Source: a virus
Length of the DNA stretch: 35,903 bases
Strand: one strand, 5' to 3'
Virus record (IMG/VR): IMGVR_UViG_3300028571_000058
Coordinates: 1 to 35,903 of that record
In this document: in pieces, positions 1 to 35,903 of the stretch
Position numbering within the stretch: the first letter of the stretch is position 1
How the letters are laid out: every line of letters starts with the position of its first letter
Made by a program: the position numbers and the translations under genes
Notes under the pieces: model-generated
Database searches by the model: none
Told to the model about the DNA's origin: nothing
Seen by the model: only the letters and a program-made list of their open reading frames with translations

Positions 1-526
1 CTAGTTCGGCAATCTTAGCTTTTGTAATCTGTACGAACGGAGCCTCTACCCTAAAGTTTTTGTCGGCGTGACCGTCTGTACCTAAGACAAATGCTTCCGA
101 GATGGCCTCAATAAATTCAGGTCGGCAGTCTGGGTAGATGTAGTGGTCGCCAGCATGTACGCCAGTAGCTACAAACTCAGACCCACGTGATACTGCTATG
201 CCAGTGGCGATAGCCAGCATGATTGCGTTGCGGTTAGGCACTACGGTAATACGCATGGTTTCCTCGGCGTAGTGTCCGTCTGGTACTTCAACGTCATCGG
301 ACGTAAGACTTGACCCAGCTAGAGCAGACTTTAGAGCTGTAAGGTCTACAACCTGCCAAGAGGCATCAAGGGCCTTAGCAATAAGTTCTAAACTAAGAAG
401 TTCTTTGGAGTGACGCTGACCATAATTGAACCCCACTAAATGAACATCCATCTCTTTACTGGCGTAGTAGTAGGCGAGTGTGGCTGAGTCCATACCGCCT
501 GACACAATCAAAGTAACTTCTGGCAT
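1..526 (-). CDS. queC: QueC, 7-cyano-7-deazaguanine (preQ0) synthase, partial
   Basis: QueC converts 7-carboxy-7-deazaguanine to preQ0 using ATP and ammonia; in phages preQ0 feeds DNA deazaguanine modification. The N-terminal 175 residues are in the window and the rest runs off the left edge. Residues 9-16 read SGGMDSAT, the PP-loop ATP-binding motif of the N-type ATP pyrophosphatase fold. The stretches FNYGQRHSKE and VPNRNAIMLAIA are also typical of QueC. The C-terminal zinc cysteines would lie outside. ATG at 526 follows a clear AAGGAG ribosome site. The gene lies 68 bases downstream of a DpdA-like transglycosylase in the same direction, which supports a DNA-modification role rather than tRNA queuosine. 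QueD, QueE and FolE, if encoded, should be beyond the edge. Confidence 0.93.
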   Translation of the reverse strand, partial: MPEVTLIVSGGMDSATLAYYYASKEMDVHLVGFNYGQRHSKELLSLELIAKALDASWQVVDLTALKSALAGSSLTSDDVEVPDGHYAEETMRITVVPNRNAIMLAIATGIAVSRGSEFVATGVHAGDHYIYPDCRPEFIEAISEAFVLGTDGHADKNFRVEAPFVQITKAKIAEL

Positions 527-594
527 CTAATCTCCTTGTTATCTAGTGTAGTGCTTTTGTGCTATAAACTGTATCAAACTAACTTACAGCGTGT

Positions 595-1539
595 CTATAA
601 ATCTTGTGTCATTTTTAGGTGACCAATGTAGGTATCTACAAAGTGTACAGACGGTCCAACGGTACGGCCCATGCTGTTGAAGTCCTTTTCGGCAGACCCC
701 GCTACGTGTATGTGTGGGCCAGCTACCTCAACTTTAGGATTGACCCCGTAAGACGGTGGACTGACATTATGTCTGTGTCTTAGAAAATTTTCCATCTGCT
801 GAACTGAGGCTACGGATAATCTAACTAACTGTCGCCTTGTGTGTGTATTTGAGATAGCTACCTCATCGGGGTCACAATTATAGACTTTTCTAAGTAGCTC
901 TGTGTGCTGGTAGATTTCTTTACCGTCTAGGTTGATGCCGATGTTTTTACCAGTCTTTGGATTGAAAAGGCTAAGTCTGCCAAACCTGTAGGCTGACGAG
1001 AATCCAGATGAGTCCACTGAGTACCAAGGCAGATTCAACACTAGTTGTGGATGAGTAACACCCCAACCATGAAACCTTACATCTGGAAAGTTATCCCTAG
1101 CGTACTTAAAAACAGCAAGTGTCCAGCGTAGTAGTCTTTGGCTCTCAGATTTTTTAGATACCATACCACCCAGACCTAGAAAATTTACACCGTCATCTAC
1201 GTAGCGGTCTAATTCTTTTGGGTCACACCCGTAATGTATTGTCGGAATTATATCTAGGTCTTGGCTTTTTAGGTATTTGTAATTATCCCAACTACCGTCC
1301 TTGTCGCCAATGACGTCAAGACTGGCTAACCAAGCCAAGTTTTCCTTCCACTTATGACCCCACCTTATGAAAGCCTCAATGTCTATTGGCTTGCCTTGGG
1401 TTTCTGCTGAGTAAGCACCGCTGTCCCCGATTAGCCTAAGACCCCAACCCTGCATCTCTGCGATGTCTTTGCTCTTGAAGTAATGAAAACTAGCTAGGGA
1501 ATTTACGGGATACCTTAGCTTGATGGGGTCTTGTGTCAA
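595..1539 (-). CDS. dpdA: DpdA-like 7-deazaguanine DNA transglycosylase (TGT fold)
   Basis: A 314-residue protein with the active-site layout of tRNA-guanine transglycosylases. Seen: GDSGAYS at 38-44 (substrate-binding Asp39, equivalent to the DSGG of TGT), Asp75 in LDVIGD, GLGGM at 122-126 (the glycine loop that reads the base), HGWGVT at 157-162, and SVDSSGF at 174-180 with Asp176 as probable nucleophile. The C-terminal CxCxxC zinc site of tRNA TGTs is absent, as in phage DpdA enzymes, which swap guanine in DNA for preQ0 or a derivative. TTG start at 1539 overlaps the TGA stop of the ParB-like gene, so the two are probably coupled. QueC lies just downstream. Assignment to DpdA rather than another TGT relative is inferred from motifs and context. 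Confidence 0.8.
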   Translation of the reverse strand: MTQDPIKLRYPVNSLASFHYFKSKDIAEMQGWGLRLIGDSGAYSAETQGKPIDIEAFIRWGHKWKENLAWLASLDVIGDKDGSWDNYKYLKSQDLDIIPTIHYGCDPKELDRYVDDGVNFLGLGGMVSKKSESQRLLRWTLAVFKYARDNFPDVRFHGWGVTHPQLVLNLPWYSVDSSGFSSAYRFGRLSLFNPKTGKNIGINLDGKEIYQHTELLRKVYNCDPDEVAISNTHTRRQLVRLSVASVQQMENFLRHRHNVSPPSYGVNPKVEVAGPHIHVAGSAEKDFNSMGRTVGPSVHFVDTYIGHLKMTQDL

Positions 1540-2129
1540 GTCAAACTCTCAAAGGCAGCATCTATGGCCTTGCTTGTGGCCGCCGTTACATCTGATAACC
1601 CAGTTGCCTTTAGAGCGGCTTTCCATTTCTCTGCTGTCAGGAACGGTACGTAGATAGTTATACGGGTCATACCATCTTCCTCTGTAGGTTCACCTATCTG
1701 GTCATAAAGTGCGTCTAGGTTAGGAGCCTCACCCCAAATTTTTGTTAGTGAGTCAATCTCCTTTTCATCAAAACCAACTGATTCAAGTAGTGGCTCTGGT
1801 AATGATTGCAAAGCGTCAAGCAGGGCTGGTCTATCCCAAGCAGATAGTTCACCAGTTCTGTTGTCTGCAATAGCGTAGGCCCGTTGTGTAGCGTCATCCC
1901 AGTCTGCTGGTGCTTCCACTACGGCAATCTCTTTCCAACCCAGCAACCCAGCAGCTTCAAGTGTGCCATTACCAGCGATTACAAGGCCAGCTTTATTCAC
2001 AACAATGGGCTTCCGCTGTCCGAACGCCTCAAGGCTTTTTACAATGGCAGCCAAACTAGGAGCGTCATGCTCTCTGGCGTTATCAGCATCTAAAGCCAAG
2101 TCACTAATTTTACGCATTTCTATTTTCAT
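1536..2129 (-). CDS. ParB/Srx-like domain protein
   Basis: A 197-residue protein. The first ~95 residues form a ParB-like nuclease/CTPase-type domain: ISDLALDADNAREH, IVKSLEAFGQRKPIVV, then VIAGNGTLEAAGLLG, matching the usual order LxPNPxNxR, I..si..fG...Pi.v and i.GhtRl.Aa..lG. The usual GHxR arginine motif is replaced by GNGT, which is common in phage members. The C-terminal half is unassigned. Phage ParB-like proteins are often coupled to DNA-modifying enzymes; here its stop overlaps the start of the DpdA-like gene by four bases, suggesting that it could help direct or regulate base exchange (inference). ATG at 2129 with AGGA a few bases upstream. Confidence 0.75.
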   Translation of the reverse strand: MKIEMRKISDLALDADNAREHDAPSLAAIVKSLEAFGQRKPIVVNKAGLVIAGNGTLEAAGLLGWKEIAVVEAPADWDDATQRAYAIADNRTGELSAWDRPALLDALQSLPEPLLESVGFDEKEIDSLTKIWGEAPNLDALYDQIGEPTEEDGMTRITIYVPFLTAEKWKAALKATGLSDVTAATSKAIDAAFESLT

Positions 2130-2168
2130 TTGGAATCCTGTCTATGTGGCAACTTGTTTAGTCTACTG

Positions 2169-2645
2169 TTATTCGCTTGGATTTGTTAGTCTTTGGTACT
2201 CTAGTTTAGCTGTGTCTAGGTTGTCCTGTGTTAGAAATAATACCCGCAAGCCCTCATCAAGACTGTCATAAACTTGAGCGTAGCCAAGGGGGTCTGATTT
2301 ATCTATAATCTCAAACCAAGGGGTGTTGATTACTACCAAGGCCTCTGTGTGGTAAAGCTGGGTCAGCTCATCATCGTTGTTGATACCCGCCTTTAGAATT
2401 TGGTCTGTATAGTGTAGAAAAACATCACCACCCTGTGTCCTTAGCCTCATCTCGCCATTACGTATAAGGATTAGGTCTTGGGTAGCGAACAGCTCCTCAT
2501 AACCATCCTTGTATCTATAGAACTCGGCTAGTTGTTGTGGTTCATGTGATTGCCCCTGATAACAAGTTTTATTTACTACTGGAGTCCAACCCCTACGCTC
2601 CCAGTCAAGAAAAATAGTGGCCTTACAGTGTTGGCATCTAAACAT
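2169..2645 (-). CDS. hypothetical protein with N-terminal zinc-finger cysteines
   Basis: A 158-residue protein not recognised by family. It begins with CQHC (residues 4-7), and a third cysteine in KTCYQG (residue 28) follows, so a small zinc ribbon at the N-terminus is possible but incomplete. The rest is mixed alpha/beta with many acidic residues. The start (ATG 2645) overlaps the end of the upstream gene by eight bases, showing translational coupling in the leftward operon that leads to the ParB-like and DpdA-like genes. Confidence 0.6.
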   Translation of the reverse strand: MFRCQHCKATIFLDWERRGWTPVVNKTCYQGQSHEPQQLAEFYRYKDGYEELFATQDLILIRNGEMRLRTQGGDVFLHYTDQILKAGINNDDELTQLYHTEALVVINTPWFEIIDKSDPLGYAQVYDSLDEGLRVLFLTQDNLDTAKLEYQRLTNPSE

Positions 2646-2937
2646 TTGTTTGCTCCCTCCAGTTCTCGGCAGTTAGCCAGCGACCAGTATCAAAGTCAAA
2701 GACTCGCATCTCTACTGTATCTAGGTTCCAGTTTTCCTCATTGGCTAACCTAGCTGGGATTAGGTCGTCATAAGCTCTCTCAAAAGCTGCCTGTGCTGTG
2801 TCGGCTTCTAGTATCAGTACCGTATTAGCTATCACCACAAATTTATTAGAATTAGAAACTTCTTGGCCTTGTGTATCCCTGTAGTCCTGAACGGCGTGTA
2901 GGGCTTTTAGAAATTGTTTGGAGCGGTCATTTGACAT
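2638..2937 (-). CDS. hypothetical protein (99 aa)
   Basis: A 99-residue protein with no recognised family. It contains an aromatic, acidic stretch near the C-terminus (DFDTGRWLTAENWREQ). I chose ATG at 2937 because GAAAGGA sits just upstream; a TTG 15 bases earlier is also in frame but overlaps that ribosome site. It is followed without a gap by the 158-residue zinc-finger-like protein. Confidence 0.6.
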   Translation of the reverse strand: MSNDRSKQFLKALHAVQDYRDTQGQEVSNSNKFVVIANTVLILEADTAQAAFERAYDDLIPARLANEENWNLDTVEMRVFDFDTGRWLTAENWREQTNV

Positions 2938-2962
2938 TTGTTTTCCTTTCAAATTTGTAGAG

Positions 2963-2988
2963 CGGGGGCCACACCTTGGTGACCCCCG
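2963..2988. terminator. GC-rich hairpin between the DUF932 gene and the 99-aa gene
   Basis: Inverted repeat with ten-base arms (CGGGGGCCAC at 2963-2972 and GTGACCCCCG at 2979-2988) around a six-base loop. On the plus strand it is followed by TACTTTTTT but has one C:A mismatch. On the minus strand, the direction of the flanking genes, the mismatch becomes a G:U pair but there is no U tract. It may attenuate leftward transcription or stop rightward read-through. Confidence 0.45.
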
Positions 2989-2995
2989 TACTTTT

Positions 2996-3994
2996 TTAGA
3001 CTCGGCTTAGCAATCTGAAAGCGTTGGCTTTCATGTCATCTGATGTACCAGAGGCTACGGCCATCGCTCTGTACTTCTGCATCTGACTAGCAGACTTACC
3101 TTGGGTAGTGACAAAGTGGTCTAGATACTCTGTCACTGCTTGGTAGCCAGCCCACGCTGTATTTCTAATCTCTGTGTTGGTTGGGCTGTCCAAGAACAAC
3201 TCCATCAAACTGTTCCGATTACTTTCGGTACGGGTCTGGATTGTTTGGCTTGGGTCATCTGGCATAGCGTAAAGTTGCTCGATGATTTCGTAGAACTTAG
3301 CCTCATCAAGTGTGGTCTGAATCATCTTCTCAGCTTCTACCTGAAAAGCATCTAGGTAGTTGAAGGTCATCTGTAGTGTGTCCCTTGCCTGACTAATGAT
3401 TCCGTCTTTACCACTCTTAGTGTGGCGAACACTGAACCTGCTCTTAGCGGCTCTAAGTGCTGCCGCCTGAGTATTTGCACATACGATACGCACTGGTGTC
3501 ACAATAAATTGGAAAGCCTTAGTGCCATCGTGGCTGTTTAGTGCTGCGATGTAAGTTTCTACTTTGTCTACTCCACCGATGTTTATGTGGTCAGGTAGCT
3601 TCATTGTGATAAATGTTTGTCTACCACCTTTTAGGCTACCCGCTGTTTCAAAGTGAGCACCTGATTCGTCTACCAATGCGTTTAGCAAGTCGGCGTGGTC
3701 CTCGTTTTGAATTGGTGTGTATTTAGACCCAACGACACCAAGTACATCCGCTTGGTTATCTACGAACGGGTTATCCCTAACTGTTGCATACCTGTCTGCA
3801 ATCTCAATAATCTCATCGCCAACTTTTGTAAAGACTGGCTCTTTACGAACGTTCCAATTACTAAGTTTTGCGAACCGTAGTGCTTCTTCTGCTGTTAGGG
3901 AATCTGGAACCACTGTACCCAGTGAGTGCCATGCTGTTTCTCTTACGCTTACAAAGGCCGCTTGGTCCTCATAAGTTTCAATTTGGTGTGCCAT
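2996..3994 (-). CDS. DUF932 family phage/plasmid protein
   Basis: A 332-residue protein resembling DUF932 / TIGR03299 phage-plasmid-like proteins, which are common in actinobacterial phages and plasmids and have no known biochemical role. Supporting stretches are RETAWHSLGT near the N-terminus, a central VGSKYTPIQNED, the motif FITMKLPDH, and TPVRIVCANTQAAA at roughly residues 162-175, all characteristic of this family. Length fits the family. ATG at 3994 is preceded by GAGAGGAAAAC. It is the first gene of the leftward run down to queC and has a palindrome (4011-4028) in its leader. Confidence 0.75.
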   Translation of the reverse strand: MAHQIETYEDQAAFVSVRETAWHSLGTVVPDSLTAEEALRFAKLSNWNVRKEPVFTKVGDEIIEIADRYATVRDNPFVDNQADVLGVVGSKYTPIQNEDHADLLNALVDESGAHFETAGSLKGGRQTFITMKLPDHINIGGVDKVETYIAALNSHDGTKAFQFIVTPVRIVCANTQAAALRAAKSRFSVRHTKSGKDGIISQARDTLQMTFNYLDAFQVEAEKMIQTTLDEAKFYEIIEQLYAMPDDPSQTIQTRTESNRNSLMELFLDSPTNTEIRNTAWAGYQAVTEYLDHFVTTQGKSASQMQKYRAMAVASGTSDDMKANAFRLLSRV

Positions 3995-4010
3995 GTTTTC
4001 CTCTCATTTG

Positions 4011-4028
4011 TAGGCCTTGCTTGGCCTA
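4011..4028. promoter_or_regulatory. inverted repeat in the leader of the DUF932 gene
   Basis: Perfect six-base arms TAGGCC and GGCCTA around TTGCTT, 17 bases upstream of the DUF932 start codon. It lies in the 209-base region between divergent genes and could be an operator or a leader hairpin. No regulator is tied to it. Confidence 0.35.
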
Positions 4029-4134
4029 TAGATTTACCCTCACATGAATTAGAGAGAAAAGCAAGTATTTACAAACTTTATTTTGGCCCCTAAAATCACC
4101 CCTAAAACCTTGTATTTACGGGGTGTTTCAATAG

Positions 4135-4164
4135 TTGTATTTTGTGCCATAAATGTGTTATAGT
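4135..4164 (+). promoter_or_regulatory. sigma-70-type promoter for the 4204-4741 cassette
   Basis: A -35 like TTGTAT (4135-4140), an 18-base spacer and a -10 like TATAGT (4159-4164) point rightward, about 40 bases ahead of the first small gene. The rest of the 3995-4203 gap is AT-rich with no gene. Confidence 0.55.
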
Positions 4165-4203
4165 AAGTATGTAAGGGAGAGGACAGGAAAGAAGGTGAAG
4201 TAA

Positions 4204-4365
4204 TTGGATAAGAACGAGCGTTTTGATGAGGTGTTCAACGATGTCTACCCACGTGTGGTGTTTGGACAGTTGAGTTATGCCCCTGCTGAAGTGTTCAAGG
4301 CGGTAGACCCAATAGCCTACCGTATTGAAGTAGCAGACTTTGAGTGCGAAGAAGAAGACAACTAA
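4204..4365 (+). CDS. small acidic hypothetical protein (53 aa)
   Basis: A 53-residue protein starting at TTG 4204 after AAGGTGAAG and ending in an acidic tail (ECEEEDN). It carries the stretch FGQLSYAPAEVFKAVDPIAYRIEVADFE, which looks like a folded small protein, but I do not recognise the family. Regular downstream spacing to the next ribosome site (AAGGAGAGG right after its stop) supports it as the first gene of the cassette. Confidence 0.55.
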   Translation: MDKNERFDEVFNDVYPRVVFGQLSYAPAEVFKAVDPIAYRIEVADFECEEEDN

Positions 4366-4379
4366 GGAGAGGAAAAGTA

Positions 4380-4532
4380 ATGTTTGTTTGGAAAATTGAG
4401 GTTCGTGGCTCAGGGGTGCAACCTTATGAGTTCACAAGTGAAAAAGAAGCCAGAGCTTTTGCCGAGGCAACTTATCCTTGGACTGGACAGTCTTGGCGAG
4501 CAGTTCGTGTTCGTAAGGCGGTCAAGGTATAA
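4380..4532 (+). CDS. small basic hypothetical protein (50 aa)
   Basis: A 50-residue protein from ATG 4380, which follows a strong AAGGAGAGG. It reads as a short strand-helix-strand domain (MFVWKIEVRG, then FTSEKEARAFAEATYP, then WRAVRVRKAVKV), a layout seen in many small phage proteins. Function unknown. Confidence 0.6.
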   Translation: MFVWKIEVRGSGVQPYEFTSEKEARAFAEATYPWTGQSWRAVRVRKAVKV

Positions 4533-4552
4533 AATAATGATGGAGGTGAAAA

Positions 4553-4741
4553 ATGAAACGTGTGGCTAAAGGAACAATCTGGAAGTCCAAAATCACTGGC
4601 GGTGAGGTAGAGGTTATGTACCAAGCTGTTGATGAGTGGGTGGGAGTAAAGATACTTGGAACCAACATAAAGGAGCCTTATTTAGAGCTTGCCTCTAAAG
4701 CGTTTGGAACTAATCTCGTATTGGTAGAGGACAAAAACTAA
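4553..4741 (+). CDS. small hypothetical protein (62 aa)
   Basis: A 62-residue protein from ATG 4553 with GGAGGTG just upstream. It is beta-rich with no recognised motif. Last gene of the three-gene rightward cassette, followed 15 bases later by a strong terminator. Confidence 0.6.
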   Translation: MKRVAKGTIWKSKITGGEVEVMYQAVDEWVGVKILGTNIKEPYLELASKAFGTNLVLVEDKN

Positions 4742-4756
4742 CCACCAGTTACAATG

Positions 4757-4790
4757 AACCGTCTAGCTAATCAGTTAGACGGTTTCTTTT
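4757..4790 (+). terminator. rho-independent terminator of the small rightward cassette
   Basis: AACCGTCTAGCT (4757-4768) pairs with AGTTAGACGGTT (4773-4784) over 12 positions with one G:U, a four-base AATC loop, then TTCTTTTT. The polarity suits the rightward cassette. The stop codon of the leftward WhiB-like gene lies inside the hairpin. Confidence 0.85.
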
Positions 4791-5090
4791 TGCTCTCATC
4801 TTCATGCGTGATGACGGAGAACGACCACCCCATACACCATGCGTAGAGTTTGATTCAATCGCCGCCTCCAAGCACAGTGAGCGTAGTGGACATGGTGGCA
4901 TCGGTGAGCTAACACCATCACCCTTACTGCCGTTGCAACCCCGTTTAGCGGTAGTCAAATCCTCTGAGTTTTCAGCATCCCAAATTATTGGTGCTTGCAT
5001 ACATAAAGCCTGAACCTCAATGGCTTTATCGTAAAGCTCATCAAGTAATGCAGAGGCTTTCTCTGTAAGTACCAAGAACTCAGACAGCAC
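4767..5090 (-). CDS. WhiB-family iron-sulfur transcription regulator (variant)
   Basis: WhiB (Wbl) proteins are [4Fe-4S] transcription factors found only in actinobacteria and their phages. In this 107-residue protein Cys30, Cys52, Cys67 and Cys73 are candidate cluster ligands. CPLRSLC (67-73) gives the canonical C-x5-C, CLEAAI follows, and GVWGGRS (85-91) is the family's turn before a basic C-terminus (MKMRAKRNR). The canonical C-x2-C between ligands two and three is expanded to C-x14-C. Start is GTG at 5090, directly after the helicase stop (TAG). Phage Wbl proteins such as that of mycobacteriophage TM4 can repress host whiB genes and alter septation; a similar role here is inference. Confidence 0.8.
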   Translation of the reverse strand: MLSEFLVLTEKASALLDELYDKAIEVQALCMQAPIIWDAENSEDLTTAKRGCNGSKGDGVSSPMPPCPLRSLCLEAAIESNSTHGVWGGRSPSSRMKMRAKRNRLTD

Positions 5091-6314
5091 CTAAGACACC
5101 GCCCGTGCAAATTCTCCCTGCCATTTGAGTCTTACTAATGATGGTGGCCCCTGCCTATTCTTTGCTACGTCAAGAATCAGCGTATCATCTTCTTGGTGTA
5201 AAAGTATTACTACGTCCGAGTCTTGCTCAATGGCTCCTGACTCTCTAAGGTCGCTTAGCGATGGACGCTTATCCCCACGTTGCTCTGAATTACGGTTTAG
5301 TTGGCTCAGGGCTATGACGGGTACATCTAAATCCCTAGCTAGAATTTTTAGCTGTCGGCTCATCTCGGCAACAATCTCATGGCGGGGTCTGTTATCCCTG
5401 CTTGACATTAGCTGTAGGTAATCAACTACCACCCCACTAAGTGGCATAACCCGATGCACGCTTCTGGCAAAAGCCCTTATGTCGTGAACACTAACTTCAG
5501 CCCTGTCGTCAATAGCGATGTTGGGTTTTATCTCGGCACTAAGCCTAGCTACCCGCTCCCACTCAAGGTCACTTAGTCTGTTGTTCATAGTTGAGTCCAT
5601 GGGTATGGATGCACCAATAGAGATAATTCTTTTGTGAAGTTCCTGCCTACGCATCTCAAGTGATGAAAACGCAACAGCACCCTCTCGGCTTAGGACCATG
5701 GCACACTGCAAGCCAATAGAGGTTTTACCTTTTCCGGGTCTTGCACCAATAGTGTAAAGACTTCCGCTCCTAAATCCACCGATGGCTTTTGTTAGTACGG
5801 CCCATGGTGTTGGGAGGGCTCGGCTCGGTAGTGACATGGAGTCAAGGGTGTCCCCAATCTCATCACTGATAAACGAAACGGTATTGGCTCTTATACCCAA
5901 GGCCGAGTCAATCTTGCCCCTAGCGGTTTCTGTTAGGAAACTGAACTCAACTTTTTTGGTGTCATCCATAATGGTCAGAGCAGCGTCATGGACCCTACGT
6001 CTAACGGCTGACTCGTAGATAATTCCAGCGTAAAAAGTTGCGTTGGCAGCGGTTGGGGTCATGGTCATTAGCTCGTGCAAGTAAGTTAGGTCTAGGGTTT
6101 TTATTTCCTGAAACGTAACATCAGCGGAGATAGTAAGCACGTCTACGGCATCGCCATTTACAAACTTGTGCCGCATAATCCTAAACAAACGACCATGCTT
6201 GTTATCGTAAAAATCCTCTGGAGTAAGTGTGATGTCCTCAAGTATTTTGTACTCAAGCAACACGGCTCCCAGTAGTGCTTTTTCTGCCTCTATGTTGTGA
6301 AGCACTTGGGTCAT
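5091..6314 (-). CDS. dnaB: DnaB-type replicative helicase
   Basis: A 407-residue hexameric 5'-3' helicase of the DnaB family. The N-terminal domain (about 1-100) starts with the usual NIEAEKALLGAVL. The RecA-like ATPase domain has Walker A GARPGKGKT at 190-198, catalytic Glu in SSLEM (~220), Walker B VVVDYLQL at 295-302 and the H4-type VIALSQLNR, followed by the arginine-finger region. It is slightly shorter than bacterial DnaB (about 450-470). Its start overlaps the stop of the small upstream gene (ATGA), which in turn abuts the initiator gene, giving a compact initiator-loader-helicase operon. Confidence 0.95.
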   Translation of the reverse strand: MTQVLHNIEAEKALLGAVLLEYKILEDITLTPEDFYDNKHGRLFRIMRHKFVNGDAVDVLTISADVTFQEIKTLDLTYLHELMTMTPTAANATFYAGIIYESAVRRRVHDAALTIMDDTKKVEFSFLTETARGKIDSALGIRANTVSFISDEIGDTLDSMSLPSRALPTPWAVLTKAIGGFRSGSLYTIGARPGKGKTSIGLQCAMVLSREGAVAFSSLEMRRQELHKRIISIGASIPMDSTMNNRLSDLEWERVARLSAEIKPNIAIDDRAEVSVHDIRAFARSVHRVMPLSGVVVDYLQLMSSRDNRPRHEIVAEMSRQLKILARDLDVPVIALSQLNRNSEQRGDKRPSLSDLRESGAIEQDSDVVILLHQEDDTLILDVAKNRQGPPSLVRLKWQGEFARAVS

Positions 6315-6547
6315 GTGACAATCCTTTTTTTACGCTCGTCTTTTACTTCTCTGGCTCCCCGTACGATGTGTGCGGGTTTGACTGAATCGGTGCTGTTTCG
6401 GTAGTGCCTGACTAACGCTTCTAGAGCGTCATCAAATACCAAGTCCTGTATTATCTCGTGCCATGCCCTAATGGTTTCGTTGGTTGCTTCTCTGTTTTCT
6501 ATCAAGGCGATTTTAGCCAGTATAACCCCCGTCTGGGAGATGTCCAT
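6311..6547 (-). CDS. small helicase-loader-like protein
   Basis: A 78-residue, probably all-helical protein. The pattern of two helices (TGVILAKIALIENREATNE, then AWHEIIQDLVFDDALEALVRHYR) followed by KPAHIVRGAREVKDER resembles small proteins found before replicative helicases in actinophages and the G39P helicase loader/inhibitor family of phage SPP1. The position between initiator and DnaB, overlapping both by 1-4 bases, supports a loader role. Sequence similarity alone is weak. Confidence 0.55.
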   Translation of the reverse strand: MDISQTGVILAKIALIENREATNETIRAWHEIIQDLVFDDALEALVRHYRNSTDSVKPAHIVRGAREVKDERKKRIVT

Positions 6548-7287
6548 TATTCAACCTCCTTTCGGTTCATCTCGGCTGACCTGCGTAGGATGTCTACGGC
6601 GGTAGCTGTTGGGTTTGATTTGGTAGCTAACCCGCTTGGGTCATCTAACCAACGTTCTTGATTTAGCCAAGTGGTCGGGTGGGGTATGAATTGCATCTCT
6701 GGAAGCTTACCGCTTTGGGCGTACTGGCTACAGCCGTCAAGTATCTCGTCTGCTGTGGCCTTGGTTAGTGCCTTATCAAAAGCAACCTTGGTAGCACCCT
6801 TGCCGATTTTACGTGGGTACATTTTCCAGAAGTCCTCAAAAACATCTGAGTAGCTAAGTTCTTTAGGTTTCTTAGTATTGGTTTCTTTTATATTAGGTTT
6901 CTTAAGTCTGCGATTTTCCGTAAGTGGGTTTTCCGTCATTAGGTTTTCTTCTTGATTTTCCGTTTTTAGGTTTTCGCCGTCAAACGGGTCTTGGATAATC
7001 CACTCGCTACCGTCAATGCGTTGCTTGTCATCCCTGATGAGTTGCCTGACTAAATAGCCGTTGTCTTGTAGTTGCTCAATAGCAGTTCTTACGGCGGTCA
7101 TACCATCAGGACCATCGTTAGCTAGGTGCTCTAAACTTATTCGCCAACCGCTTTGGTGACTCATAAGGAGCAACAGTATGCCCTTGGCCCGATAACCCAA
7201 ACGGTCATCTCTGGCCCATGTATTAGGAATTGCTGTGTATCTACCCTCAAAGCCAACTGGCTTACGTAAAAAACTAACTCTTTTCAT
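6547..7287 (-). CDS. replication initiator / replisome organiser (HTH)
   Basis: A 246-residue protein. The N-terminal ~90 residues hold a winged-helix domain (LGYRAKGILLLLMSH, then DGMTAVRTAIEQLQDNGYLVR), as in phage replisome organisers. A hydrophilic linker (about residues 103-140) is encoded by repeated DNA. The C-terminal part (FEDFWKMYPRKIGKGAT.., then PHPTTWLNQERW) matches the conserved tail of many phage replication proteins that contact the helicase loader. The arrangement of initiator, loader and helicase resembles lambda O/P and SPP1 38/39/40. It probably binds the iterons within its own gene. Confidence 0.8.
   Translation of the reverse strand: MKRVSFLRKPVGFEGRYTAIPNTWARDDRLGYRAKGILLLLMSHQSGWRISLEHLANDGPDGMTAVRTAIEQLQDNGYLVRQLIRDDKQRIDGSEWIIQDPFDGENLKTENQEENLMTENPLTENRRLKKPNIKETNTKKPKELSYSDVFEDFWKMYPRKIGKGATKVAFDKALTKATADEILDGCSQYAQSGKLPEMQFIPHPTTWLNQERWLDDPSGLATKSNPTATAVDILRRSAEMNRKEVE
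6856..6976. repeat. iteron-like direct repeats and AT-rich block in the initiator gene (candidate origin)
   Basis: Two 20-base copies at 6929-6948 and 6956-6975 (TTTTCCGTCATTAGGTTTTC and TTTTCCGTTTTTAGGTTTTC, 18 of 20 identical) lie exactly 27 bases apart. A third TTTTCCG is at 6914-6920. Adjacent 6856-6902 has further TTAGGTTTC-type units in very AT-rich DNA. They encode the repeated ENLKTEN / ENLMTEN / PLTEN linker. An origin inside the initiator gene, with iterons next to an AT-rich segment, is the lambda O arrangement. Origin function is inferred. Confidence 0.6.
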
Positions 7288-7324
7288 GGCTCCACTTTTC
7301 TGGTTGGATGACCTATGTTAGTCC

Positions 7325-8116
7325 TTACTTGAGCTTAAACAAAACGTTCCACTCAAGGAAACCTACACGCCCTGTAATCCTTAGTTTGTTATCCTCTTGA
7401 AATTCTCTTACAGTGCGAATTGTTTCTGTACCAAATCTAGATGTAATTGGCGGGTTGTATTTATTCACAATAAGTGCCGATTGCAAAGCTCTTACTTTGA
7501 TACCAGCGTATCCAGCAGCGATACGCTCTGTGCCTTTAGGGATGATGGAGTTCCATGTATACCAATCAACCTCACCAGTGACAGGAATACCCATACGAGT
7601 TTGGAAGTGGGTTACAGCCTCTACAAAATCTTTGTCGTAAGTATCACGTTGGCTTGGTTGCTCTAGCCCCAAGAAGTAAGCGATAAACTTTACCTCTGGT
7701 CCTGTGCTACCTAGCTTTAGTTGCTTGCTCCCAATTTTGTCATTAGGTACATCAACGTAGTTATCCTGTGTATTAGGAGTTTTCTCGGTATCTGGTGTAA
7801 AGTTACTAAATACAAAAACGTCTGCAACTTGGGTAAATCCAAGGTCGGCTACATCCAGCGGTGTATCAAAGTTTGGTATTTGGAATTTGACCCCGTAAGA
7901 TGCCTCAACTGAGTCATCAAAATCATAGGCTGGGAGTATGGTGGGCAACTCGTCTGTGCTAAATACTGCCCCATGAGCCGCTGCCCTGAGTAGCAGTTCC
8001 TCTACCTCGCTAAGTATGTTCTTGTGTACAAACACTCTAGCGGTATCAACAAGCACTCGCCTGATGTAATTGTTCTTGAAGCTCTTTAGGTCGGGATTAC
8101 CCCATGAATTTGCCAT
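7325..8116 (-). CDS. protein with two peptidoglycan-binding domains
   Basis: A 263-residue protein. The C-terminal half has two PG_binding_1 repeats: LKLGSTGPEVKFIAYFLGL with AVTHFQTRMGIPVTG, and GIKVRALQSALIVNKY with TVREFQEDNKLRITG. Each has the usual pattern of G..V..LQ..L..., then F...T...V..FQ....l...G, ending in W. The N-terminal ~130 residues are not recognised and show no obvious hydrolase motif. It may be the cell-wall-binding part of a split lysin or a virion-associated protein. Oddly it is the first gene of the leftward replication run, about 25 kb from the M23 endolysin and holin. ATG at 8116. Confidence 0.8.
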   Translation of the reverse strand: MANSWGNPDLKSFKNNYIRRVLVDTARVFVHKNILSEVEELLLRAAAHGAVFSTDELPTILPAYDFDDSVEASYGVKFQIPNFDTPLDVADLGFTQVADVFVFSNFTPDTEKTPNTQDNYVDVPNDKIGSKQLKLGSTGPEVKFIAYFLGLEQPSQRDTYDKDFVEAVTHFQTRMGIPVTGEVDWYTWNSIIPKGTERIAAGYAGIKVRALQSALIVNKYNPPITSRFGTETIRTVREFQEDNKLRITGRVGFLEWNVLFKLK

Positions 8117-8144
8117 AGCAATAAGTTTACTTTGTTGCTATAAG

Positions 8145-8159
8145 TAGACTAATCGTCTA
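8145..8159. promoter_or_regulatory. inverted repeat, possible operator
   Basis: TAGAC and GTCTA flank a five-base spacer, 29 bases upstream of the leftward gene at 8116. Located in the divergent control region 8117-8351. Confidence 0.35.
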
Positions 8160-8188
8160 ATGGGTGTGTCGCAACTGGCTCTTTTTGG

Positions 8189-8287
8189 CCCCGTAGGTAT
8201 ACAATCAATCTTGCATCGGTCCTTTCCTTTCACTGAACCTTGCATAGACCCCCGTAGGTCGAGCCTTTGAACCGCTCCCTACGGGGG
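8189..8287. promoter_or_regulatory. repeat cluster in the divergent control region
   Basis: CCCCGTAGGT occurs at 8189-8198 and 8250-8259, and CCTACGGGGG at 8278-8287 is the perfect 10-base inverse of 8249-8258. The inverted pair could form a hairpin with a 19-base loop, but there is no convincing U tract and no upstream gene to terminate, since the flanking genes diverge. Shared binding sites for a regulator of the early rightward and leftward operons are possible. The rest of the 235-base gap holds no gene. Confidence 0.45.
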
Positions 8288-8351
8288 TTTACTAATGTCG
8301 GTGGTTCTGTGTATGGTTATCAAACAAGGTAAAAAATGAAAGGACCAATAG

Positions 8352-8939
8352 TTGCCTAATTTAGAGGACATACAAAAACGAATCGTTGCCTCATCCGATG
8401 ATAGGGATGCTTGGCTAACGGCTCGTAACGCTGGGGTGACAGCTACCAATGCGGGTAAGCTGGCCAGTCCAGAATCCATAGACTCAATACTGAAGTCAAA
8501 GTTTTTTGACGGGTTTACTGGAAACCCTGCTACCGATTGGGGTTTGGAGCGAGAGCCGTTCCTGCTTGATTGGGCTGGCTTTGAGCAAAACAAAAATCTA
8601 TTTCACGCTGTAGACGAGCGGCGTTTTATGGCCACACCTGACGGCATTAGATTTGATAACGGTGAGTTGGTATTGTGCCAAGTAAAGACCACTGGCAAGA
8701 CCATGAGCAAAATTCCCGCTCACTACTACCGTCAGGTACAGTGGGAGATGTTTGTTATGGATGCCGTACGTTGCCACTACGTTGTAGAACAACACCAAGA
8801 TTTCGTTCCAGTCAGTCTTGAGCCAACGCTTGAGATTATCGAACGGGACAATGAAGCAATCGCTTTATTGAAACCATTAGCGTACGCTTTGCTGACACGT
8901 TTAGACGAGGCAAACGCTTTTGAACAGGAGATGCAATGA
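8352..8939 (+). CDS. YqaJ-like viral recombinase (exonuclease)
   Basis: A 195-residue protein of the YqaJ/lambda-Exo type (PD-(D/E)XK fold), a 5'-3' double-strand exonuclease that prepares ends for RecT. Seen: WLTARNAGVTATNAGKL near the N-terminus (usual SR..GIG.S), GLEREPFLLDWAG (the G.E.E..a... motif), ATPDGI with the metal-binding Asp, and CQVKTT for the usual ExK, where Gln replaces Glu. TTG start at 8352 follows GAAAGGA. Its TGA overlaps the recT start (ATGA), so the two are coupled. Confidence 0.85.
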   Translation: MPNLEDIQKRIVASSDDRDAWLTARNAGVTATNAGKLASPESIDSILKSKFFDGFTGNPATDWGLEREPFLLDWAGFEQNKNLFHAVDERRFMATPDGIRFDNGELVLCQVKTTGKTMSKIPAHYYRQVQWEMFVMDAVRCHYVVEQHQDFVPVSLEPTLEIIERDNEAIALLKPLAYALLTRLDEANAFEQEMQ

Positions 8940-9748
8940 GTACAGTAGCAGTGTTACCACAAACTGGGGATGACACCCAGTGGACAGAATCACAAAAAGC
9001 CCTAATGGAATTTGCTGGGCTTTACAAAAAAGTAAATACAAGCAACGGTGAGCGTATGGTTTTGGCTCCACGTGCGATAGTTGAGGCTTTTGCCCAGACG
9101 GTACAGCGTACGCAACTAGACCCAATCGCAAGGCAGATTTATTGCATAGAGCGTGGCGGTAAATACACAATTCAAGTTGGTATAGACGGAGCTAGGTTAG
9201 TGGCACAGCGTACAGGTGAGTACGCAGGTCAAAGACCTATCGAGTGGACCGCTGATGGAGAAAAGTGGGTTGATGTATGGCTAAGTAAGGAACCACCAGC
9301 CGCTGCTAGATGTGGCGTAATGCGAAAAGGTTTTAGTGAGCCGCTTTACGCTGTCGCTACTTGGTCAGGCTACGCCCCTCACTTCGGCGGTAAGTTGTCC
9401 CAGATGTGGCAACAGCATGGACCCCTGATGCTTGGTAAGTGTGCTGAGATGTTAGCCCTACGTAAAGCTTTTCCTATGGAGTTGTCAGGACTTTACATTG
9501 GTGAGGAAATGGAGTCTGCTGGCCCAACACCAGCCGCTGTTCTTAGCTCAAGGGATTGGTTAGCAGACTTGAAGCTAATTGACGACAAGGCAGAACTACG
9601 TAAGACTTTTGCCGAGTGTAAGGACAGTGGAGAAATGACCCCTGCTCTATCGGCAGAATTTATGAACCACGCTTCTAAGTTGTCTAAGGATTCGGATGTA
9701 ATTGAGGATGTAGTGGTTGTTGAGGAGTCTGTTGAGGCTACGGCATGA
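8936..9748 (+). CDS. recT: RecT single-strand annealing protein
   Basis: A 270-residue RecT-family recombinase that anneals complementary single strands. Characteristic stretches are QTVQRTQLDPIARQIYCIER, YTIQVGIDGARLVAQRTGEYAGQ, FSEPLYAVATWSGYAP and LMLGKCAEMLALRKAFP, which form the RecT core over about residues 50-200. The acidic C-terminus (VIEDVVVVEESVEA) is common in the family. Partner of the overlapping upstream exonuclease. Confidence 0.95.
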   Translation: MSTVAVLPQTGDDTQWTESQKALMEFAGLYKKVNTSNGERMVLAPRAIVEAFAQTVQRTQLDPIARQIYCIERGGKYTIQVGIDGARLVAQRTGEYAGQRPIEWTADGEKWVDVWLSKEPPAAARCGVMRKGFSEPLYAVATWSGYAPHFGGKLSQMWQQHGPLMLGKCAEMLALRKAFPMELSGLYIGEEMESAGPTPAAVLSSRDWLADLKLIDDKAELRKTFAECKDSGEMTPALSAEFMNHASKLSKDSDVIEDVVVVEESVEATA

Positions 9749-10110
9749 ACGCACAGAAAAAACTAAATGACCACCTGATTGACTGGAATAGGGTTTTACT
9801 TGAGGAGTATGGCCCCGCTCTAAATGAGGAGGCTACAGCCAAGGCAAACTTTGAGTACCGCTTCAGCGTACTAAAAGCTACATTACGTATAAACGACCCT
9901 AAAATTGCGTCTAACTGGTGTGACACTCTTGCGTACGCTAATGAGGATGTAAATGTCCTAAACCTACAAAAACTGTTGGCTGGTGCCAAGGTAGAGAGTA
10001 TACGTAAGACCTTGAACTACTTAGAGGCTAGGGCTGACGCTATTAGGTCAGAGGTGACAACGGAGCGTGAGGAGGCAAAACTACACGCTGTAAATAAGTT
10101 TGTTCCTTGA
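9745..10110 (+). CDS. hypothetical helical protein in the recombination operon
   Basis: A 121-residue, probably all-alpha protein of unknown family. Long charged helices with heptad-like spacing suggest a coiled coil (about residues 75-115). ATG 9745 overlaps the recT stop (ATGA) and its own TGA overlaps the TTG start of the HNH gene, so it belongs to the RecT operon and may assist recombination or replication. Confidence 0.65.
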   Translation: MNAQKKLNDHLIDWNRVLLEEYGPALNEEATAKANFEYRFSVLKATLRINDPKIASNWCDTLAYANEDVNVLNLQKLLAGAKVESIRKTLNYLEARADAIRSEVTTEREEAKLHAVNKFVP

Positions 10111-10448
10111 CCAGTACACCAAAGAAGCGTCTAACTATTTTCACAAGGGATGGTGAGGCTTGCGTAAGTTGCGGAACTACGCAAGACCTTACTATCCACC
10201 ACCGTATCAACAGAGGTGCTGGTGGAAGCAAATTGTTTGATGGTTATGCTTTTTTACTTACAGTTTGTACTTACTGTAATTCCATGTTTGAGTCTGATTC
10301 AGCTACGGCAGAGTCGGCTAGGGAGTTAGGCTACAAGCTCTCTCGCAACATGAAACCACCCGTAGACCCAACTACAATTCCTGTTTGGTATTACAAAGAG
10401 GATGCGTATTTTTTACTAGATAACAACGGCAAAAGAACGGAATACTAA
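10107..10448 (+). CDS. HNH endonuclease
   Basis: A 113-residue protein with a compact HNH fold. CVSCG (about residues 19-23) and CTYCN supply two CxxC zinc pairs. Between them DLTIHHRINRGAGGSK holds the first His of the HNH motif, a variant of the HHR..rg.GG pattern seen in phage recombination and packaging nucleases. TTG start 10107 overlaps the upstream TGA. It lies between the RecT operon genes and SSB, so replication or recombination is more likely than homing. Confidence 0.75.
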   Translation: MTSTPKKRLTIFTRDGEACVSCGTTQDLTIHHRINRGAGGSKLFDGYAFLLTVCTYCNSMFESDSATAESARELGYKLSRNMKPPVDPTTIPVWYYKEDAYFLLDNNGKRTEY

Positions 10449-10450
10449 AA

Positions 10451-10903
10451 ATGGCAAATGACACCAACATCACAATCGTGGGTTTTCTAACAGCAGACCC
10501 AGACCTAAAAAATACATCATCGGGCTTGGCAGTAGTAAACATAACCATCGCCTCAACCCCAAGCAAATGGAGCAAAGATAGTGGCACTTTTGTAGACGGT
10601 GAAACACTGTTTATGAGGGCCACCGCTTGGAGAACTTTTGCCGAGCAGATTGCTACCCAACTAAAAAAGGGTGACAAGGTTATCGCTTCAGGCAGATTGG
10701 TGTCTGAGTCCTATACGGATAAAGAGGGCAACAACCGTACATCTACCCGACTCGACCTTGATTCAATGGGTATGGACCTAAGTAGACCACCCAAAAACAA
10801 CAGCTACTCAGACGTGCCTAGAAACCCCGTAAATAACAACTTTGACCTGACAGATGGTTGGGCGGCGGTTCCTACCCCAACTCACTCCAATAGCCCCTTC
10901 TAG
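10451..10903 (+). CDS. ssb: single-stranded DNA-binding protein
   Basis: A 150-residue SSB. The OB fold spans about 1-115, with the usual TNITIVGFLTADPDLK start, FMRATAWRTFAEQIATQLKKGDKVIASGRL, then TSTRLDLDSMGMDLS. The tail is short and ends in SNSPF: it keeps the terminal Pro-Phe but lacks the acidic DDD-type stretch of bacterial SSB tails. Last gene of the recombination operon, followed by a terminator-like hairpin. Confidence 0.93.
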   Translation: MANDTNITIVGFLTADPDLKNTSSGLAVVNITIASTPSKWSKDSGTFVDGETLFMRATAWRTFAEQIATQLKKGDKVIASGRLVSESYTDKEGNNRTSTRLDLDSMGMDLSRPPKNNSYSDVPRNPVNNNFDLTDGWAAVPTPTHSNSPF

Positions 10904-10927
10904 ACCCCTTACAGCCCCTTAGAGTGG

Positions 10928-10958
10928 CCCTCTAGCCTAAGTTGCTAGGGGGTTATTC
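10928..10958 (+). terminator. terminator-like hairpin after ssb
   Basis: CCCTCTAGC (10928-10936) pairs with GCTAGGGGG (10944-10952) with one U:G, an 7-base loop, then TTATTC. The U tract is weak. It lies 25 bases after ssb and before a new promoter. Confidence 0.6.
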
Positions 10959-10975
10959 AAGGGTAAAAAATAAAC

Positions 10976-11004
10976 TTGCCTTATTGTAGGGAATCTATGA
11001 TAAT
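10976..11004 (+). promoter_or_regulatory. sigma-70-type promoter
   Basis: TTGCCT (10976-10981), 17-base spacer, GATAAT (10999-11004), pointing to the small-gene operon starting at 11045. Placed right after the ssb terminator. Confidence 0.6.
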
Positions 11005-11044
11005 TATTGTTCTTGGTAAAAAAAGAGAGGAACATTATTAAGTT

Positions 11045-11218
11045 ATGAAAATAGGCGATGAGGTCAGTGTCCCCATAAACGGACAAGTCATACCAGCTAC
11101 AGTTCTAGAGATTTCTCCTGACCAACAGGAGGTAAAAGTGCGTCTATCAGATGGACGTGAACTACAGATAAAAATAGCACCGAGGCGTCAAACACTTGGT
11201 CAGATGAGATTAGGTTGA
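11045..11218 (+). CDS. small beta-rich protein (57 aa)
   Basis: A 57-residue protein from ATG 11045. The pattern MKIGDEVSVPINGQVIPATVLEI, then KVRLSDGRELQIKI resembles a small SH3/Tudor-like barrel, but no family is certain. A GAGAGGAAC site lies about 13 bases upstream, a little far. First gene of the operon after the promoter at 10976. Confidence 0.5.
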   Translation: MKIGDEVSVPINGQVIPATVLEISPDQQEVKVRLSDGRELQIKIAPRRQTLGQMRLG

Positions 11219-11228
11219 AAGGAACAAA

Positions 11229-11465
11229 ATGACCATAGAATGGAAAACGCCACCAGAGGCACAACGAGGTAGGTCATCTACCAAGTGGAGCAAGGTCGCA
11301 GCAGAGCTAAGACAACGCCCTAATGAGTGGGCAAAGATTGGTACGCTAAATTTTGCCAGCCAAGCGTTTATTATCGCTAAAACCCACAAAATCAAAGTAA
11401 AGACTCGTAAGAACGATGACCTTACATTTGAGATTTATGGTATGTACGAGGCTCCAGATGCCTAA
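11229..11465 (+). CDS. hypothetical protein (78 aa)
   Basis: A 78-residue basic protein preceded by GAAAGGAAC. It has a helix (STKWSKVAAELRQRP) followed by strands (KIKVKTRKNDDLTFEIYGMYE), a layout common in small actinophage proteins of unknown function. Its stop overlaps the next start by eight bases. Confidence 0.6.
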   Translation: MTIEWKTPPEAQRGRSSTKWSKVAAELRQRPNEWAKIGTLNFASQAFIIAKTHKIKVKTRKNDDLTFEIYGMYEAPDA

Positions 11466-11640
11466 ATTTCTAGCCGTAGAAACCATGCGGTATGAGGTTA
11501 CCGCCGACACCATTGAGGATGCCAGAGCGATTTTCTTTGGCATTTTGGGCAATACAAAAGCCCTTACAGATACAGAGTTTGCCAAACTAGTCGAAGCAGT
11601 TGAGCTACTAGACGGCACTACTACATTTGAGGAGCAGTAA
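11458..11640 (+). CDS. hypothetical protein (60 aa)
   Basis: A 60-residue acidic protein from ATG 11458; overlap with both neighbours supports it. It reads MPKFLAVETMRYEVTADTIE, then ARAIFFGILGN, a strand-helix pattern like other small phage proteins that follow YEVxAxsxeeA. Function unknown. Confidence 0.55.
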   Translation: MPKFLAVETMRYEVTADTIEDARAIFFGILGNTKALTDTEFAKLVEAVELLDGTTTFEEQ

Positions 11641-11942
11641 TGCAAGCAGGTTGGATAGCAGAAGTTTTTGCCAAGATGCCAGCAGACCAAGAGGTCGTAG
11701 CTTATTGGTGGACTAAAGACGATGTTGAAATGAACGGTGGTTATACCGATGCCGAGGAACCCATTACAGAGGCTAACTGGCAGAAGATAGTGGACCGTAT
11801 GAGAAACAACTTCGCGGAGCAAGACCTAGTAGAAACTATTGACGAAATAGCCAAGGACTTTCAGCCTATTCAGGCAGAGTGTACCTATTGTGGTAGAGGG
11901 TGTCACTGTGACGCTGACTACGAGAATAAGGCAGGTAAGTAG
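11640..11942 (+). CDS. hypothetical protein with C-terminal CxxC zinc motif
   Basis: A 100-residue protein. The N-terminal part (VFAKMPADQEVVAYWWTKDDVE) looks like a small alpha/beta fold. The C-terminus has CTYCGRGCHC, with four cysteines that could bind zinc. Start overlaps the previous stop (TAATG). No family recognised. Confidence 0.6.
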   Translation: MQAGWIAEVFAKMPADQEVVAYWWTKDDVEMNGGYTDAEEPITEANWQKIVDRMRNNFAEQDLVETIDEIAKDFQPIQAECTYCGRGCHCDADYENKAGK

Positions 11943-12092
11943 ATGGACTGGATATGGTTTATTTTGGCTGGTATTGGAGCCATAGTTGTAGTGCTTATGG
12001 GTGTTGCGATTTTGATAATTTTAGCAGCAGCAGCCGAGATAGCAAAGGGTCAGATTCGGGACAAAAAAGATTACTATGAGTGGCCTGACTAA
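11943..12092 (+). CDS. small single-pass membrane protein (49 aa)
   Basis: A 49-residue protein from ATG 11943, directly after the preceding stop. Residues 3-33 are a continuous hydrophobic segment (WIWFILAGIGAIVVVLMGVA), followed by a charged tail (KGQIRDKKDYYEWPD). It could be a small inner-membrane protein. It converges with the leftward XhlA-like gene, the stop codons overlapping by four bases. Confidence 0.55.
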   Translation: MDWIWFILAGIGAIVVVLMGVAILIILAAAAEIAKGQIRDKKDYYEWPD

Positions 12093-12331
12093 ACCAATAA
12101 GTTTGTAATTGCACCAATCAAGGCCATAACCCCAGCAGTCAAGGCCGTATAAGCAATTCTCTCAATCCAAGCCAAGCGAGCTAGAGTTAATTCTACTTCA
12201 CGTAGTCGGTTTGGTACTTCGTCAAGGTGGTCAAGTTTCTGTAGCACCTGAATAAGTATTTCTCCATGCTCAAGTTGCTTCTGGTAGATGGCGTTCTGGG
12301 TTATGCGTACCCCAGTTGTTTCCTCAGCCAT
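12089..12331 (-). CDS. XhlA/holin-accessory-like membrane protein
   Basis: An 80-residue protein with a predicted coiled coil (about 20-52, LEHGEILIQVLQKLDHLDEV then LREVELTLARL) and one C-terminal transmembrane segment (IAYTALTAGVMALIGAITNLLV). This is the architecture of XhlA-type haemolysin/holin-associated proteins. It is the last gene of the structural operon, a common place for lysis or tail-tip membrane genes. The main lysis cassette is elsewhere (32656-33597), so its role is uncertain. Confidence 0.55.
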   Translation of the reverse strand: MAEETTGVRITQNAIYQKQLEHGEILIQVLQKLDHLDEVPNRLREVELTLARLAWIERIAYTALTAGVMALIGAITNLLV

Positions 12332-12564
12332 TATGCGGTTAGAGCGTTTACTTCAGCTTCGGTTAGACCTAGAGCTAGAAGTTTGGCATTAGCAGAGGCT
12401 TTGAGGTTTTCTTTTGTTTCCTCGGCAGCCAAGCGTTCCGCTTCCTGTGCTTCCCAAGCTAGTCGGTCAGTTTCTCGCTGTGCGATTTCTTCCGCTGTTA
12501 GGGGAACGATTGTGGACTCTCCAGTAGAGCAGTCTACAATTACTTTAGTTGGGGTTTCTATCAT
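12331..12564 (-). CDS. hypothetical tail-associated protein (77 aa)
   Basis: A 77-residue protein: a short beta part (KVIVDCSTGESTIVPLT) followed by a long, Ala/Glu-rich helix (AEEIAQRETDRLAWEAQEAE onwards). Such proteins commonly follow tail-fibre genes in phages and may be fibre-assembly helpers. It overlaps the XhlA-like gene by one base. Function not established. Confidence 0.55.
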   Translation of the reverse strand: MIETPTKVIVDCSTGESTIVPLTAEEIAQRETDRLAWEAQEAERLAAEETKENLKASANAKLLALGLTEAEVNALTA

Positions 12565-12585
12565 TTTTCTTTTCTTTCTTGTTTT

Positions 12586-13107
12586 TTAGGATACAACTAC
12601 TCCACCTGAGCTGCCTTTTGTGATTTTGTAAAGAGAGATTGTCGAACCAGCTACTAAGTTTCTGGCACTAGGGTTGGCAAAAGAGATTGAACTAATTGCT
12701 TCGGTATTTGACCACAATCCAGCCACGATTGCTTGATAGGCGGTTGTGGCATTGTTTTCAGAAACGCCGTCATTAGAGAACGACTTGTTTGTGCTTCCTG
12801 CGTAGTTCGGTATGTAAACGCTGGCATTAGCAAAAGTGTTAGAGGTCGAAGTGTTTGAGTTCATCCATAGAATAGCTCCCCCAGTATCGCTAGTTGGAGA
12901 ACCTGAGCCAGCACCGAATAGACGCCTGAAGGAATACCCAGTAGAACTGCTGTTGAATCTCATTTGAATACCGTCTGCCTCGCTACCACCAGCTTCTCTA
13001 AGGGACATCAAGACAACAAGGTCTGTCCCATCCTGCGGGATAGAGGTGAACTCGATTGAGGCTGCTGCTGTACCCAGCGTCTTTGTTTCTATAAGAGTCA
13101 TTGTCAT
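12586..13107 (-). CDS. tail/receptor-binding protein, paralogue 3
   Basis: A 173-residue protein, one of three tandem relatives (13129-13608 and 13635-14228). Shared pattern: a start like LIETKTLGTAAASIEFTSIP, an Arg-Phe-Asn core (IQMRFNSSST), a central Gly/Ser-rich part, and a C-terminal VAGSTISLYKI. Probably a beta-sandwich head or tip domain at the end of the tail. This copy has a short extra C-terminal tail (TKGSSGGVVVS). Confidence 0.65.
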   Translation of the reverse strand: MTMTLIETKTLGTAAASIEFTSIPQDGTDLVVLMSLREAGGSEADGIQMRFNSSSTGYSFRRLFGAGSGSPTSDTGGAILWMNSNTSTSNTFANASVYIPNYAGSTNKSFSNDGVSENNATTAYQAIVAGLWSNTEAISSISFANPSARNLVAGSTISLYKITKGSSGGVVVS

Positions 13108-13128
13108 TTTTTATTTACCTCTTGTTCC

Positions 13129-13608
13129 CTAGCTTGCTATTCCGTAGAGAGATACTGTAGTTCCAGCTATGTAGCTGTTGCCAGTAATTGAAAATAGAAC
13201 TGTGTTAATTGCCCCAGTATTCGCCCAGCGAGAAGCCGTCATTCTTACTCTGTCCCCAGCACTACTGTGCCTACTTAAAAAAGTCTTGTGCTTATCAGTT
13301 GCGGAGTAATCCATTATCTGAGAAGTAATAACAAATCTGTCAGTTCCAGCAACACCGATTTCGGCTGATGTGCCTGATGATGTTCCTGAGCCAGTAGAGC
13401 TTCCTGTTCCCTGAGCGTCTACCCCTGTGTAGTTGCTTCCAGTATCGCCGTTAAATCTTAGGATTGCTCCGTTTACTCCACCTGTGGCAGCTCCGTCAAC
13501 AACAAGAACCAAGTCCCGAAACGAAGCAGGGATTGACGAAAACGACACGGATGAGGCTGAGCTACCTAGTGTGATGTTTGCTAAAGCTATGTATGTTGAA
13601 GTAGGAAT
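13129..13608 (-). CDS. tail/receptor-binding protein, paralogue 2 (probable ATT start)
   Basis: Middle member of the triplet, ending IAGTTVSLYGIAS. From the GTG at 13548 it would lack the first strands conserved in its relatives. The same frame stays open upstream to an ATT at 13608, adding TYIALANITLGSSASS, which matches LIETKTLGTAAAS and LIESYILGSSQAS of its paralogues. No ATG, GTG or TTG exists in that stretch. An ATG at 13620 is out of frame and runs into TAA; deletion of one base would join it. So either ATT is used or the 5' end has a frameshift. I give the ATT version (159 aa); the short form would be 139 aa. Confidence 0.6.
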   Translation of the reverse strand: MPTSTYIALANITLGSSASSVSFSSIPASFRDLVLVVDGAATGGVNGAILRFNGDTGSNYTGVDAQGTGSSTGSGTSSGTSAEIGVAGTDRFVITSQIMDYSATDKHKTFLSRHSSAGDRVRMTASRWANTGAINTVLFSITGNSYIAGTTVSLYGIAS

Positions 13609-13634
13609 TTTATTTTCTCATTTCTTTCGGCAAC

Positions 13635-14228
13635 TTAGCCCTTGATTCCGTAGAGCGAGAAGCGAGAGCCAGCCATAAAGTTCGCTACGGAATCAGTTTC
13701 AAGCAAGAGGCTAGTGACCGAACCTGTGTTCATCCAAAGAGAAGAAAATAGACCCACATAAGTTTGAGTCTGGTTTCTAATTCCGCTTAGTGCTCTGACA
13801 GTTTTGTTTTTGGTAGTTGAGTAAGGGTCAAGTATGTCAATGATTGTTGGTGAATAGACCGAAGAAGTTGCATTGTTGCCATCAACAAAGCCAAGGTAGC
13901 CTCTATTGTTGCTTGCTGCTCCAGCGGATTCGACACCCGAACCATTACCCCAAAGGAAGTGTCTAGCGTAGTTGTTGCCTGTATCTGCGTTGAATCTAAA
14001 GCGTAGAGCATCAAAGGTATCTGCCTTAGCAGAGCGAGCGACCATTCTTACTTGTAAGTGCTTGTAAGTAGATGAGTAATCGCCTAAGTTGCTGAAAACA
14101 ACAGAAGCCTGAGAGCTACCCAAAATGTATGACTCAATAAGCTCATAATCCCCAGCAACATTACCTGCCCTCATGGACTTATACCATTGCTCATTATTGA
14201 TTGTTGAGCGAATCATTGACCTAATCAT
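13635..14228 (-). CDS. tail/receptor-binding protein, paralogue 1
   Basis: A 197-residue protein, largest of the triplet. After a 28-residue N-terminal extension (with MIRSMIRSTINNEQWYKSMR) comes the shared domain: LIESYILGSSQASVVFSNL, LRFRFNADTGNNY, and the C-terminal FMAGSRFSLYGIKG. The extension may anchor it to the tail. The start overlaps the stop of the 99-residue gene by eight bases. Receptor binding is inferred from position and copy number. Confidence 0.65.
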   Translation of the reverse strand: MIRSMIRSTINNEQWYKSMRAGNVAGDYELIESYILGSSQASVVFSNLGDYSSTYKHLQVRMVARSAKADTFDALRFRFNADTGNNYARHFLWGNGSGVESAGAASNNRGYLGFVDGNNATSSVYSPTIIDILDPYSTTKNKTVRALSGIRNQTQTYVGLFSSLWMNTGSVTSLLLETDSVANFMAGSRFSLYGIKG

Positions 14229-14520
14229 TTGGGAACTCCATCGGTGCGGTTATTCTGCCGTCTGGCAATAAATAGGCTTCAGGGTTAATTGCTAGTGCGA
14301 AATCTAGGGCCTCAGCCTGAGAAACATTCTTTACCTGCCAAGAGGTTAGCTTAGACTCGTCTACTGCTCCAGTTAGATAACCAAGAATAGTTGCGCCGTT
14401 TTCTACTTCGCCGTTTGACCAGCCGCCCTCAGCCTGAATCCTTTGTTCCGCAATAGCGTATTCTGGGCCAGTTCCATACTTAGGGTCTGCAAAGTTCAGT
14501 TTCCAAGTTGCGTAATTCAT
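14221..14520 (-). CDS. hypothetical tail-region protein (99 aa)
   Basis: A 99-residue protein with an aromatic N-terminus (MNYATWKLNFADPKYGTGPE) and a mixed fold. Similar proteins follow tail-fibre genes in many environmental phages but have no assigned role. Overlaps both neighbours, so it is part of the tail operon. Confidence 0.55.
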   Translation of the reverse strand: MNYATWKLNFADPKYGTGPEYAIAEQRIQAEGGWSNGEVENGATILGYLTGAVDESKLTSWQVKNVSQAEALDFALAINPEAYLLPDGRITAPMEFPND

Positions 14521-15044
14521 GCCAACTCTCTTTTCTCATTCTCTATTTCGCTAACGAAAGTTTCTAAAACCCCAGCTTGTTCCATAGCTTCGATGTGCGC
14601 TGGATTGACTCCGCTTCCACCCATCATCATAGCCTTAGCGTTGGTAATAAGTCTAGCTTGCCAGTAATCGGGTTGAGCAGCTTCAATTTCATCACGAGTG
14701 TATTTGTGAGTAAAGCTGTCAAAAATCTCCATTAGATGCTTCAACTCTCTTTCAGCACCTACCATTGAAAGTTGAGTCTGTATTAGACCCAGCTCTTTTT
14801 CTTGAGCTCTCAGTTCATCAAGTTCATCTCCTGTTGAGCGAAGCTTGGCAATTTTAGATTTTGTTTTTTTGACAGCAATTTGAGCAAGCTTGTATTTGTA
14901 AATCATGTCTTGAAGTTCGATTACTGTCTGGTAATACTGCATTTCGGGTGTTGCGTGTTGTCCCAAAACAAAACGCTCCAACTGAAAGCGTGAGCGAGGC
15001 TGTTGAACTTCTGCGATTGCTTTTTCAATTTCATCAAACATCAA
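14517..15044 (-). CDS. hypothetical coiled-coil tail-region protein (175 aa)
   Basis: A 175-residue protein, strongly helical. Residues about 40-110 have coiled-coil character (VIELQDMIYKYKLAQIAVKK, then LDELRAQEKELGLIQTQL). Family not recognised. Its start overlaps the stop of the propeller-like protein by four bases, and a role in fibre assembly or attachment is possible. Confidence 0.55.
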   Translation of the reverse strand: MMFDEIEKAIAEVQQPRSRFQLERFVLGQHATPEMQYYQTVIELQDMIYKYKLAQIAVKKTKSKIAKLRSTGDELDELRAQEKELGLIQTQLSMVGAERELKHLMEIFDSFTHKYTRDEIEAAQPDYWQARLITNAKAMMMGGSGVNPAHIEAMEQAGVLETFVSEIENEKRELA

Positions 15045-16018
15045 AATACTCCTTGATTAGACATACCCATAGTGCGACCAGCAGTAGTCACAGAACAAGT
15101 TGCAGCAAGAGTAGACCGTGTGTCGTTTGCATAGCTAATCTTTTCAATAACATTGTCCAAAGTGCTACCAATTTGACCACCAGCTATGTATCCAGCTAAA
15201 CCTGAGTTAGAGATTGAGGAACCACCATTTCGGGCATTTGTACCTGAAGCAAAAGATGAACGAGTATCTGTCGGCATAGCGTATTTAGTCATAGTTGTAG
15301 AAGCGTTATCTTGAAAATAAATTGCCACTGCTGAATTTGATAATCCAACAGAGCTATACCAAGAACCTGCAACTAATCCTGAAGCCAAGGCTGACCTAGT
15401 GTCGGCTGGATAGGTGAATTTGTCCACATTTGAATTTGGTGAGCCACTCGATGAATCGCCACCTGCGTGATAGCCAGCAACCAATGTATTTTCAGCACTG
15501 GCAGCATAGCCCCTATTACCGCTCAGTCCAGTACCTAGAGTGGTCCTTGTATCTGCTGGAAAAGCAAACTTATCTACTGTTGAGATGAATACTGAACCGT
15601 TATCTCCACCAGCAACATAACCAGCGACACCAGAGTTTGCCCATCCAATAGCACCAGCACGAGCAACACTAAGTCCAGTACCTAAAGTAGTTCTTGTGTC
15701 TGCTGGAAAAGCAAACTTATCTACTGTTGTTCTTACGATTGCTGAGTTCGCACCGCCAAGAGCATAACCAGCAACACCAGAGTTTGCGAATCCAGCTGGG
15801 TAATACCTAGCAAGAGATAGCCCTAAACTTAAAGTTGAACGAGTGTCATTGGCAAAAGCAATTTTATCTACAGCATCGGTCTGGACACCATTGGACAAGT
15901 TTCCACCACCAGTGTAGCCAGCGATGCCAATAAAAACTAACGGCCCAGAAGCCGCACGCAAATTAGTGTATTTTACAAAATTAGTAATGCCAGCTTGGGT
16001 AAGCGAGTAGACTGCCAT
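15041..16018 (-). CDS. kelch-like beta-propeller tail protein
   Basis: A 325-residue protein built from six repeats of about 49 residues. Each repeat has a GYxxGG turn, a VDKFAFPADTR-type strand and a following NSGVAGY. The DTR triplets fall at residues 58, 107, 157, 206, 251 and 299. Kelch-type propellers bind sugars or proteins, so a receptor- or surface-binding role at the tail tip is likely. The N-terminal ~25 residues (AVYSLTQAGITNFVKYTNLR) may attach it to the virion. Two repeats share a 31-base identical DNA stretch, so the gene can probably recombine internally. Confidence 0.75.
   Translation of the reverse strand: MAVYSLTQAGITNFVKYTNLRAASGPLVFIGIAGYTGGGNLSNGVQTDAVDKIAFANDTRSTLSLGLSLARYYPAGFANSGVAGYALGGANSAIVRTTVDKFAFPADTRTTLGTGLSVARAGAIGWANSGVAGYVAGGDNGSVFISTVDKFAFPADTRTTLGTGLSGNRGYAASAENTLVAGYHAGGDSSSGSPNSNVDKFTYPADTRSALASGLVAGSWYSSVGLSNSAVAIYFQDNASTTMTKYAMPTDTRSSFASGTNARNGGSSISNSGLAGYIAGGQIGSTLDNVIEKISYANDTRSTLAATCSVTTAGRTMGMSNQGVF
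15552..15729. repeat. direct repeat inside the propeller gene
   Basis: A 31-base identical sequence at 15552-15582 and 15699-15729, 147 bases (49 codons) apart, encoding the VDKFAFPADT strand of two adjacent repeats. Recombination between copies would remove or add one propeller repeat in frame. Confidence 0.85.
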
Positions 16019-16027
16019 GAGAGCCTA

Positions 16028-16360
16028 CTAAGCTGTTATTTCAGAGCCGAATGCGTTGAAAGTTAGGTTTGCAGTAGAGGCATAAACTTCAAGTACATCA
16101 GCGGCATCTAAAGTAATACCTAGTGTAAGAGTTGTAGAGTCTGAGGCCCCAACTGCTACATCGTAAGCAATGTAATGCTGGTTAGCTAATGCCGCTCCAT
16201 TTGGGCGAATTGAAATACGGTAAGTAGCCGCAGTACCCGCACGGTTAGCTACGATTAGAGTCGAGATTACAGCTTCAGTAGAAGCTGGAACGGTATAAAG
16301 AGTTGTAGCTGTAGTAGCTGAAGGTGCTGATTGACCTAGAACTTTGTAAACTGTTGGCAT
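16028..16360 (-). CDS. tail-tip associated beta protein (110 aa)
   Basis: A 110-residue beta-rich protein (TTLYTVPASTEAVISTLIVA, then TYRISIRPNGAAL). This jelly-roll-like pattern, with TLYTVP near the N-terminus, is widespread among small minor tail and fibre-attached proteins of phages. No catalytic motif. Placed between two other probable fibre proteins and separated from them by only a few bases. Confidence 0.6.
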   Translation of the reverse strand: MPTVYKVLGQSAPSATTATTLYTVPASTEAVISTLIVANRAGTAATYRISIRPNGAALANQHYIAYDVAVGASDSTTLTLGITLDAADVLEVYASTANLTFNAFGSEITA

Positions 16361-16621
16361 TTATGCTCCCATTAGTAAGAAAGTGTTTGAAAGAGAACCG
16401 CCAGCCCCAGTACCAACCTGAGTCCAAGCAGTTCCATTATAGAATTGTAGCTGGTTTACATCTGTAACATAGACTGTCATGCCAGCTGTTGGCGATGGAA
16501 TAGCAGTATTACGAGTGGTAGCAGTAGCAAAGACCATAACTGTCTGGTCTACAGTTGAGTTCATGTCTGAAGCGGTTAGAACCGTTCCAGCTACAAATAC
16601 TTTTCTGCCTTGGTAAGCCAT
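16361..16621 (-). CDS. tail-fibre-like protein (86 aa)
   Basis: An 86-residue protein with a pattern frequent in actinophage minor tail proteins: GTVLTASDMNSTVDQTVMVF, then a central TAGMTVYVTDVNQLQFYNGTAW, where the YxxDxxxLQxYNGTAW motif is the clearest match. It ends immediately before the start of the 110-residue gene. Likely a small fibre or tip adaptor. Confidence 0.65.
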   Translation of the reverse strand: MAYQGRKVFVAGTVLTASDMNSTVDQTVMVFATATTRNTAIPSPTAGMTVYVTDVNQLQFYNGTAWTQVGTGAGGSLSNTFLLMGA

Positions 16622-16647
16622 AAAATCTCCTTATCGTAAGTGTATGG

Positions 16648-17865
16648 TTAGTAAATCAGTGTGCCAACGTCTAACACGCCGAGGGCTACGTCATCCAGTA
16701 CAAATGGGGTTTGCCCAGTTGAGCCAAGGGAGAGAGTCACAAAATGCTCTGCTATCCCAATTTCGTGGTCTATTTTGATGATGGTGCTATATTCCTCAAT
16801 AGCTGGCGGCAACTTAGATGGAGTAAATTTTACGTAAACAATGTCCGATAACTCTAATGCCAAAACGGCGTTTTGATTTGCCTCACTAAGTTTATGTAGG
16901 GCCACTACAAGCTTCTCAAATCTATACTCAGGATTCTTGTAAATAGACAGTAAGTAGTCGGCTAAGCTCTCTACGTCTGCGTTGTATTCCAAAATCAAAT
17001 CGGTCAAGTTCAGGGTCGAAATACCATAAACATCCTCTGATGCGGTATCTGACACAATGACCTTGGCATCGCCTAGTATGTTGGCCTCTACTCGATTATA
17101 GAGCAACTCTGTGCCGTAAACGACACTAATCTCCGAGTAAGCGATTCCAGTGCCGTCATCAGCAAAAGTTGTAGTAAAGCTAGGTGCGTATGAACGTTGG
17201 TGAAATACTAAGAGGCCGTTTTTATTTATGAATAGTTGTCCTTGCTCCGAACTCTCAACAAGCTGTAGATAGCTAAGAGCGTCAGTATTCTCTGGAATTA
17301 GGTCTTCTTGCAAAACTGAATTACCAGTATCTACATCTCTGTCACCTATTGGCCAATTTACCTCTGGCAAACTCAAGATGTTATTGACACGCTCGCCTGA
17401 ATACTCTAAAGCTTGATAGTCGTTAGGCAAGATGGCTTGTGTTAAGTTTGTAAATCTGTCCGAGCAGTAAGCCGATACGAAAGATGGTCCAGCGGGGTCA
17501 TAATCTATATTCCAGTCCTGTACTACTCCAACAAAGGCTTTGACGTCGTTGATACTAATTCGTATGTTTAGTCGAGGGTAGATAGCCCCGAAAAATGGTG
17601 AAGCAGCATACTTAGGGTCAAAAGCTCTTGTGGAGTTATTGAAAGTTACTGTGGCTGTACCAGCCTCATAACGGTCTAGCAAGCGACTTTTACCACGCTG
17701 AATAGATACTGTTTGAACATAAGAAGTTACATCTACGTAAACAAAACCACCTAAAACTACATTAGGGTCGTCTAAGATGCCGTAGGTAGAATCATCTAGC
17801 CTAAAGTTAGCCGCTAGATTTGGAGCGTTTAGCTCTAGTTCTACTTTTAGATTGGTCGCTGCCAT
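16648..17865 (-). CDS. minor tail protein (tail-tip, Dit/Tal-like)
   Basis: A 405-residue protein right after the tape measure in transcription order, the usual place for the distal tail or tail-associated tip protein. The N-terminal part carries VTSYVQTVSIQRGKSRLLDR then AGTATVTFNNSTRAFDP, a motif shared by actinophage minor tail proteins. FVGVVQDWNIDYDP follows. No lysozyme or peptidase motif is seen. Confidence 0.8.
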   Translation of the reverse strand: MAATNLKVELELNAPNLAANFRLDDSTYGILDDPNVVLGGFVYVDVTSYVQTVSIQRGKSRLLDRYEAGTATVTFNNSTRAFDPKYAASPFFGAIYPRLNIRISINDVKAFVGVVQDWNIDYDPAGPSFVSAYCSDRFTNLTQAILPNDYQALEYSGERVNNILSLPEVNWPIGDRDVDTGNSVLQEDLIPENTDALSYLQLVESSEQGQLFINKNGLLVFHQRSYAPSFTTTFADDGTGIAYSEISVVYGTELLYNRVEANILGDAKVIVSDTASEDVYGISTLNLTDLILEYNADVESLADYLLSIYKNPEYRFEKLVVALHKLSEANQNAVLALELSDIVYVKFTPSKLPPAIEEYSTIIKIDHEIGIAEHFVTLSLGSTGQTPFVLDDVALGVLDVGTLIY

Positions 17866-17867
17866 TT

Positions 17868-20792
17868 TTAGAGAGCCGCTCTACCAGAGCTACGCTCGTA
17901 AGCTTTTACAGCCTGAACAATCTCTCTACCAACAGCTGCAGGGTTAGAGCCTACTCCAGCCTTTACGTTTACATTTATTGTAGAAGCTCGCTTATCGGCA
18001 ATAATTGCGGCTTGCATCTGAGCTGCAGTCATCGGTTTATCAATAGTTGGTGCTTTAGTGACAGGCTTTGGAGTCTTGGTCTTTTTTACGTCCTTTTCAA
18101 CAGCTTGGGCGGCTCCAGTAGCTTGATTACCTACGGCGCTAAAGTCAGCGAGCATCGCTGCGAACTTTGCGTTGAAAGCTTCTGCAAGAGTAGTAGCGGC
18201 GTTTTCAAGTTCGGTCTGCTGGGCAAGCAGGGCATCAATCTGACTTTGAATACTAACTTGAGCGGCATTTACTGTGGTCTGGAACATAGTATTGAAGGCT
18301 GTTGCTGAGGTTTCCGCTTGCTTACGTAGAGCCTCATCCTGAGCAACAATACCGCCAATGTAAGACATAATGGCAGTTTCTCCGCCATCAAACATATAGA
18401 CTTCTGCGTCCTTAGAAATCTTCTCGCCAGCAGTTTCCAGTTTGGCGTACAGATTGTTTATTTCTTCTATAGAGAGCTTACCGCCCTTGATGAGTCCCTT
18501 AGCAGTAGCCCCACCCACGTCTTTACCAGAGGCCAAAATTGAGTTGTAGGCTTGCTTATTCAAACCCATAACTTGTAGTGTAGATAGGTCGCTGGCAAAA
18601 GTATCTGTCTGCCTAACTAGCTTTGTTAGTCCAATAATCATAGACCTAGCAGAACGGCCCATGGTGGTTATGTCAGCAAAGCCTTTTACCGCTTCCTTAG
18701 TTGAGCGTCTGAAATCTCTTGAAGCGTTTAGCTTATCTACCATCATGTTGTAAGACTTGGCTAATTCGTCACGCTGCTTAGCGATGTCCGACAAGGCTTT
18801 CTTTGTAGACGCTGCAGAGGACCGTAACTGAGTGGCTATTTCTTCAGTAAGTAGTCCAATGCTTAGACCATCTGCTATTTTGGAATTTATAGCATCAAAG
18901 GAGCCAATTACAGCACTCTCAAAACGACCTATTTCTTGCTCTACCATGGCCAGAGGCTGAGTGCTTTTCAGCATCTCATCCATGCCCTTGACGAAATCAA
19001 CTGACGATGCTTTGATGGCGTTTAGCTTGGCAAGCTTCTCTTCTAGGGCATCACGCTCTGCACCAATCTTACGAAGCTCTGCTTGAATCTGGTTAGAGTA
19101 TTCCTTGAGTGCAGCAGCTTCTTTTTTGGTGATAATTTTATCAACTCTCGACTGCTTGATAGCCTTGTTGATGTTTGTAAAGTTGTCTACGACTGATTTC
19201 TCAAATTGCCCTAGTTCTTTTTCAAGTGCCTTTACTGGGATAATGGCTTTGAGAAGCTCCTTGAAAGTTTTAGCGGTGTCTTTCACTTGCTTCTTACGCT
19301 CAGCAGCGGCGTTATTACCAGAGCCACCCGCTCCGCCAAGACCCCCAGTCCCACCGCCACCAGTAGGCATAGTAAAATCAAAGTCGGCTGGCCCACCAGT
19401 AGCTTCATCTACCCCTGTGGTTTGTACCTCAACCTTTGGTTTGATTGTTTTGATACCAGCCAAAGCCATTAGACCATCAAGCAAAGGCTTTATTACACCA
19501 TTGAAGATTGGCTCTAGTATGCTCGCTAGGAACTGAAAAGCCCCGACTAAGGCATCTACGGCAAACACAATAGTATTGCCCAATACATCTGCCAACAGCT
19601 CAAGAATAGGCAAACCATAATTCTCAATCATGCCAACCAAGAAATCAAGAACAGGTATTAGGAATTTGTCAAATAGTTTTACTAAAGACGGAAGTATTTT
19701 GACAGCTAACTTAGCAAAAATCTCTGCCAGTTTTACAAAGACGGGTAGTACCTTTTTGATTACTTGAATCAAAGGTGGCAAAATTGCTGTAATTATCTCA
19801 GCAAATACCTCGGCCATAATTCTAAGTATTTCTACCAATGGGTCAAGTACGGGCATAAACGAGTCAAGGTTATCTACTACTGCCTGAATTACTGGGACCA
19901 GAGCCTCAAATACTTTAGTAAGAATTGGCCCAAGTTGAGTAATGATAGGAACTAATGCCCCAGCTAATTTGGCAAGGACTGGGAGCAGGGCAGCACCTAC
20001 GTCTTTTTGTAGGTTTTGGAATAAGGCTCCAACAGTTTTGATACTGTTTCCATAGGTGTCTTGGTACTTTACAAAGTCACCCTGAGCGACACCAAGTCCC
20101 TCCATAATCAACTGCTGGCGAACAAGAACTTTCTCCTGTTGGGTCAAGGCAGATGCGTTGGCCCCTAGTCCCATGGCCATGGATTTGGCGTTCATCTCAG
20201 ATTCGCCAATGAGGATGTTGAAACGGCGTAGGGGTTCTGTCTGACCTCTAAGTCCAGATGAGATAGCGGCGAGGGCAGATTCGGTTGGTAGGTCGTAGAA
20301 CGAGCCTAAATCTCCAGCAGCCTGAACTAGCCCAGTGGCGAACTTACCAGCATCTTCACCAGCTAGACCAGCCGCCGTAGCGAATACACCAAAAGATTTA
20401 GCGGCACGGAGAGCAGGAACCTCAGCTAGACCAGCGGTCATAGCAGCGTTTTTTGCGTAGTCCTGTACTAATTTAGCACCGTCACCAAAGGCCTGATTTA
20501 CACCCTCAAACTCAGCCTCAAAAGCAGATGCCCCAGCGACAGCATCTTTCATAAAGTTCAGACCCTGAAAGAGCAGGAACCCTTTAGCGGCGGTGGCTAA
20601 AATACCACCAAGCTTGATAGCAGAGTTACCCATCTGCTTTGTGCCTGAATCAAAGTTTTTTGTAGTGGTAGTAGTAGTTACATTTACTGACTTACCAAAT
20701 TTATCAACAGTCATTTGAGCGGTTTTCATGCCGCTAACAAAGTTGGACGCATCAGCTTGTACCTTAGCTAGTACGCTAATTACCGATGCCAT
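17868..20792 (-). CDS. tape measure protein
   Basis: A 974-residue tape-measure protein that sets tail length and is ejected with DNA. The N-terminal ~25-190 residues contain the TP901/PhiE125-type core with FEAEFEGVNQAFGDGAKLV and LRRFNILIGESEMNAKSM. Residues ~260-470 have long hydrophobic helices (LVPIITQLGPILTKVFEALV onward), typical membrane-insertion regions. A Gly-rich linker (GGGGTGGLGGAGGSG, about 491-505) precedes coiled coils and a basic C-terminal tail. It is the longest gene in the window and follows the frameshifted chaperone by 16 bases. Confidence 0.95.
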   Translation of the reverse strand: MASVISVLAKVQADASNFVSGMKTAQMTVDKFGKSVNVTTTTTTKNFDSGTKQMGNSAIKLGGILATAAKGFLLFQGLNFMKDAVAGASAFEAEFEGVNQAFGDGAKLVQDYAKNAAMTAGLAEVPALRAAKSFGVFATAAGLAGEDAGKFATGLVQAAGDLGSFYDLPTESALAAISSGLRGQTEPLRRFNILIGESEMNAKSMAMGLGANASALTQQEKVLVRQQLIMEGLGVAQGDFVKYQDTYGNSIKTVGALFQNLQKDVGAALLPVLAKLAGALVPIITQLGPILTKVFEALVPVIQAVVDNLDSFMPVLDPLVEILRIMAEVFAEIITAILPPLIQVIKKVLPVFVKLAEIFAKLAVKILPSLVKLFDKFLIPVLDFLVGMIENYGLPILELLADVLGNTIVFAVDALVGAFQFLASILEPIFNGVIKPLLDGLMALAGIKTIKPKVEVQTTGVDEATGGPADFDFTMPTGGGGTGGLGGAGGSGNNAAAERKKQVKDTAKTFKELLKAIIPVKALEKELGQFEKSVVDNFTNINKAIKQSRVDKIITKKEAAALKEYSNQIQAELRKIGAERDALEEKLAKLNAIKASSVDFVKGMDEMLKSTQPLAMVEQEIGRFESAVIGSFDAINSKIADGLSIGLLTEEIATQLRSSAASTKKALSDIAKQRDELAKSYNMMVDKLNASRDFRRSTKEAVKGFADITTMGRSARSMIIGLTKLVRQTDTFASDLSTLQVMGLNKQAYNSILASGKDVGGATAKGLIKGGKLSIEEINNLYAKLETAGEKISKDAEVYMFDGGETAIMSYIGGIVAQDEALRKQAETSATAFNTMFQTTVNAAQVSIQSQIDALLAQQTELENAATTLAEAFNAKFAAMLADFSAVGNQATGAAQAVEKDVKKTKTPKPVTKAPTIDKPMTAAQMQAAIIADKRASTINVNVKAGVGSNPAAVGREIVQAVKAYERSSGRAAL

Positions 20793-20808
20793 TTATTGCC
20801 TTATCTGA

Positions 20809-21332
20809 TTATTTTCTGCGAGATTCTTCAGGTTCGACAATGGATAACAATGCCAACCACTCAATCCACTCACTTGCACTCATAGGTGCGAAATTGGCAG
20901 AACCGTTTTCTAATTCCCAAACGGTCCTGCCTAATCTCTCAGCGACTATGAATTTGGCTCGTCTTTCGTTGTCGAGGAAGATTTTTTTGCTGCAATCTCC
21001 ACCGCATCTTCAGTAAGTCCAGAAAGGCGAGTACCTACATCAACCAAACGCTGTACAGCGGCGGCTGACTTTTGTTTTAGAATAGGGATGTCACCCTCGG
21101 TAAATAGACGCTCACCAGTTTCAGGGTCAAAAGCAGTTCCAACTAGTATGCCTGAGCTAAACGCTCTTAGGTTGGCTTCTTTTGTTTCAGGGTCAAGAAT
21201 TGACGCAAGGAAGTCATCCTTGGCTCCTAAGCTGAAACCACGAACTAATACCTCAACGCTCCACTCAGGAACTTTCACAAGCTCTGATGGTGTGTCGTTT
21301 TCAATGGCGAGAATCTTATCCCGAAGTGACAT
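20809..21332 (-). CDS. tail assembly chaperone, -1 frameshift product (gpGT-like)
   Basis: Long form made by a -1 frameshift at the A7 run (20982-20988). After residue 117 the reading continues as IFLDNERRAKFIVAERLGRT, then VWELENGSANFAPMSASEWI and ends at TAA 20809. The RLGxTVxELE...M...EWxEWLA pattern is that of the T part of lambda gpGT-like chaperones. The fused product has 174 residues and links tape measure and tail-tube proteins during assembly. Sequence, location and slippery site all agree; the frameshift itself is inferred. Confidence 0.85.
20946..21332 (-). CDS. tail assembly chaperone, short form (gpG-like)
   Basis: Zero-frame product of 128 residues ending SSSTTKDEPNS. It has VPEWSVEVLVRGFSLGAKDD and RAFSSGILVGTAFDPETGER, a pattern typical of gpG-type chaperones between tail tube and tape measure in siphophages. 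The C-terminal Ala-rich helix runs straight into the slippery site. Confidence 0.88.
   Translation of the reverse strand: MSLRDKILAIENDTPSELVKVPEWSVEVLVRGFSLGAKDDFLASILDPETKEANLRAFSSGILVGTAFDPETGERLFTEGDIPILKQKSAAAVQRLVDVGTRLSGLTEDAVEIAAKKSSSTTKDEPNS
20982..20988 (-). other. slippery heptamer for -1 frameshift
   Basis: On the minus strand GC-AAAAAAA-T. In the zero frame it reads as A AAA AAA, the X XXY YYZ form of a -1 slippery site, at codons 115-117 of the chaperone gene. The next zero-frame stop is 11 codons downstream. Confidence 0.85.
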
Positions 21333-21347
21333 TTTTACTCCTTATTT

Positions 21348-21773
21348 TTAGAATGTGCTGATTGTAGTAGCTCCAGTACGCTGGAACTCTACTGACAATG
21401 ATACCACATCTCCAACTGGAGCGCCGATTTCATAAGATGTAACTATAGTTTCTTGGGTGTATTTCTTCTTGCCTGCAGCGTTTCCTTCTGGACCAAATAC
21501 TAGCGTTGCAGAAGCAATGGTTCCAGCGATAAGTGCGTCAATGGTTCCTTCGATTACAGTGGCAGAAGTAGCGTCAAATAGCCCTGTTAGAGAGATAGTT
21601 GCGTCATTCTGACCTGTAATGTACTGCTTTGCGTTGGTTCCGAATACGGAAGTTTCAGCTGTATCAATAGCGATTGAAAATGAGATTTCGTTTGTAATTG
21701 AGGATAAATCAACAAGTGTGCCTGATGAGTTATCTAGCTGAATATAAGCGTTTTTACCATGAACAAATGCCAT
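21348..21773 (-). CDS. major tail tube protein paralogue (short)
   Basis: A 141-residue tail-tube-type protein. HGKNAYIQLDNSSGTLVDLS, the SIDTAETSVFG pattern, ITGQNDATISLTGLFD and the C-terminal VVSLSVEFQRTGAT match its longer neighbour nearly motif for motif. The tube core is a beta-sandwich that stacks as rings. Two tube-like genes in tandem suggest that one builds the tube and the other a decorated or terminal ring. Confidence 0.8.
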   Translation of the reverse strand: MAFVHGKNAYIQLDNSSGTLVDLSSITNEISFSIAIDTAETSVFGTNAKQYITGQNDATISLTGLFDATSATVIEGTIDALIAGTIASATLVFGPEGNAAGKKKYTQETIVTSYEIGAPVGDVVSLSVEFQRTGATTISTF

Positions 21774-21774
21774 G

Positions 21775-22500
21775 TTAGTTTCTCCTTGCGATAGAAATTG
21801 TGATTGTGATAGAGCCAGTGCCAGCCGCTAAAGTTGTCTGAGCCCGTAAATAACGATTTATGGTTCCAGTAGCAGTTAGCGATTCACTGGTAAGAGTTGT
21901 AGCTCCTACAACAGTGAAAGTAATAAGGTCTGCCCAAGTAGAGTTATCCGCAGAGTGCTGGACCTTTATGGTTGAGTTGCTGTTTCTTGTGTTTGCTGTA
22001 ACGTGTAGGTTTGCTGTGGCTCCCAATGTAGTAGCAGCGGTATTATCTACAGAGGTTCCGTTGGTAGTAGCGGTCAAAGCAGCTAGTCCAGCCAGTATCA
22101 CACCTTGACGTAGGCCGCCAGTAACTTGAAACTCACCGTTCAAGCTAACGATGTCTGCTACTGGGGCTGTTACCTCATAGGAGGTCTGTTTTACTTGAGC
22201 GAGGGTGGCGTCACGACCAACAGTTAGTCCACCGTCATTAGCAAAAGTTATTACTGGTGTAAGGTCGTTAGTAATTACGTCCTCAAAGATTGCAGCGATT
22301 GCGTTTGCAGCCCCGTCAAACAGTCCTGAGAAACTAACGGTTCCGTCATTTTGTCCTACAAGGTATGTTTTCGCTGGAGTTCCAAAAGTTGAACTCTCAG
22401 CGGTATCAATAGACATAGAGGCGGTTGCTTCTGTCAAATAAGTAGAGATGTCGTACTTACCTAGTAAGGCTTTTGAGTCTTTACCATGTCTAAACGGCAT
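21775..22500 (-). CDS. major tail tube protein with C-terminal add-on domain
   Basis: A 241-residue protein. The first ~135 residues parallel the 141-residue paralogue (SIDTAESSTFGTPAKTYLVG, QNDGTVSFSGLFDG, VSLNGEFQVTGG). The extra C-terminal ~100 residues form a second beta domain (TIKVQHSADNSTWADLITFT, then RYLRAQTTLAAGTGSITITI), like the surface-exposed add-on domains of many phage tube proteins. The add-on probably decorates the tail outside. Confidence 0.82.
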   Translation of the reverse strand: MPFRHGKDSKALLGKYDISTYLTEATASMSIDTAESSTFGTPAKTYLVGQNDGTVSFSGLFDGAANAIAAIFEDVITNDLTPVITFANDGGLTVGRDATLAQVKQTSYEVTAPVADIVSLNGEFQVTGGLRQGVILAGLAALTATTNGTSVDNTAATTLGATANLHVTANTRNSNSTIKVQHSADNSTWADLITFTVVGATTLTSESLTATGTINRYLRAQTTLAAGTGSITITISIARRN

Positions 22501-22711
22501 CGTCTTCTCCTACTTCTTTGTCGTCTAAAACAATTTCGTCAAATTCTTTTACTACAGGCACTTCTGACTTTAGGTCGTCTGTGATTACGCCTGAAGCACG
22601 AAGCCAAGAGATGGACTCTTTTGGCAGGTCGCTTACGATAGCCCCAATTTCGGCACGTTTATTTGGCGGGTAGTCAATACCACGCAATACTCTGTACTCA
22701 TTTTTTGCCAT
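22490..22711 (-). CDS. hypothetical protein (73 aa)
   Basis: A 73-residue acidic protein (YRVLRGIDYPPNKRAEIGAI, then LPKESISWLRASGVI). This pattern recurs in small phage proteins in the head-tail connector region, with no known function. Start at 22711; its end overlaps the start of the long tube gene by 11 bases. Confidence 0.6.
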   Translation of the reverse strand: MAKNEYRVLRGIDYPPNKRAEIGAIVSDLPKESISWLRASGVITDDLKSEVPVVKEFDEIVLDDKEVGEDDAV

Positions 22712-22734
22712 TAGAATCCTCGCTTCTACTTTAG

Positions 22735-22974
22735 TTATTCAGAAAAATTGGGGTCGTCTAACACGCCCATAAATCCGCAATCCTCACACATGGTAGTATC
22801 AGCACCATGGGTCTTTATGTCTTTTATGTTTACGTGTTGGCAACCACTTTTTGTAATGACGGGTGTTACAGGTTCGACTTCAACAGACCTAATCACTAGA
22901 CCACGTATGGTTTCAATGTGAGCTGCTAGTCCATCTAAAGCTAGAACTATTTGCTTCGCTTCATCACTCGTCAT
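22735..22974 (-). CDS. hypothetical zinc-finger-like protein (79 aa)
   Basis: A 79-residue protein: an N-terminal helix (SDEAKQIVLALDGLAAHIET) and a C-terminal CQH...CEDCG motif that could bind zinc. No family recognised. Overlaps the tail terminator gene by 11 bases. Confidence 0.55.
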   Translation of the reverse strand: MTSDEAKQIVLALDGLAAHIETIRGLVIRSVEVEPVTPVITKSGCQHVNIKDIKTHGADTTMCEDCGFMGVLDDPNFSE

Positions 22975-23353
22975 AGGTCACCTCAAAATTAGCCGAAAAG
23001 CCAAAGGCTAGTGCCTCATCCTGCCCAAGCGACAGAATGGTCGAGGAGGGCTTGATACGGAGAAAGTAGGTTCCGTTTACGGTTTGGTTTGTAATGCCCG
23101 CTAGAGCCGCCTGAATCGCTTTTATCTTATCTCTAGGGGTTGTATAGTCCTCTGGCTCCCCATGTACCCTTATTTGTAGACTGGGCTGGTATAGGGCGAT
23201 GCCACTGGCGTTGGTTTCAATGATGTTACCGTCATACTCGGTGAGTAGAACAGCCGCTCCTACATCTGGGAGTTGCCCAATAAACAATGATGAGCCAGCA
23301 ACACCATAGTTGTTATTTACTAAGTATGTGCCTATAGACTCTATCCAACTCAT
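22964..23353 (-). CDS. tail terminator / tail completion protein
   Basis: A 129-residue protein resembling the phage minor capsid/tail completion family (gpU or PF12691 type), which caps the tail tube and joins it to the head. IGTYLVNNNYGVAGSSLFIG, then LPDVGAAVLLTEYDG, a central LQIRVHGEPEDYTTPRDKIK and final FSANFEVTYDE fit the family. Position after the gp10-like gene and before the tube genes agrees. Confidence 0.75.
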   Translation of the reverse strand: MSWIESIGTYLVNNNYGVAGSSLFIGQLPDVGAAVLLTEYDGNIIETNASGIALYQPSLQIRVHGEPEDYTTPRDKIKAIQAALAGITNQTVNGTYFLRIKPSSTILSLGQDEALAFGFSANFEVTYDE

Positions 23354-23733
23354 CTGGTCATAATCCTATCAATTCGCTTTTGTAGACGTAACTCAAGATT
23401 AGGTATGCGTTCCCGAACAGGGGTTTCAAGGTATTTCCAAGTTTGGCCGTCTTTGTGTCTGAAGTCCTGACGCTCATGCTGAACCAAAGCGTAAGCAGAT
23501 GCGGCTCCACCGTAACCCATTTGGACAAGTACGGATGTACCTTGTACTACTGGCGGCAAAATAATACCACTACGCCTCAAAGTACCATGTTTTACAGGAA
23601 CCCTACGCTGGCTCTCAGCGAACATGATTTGAGCTTCCTCGTTTAGAGCCATGGTAGTTGCCGCAGTTACAGTCGTTTCGCCCTTGTTGAGTAGAGCCAT
23701 TAGGATATCTAATCCAAACCATTTGATAAACAT
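23350..23733 (-). CDS. HK97 gp10-like head-tail protein
   Basis: A 127-residue protein of the HK97 gp10 / minor capsid 2 type. The diagnostic stretch is AQIMFAESQRRVPVKHGTLR followed by RSG; ALVQHERQDFRHKDGQTWKYLE is also typical. It lies between the head-closure and tail-terminator genes. ATG at 23733 directly follows the upstream stop; a second ATG 33 bases later is possible but would remove the first conserved strand. Confidence 0.8.
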   Translation of the reverse strand: MFIKWFGLDILMALLNKGETTVTAATTMALNEEAQIMFAESQRRVPVKHGTLRRSGIILPPVVQGTSVLVQMGYGGAASAYALVQHERQDFRHKDGQTWKYLETPVRERIPNLELRLQKRIDRIMTR

Positions 23734-24054
23734 TTAGCCCTCAAAATCTACAGTTGTATGGTGTGGGCCAACTTCATCGAAGAAAGTTTGGACTGAAACT
23801 ATCTTGGGCTTATCGCCATTAGGTAAAGTCAAAATAGCGTTTTTCTGGATGTCATACACGTCATCCATAATTACACTGCCACCCAAAATAACAATGTTTC
23901 CCTCTGGGGTGTAGACCTCTCGGCGGTTGTACTTTACGTGACACTTTACGCTAACGGTGGCCCCACCCGTACGTTTACCATAGATGTCTTTACTGGCAAC
24001 ATTTTGGTAAGTGGCAGTAGACACCATTAGGGATGTCCAGTTTGAGTCTATCAA
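23734..24054 (-). CDS. head closure protein
   Basis: A 106-residue protein with the pattern of minor capsid/head-closure proteins: a beta barrel with VSVKCHVKYNRREVYTPEGN, then GSVIMDDVYDIQKNAILTLP and VSVQTFFDE, ending in HHTTVDFEG, where HTxVxFxG is characteristic. It plugs the connector below the adaptor. Overlaps the adaptor gene by four bases. Confidence 0.75.
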   Translation of the reverse strand: MIDSNWTSLMVSTATYQNVASKDIYGKRTGGATVSVKCHVKYNRREVYTPEGNIVILGGSVIMDDVYDIQKNAILTLPNGDKPKIVSVQTFFDEVGPHHTTVDFEG

Positions 24055-24440
24055 GGCGTATTCTCATCAAATTGACCGATAGTAAACTGCATCTCTGATG
24101 GCTCAAAAAAGGCTGTCAGGTCGTTGCTAATTTTTCCAAGTCGTAGTTGCTCGGATAACGCCTTGTACTCTTTTGCCGAATCCAAATAAGACAGTGACAA
24201 GGACAGGTCGCCAACGGTTTTGGAACTAGTAGATGCAGCTTTAGAATACTTCGTGGAGATGGTAATAGCCCCTTGTGCCGCCGCTAGGTAAACCCTATTA
24301 TCAAATTGTTTTAGTAAGTAAGCAATCTCAGTATCATCTAGGCTGAAGCTTGATAACACTGTATCCATAACTAAAAAACGAACCTCGTCTTTTAGGGTTG
24401 GAAAGACTCCACTCGTTGGCAGGGTATAAGTGAAAGCCAT
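24051..24440 (-). CDS. head-tail adaptor protein
   Basis: A 129-residue helical protein of the gp6/gp15 adaptor type by position and pattern: EVRFLVMDT, then FSLDDTEIAYLLKQFDNRVYLAA, a helix with KYSKAASTSSKTVGDLS, and LDSAKEYKALSEQLR. The SxxVGDLSxS motif is common in these adaptors. Located between the capsid genes and head closure. Confidence 0.75.
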   Translation of the reverse strand: MAFTYTLPTSGVFPTLKDEVRFLVMDTVLSSFSLDDTEIAYLLKQFDNRVYLAAAQGAITISTKYSKAASTSSKTVGDLSLSLSYLDSAKEYKALSEQLRLGKISNDLTAFFEPSEMQFTIGQFDENTP

Positions 24441-24991
24441 TAGACAGTCCTTGCTACGATTCTTCCTCTAAGAAAATTCATGGTGCCTGTTCCACTGTGG
24501 TTGGCTACAAAAAGAGCTATTTCATCATTAGGAGCTAGTTCAATCATCCAAGAAGTAACCAGCTTTGCTGATTGATTAGCTACAGCCCAAGCACGACACT
24601 CTGTTGAGGTATTAAGCGTGCCATTTTTAGCCAGTCCAATTCCCACAACGCTACTAGTAGTAGATGTATCGCAATCCATTGAAGCAAAAATGTCGAATAC
24701 ACGAGTTTCACCTGAAGTATTTTTGATAGCAAAAGTGTTAGTTGTGCCTAGTGCGACACCAGACGCTACGGAATCTAAGGTAGCTGTTAGTCCAGTAGAT
24801 TGATAAGTGCTCTGAGTAGCGATAGTTATAGTACCGCTAGTTGTTTTACTAACTTGGCCATAACGAGCTAATGGGCTTAGGTCTCCTGTATAGGCTGTTG
24901 TTTGTATTGTGTTATCGGGAAATGTTACTGCTCCATTAGCTCTAATAACGAGTTCCTGTACGACAAATTTCGCTGCTTGTTCAAATGCCAA
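24440..24991 (-). CDS. beta-rich head fibre/decoration-like protein
   Basis: A 183-residue protein of unknown family. The first ~40 residues (FVVQELVIRANGAVTFPDNT and IQTTAY) resemble the short attachment element with FPDxTxQTTA seen in many phage fibres. The rest is beta-rich with a jelly-roll-like pattern ending NFLRGRIVARTV. Its place between capsid and adaptor genes suggests a head fibre or decoration protein, though a tail fibre is possible. Confidence 0.6.
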   Translation of the reverse strand: MAFEQAAKFVVQELVIRANGAVTFPDNTIQTTAYTGDLSPLARYGQVSKTTSGTITIATQSTYQSTGLTATLDSVASGVALGTTNTFAIKNTSGETRVFDIFASMDCDTSTTSSVVGIGLAKNGTLNTSTECRAWAVANQSAKLVTSWMIELAPNDEIALFVANHSGTGTMNFLRGRIVARTV

Positions 24992-25012
24992 TTTTTTTTC
25001 TCCTAACTTAGA

Positions 25013-25050
25013 AGATAAGCCCCCACCCGAAAGTGGGTAGGGGCTTATCT
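25013..25050 (-). terminator. strong hairpin after the major capsid gene
   Basis: Arms of about 16 bases (AGATAAGCCCC...ACCC with GGGT...GGGGCTTATCT) around a short GAAA/TTTC loop, ending in TCTTCT on the minus strand, between the capsid gene stop at 25062 and the next gene at 24991. Probably a partial terminator or mRNA-stabilising hairpin that keeps capsid mRNA above tail mRNA. Confidence 0.8.
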
Positions 25051-25061
25051 AAGGGTAGTTA

Positions 25062-26039
25062 TTAAGCTACGCAGGTTGCAAAGAAGTAACCAAGGTCTGC
25101 GGCGACAAGCTTGTTGTCAAACGCAACCTGTGACTCAATGTAAGTTGCAGCGTTCTGCTCTAGGCGGTACTGCTTAGTTCCAACAGTTAGTCCAAGTCCT
25201 TCTGAAACTCCACGCCACTGGAAAGAGTATCCAGCAGATGGGGTCAATAGGCTTGGCTGTGGTGCTGAGTGGACTAGAAGTGCAGCTTTTCCAAATGTGA
25301 AGGAGAAGGAGCCAGTCTGACCCTCGTTAGCAGTGTTCTTTACAGCCTTAGCAACAAGAACCTCATCAACACCGAATAGCTGTGCTAGGTAAGTAGTGTC
25401 TGGAACCTCTCGGCCAGTGTACTTTACCCTGTCAATGATGTCTGGGTGGTTGCGTAGGATGCTGTATGCATCGTAGCCAAGAACTAGCTTGTTAGGCTCA
25501 AAACCAGTGGTTCTAAGAATCTTAGCCTTACCAGCTTCGATGTCCTGAATTGGGTCTGAGTTAGCTAGGTCGCTCCACTGCTTGAATTCGCCAGTAGTAG
25601 GTGTACCTGCAACTCCAGTAGCGTCTGTTCCCCAGATTCCAGTAGTGAAGTAGCTTGATACGAAGTCCTGCTCCATGCGGTTCATGATTAGCTGTGCGGT
25701 GAACTTGGCAGCGTCACGCATTGGGTCAAGAGGGTTGTCGAAGTTGGCCATAGTCTGGTCACCAACAGCCTTCTTGATTGCGTAAACGTCAGCGTAGTAG
25801 CTGTCGGTGCTTAGACCGTAACCAGAGGTAGCTGCTTCTGAGCCGTCTGCACGTAGGCGTGCATCGTCACGGAACCAATCTTCCTTGGTGTACTTGAAAT
25901 ACAGGTTGCTCTGCTTGTCTACAGGAACGATAGGGAATACCTTCGTTGCAATGAAGTTGTCGGCAGACTGGATGTAGGCAACAGATGCGTTGGTTAGAAT
26001 CGCATCAACGTGTACCTGATTGATTGATGGTTGTGGCAT
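25062..26039 (-). CDS. major capsid protein
   Basis: A 325-residue protein consistent with the HK97 fold. The N-terminal region NFIATKVFPIVPVDKQSNLY and FKYTKEDWFRDDARLRADGS, central LIMNRMEQDF, the LVLGYDAYSILRNHPDIIDR stretch and AQLFGVDEVLVAKA match major capsid proteins of environmental siphophages. It has no N-terminal delta domain, as the scaffold is a separate gene. AGGAG precedes the start and a strong hairpin follows the gene. Confidence 0.92.
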   Translation of the reverse strand: MPQPSINQVHVDAILTNASVAYIQSADNFIATKVFPIVPVDKQSNLYFKYTKEDWFRDDARLRADGSEAATSGYGLSTDSYYADVYAIKKAVGDQTMANFDNPLDPMRDAAKFTAQLIMNRMEQDFVSSYFTTGIWGTDATGVAGTPTTGEFKQWSDLANSDPIQDIEAGKAKILRTTGFEPNKLVLGYDAYSILRNHPDIIDRVKYTGREVPDTTYLAQLFGVDEVLVAKAVKNTANEGQTGSFSFTFGKAALLVHSAPQPSLLTPSAGYSFQWRGVSEGLGLTVGTKQYRLEQNAATYIESQVAFDNKLVAADLGYFFATCVA

Positions 26040-26055
26040 TTAGAGAATCTCCTTC

Positions 26056-26448
26056 TTAAGCCGCGCGGTTTGGGGACTTGCAGTCAATAGCAACTGTAAT
26101 GATGTCATTAGCAGCTCCAGCAGCAGTGATTGCCTGACCTAGAACATACTTAGTGGTGTCAGTTCCAGCGGTGAGTGCTACGGCTGTTCCAGTAGAGGTG
26201 GTTCCAACTAAGGCTCCAACAGAAATTGCTGCCGATGCCTTTAGCTTTGTAATTCCATCTACGGATACTTCGGCGGTCTTTCCAGATGTAGGTGCGTTCT
26301 GGAGAACTCCGATTGGAACATCAGTAGCAGCAGCAGCGGAGATAACTCCAGAACCGCTCAATTTGACAAATGTGTACTGCTTGGTGGATAGGTCTGCACC
26401 CGCAGCGATAGAGATTTTGCTCTGTGAATCTACATATTCAAAAGCCAT
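26056..26448 (-). CDS. capsid decoration/stabilisation protein (DUF2190-like)
   Basis: A 130-residue Ala/Val/Thr-rich beta protein with the pattern of DUF2190 and head-stabilising proteins: SIAAGADLSTKQYTFVKLSG, PIGVLQNAPTSGKTAEVSVDG, ASAAISVGALVGTTSTGTAV, ending YVLGQAITAAGAANDIITVA. Such proteins sit on capsid three-fold axes. Between scaffold and capsid genes; overlaps the scaffold stop by one base. Confidence 0.8.
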   Translation of the reverse strand: MAFEYVDSQSKISIAAGADLSTKQYTFVKLSGSGVISAAAATDVPIGVLQNAPTSGKTAEVSVDGITKLKASAAISVGALVGTTSTGTAVALTAGTDTTKYVLGQAITAAGAANDIITVAIDCKSPNRAA

Positions 26449-27311
26449 TAGTTAGTGCCTTCCTGTGCGTAACGCTTTGCTAGGTCAGGGTTGGTGTCTA
26501 GAACACGCTCGATACCCTGCTCAATGGTCTTTACAACGCCACTCTCAACAAGTGACTTTGCGAGGGTCTTTGCCTCATCTAGGACAGATGCGGTAGAAGT
26601 AGAAGCTGTGCCAAATTCCTTTAGCAAGCCTGACTCCGAAACCTGAGCGTCTGCTGCAAGTAGGACTTCTTCTACTGTCTTAGCAAGAGCTGGGTTGATT
26701 TCAGCCAAGCGACGCATAGCAGGTGCTACTACATCGTGGTCAATTCCGACACTCTTGAAGGTGTCTTTGGACTTGGTAACAGCCTCAGCATCTAGACGAA
26801 TCTCTCGCTCTTTGCGAATTTCATCTGTTGCCTTACGTACTTCCTCAGCCTGAGCCTTGAAAGCCTTTACCATTACATCCTGTTGCTCTAGGGGTAGAGC
26901 CTTGATGGATTTTGCTACTTCTTCAGGCATGTCTTCCATCTTTTCAGACATCATCGCCTCAGCCATTACCTCGTCAGAATCTTTACCAGTCTGCATAGCC
27001 TGAATTTCTTCAAGCTTTACTGCGAGGTCGGCTGCTTGGTTCTTTGCAGCCTCAAGTGCTGATTCTAGTCCAGCAACCTTTTCCTCGTATTCGCCTACTG
27101 CTTTAGAAACCGCAAGTTCAATCTGCTCTTGTACAGAACTCAAATTGTCCTCCTTGGACTTGCCCAATGCCTCTAGCAGTTGGGCTTTAACTAGGTTTGT
27201 TTCGTTAGCACTTTTCATTACTAGAAAACCATCGTGGAGATGTGCTGCTCTATCCACGCCAGAAGTTTCTAAAACTTCAAGGTTTACTAGTTTTTTTGCA
27301 GGTCTTCCCAT
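26448..27311 (-). CDS. capsid scaffolding protein
   Basis: A 287-residue, highly charged, helical protein. Central residues ~55-190 are a coiled coil (EEKVAGLESALEAAKNQAAD, then EEVRKATDEIRKEREIRLDA), typical of scaffolds. The N-terminus LVNLEVLETSGVDRAAHLHD resembles the short motif that starts scaffold and protease proteins of actinophages (L..leV.evSgVd.pA). First gene of the structural operon, AGGATG upstream of ATG 27311. The protease that would cut it is probably the fusion at the right edge. Confidence 0.75.
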   Translation of the reverse strand: MGRPAKKLVNLEVLETSGVDRAAHLHDGFLVMKSANETNLVKAQLLEALGKSKEDNLSSVQEQIELAVSKAVGEYEEKVAGLESALEAAKNQAADLAVKLEEIQAMQTGKDSDEVMAEAMMSEKMEDMPEEVAKSIKALPLEQQDVMVKAFKAQAEEVRKATDEIRKEREIRLDAEAVTKSKDTFKSVGIDHDVVAPAMRRLAEINPALAKTVEEVLLAADAQVSESGLLKEFGTASTSTASVLDEAKTLAKSLVESGVVKTIEQGIERVLDTNPDLAKRYAQEGTN

Positions 27312-27522
27312 ACATCCTTCTTTGGTTCTATCTAAATGTAGAGAATAAGTATCGCTAAGTTCTATCTGACACGCCCAAGAACTAACTGTTATTAGAAAAG
27401 TCCCCTAGAAACCCTAAAAATACCCTTTATCTACTGGGCAAAATTACCCTATCTATAACTTGCTTTTTATCCTAAATTCTGTAATACTTATGTTGTAAGG
27501 TTCGTTCGATGAAAGGAAAGAA
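27312..27522. promoter_or_regulatory. divergent control region between structural operon and small-gene operon
   Basis: A 211-base AT-rich gap with no gene, from which transcription must leave in both directions. A weak rightward promoter candidate is TTGCTT (27460-27465), 16-base spacer, TAATAC (27482-27487). I could not settle on a leftward one. A late promoter that needs a phage factor is possible. Confidence 0.4.
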
Positions 27523-27756
27523 ATGTACAAAACCTATTACACAGTAGCCAAGGGTATAAAAATAGAAAACGCAACCACTAGTAATAGCTGGTGGGACTAC
27601 TGGGTTTACAAGGACATAGACGGCTCGGACACCATAGTTGGTTTCATAAAGGAACATTCTAAAGGTGGCCAGTTTGTAGTGGGCGACAATTATGCCCAGT
27701 ACAATTTTGACACCATAGAAGAAACCAAGGCGTTCGCCCAAAGTGGCAGGTGGTAA
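27523..27756 (+). CDS. hypothetical protein (77 aa)
   Basis: A 77-residue aromatic-rich protein (SWWDYWVYKDIDGSDTIVGF) ending in a helix (TIEETKAFAQSGRW). GAAAGGAAAG precedes ATG 27523. Strand-rich with a final helix, like other small proteins in this cluster. No family recognised. First gene of the small rightward operon. Confidence 0.65.
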   Translation: MYKTYYTVAKGIKIENATTSNSWWDYWVYKDIDGSDTIVGFIKEHSKGGQFVVGDNYAQYNFDTIEETKAFAQSGRW

Positions 27757-27758
27757 CC

Positions 27759-28070
27759 ATGGAAAAATTAGTTGGAGTAAAGGTTACGTGGGTCACCCTA
27801 AACCACCCGTCAATGCCATACGCCCGTAAAGAGGTTGAGTATTTTGACCTTGTGCCTTTTGACGATGACACCACAGACCTAGATGTTTGTGAGGAAATCT
27901 ATAAGGCAACCAATCTTTATCAGGGCGAATACTTTGAGCGTCTAGAGAAGTTTGCCGCCAAGGACAGGGGCCATACCGCAATCTCGGTTGGTGACATCGT
28001 AGAGGTAGACGGCAACGCTTATGTCTGTGAGGATTTTGGCTGGAGAGTAGTAAGTAAGGTGGATGCCTAA
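27759..28070 (+). CDS. hypothetical protein (103 aa)
   Basis: A 103-residue protein from ATG 27759; an in-frame GTG nine bases earlier overlaps the previous stop and is an alternative. YFDLVPFDDDTTDLDVCEEI suggests an acidic loop, and the C-terminal ISVGDIVEVDGNAYVCEDFGW a small beta barrel seen in phage proteins that accompany DNA-binding functions. Function unknown. Confidence 0.6.
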   Translation: MEKLVGVKVTWVTLNHPSMPYARKEVEYFDLVPFDDDTTDLDVCEEIYKATNLYQGEYFERLEKFAAKDRGHTAISVGDIVEVDGNAYVCEDFGWRVVSKVDA

Positions 28071-28276
28071 TGGACCAAACTGGAATTCATTATCGGGTGT
28101 GGGGTCATTACAATCCCGCATCTGGTAAAGGCGAGTACGCCATCTATGAAATGAACGGCAATCAGATAGTTACTAAGTCAGTAAACGGCCTGTCTTGGCC
28201 CTCAGACGAGTGGCACAAAGCCCAAGCGGTATGCAAAAAGCTAAACCAAGACCAGTCAGTAAAAGAGAAGGTGTAG
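28070..28276 (+). CDS. hypothetical protein (68 aa)
   Basis: A 68-residue protein starting within the stop of its neighbour (TAATG). Strands (GEYAIYEMNGNQIVTKSVNG) are followed by a helix (DEWHKAQAVCKKLNQD). The layout resembles the first protein of this cluster. Function unknown. Confidence 0.6.
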   Translation: MDQTGIHYRVWGHYNPASGKGEYAIYEMNGNQIVTKSVNGLSWPSDEWHKAQAVCKKLNQDQSVKEKV

Positions 28277-28280
28277 GGGC

Positions 28281-28526
28281 ATGGCAAAAACTTTTGAGAT
28301 AGTAATTAGTGATGTAAAAGACTTTACCTCCAAATACACCGAGCTTAGAAACAACATCGCCCAACATTATGGCTTAGATGCCCAACGGTTTAGGATAAAA
28401 TCTGGTAGTTGCAAGATGTTTGTACCTATTGACGGGGCGTGGGTAAACTACTCAAACCCAACTTTGTCCGAGGCACAGCAACGGGTTAGGTACAGTCCTA
28501 TAAAACTTACATTCACAACAAACTGA
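28281..28526 (+). CDS. hypothetical protein (81 aa)
   Basis: An 81-residue basic protein (FTSKYTELRNNIAQHYGLDA then RFRIKSG) with a Tyr/Gly-rich middle. It begins five bases after the preceding stop. No family recognised. Confidence 0.58.
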   Translation: MAKTFEIVISDVKDFTSKYTELRNNIAQHYGLDAQRFRIKSGSCKMFVPIDGAWVNYSNPTLSEAQQRVRYSPIKLTFTTN

Positions 28527-28537
28527 AAGGATAAGTA

Positions 28538-28807
28538 GTGGTATCAAATAAGGCATTAGAAAAAGCCCAGAGTATGGGTTGGGTGGCTTACGAGCTGGAT
28601 GAGGTAACGGCAAATGTTGAGTTAGCCGATACTGGTGACAACACGACCCTTGAGTATTACCCCGAAACCGACACCGAGGCTCCTGCCTTTGTTATGTGGT
28701 ATGGCGGCTTTGAGTCCGAGTTCCTACGTACCAATCAGGAGCTAAAGCGTGAGTATAACAAACTGCTCAAACTAATTTCTGATAAGTCTGGACTAGATAG
28801 GGTCTAG
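28538..28807 (+). CDS. hypothetical acidic protein (89 aa)
   Basis: An 89-residue protein with a GTG start at 28538 after GAAAGGA. Acidic middle (YYPETDTEAPAFVMWYGGFE) and a C-terminal helix (NQELKREYNKLLKLISDKSG). No family recognised. Confidence 0.58.
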   Translation: MVSNKALEKAQSMGWVAYELDEVTANVELADTGDNTTLEYYPETDTEAPAFVMWYGGFESEFLRTNQELKREYNKLLKLISDKSGLDRV

Positions 28808-28835
28808 CACCTACACTGGGTCTTGAAAGGAAAAA

Positions 28836-28967
28836 ATGAAAGCAACATTTCGCTCGGAGCTACGTGCGTTACTAACCATCCTAAAAGGTATTGCCTTCAT
28901 GGTATTTGGATTATGGGCTGTACAGCAAGTCATCTGGCTTCTAACGGTATCGTCAGGCGGTAACTAA
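28836..28967 (+). CDS. small single-pass membrane protein (43 aa)
   Basis: A 43-residue protein: a short basic N-terminus (MKATFRSELRALLTILKG) then a hydrophobic segment (IAFMVFGLWAVQQVIWLLTV). GAAAGGAAAA lies just before ATG 28836, and the stop overlaps the next ATG by one base (TAATG). Small membrane proteins in early operons often target host membrane functions, but nothing specific is visible. Confidence 0.55.
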   Translation: MKATFRSELRALLTILKGIAFMVFGLWAVQQVIWLLTVSSGGN

Positions 28968-29203
28968 TGGATGATAAAGCAAAGACCGAACTCTACGAAG
29001 TAGTAGAGAAGTCCATGATTCTGGCTCATAGCCTTGGCTATAAAGAGGGAGTCATAGCTATGCAAAATAAAGTCATGGCTACCATAAAGGACTACGCCGA
29101 CATCTCTGAAACAACTTTATTTACCCCGTCAGACGCTTTCAGGGTCGTCTTGAATTCCCTGATAGATGGAGAGGAGGGTGACTATGACAAGAGCAAAACA
29201 TAG
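28967..29203 (+). CDS. hypothetical protein, small-protein family member A (78 aa)
   Basis: A 78-residue protein. VEKSMILAHSLGYKEGVIAM then QNKVMATIKDYADIS gives a helix pair with a Gly-containing turn that recurs in three further genes at 29327, 29511 and 29708 (a pattern like A...G...(E/K)R..I...L). Not recognised. Possibly the result of gene duplication. Confidence 0.6.
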   Translation: MDDKAKTELYEVVEKSMILAHSLGYKEGVIAMQNKVMATIKDYADISETTLFTPSDAFRVVLNSLIDGEEGDYDKSKT

Positions 29204-29330
29204 GGCTAAAAAGAAGTGGCCAAATTGGAAGCTAGAGTATCTATGGCTTCGTAATCAGTACAGGTATTTCTGGAGACCAAAATTTCTCAAATCTAAAGTT
29301 ATTCTAAATTTTATGAAAAGGGAAAAATGA
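29184..29330 (+). CDS. very basic small protein (48 aa)
   Basis: A 48-residue, strongly basic and aromatic protein (MTRAKHRAKKKWPNWKLEYL then WLRNQYRYFWRPKF), with AGGAGG just upstream of ATG 29184. It overlaps the previous gene by 20 bases and its TGA overlaps the next ATG. The charge suggests nucleic-acid contact, but this is a guess. Confidence 0.5.
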   Translation: MTRAKHRAKKKWPNWKLEYLWLRNQYRYFWRPKFLKSKVILNFMKREK

Positions 29331-29518
29331 CATCAGACCTAGAGGACTATAACCCTCACCAATATAATTTTGCCATAGCCCGACAAGAGGGTATCCTAGC
29401 TGGTAAGGCACTTATGAAGCGACAGGTCTTACGGGTGCTGGGGACTATGAATCAAACCAAGAATATGGTTAGAACAATCCAACTAGTCAAGGAAATAAAG
29501 GTGCTACCCGATGAGTGA
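29327..29518 (+). CDS. hypothetical protein, small-protein family member B (63 aa)
   Basis: A 63-residue helical protein with NFAIARQEGILAGKALMKRQ then VLRVLGTM, the clearest copy of the repeated helix motif in this cluster. Overlaps both neighbours (ATGA at its start, eight bases at its end). Function unknown. Confidence 0.58.
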   Translation: MTSDLEDYNPHQYNFAIARQEGILAGKALMKRQVLRVLGTMNQTKNMVRTIQLVKEIKVLPDE

Positions 29519-29705
29519 TTTACAGGACATAATCGTCACCAGTAGTGTTCGTGCCTTCAACCAAGGTATGTACACCGAGAGAAGCCGAATACTTACCGTA
29601 CTGGAACCACACTTGGAGCAGTGTAGCTATCAAGAATCTACTGGTAATAACTGTGATGTGTGTACATGGATAAAGTCCACTATTGAATTTGTTAGGGGTA
29701 AGTAG
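29511..29705 (+). CDS. hypothetical protein, small-protein family member C (64 aa)
   Basis: A 64-residue protein with VTSSVRAFNQGMYTERSRIL then TVLEPHL, and a C-terminal pair of cysteines (CDVCTWIKSTIEF) with a further Cys in EQCSYQ that could bind metal. Same motif as members A and B. Confidence 0.58.
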   Translation: MSDLQDIIVTSSVRAFNQGMYTERSRILTVLEPHLEQCSYQESTGNNCDVCTWIKSTIEFVRGK

Positions 29706-29707
29706 AG

Positions 29708-30028
29708 ATGTCGGTCATAGAAAAAAGATATTGGGTAGAGGGTATAGAAGAAGGCCGTAAGCAGGAGCGTCAGCGGTGGGTGGACTGGCTGACCCGTATC
29801 CGTACATGGACCAGAAAGAAATCTACTGACTACAGAGAGGGAGCATTACACGCCCAGTACCGTACCTTAGAAGCTTTGACTGGGTACTTTGAGCTGACCC
29901 AGATGCCAGATGACAATGGTGTGGTTGAGGACAATCCAGCGTGGGACAGTGGCTACCAAGCGGCTATGGCTATTGTGCAGAATTCTTACAATCAAGAATC
30001 AGTATTGAATACCCCAACAAATAAATAG
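29708..30028 (+). CDS. hypothetical protein, small-protein family member D (106 aa)
   Basis: A 106-residue protein with two copies of the motif: YWVEGIEEGRKQERQRWVDW near the start, and YREGALHAQYRTLEALTGYF in the middle. The rest is acidic. Last gene of the rightward small-gene run; AGAG lies upstream of ATG. Confidence 0.6.
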   Translation: MSVIEKRYWVEGIEEGRKQERQRWVDWLTRIRTWTRKKSTDYREGALHAQYRTLEALTGYFELTQMPDDNGVVEDNPAWDSGYQAAMAIVQNSYNQESVLNTPTNK

Positions 30029-30033
30029 TACGA

Positions 30034-30243
30034 CTAGGGTGCTACAAGTATTTTACTATTTGAGGCTAGAAAAAAAGTCAAGTTATTATCAATCTCAACA
30101 GCAACAACAGCGTTTTCCTCACTGTCTAGTGACCCATAAAAGTCTGTAAGTATGCCCTTTTCAATCTGCTGGAATCCAATGTCAATTCCAACCATTTTGT
30201 TCAGGTCAGCCTCAGTGAGCTGGGACAGCCGCTTTTCTACCAT
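30034..30243 (-). CDS. hypothetical protein (69 aa)
   Basis: A 69-residue protein on the opposite strand from the surrounding cluster. LSQLTEADLNKMVGIDIGF at the start is a pattern seen in small phage proteins with a beta-barrel-like fold, then alternating strands (VVAVEIDNNLTFFLASNSKI). The ribosome site is weak. Convergent with the 106-residue gene, five bases apart. Confidence 0.5.
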   Translation of the reverse strand: MVEKRLSQLTEADLNKMVGIDIGFQQIEKGILTDFYGSLDSEENAVVAVEIDNNLTFFLASNSKILVAP

Positions 30244-30295
30244 GGTTCAATTCTTGTTTTACTTAGGTAATGAGCCTTATCCGACACGCAGACCG

Positions 30296-30322
30296 CCCTT
30301 GTACGCCTCGTACGGGGGTTTT
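30296..30322 (+). terminator. rho-independent terminator
   Basis: CCCTTGTACG (30296-30305) pairs with CGTACGGGGG (30309-30318) over 10 positions with two U:G pairs, a three-base loop, then TTTT. It would stop rightward transcription from the small-gene operon before the metallopeptidase gene. Confidence 0.8.
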
Positions 30323-30399
30323 GGGTGCGTCTTAGGGTAAATACCTACCAAGGGTGCTAATGTGGGCGTAAATCACCAACTGTAGAGAGCAGAGGACTT

Positions 30400-30744
30400 A
30401 TGTTGTTGCCTAAATCCGTCAAGGTGGGTAGCCAAATCTGGGAGATTACCGAGCAGAAGCGTAAGCATAACTCCGAATTTATAGATGGCACTTATGGTTT
30501 CACAATAGATAAAGATAATGTGATTGTCTTAGATGCCGATATGTCCAACTCCGTCAGGCGAGTTACCCTGCTACATGAAGTCCTACACGCAATTAGGTTT
30601 ACATTTGGTGGCTCACATAGGCCACACAAATCTACTAGTTACGAGGATTGGGAGCATTACTGGATTGGCTTGGTCGAGGAGCCACTAATTTTGATTCTGA
30701 GAGATAACCCAGACCTAGTTAGCTTCTTACTAACAGACGACTAA
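30400..30744 (+). CDS. HExxH metallopeptidase-like protein
   Basis: A 114-residue protein with TLLHEVLHAIR: His59, Glu60 and His63 form a zincin HExxH motif. A following acidic region (EDWEHYWIGLVEEPLILILR) could provide the third ligand. Small zincin-like proteins with an EPLxxxLRDNPDLVxF tail are common in phages; a peptidase or DNA-linked role is not established. Fragments typical of ImmA/IrrE are absent. AGAGGAC lies upstream of ATG 30400. Its stop is two bases from the end of the tmRNA-like RNA on the other strand. Confidence 0.7.
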   Translation: MLLPKSVKVGSQIWEITEQKRKHNSEFIDGTYGFTIDKDNVIVLDADMSNSVRRVTLLHEVLHAIRFTFGGSHRPHKSTSYEDWEHYWIGLVEEPLILILRDNPDLVSFLLTDD

Positions 30745-30745
30745 G

Positions 30746-30823
30746 TGGACTTGAGGGGAATTGAACCCCTGTGCAGTCGCTTCCATTTGTGGTTTTAGTG
30801 ACTGACGAATCCATAACAAGCCC
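30746..30823 (-). ncRNA. tmRNA-like RNA: tRNA-like domain without an mRNA-like domain
   Basis: A 78-nt element on the minus strand. GGGCTTG (30823-30817) pairs with CAAGTCC (30753-30747) as a 7-bp acceptor stem. Its third pair is G3:U70 and the discriminator is A, the alanine identity set of tmRNA. The T-arm is AGGGG-TTCAATT-CCCCT. Between acceptor and T-arm there is no D stem; instead TTATGGATTCGT matches the conserved tmRNA D-loop (UGGAUUCGAC), followed by a 5-bp helix CAGTC/GACTG in the place of tmRNA helix 2. That helix closes on only 21 bases, so pseudoknots and the tag reading frame are missing. CCA is not encoded. A standard tRNA fold with an anticodon arm does not fit. Confidence 0.65.
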
Positions 30824-30827
30824 GTAA

Positions 30828-30848
30828 AGGCAGGTTAGTTCGTTGCCT
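30828..30848. other. small hairpin upstream of the tmRNA-like RNA
   Basis: AGGCA and TGCCT flank an 11-base loop between the phosphoesterase stop (30875) and the 5' end of the RNA. On the minus strand it is followed by TTTAC, so it could be a weak terminator or a processing signal. Confidence 0.35.
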
Positions 30849-30874
30849 GATAACTAAAAGGTTTGACACTCCCA

Positions 30875-32008
30875 TTAGATTATCGAAAGATTACTAAATT
30901 CCATTCCGTCTGTAATCATTGACAAGGCCCCAGTCCTAGCTATGTCGCCATGTCTGTGACGCCAGTAGCTAGACTCAGATTCAAACGTTGGCACACAAAT
31001 AACTACACGCTCTTTTTTGGCTTGCATGTGCATCTCATGTTCGTGGCCGTGAAGCAAGAATTGGGATGCTCCTGCCGAGTGGTTGTTCAAGGCTTGTTTA
31101 GCCCACCACTCAAAAGCTTTGCCCTTACCCCATTGGTTACCATGAGCGTGGGTAAAGACAGAATTACCAATTTGCCTAGTTAGCGTCATCTCGTCTTTGT
31201 TAGGAACATAGATTTGTACATGACCGTAAGAAGTTGGGTTCATTAGCAAAGCATCCGACAAAGCAATCATGGCCTCAGTAGCATGACCGTCATCTGGTCT
31301 GGTGGCAACTGGTAGGCGTTGAACTTCATCGTGATTACCGTTCACAACATCTATCTCTAGACGCTCTACGAGTGGGGCAAAAGCGTCAATAGCATAAAGG
31401 GCTAACCTACGGAACAAGCGGTACTGCTCTGTAACCGTTAGCTCTGTACGCCACATAGACTTACCGCCTTGGGATACATTACCCTCACCACAATCTCCAA
31501 GCCATGCCTGATGTACCATGCCGATGGCGTCAGTCTTACGTAGTGTTTTTAGTTGCTTGACACCATTGTCAATAGATGACAAGACCCTATCAACTATGCC
31601 TTGAGTTCCGTCACCGTCTATCTTGCCAAGCTGTAAGTCACCAGCCAGCCAGTGGTAAACAGCGTCACCCTTGGATTCGCTTGGGGTAAATTTACGCTTA
31701 CCGATTGAAGCCATGACGTCATCCATAGCAACTGTTGATGCTGGGCCAATAGCAAAGCGGTATGAGTGTAGCCACTCGCCATCTTCACGCTGTTGCCATT
31801 TAGATGTTTTTAGTGTCCCGATGATTCGGACTTCTCTTGGGTCGTACCCAAACATCTCAAGCACTTCGTCAAAGCGTGGTGCGGTAGCTAGTGGGCCTGT
31901 CTGTATAAAGCCTCTAGTGCCATCAAACTCGGTTGCCCTAATCTGAGGGGGAATTGGTTTTGGTTCGTCTGCGGTTGGGGTAGTTAGGTGGTCTTTCAGA
32001 CTAGCCAC
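30875..32008 (-). CDS. metallophosphoesterase (calcineurin/Mre11-like)
   Basis: A 377-residue protein with the full set of calcineurin-like metal-binding motifs: GDLQLGK (Asp124, with Gln126 in place of the usual His), GDCGEG (Asp172), NGNHDE (Asn226-His227), THAHG (His287/His289) and HGHEH (His320/His322). The first ~115 residues are unrelated and may bind DNA or partners. In phages such enzymes are nucleases or phosphodiesterases; an Mre11/SbcD-like role is possible but no SbcC partner is seen. GTG start at 32008, overlapping the HTH gene by eight bases. Confidence 0.85.
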   Translation of the reverse strand: MASLKDHLTTPTADEPKPIPPQIRATEFDGTRGFIQTGPLATAPRFDEVLEMFGYDPREVRIIGTLKTSKWQQREDGEWLHSYRFAIGPASTVAMDDVMASIGKRKFTPSESKGDAVYHWLAGDLQLGKIDGDGTQGIVDRVLSSIDNGVKQLKTLRKTDAIGMVHQAWLGDCGEGNVSQGGKSMWRTELTVTEQYRLFRRLALYAIDAFAPLVERLEIDVVNGNHDEVQRLPVATRPDDGHATEAMIALSDALLMNPTSYGHVQIYVPNKDEMTLTRQIGNSVFTHAHGNQWGKGKAFEWWAKQALNNHSAGASQFLLHGHEHEMHMQAKKERVVICVPTFESESSYWRHRHGDIARTGALSMITDGMEFSNLSII

Positions 32009-32225
32009 GATTCTGCTTACGTGTCTGGTTGATTGTCGTAGCTGATACTGGATACCCTGCTTGGGTCAATTTTTCAGCTATGTAAGCACCAGAGAATAAG
32101 GCTTTATTTTCTAGGCAAGCATCTAGCCACTCTAGGTCTGCTTCGTCCAAGGTGGCTTTCATGCTGTCGTACCAGTTAGCGGGTCTTTGCTTTACGGGTG
32201 GGGTTAGAACATCCTTTAGGGGCAT
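32001..32225 (-). CDS. small helix-turn-helix protein
   Basis: A 74-residue protein. DEADLEWLDACLENKALFSG, then AYIAEKLTQAGYPVSATTIN ending QTRKQNRG reads as a helix-turn-helix: helix, turn, recognition helix with a conserved PVSxxTIxxxRK. Such proteins are common beside metallophosphoesterase genes in actinophages. A DNA-binding or small-terminase-like role is inferred. Confidence 0.65.
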   Translation of the reverse strand: MPLKDVLTPPVKQRPANWYDSMKATLDEADLEWLDACLENKALFSGAYIAEKLTQAGYPVSATTINQTRKQNRG

Positions 32226-32312
32226 TGTTTGTTACCGCTTTCGCTAAGTTGTTTGACTATCTGTCTGTTTCAGCATACATGGTAACCAGCCATTAGCTTA
32301 GTAGCGTGTCGT

Positions 32313-32660
32313 TTATTCTGGTTTTTTTTGTAGTATTTGAACGACCTCTGGCAACTGCGATGGTCGCCAGATGTATACCTCTACTCCTGTGGCCTTTAGA
32401 GCGGCTAACCAAGAGTCTTGTTCAGGGGTGGTTCTACCAACCTCTTTTTTTAGCTCAGCAAAGATTAGGCGTTTTTCCTTGACAAGCACTAGGTCAGGAA
32501 ATCCCGGAATTACCTTTTGTATTCTGCCATTTATTGGTTTGTTATCTGGGGCGTGATAGTATTTCCAACCCCTAGAAAAAGCCAAACGATGGACTTGGTT
32601 CTGCCAATCCCTTTCGGATACAGACCGCCAAGCCCTCTCGTCTGGTGTTAGTTTTCTAAT
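32313..32660 (-). CDS. VRR-NUC-type endonuclease (probable ATT start)
   Basis: A PD-(D/E)XK nuclease of the VRR-NUC type. GFPDLVLV (catalytic Asp), FAELKKE (E-x-K) and TPEQDSWLAAL are seen, then VEVYIWRPSQ. From the TTG at 32585 it would be 90 residues but lose the conserved first helix. The frame stays open upstream and encodes RKLTPDERAWRSVSERDWQN, QVHRLAFSRGW, the usual family start. No ATG, GTG, TTG or CTG lies there; an ATT at 32660 overlaps the holin stop by one base. I give the ATT version (115 aa). It may act as a Holliday-junction or structure-specific nuclease. Confidence 0.7.
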   Translation of the reverse strand: MRKLTPDERAWRSVSERDWQNQVHRLAFSRGWKYYHAPDNKPINGRIQKVIPGFPDLVLVKEKRLIFAELKKEVGRTTPEQDSWLAALKATGVEVYIWRPSQLPEVVQILQKKPE

Positions 32661-32841
32661 CTTCTGCTGGAACGTTCTTGATGGCTAGAGCAGACCCAGC
32701 AACTGTTAGTAAGGCGGCTGTTACGTTTAGAACGGTCTGCCCAACTTCGTTGGTGATGGCTCCAAAGGCAACTAGTAATGGTACAACTGCTGCGATGACA
32801 CCATAAATCAGCTTTCGTGTTTCAGGCTTGAAATCAAACAT
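32656..32841 (-). CDS. holin (two transmembrane segments)
   Basis: A 61-residue protein with two hydrophobic segments, LIYGVIAAVVPLLVAFGAI and VLNVTAALLTVAGSALAI, separated by a short NEVGQT turn. Charged N- and C-termini fit a class II holin. It forms membrane lesions to release the endolysin. I chose ATG 32841, since the longer frame lacks a ribosome site; AGAAGAAG precedes it. It sits after the membrane protein and M23 endolysin in a lysis cassette. Confidence 0.75.
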   Translation of the reverse strand: MFDFKPETRKLIYGVIAAVVPLLVAFGAITNEVGQTVLNVTAALLTVAGSALAIKNVPAED

Positions 32842-33115
32842 CTTCTTCTTCTCTTTCTGGTTGGTATAACTTGACATCCTCAAATGTAGCACTAGCAGTA
32901 TAAGCGGTAAGGATGATTGAGATAAGTGCAACACCGCCAACAACTAATTGCACGCTTACTGACCTGTCCCAGATAAAGGTAAACATCCCAAACACAATCA
33001 TTACTACGCCAATGCGGTAGCTACCAAAAATTAGTTTGCGTCTGAAACGCCAAGATGGACCCCTGCCTTTAGAGTTTTCCTCTTTGAGTAGGAAAAGGGA
33101 GTCTAGCCAGTTCAT
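32834..33115 (-). CDS. membrane protein of the lysis cassette
   Basis: A 93-residue protein with two transmembrane segments: IGVVMIVFGMFTFIW and LVVGGVALISIILTAYTA, with a basic N-terminal cytoplasmic part (GPSWRFRRKL) and an acidic C-terminus (REEEDV). Overlaps the endolysin by four bases and the holin by eight, so it is likely a second holin or antiholin. Confidence 0.65.
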   Translation of the reverse strand: MNWLDSLFLLKEENSKGRGPSWRFRRKLIFGSYRIGVVMIVFGMFTFIWDRSVSVQLVVGGVALISIILTAYTASATFEDVKLYQPEREEEDV

Positions 33116-33597
33116 CTCTTGATTTTGTCCAAAGCAATTTGGGTCTTGATGTAGCTAACTGGCTCTGTGTAGCGAGTACCGTTGTTGGTGTAGATGTATT
33201 GCTTGCCACGCTGAATCTCAAAGTGTAGGTGTGGCCCTGTTGATTCTCCAGTGTTACCCGACAGCCCGATTACAGTACCCTCTAAAACTTTGTCACCTTT
33301 TTTTACACGTATAGAGTTTTTACGCAAGTGCATGTAGCTTGATGTAATCCACTCGCCGTCTACCTTGTGACGTATCTGTACTATGTAGCCACCACCAGCG
33401 GGTTCACCGTCAGGGAACTTGAGTTTAGACGGACCTGCCGTAATCACTGTACCGCCGTCAATAGCGTGAACTGGAACTCCAACAGCTACACCGTAGTCTA
33501 TCCCGTTATGATGCTTTTTGTATTTCAAAATAGGATGTATACGCCATCCAAAACCGCTTGTAATTTTTGGCTGTGGCTTGTCAAAAGGGAATCTCAT
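33112..33597 (-). CDS. M23 (LytM-type) endolysin
   Basis: A 161-residue zinc endopeptidase. SGFGWRIHPI, then HNGIDYG with His30 and Asp34, YMHL (His90) and GPHLHFE (His123 and His125) are the full M23 active-site set. It cuts peptide cross-bridges in peptidoglycan. There is no signal peptide and no wall-binding domain, so export needs a holin; the peptidoglycan-binding protein at 7325 might serve as a separate binding subunit. Compact length is that of the catalytic domain alone. Confidence 0.9.
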   Translation of the reverse strand: MRFPFDKPQPKITSGFGWRIHPILKYKKHHNGIDYGVAVGVPVHAIDGGTVITAGPSKLKFPDGEPAGGGYIVQIRHKVDGEWITSSYMHLRKNSIRVKKGDKVLEGTVIGLSGNTGESTGPHLHFEIQRGKQYIYTNNGTRYTEPVSYIKTQIALDKIKR

Positions 33598-33861
33598 TTA
33601 GTTACCTTTTTTCATTTGCTCTAGGGTTCTTGGTGCTCCCCATGCTTTGTCACTATTGGCAGACAACTCATCATAGGTATCATCGGGCCACTCAAAAACT
33701 GGGGATACCATTACACCAATAGGAGAGGCATCTAGCTCCTCAATTAGAGCAGCAAAGAACTTACGATTTTTGGCAGTGTTCTCTACACCCGAACCATCTA
33801 GGCCAGTGTTTAGCGTAGCCGCCAGCATCATTTTATTTTTGTCGTTGCTATCTTCTATCAT
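33598..33861 (-). CDS. hypothetical protein (87 aa)
   Basis: An 87-residue protein (MMLAATLNTGLDGSGVENTA, then VSPVFEWPDDTYDELSANSD). Not recognised. It abuts the endolysin and follows the protease fusion by nine bases. Possible partner or immunity protein of the upstream zeta-containing protein by position only. Confidence 0.55.
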   Translation of the reverse strand: MIEDSNDKNKMMLAATLNTGLDGSGVENTAKNRKFFAALIEELDASPIGVMVSPVFEWPDDTYDELSANSDKAWGAPRTLEQMKKGN

Positions 33862-33870
33862 TTTTTCCTA

Positions 33871-35903
33871 TCAGTTTCCTTTAGCTAAAAAGTCATCGTA
33901 CAGTCCTTGGTCGGCTACAATGTGCTGACCGTCTTGTGTACTGGCAATCAAGATTGGCGAGGAGCCAGTATTGTCAATCAGTCTGATGTCGTCAAATAGT
34001 CCCCTAGATACCGCCTCTGGGTACACCTGAGATACACTTCGGTGTGTACCAACGACTACCGAGTCTGGAACAAACCTACGGCTAGTTTCTCCTAAAGACC
34101 TGCTGTTAGCTCGGTTTAGGGCATCTGATGTGGGTATGGTGATGTAGGCAGCCTTTACCTTGTATCCACTGGCTCTGGCTGCGTCTACTTTACCAGCAAG
34201 GCTCTCAATAGAACTATTACCTGTACCGTCTAATACTACACTCTGTCTATTGAGAAAGGCAACTTTTTGTATGTCTTTGGCAACTAGGGATGACTCCTCA
34301 TGGCTAAAGGCAGCGGCGTTGAAAAAGTCATCGTCACTGGAGCTCATACGCATACGCTCAAATTCGCCCAACTCGCTTTTTATGTCATCGGCGTTTATTT
34401 GTACGGCGTTGTCGCCATCAGGGAATCCAGTTAGTCCAGTCCTTACAGCCGTAGACTTACCAGATGCTGGGCCACCACCTAATAGGTTGAAAGCAGGGTC
34501 ATCTGATACAGGAACATTTCTAGTAGCATCCTCTATAATTTTATTATGTAATTCTTTACGCTCTTTAGTGATTTGATAACCACCCTTACCGTCAGACTCC
34601 ATGTGATGCCATAAGGAGTGCTCTGGTGTAAGAACTGTGTTTCTATAAGTTACCTCTTCGGGTATACCAGCTTTGTAGCCACCAGTGGCTTCTGGGTTTA
34701 TTACACGACCCTCGGCATCTCTTGGTAGAGGCTTTTTGGTCTGACCTTTGTTTATTGCCCCTGCTCTGCGTGAGCGGATACCTGCGTAGCCACCCTTTCC
34801 ATGGGTACTCTGGTCGTGCTGTCCTGAAAGATGTTTGTTTAGATTCAACTGCAACAACCTACGGGCGGCATCTATGTTTACCTCATAAGCATCAGCAAAA
34901 TCATCGCCTACTACTAAGCGTAATTTCCACTGCCACTCCGAGTGTTTGCTCTGTAGTTCAGCCAAGTAGTTTGCTACACCCTGCTCACCGATACTAGTAG
35001 CTAGGGCATAACCAGCAACAATACAACTTCTAACCTGCTCGTTGGCTATGTAAAGTACCTTAGCCATAACGATAGGGTCATTTGTGTCTGGTATGTCAAG
35101 TGATGCGACCTCACCCATAAAGTCTGAGAGCATAAACGGGGCGTCAAAGTTTAGTTTGCGGATGTTTTGGGCTATTACGTCCATTGACTTGTCGGCTTCG
35201 TCATACACGTCACAGAATAAACTGTGGAATTGCTGAAAGTCTGGTCCACTCACGTTCCAGCTGAAGCCCTGAGCGATAAATTTGAACGCAACTACCTCTC
35301 CTAGTAGGTCTGATAGCTCCGCTGCCAACCCCTCTTTAGTTGGCTCGGTCATCATGTACGCTTCTTTAGCAAATTCAACGGCCTCAGCGTAATCAGAAGC
35401 CTCGATAAACGGTGCGTTTTTGTTTAGGGCTGAAATTATTGTAAGGGTGCCTAGCTTGTGACCAACTTTTGTATCTGTGGCTTTCCAACCATCAGCAAAT
35501 TCACGCCATACAGTTATCAAAGCGGCGGGGTTATCGTCATCGCCAGTGATTGTAAAGTTACTATTTGGTACTTTTATCTCACCGTCACGTACAATACGGT
35601 CAATCTTTCCCCTAGCTCTACCGCCTGAGCTGTTCCAACTTACAAAATCACCTTTGCTTGGAGCCTCTTTGGAGAATTCAACGGTTCCAGTTGGGTCATA
35701 ATCCAACTTAGATAGGTCTAGCTCGGTACGTTGGGCTGTACCACCAATAGACAGACCACGAATCTCGCCTGACTTGATTAGCTCCCAAGCCCAAGGCTCC
35801 CAAATGATACCCAAGAACGGTGTACCCGCTGGGAATTTATATTGGACCTCACCCTCTGGGTGCTTTATCTCAACCTCAACCTCATAAGGCCATGTAGCAC
35901 CCT
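33871..35903 (-). CDS. prohead protease-like / Tudor-like / Dps-like / zeta-toxin kinase fusion, partial
   Basis: At least 676 residues, open through the right edge, so its N-terminus is missing. Order, numbered from the TTG at 35814: (1) an XkdF-like prohead protease segment, FPAGTPFLGIIWEPWAWELI then GEIRGLSIGG; (2) a Tudor-like barrel (~52-130) with GDFVSWNSSGGRARGKI; (3) a Dps/ferritin-like domain (~158-305) with FSWNVSGPDFQQFHSLF and YDEADKSMDVIAQNI, in which His of HWNV is Ser and Glu of AERI is Gln; (4) the linker HLSGQHDQSTHG (~329-339); (5) a zeta-type P-loop kinase (~440-615) with GGGPASGKST, INADDIK, HEESS and VVLDGTG. A structural protein carrying toxin-like cargo is likely; the combination is unusual. 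Confidence 0.8.
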   Translation of the reverse strand, partial: GATWPYEVEVEIKHPEGEVQYKFPAGTPFLGIIWEPWAWELIKSGEIRGLSIGGTAQRTELDLSKLDYDPTGTVEFSKEAPSKGDFVSWNSSGGRARGKIDRIVRDGEIKVPNSNFTITGDDDNPAALITVWREFADGWKATDTKVGHKLGTLTIISALNKNAPFIEASDYAEAVEFAKEAYMMTEPTKEGLAAELSDLLGEVVAFKFIAQGFSWNVSGPDFQQFHSLFCDVYDEADKSMDVIAQNIRKLNFDAPFMLSDFMGEVASLDIPDTNDPIVMAKVLYIANEQVRSCIVAGYALATSIGEQGVANYLAELQSKHSEWQWKLRLVVGDDFADAYEVNIDAARRLLQLNLNKHLSGQHDQSTHGKGGYAGIRSRRAGAINKGQTKKPLPRDAEGRVINPEATGGYKAGIPEEVTYRNTVLTPEHSLWHHMESDGKGGYQITKERKELHNKIIEDATRNVPVSDDPAFNLLGGGPASGKSTAVRTGLTGFPDGDNAVQINADDIKSELGEFERMRMSSSDDDFFNAAAFSHEESSLVAKDIQKVAFLNRQSVVLDGTGNSSIESLAGKVDAARASGYKVKAAYITIPTSDALNRANSRSLGETSRRFVPDSVVVGTHRSVSQVYPEAVSRGLFDDIRLIDNTGSSPILIASTQDGQHIVADQGLYDDFLAKGN
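33970..34497 (-). other. zeta-toxin kinase domain of the fusion protein
   Basis: Residues ~440-615 (numbering from 35814). Walker A GGGPASGKST at 446-455, INADDIKSEL with catalytic Asp, HEESSLVAKDIQ, VVLDGTGNSS, and RSLGETSRRFVPD with arginines for phosphate binding. Zeta/PezT toxins phosphorylate UDP-N-acetylglucosamine and block wall synthesis; whether this one does is not shown by sequence. Confidence 0.8.
34900..35343 (-). other. Dps/ferritin-like domain of the fusion protein
   Basis: Residues ~158-305, a helical domain with the Dps signature W-N-V-x-G-P-x-F-x-x-x-H and the following D-x-x-A motif. Two of the four usual iron ligands are replaced (His to Ser in FSWNV, Glu to Gln in AQNI); His197 and Asp212 remain. 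Iron oxidation is doubtful; a helical-bundle assembly or DNA-contact role is possible. Confidence 0.7.

Follow-up and report, generated by a model that had tools for sequence, protein, structure and literature searches.

A short phage RNA resembling tmRNA reduced to its tRNA-like domain, and its relatives in viral contigs and bacterial genomes

The window analysed here, the whole 35 903 nt stretch of viral DNA, raises the question of whether a phage can keep a tmRNA that has been cut down to its tRNA-like domain (TLD) and, if so, to what use. A reading of the letters alone (hereafter the sequence-only reading) had placed such an RNA at 30746–30823. These coordinates proved exact. The element is 78 nt long and reads on the minus strand (30823–30746), with G1 at 30823 and the discriminator A73 at 30746; its interpretation as a TLD-reduced tmRNA is upheld by a match to both ends of the Rfam tmRNA model, by its alanine identity and by the absence of a tag. 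The RNA, its parts and its two neighbours are as follows.

30746–30823, minus strand: TLD-only tmRNA-like RNA (mature 5' G1 to A73), identified by Rfam RF00023 (50.1 bits), the R1 model (65.9 bits) and covariation
30817–30823, minus strand: 5' strand of the acceptor stem, GGGCUUG, which contains G3 and pairs with 30747–30753
30806–30812, minus strand: tmRNA-type D-loop, GGAUUCG, without a D-stem (family form GGNTTYG)
30798–30804, minus strand: 5' strand of helix 2, CAGUCAC, from sequence, fold and compensatory changes
30783–30792, minus strand: inner hairpin CCA-CAAA-UGG, the window version of the family hairpin CCG-CAYG-CGG, from the fold and family comparison
30774–30780, minus strand: 3' strand of helix 2, GCGACUG, from sequence, fold and compensatory changes
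30754–30770, minus strand: T-arm, AGGGG-UUCAAUU-CCCCU, from sequence and fold
30747–30753, minus strand: 3' strand of the acceptor stem, CAAGUCC, which contains U70, from sequence and the family G3:U70 count
30875–32008, minus strand: gene for an MRE11-like phage exonuclease (phrog_284), 51 nt upstream of the RNA, which marks the conserved locus in the related records L385, L386 and L398
30400–30744, plus strand: gene for a small metallopeptidase-like protein (DUF6782/SprT-like), converging and ending at the 3' flank of the RNA; a neighbour only

The window RNA and known tmRNAs

The acceptor stem (GGGCUUG/CAAGUCC) has 7 bp including G3:U70, and six of the seven positions of helix 2 (CAGUCAC/GCGACUG) are paired. 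The D-loop, UGGAUUCG, has no D-stem. Short linkers complete the RNA: UUAU and U on either side of the D-loop, UAAAA and AA on either side of the inner hairpin and CAC between helix 2 and the T-arm. The D-loop lies only 35 nt from the T-arm, and no mRNA-like domain or pseudoknots fill the space. The terminal CCA is not encoded in the gene; CTT follows A73.

The covariance search with the Rfam tmRNA model that the sequence-only reading had proposed gave a match to RF00023 at 30743–30823 (minus strand; model positions 1–374 within 81 nt) of 50.1 bits, above the gathering score of 47, with an E value of 5e-17. RF00023 was the match retained within the tRNA/tmRNA clan, and no other Rfam family exceeded its threshold at the window RNA. 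In a search with the R1 covariance model, which was built without the window, the window RNA scored 65.9 bits, and tRNAs and other tmRNA-like matches scored 38.6 bits or less. ARAGORN reported neither a tRNA nor a tmRNA in the window. The ordinary cloverleaf that would have spoken against the sequence-only reading is thus not found: there is no D-stem, helix 2 ends in the inner hairpin instead of a 7 nt anticodon loop, ARAGORN makes no call and RF00023 is preferred. A permuted tmRNA (RF04321), which has the same tRNA-like domain with a different order of parts, was likewise rejected, the window RNA scoring only 15.3 bits with that model. The minimum-energy fold has about the same structure, and single-sequence folding beats shuffled sequences only modestly (z of −2.46); the strong evidence for the structure is comparative.

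The window RNA shares with canonical one-piece tmRNA (ssrA, RF00023; the full phage tmRNAs of Bxz1, Wildcat and the Streptomyces phage Daubenski) the acceptor G3:U70, A73, helix 2 and the T-arm, and its GGAUUCG matches the stemless D-loop of GGUUUCGA/GGAUUCGA type. It differs in having no mRNA-like domain, tag frame or pseudoknots, in size (about 78–82 nt in its family, compared with about 370) and in the extra inner hairpin. The sequence-only reading had held that so minimal a form was not known. This was wrong: according to the summaries of Mao et al. (2009) in PMC4131195 and PMC11915505, mycobacteriophage DS6A has a TLD-only tmRNA (tmRNA Website, Phage__Mycobacterium.9), and the window RNA therefore belongs to an already known kind. 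Like RNAs of the DS6A kind, the window RNA has both halves of the tRNA-like domain within about 80 nt. The phages themselves are different, and among isolated phages none matches the window phage closely. Nine 'standard, no CDS' tmRNAs from all sources are listed in the 2025 tmRNA database (PMC11915505), and our literature search found no account of TLD-only phage RNAs as widespread, which is not proof that there is none. Among organellar forms, the jakobid mitochondrial tmRNA is also without tag or pseudoknots but is one-piece or two-piece, usually permuted (RF02544) and not from phages; in the CDS-less plastid tmRNA of Mallomonadaceae (about 65 bp; PMC11915505) only the tRNA-like part is left, as in the window RNA, but it is organellar and known from two sequences only.

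The best 25 exonuclease relatives listed among isolated phages all belong to actinophages, and because of this the host of the window phage is probably an actinobacterium. The sequence-only reading had suggested looking for the same element at this locus in related phages, and the RNA does lie downstream of the exonuclease gene in L385, L386 and L398, the exonucleases of which are 82, 81 and 27% identical to that of the window; in L387 (68% identical) it lies upstream instead. Elsewhere in the window, an open reading frame on the minus strand (33871–35814) encodes a 647-residue protein with TUDOR-like, ferritin-like and Zeta-toxin/kinase domains in one chain, an odd fusion.

The family and selection on its parts

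Public viral contigs and bacterial genomes contain about 150 distinct TLD-only RNAs. An exact-match pattern taken from the window RNA had no match in viral contigs. A first gapped pattern, for which a D-loop and a T-loop at short spacing sufficed, matched 118 viral contigs, and the set was enlarged by three further pattern scans, two in viral contigs and one in bacterial genomes; 126 distinct candidates were left after a filter on acceptor pairing. When a scan left the 3:70 pair free, 149 of the distinct RNAs it gave had G3:U70 and A73, and its printed matches without G:U are mostly ordinary tRNAs. Family members are of near-constant length (about 78–82 nt). ARAGORN misses most of them, and its 'tmRNA' calls over L379, L275, L008 and L124 look spurious, each enclosing an intact TLD with no recognised tag. 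Matches in Stenotrophomonas, Xanthomonas and Pseudomonas SM1 scored 38.6 bits or less and were excluded from the count, as were the 'tRNA-Pro' of IndiRoo (L002) and a match in Whirlwind (L432), both of them tRNAs that are short or degenerate.

Helix 2 was never a selection criterion for a set of 83 RNAs less than 85% alike, and its pairing was scored in this set from the fixed D-loop and T-arm as anchors, without an alignment. Positions 1 to 8 are paired in 99, 95, 94, 93, 86, 83, 73 and 68% of the RNAs. Shuffled pairing gave means of 41–47% at positions 2–8 (about 42% at 2–6) and 88% at the near-constant first pair; the observed values were reached by none of 1000 shuffles at any position, a result inflated by kinship among the sequences, and slid controls were not enriched. 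In an alignment of 30 RNAs, 97.7% of the cells are paired, both sides have changed in 16 of the 22 pairs, and the covariation score is 0.656 compared with at most 0.138 when slid, figures to be read knowing that T-stem pairs 4–5 and part of the acceptor pairing had been used in selection. Within the conserved locus (the window, L385, L386 and L398), 98.7% of the cells are paired and changes on both sides occur at 9 of the 19 pairs. Compensatory changes, the lack of which in related phages would have told against the sequence-only reading, are thus found both in the syntenic relatives and in the family. Judged from this comparison, the acceptor, helix 2 and T stems are kept by compensatory change and so are under selection.

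This bears on two further accounts. Were it a functionless deletion remnant of a full phage tmRNA, as the sequence-only reading had allowed, a tmRNA stripped of its middle would, in a single genome, have this appearance; such decay is favoured by no tool result and is refuted by covariation across the family and at the same locus, by compensatory changes in four helices, by the near-constant length and by an inner hairpin that the members share and host ssrA lacks. We regard it as hardly credible. Similarly implausible is that the stretch is merely the attP core of a phage integrating in ssrA. Cluster K mycobacteriophages do have a tmRNA 3' end beside an integrase (PMC10865867), and in Milly (L125) and Validus (L127) attP cores matching the tmRNA 3' end lie at about 4001–4038, just upstream of a tyrosine integrase. 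Such cores are look-alikes to be excluded in TLD searches, but they hold only the 3' half, whereas the RNAs described here also have the 5' acceptor strand, the D-loop and helix 2, and these parts coevolve. In addition, none of the window proteins tested (a subset of the open reading frames) was recognised as an integrase, and in Cellulosimicrobium the 38 kb that contain both the TLD copy and ssrA showed no second exact copy of the 3' end of ssrA.

The alanine identity is nearly constant in the family. G3:U70 occurs in 117 of the 126 candidates and the full GGG...UCC in 116, 115 of which have the discriminator A. A stronger test is given by 82 distinct matches chosen on the inner hairpin and T-arm only and hence unselected for the acceptor: GGG...UCC-A is present in 77 and at least six acceptor pairs in 80. 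Neighbouring acceptor pairs covary while G3:U70 and the discriminator A are nearly invariant, and ordinary tRNAs at the same loci have various 3:70 pairs. The D-loop is more variable than this identity. GGNTTYG is kept in 43 of the 82 hairpin and T-arm matches, and about 35 of 78 TLDs found via the hairpin depart from it; two subgroups, GGUUUAGC and GGUAUCGA (L212, L218, L221, L228 and L263, and L185, L191, L198, L201 and L268, respectively), have intact alanine identity and may differ in their SmpB contact.

In most family members the tip of helix 2 has the sequence AAR-CCG-CAYG-CGG-A. CCGC[AT] is found in 67 of 116 RNAs and the best inner hairpin has exactly 3 bp in 83 of 116, fractions inflated because the hairpin was itself a criterion in one of the three pattern scans, although the motif also appears in the D-loop-only scans. 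CCA-CAAA-UGG in the window is a compensated form of this hairpin. The motif was not found in the six ssrA genes examined from carrier genomes. A mini-tag within it was considered, as AAR-CC-GCA resembles a resume codon, and rejected for want of a consistent in-frame stop: only 13 of 67 family members have an Ala-to-stop frame.

Carriers and proposed function

The R1 model finds TLDs in eight Streptomyces phages (LuckySocke, GiJojo, Alone3, BRock, Shaeky, pSt2308, Riptide and Tomas) at 55–95 bits, in all except GiJojo unannotated among tRNA genes. Microbacterium phage Quenya (L431) has an unannotated variant at 1439–1530 (41 bits), in which the inner hairpin is long (CUCAGCC/GGCUGAG) and the D-loop shortened. 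A TLD-only RNA lies at 2975–3056 of a circular 27 kb plasmid of Pseudonocardia broussonetiae (L433) that has a tyrosine integrase and is possibly a plasmid-like prophage. Copies were also found on chromosomes, in genomes of Cellulosimicrobium, Microlunatus, Actinomadura and Terracoccus and in MAGs, among them Mycobacterium and Acidimicrobiales; phage-type genes were present in three of the four chromosomal neighbourhoods tested. Among 297 genomes surveyed from a single actinobacterial order, the centre genome alone gave a match; as this was a shallow first look, rarity in chromosomes is only suggested. As a separate observation, Synechococcus phage S-CAM1 (L129) has at about 2001–2080 a tmRNA 3' tRNA-like end with a 5' tRNA-like start a few bases after it, the arrangement of a permuted tmRNA gene; it is unannotated there.

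We lean towards reading the window RNA as a functional TLD-only tmRNA, encoded by the phage and of the same kind as that of DS6A, which would act as an alanylated competitor, inhibiting or diverting host trans-translation. The RNA would be transcribed, trimmed like a tRNA and given CCA by the host; host AlaRS would charge it with alanine, and host SmpB and EF-Tu would bind the alanyl-TLD, which would then compete with host tmRNA for SmpB and stalled ribosomes. As it has no resume codon, a ribosome taking it would be unable to add a degradation tag, and the net effect would be that host trans-translation is inhibited or diverted during infection. Two observations on the genomes would fit such a competitor: an SmpB gene was not found in any of 40 viral records, many of which are fragments, and host chromosomes with a copy keep their own full ssrA (about 370 nt, elsewhere in the genome, in the five TLD-carrying host genomes). 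The same 40 records contain no full-length tmRNA beside the TLD, all tmRNA matches above the cut-off being about 80 nt. A DS6A-like molecule is reported (PMC4131195, PMC11915505) to inhibit tmRNA strongly in E. coli, perhaps via SmpB titration, and to do so whether chargeable or not. The near-invariant G3:U70 suggests that charging matters; pure titration of SmpB leaves it unexplained, and delivery of alanyl-TLD to stalled ribosomes is therefore favoured over titration alone. We infer that a decoy is the best mechanism for a TLD-only RNA, and we found no support for the primer or capture device that the sequence-only reading had also offered.

The same near-invariant identity suits an unlikely alternative, tagless rescue, in which the alanyl-TLD with host SmpB would accept the nascent chain and help to release or recycle stalled ribosomes untagged, so that phage proteins from broken mRNAs would be spared or ribosomes kept in use. 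Such rescue needs charging, which titration does not; many copies lie in tRNA arrays, and phage RNA ligase genes are near some. Against it, we know of no step by which a ribosome is released after transpeptidation without a reading frame. The role resembles that supposed for the CDS-less jakobid mitochondrial tmRNA, and mitochondrial tmRNA without a tag frame is nevertheless conserved with SmpB (PMC11915505, PMC3985003), but the reported effect of such a molecule in E. coli is inhibition (PMC4131195).

The genomic surroundings bear on a further alternative, that the RNA serves in counter-defence as a decoy or substitute, taking up host enzymes that cut or modify tRNAs, its tmRNA likeness being a mere scaffold. 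Ordinary tRNAs lie within 1.5 kb at 37 of 126 loci, with 238 of these 239 tRNAs on the strand of the TLD, and phage RNA ligase genes again lie near some loci. However, the TLD lacks an anticodon, tRNAs are absent from the vicinity of most loci (that in the window among them), and G3:U70 in almost all copies is more than a pure scaffold would require; we consider this explanation improbable.

Returning to the competitor reading, two features sit badly with a plain inhibitor. Riptide (L429) carries both a TLD-only RNA at 1472–1551 and an annotated full tmRNA at record position ~95095 (tag ANSKFAFALAA), and an inhibitor would hit the phage tmRNA too; also, the D-loop is variable although the D-loop region of tmRNA contacts SmpB (PMC3985003). 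A broader and tentative proposal, which we rate as rather doubtful, is that alanyl-TLDs with the conserved apical hairpin form a large unrecognised class of phage RNAs that would be charged by host AlaRS, be delivered with host SmpB and accept the nascent chains of stalled ribosomes. To this the hairpin would add a function beyond titration, for example tagless release or a held state favouring the phage, and phages of the Riptide type would use tmRNA and TLD at different times.

What is new here is the breadth of the family, the covariation, the inner hairpin and the unannotated copies in cultured Streptomyces phages. The DS6A RNA had stood as a single phage curiosity, and the same kind now comprises about 150 distinct RNAs under clear selection, which suggests that many phages use a TLD-only RNA to interfere with or redirect host ribosome rescue. 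With TLDs in cultured phages of laboratory Streptomyces hosts, it becomes directly testable why a phage would use so small an RNA to inhibit or redirect ribosome rescue. In one of these phages, GiJojo (L434), a 'hypothetical protein' gene (gene 44, 594–836) is annotated across the TLD, probably as a spurious ORF.
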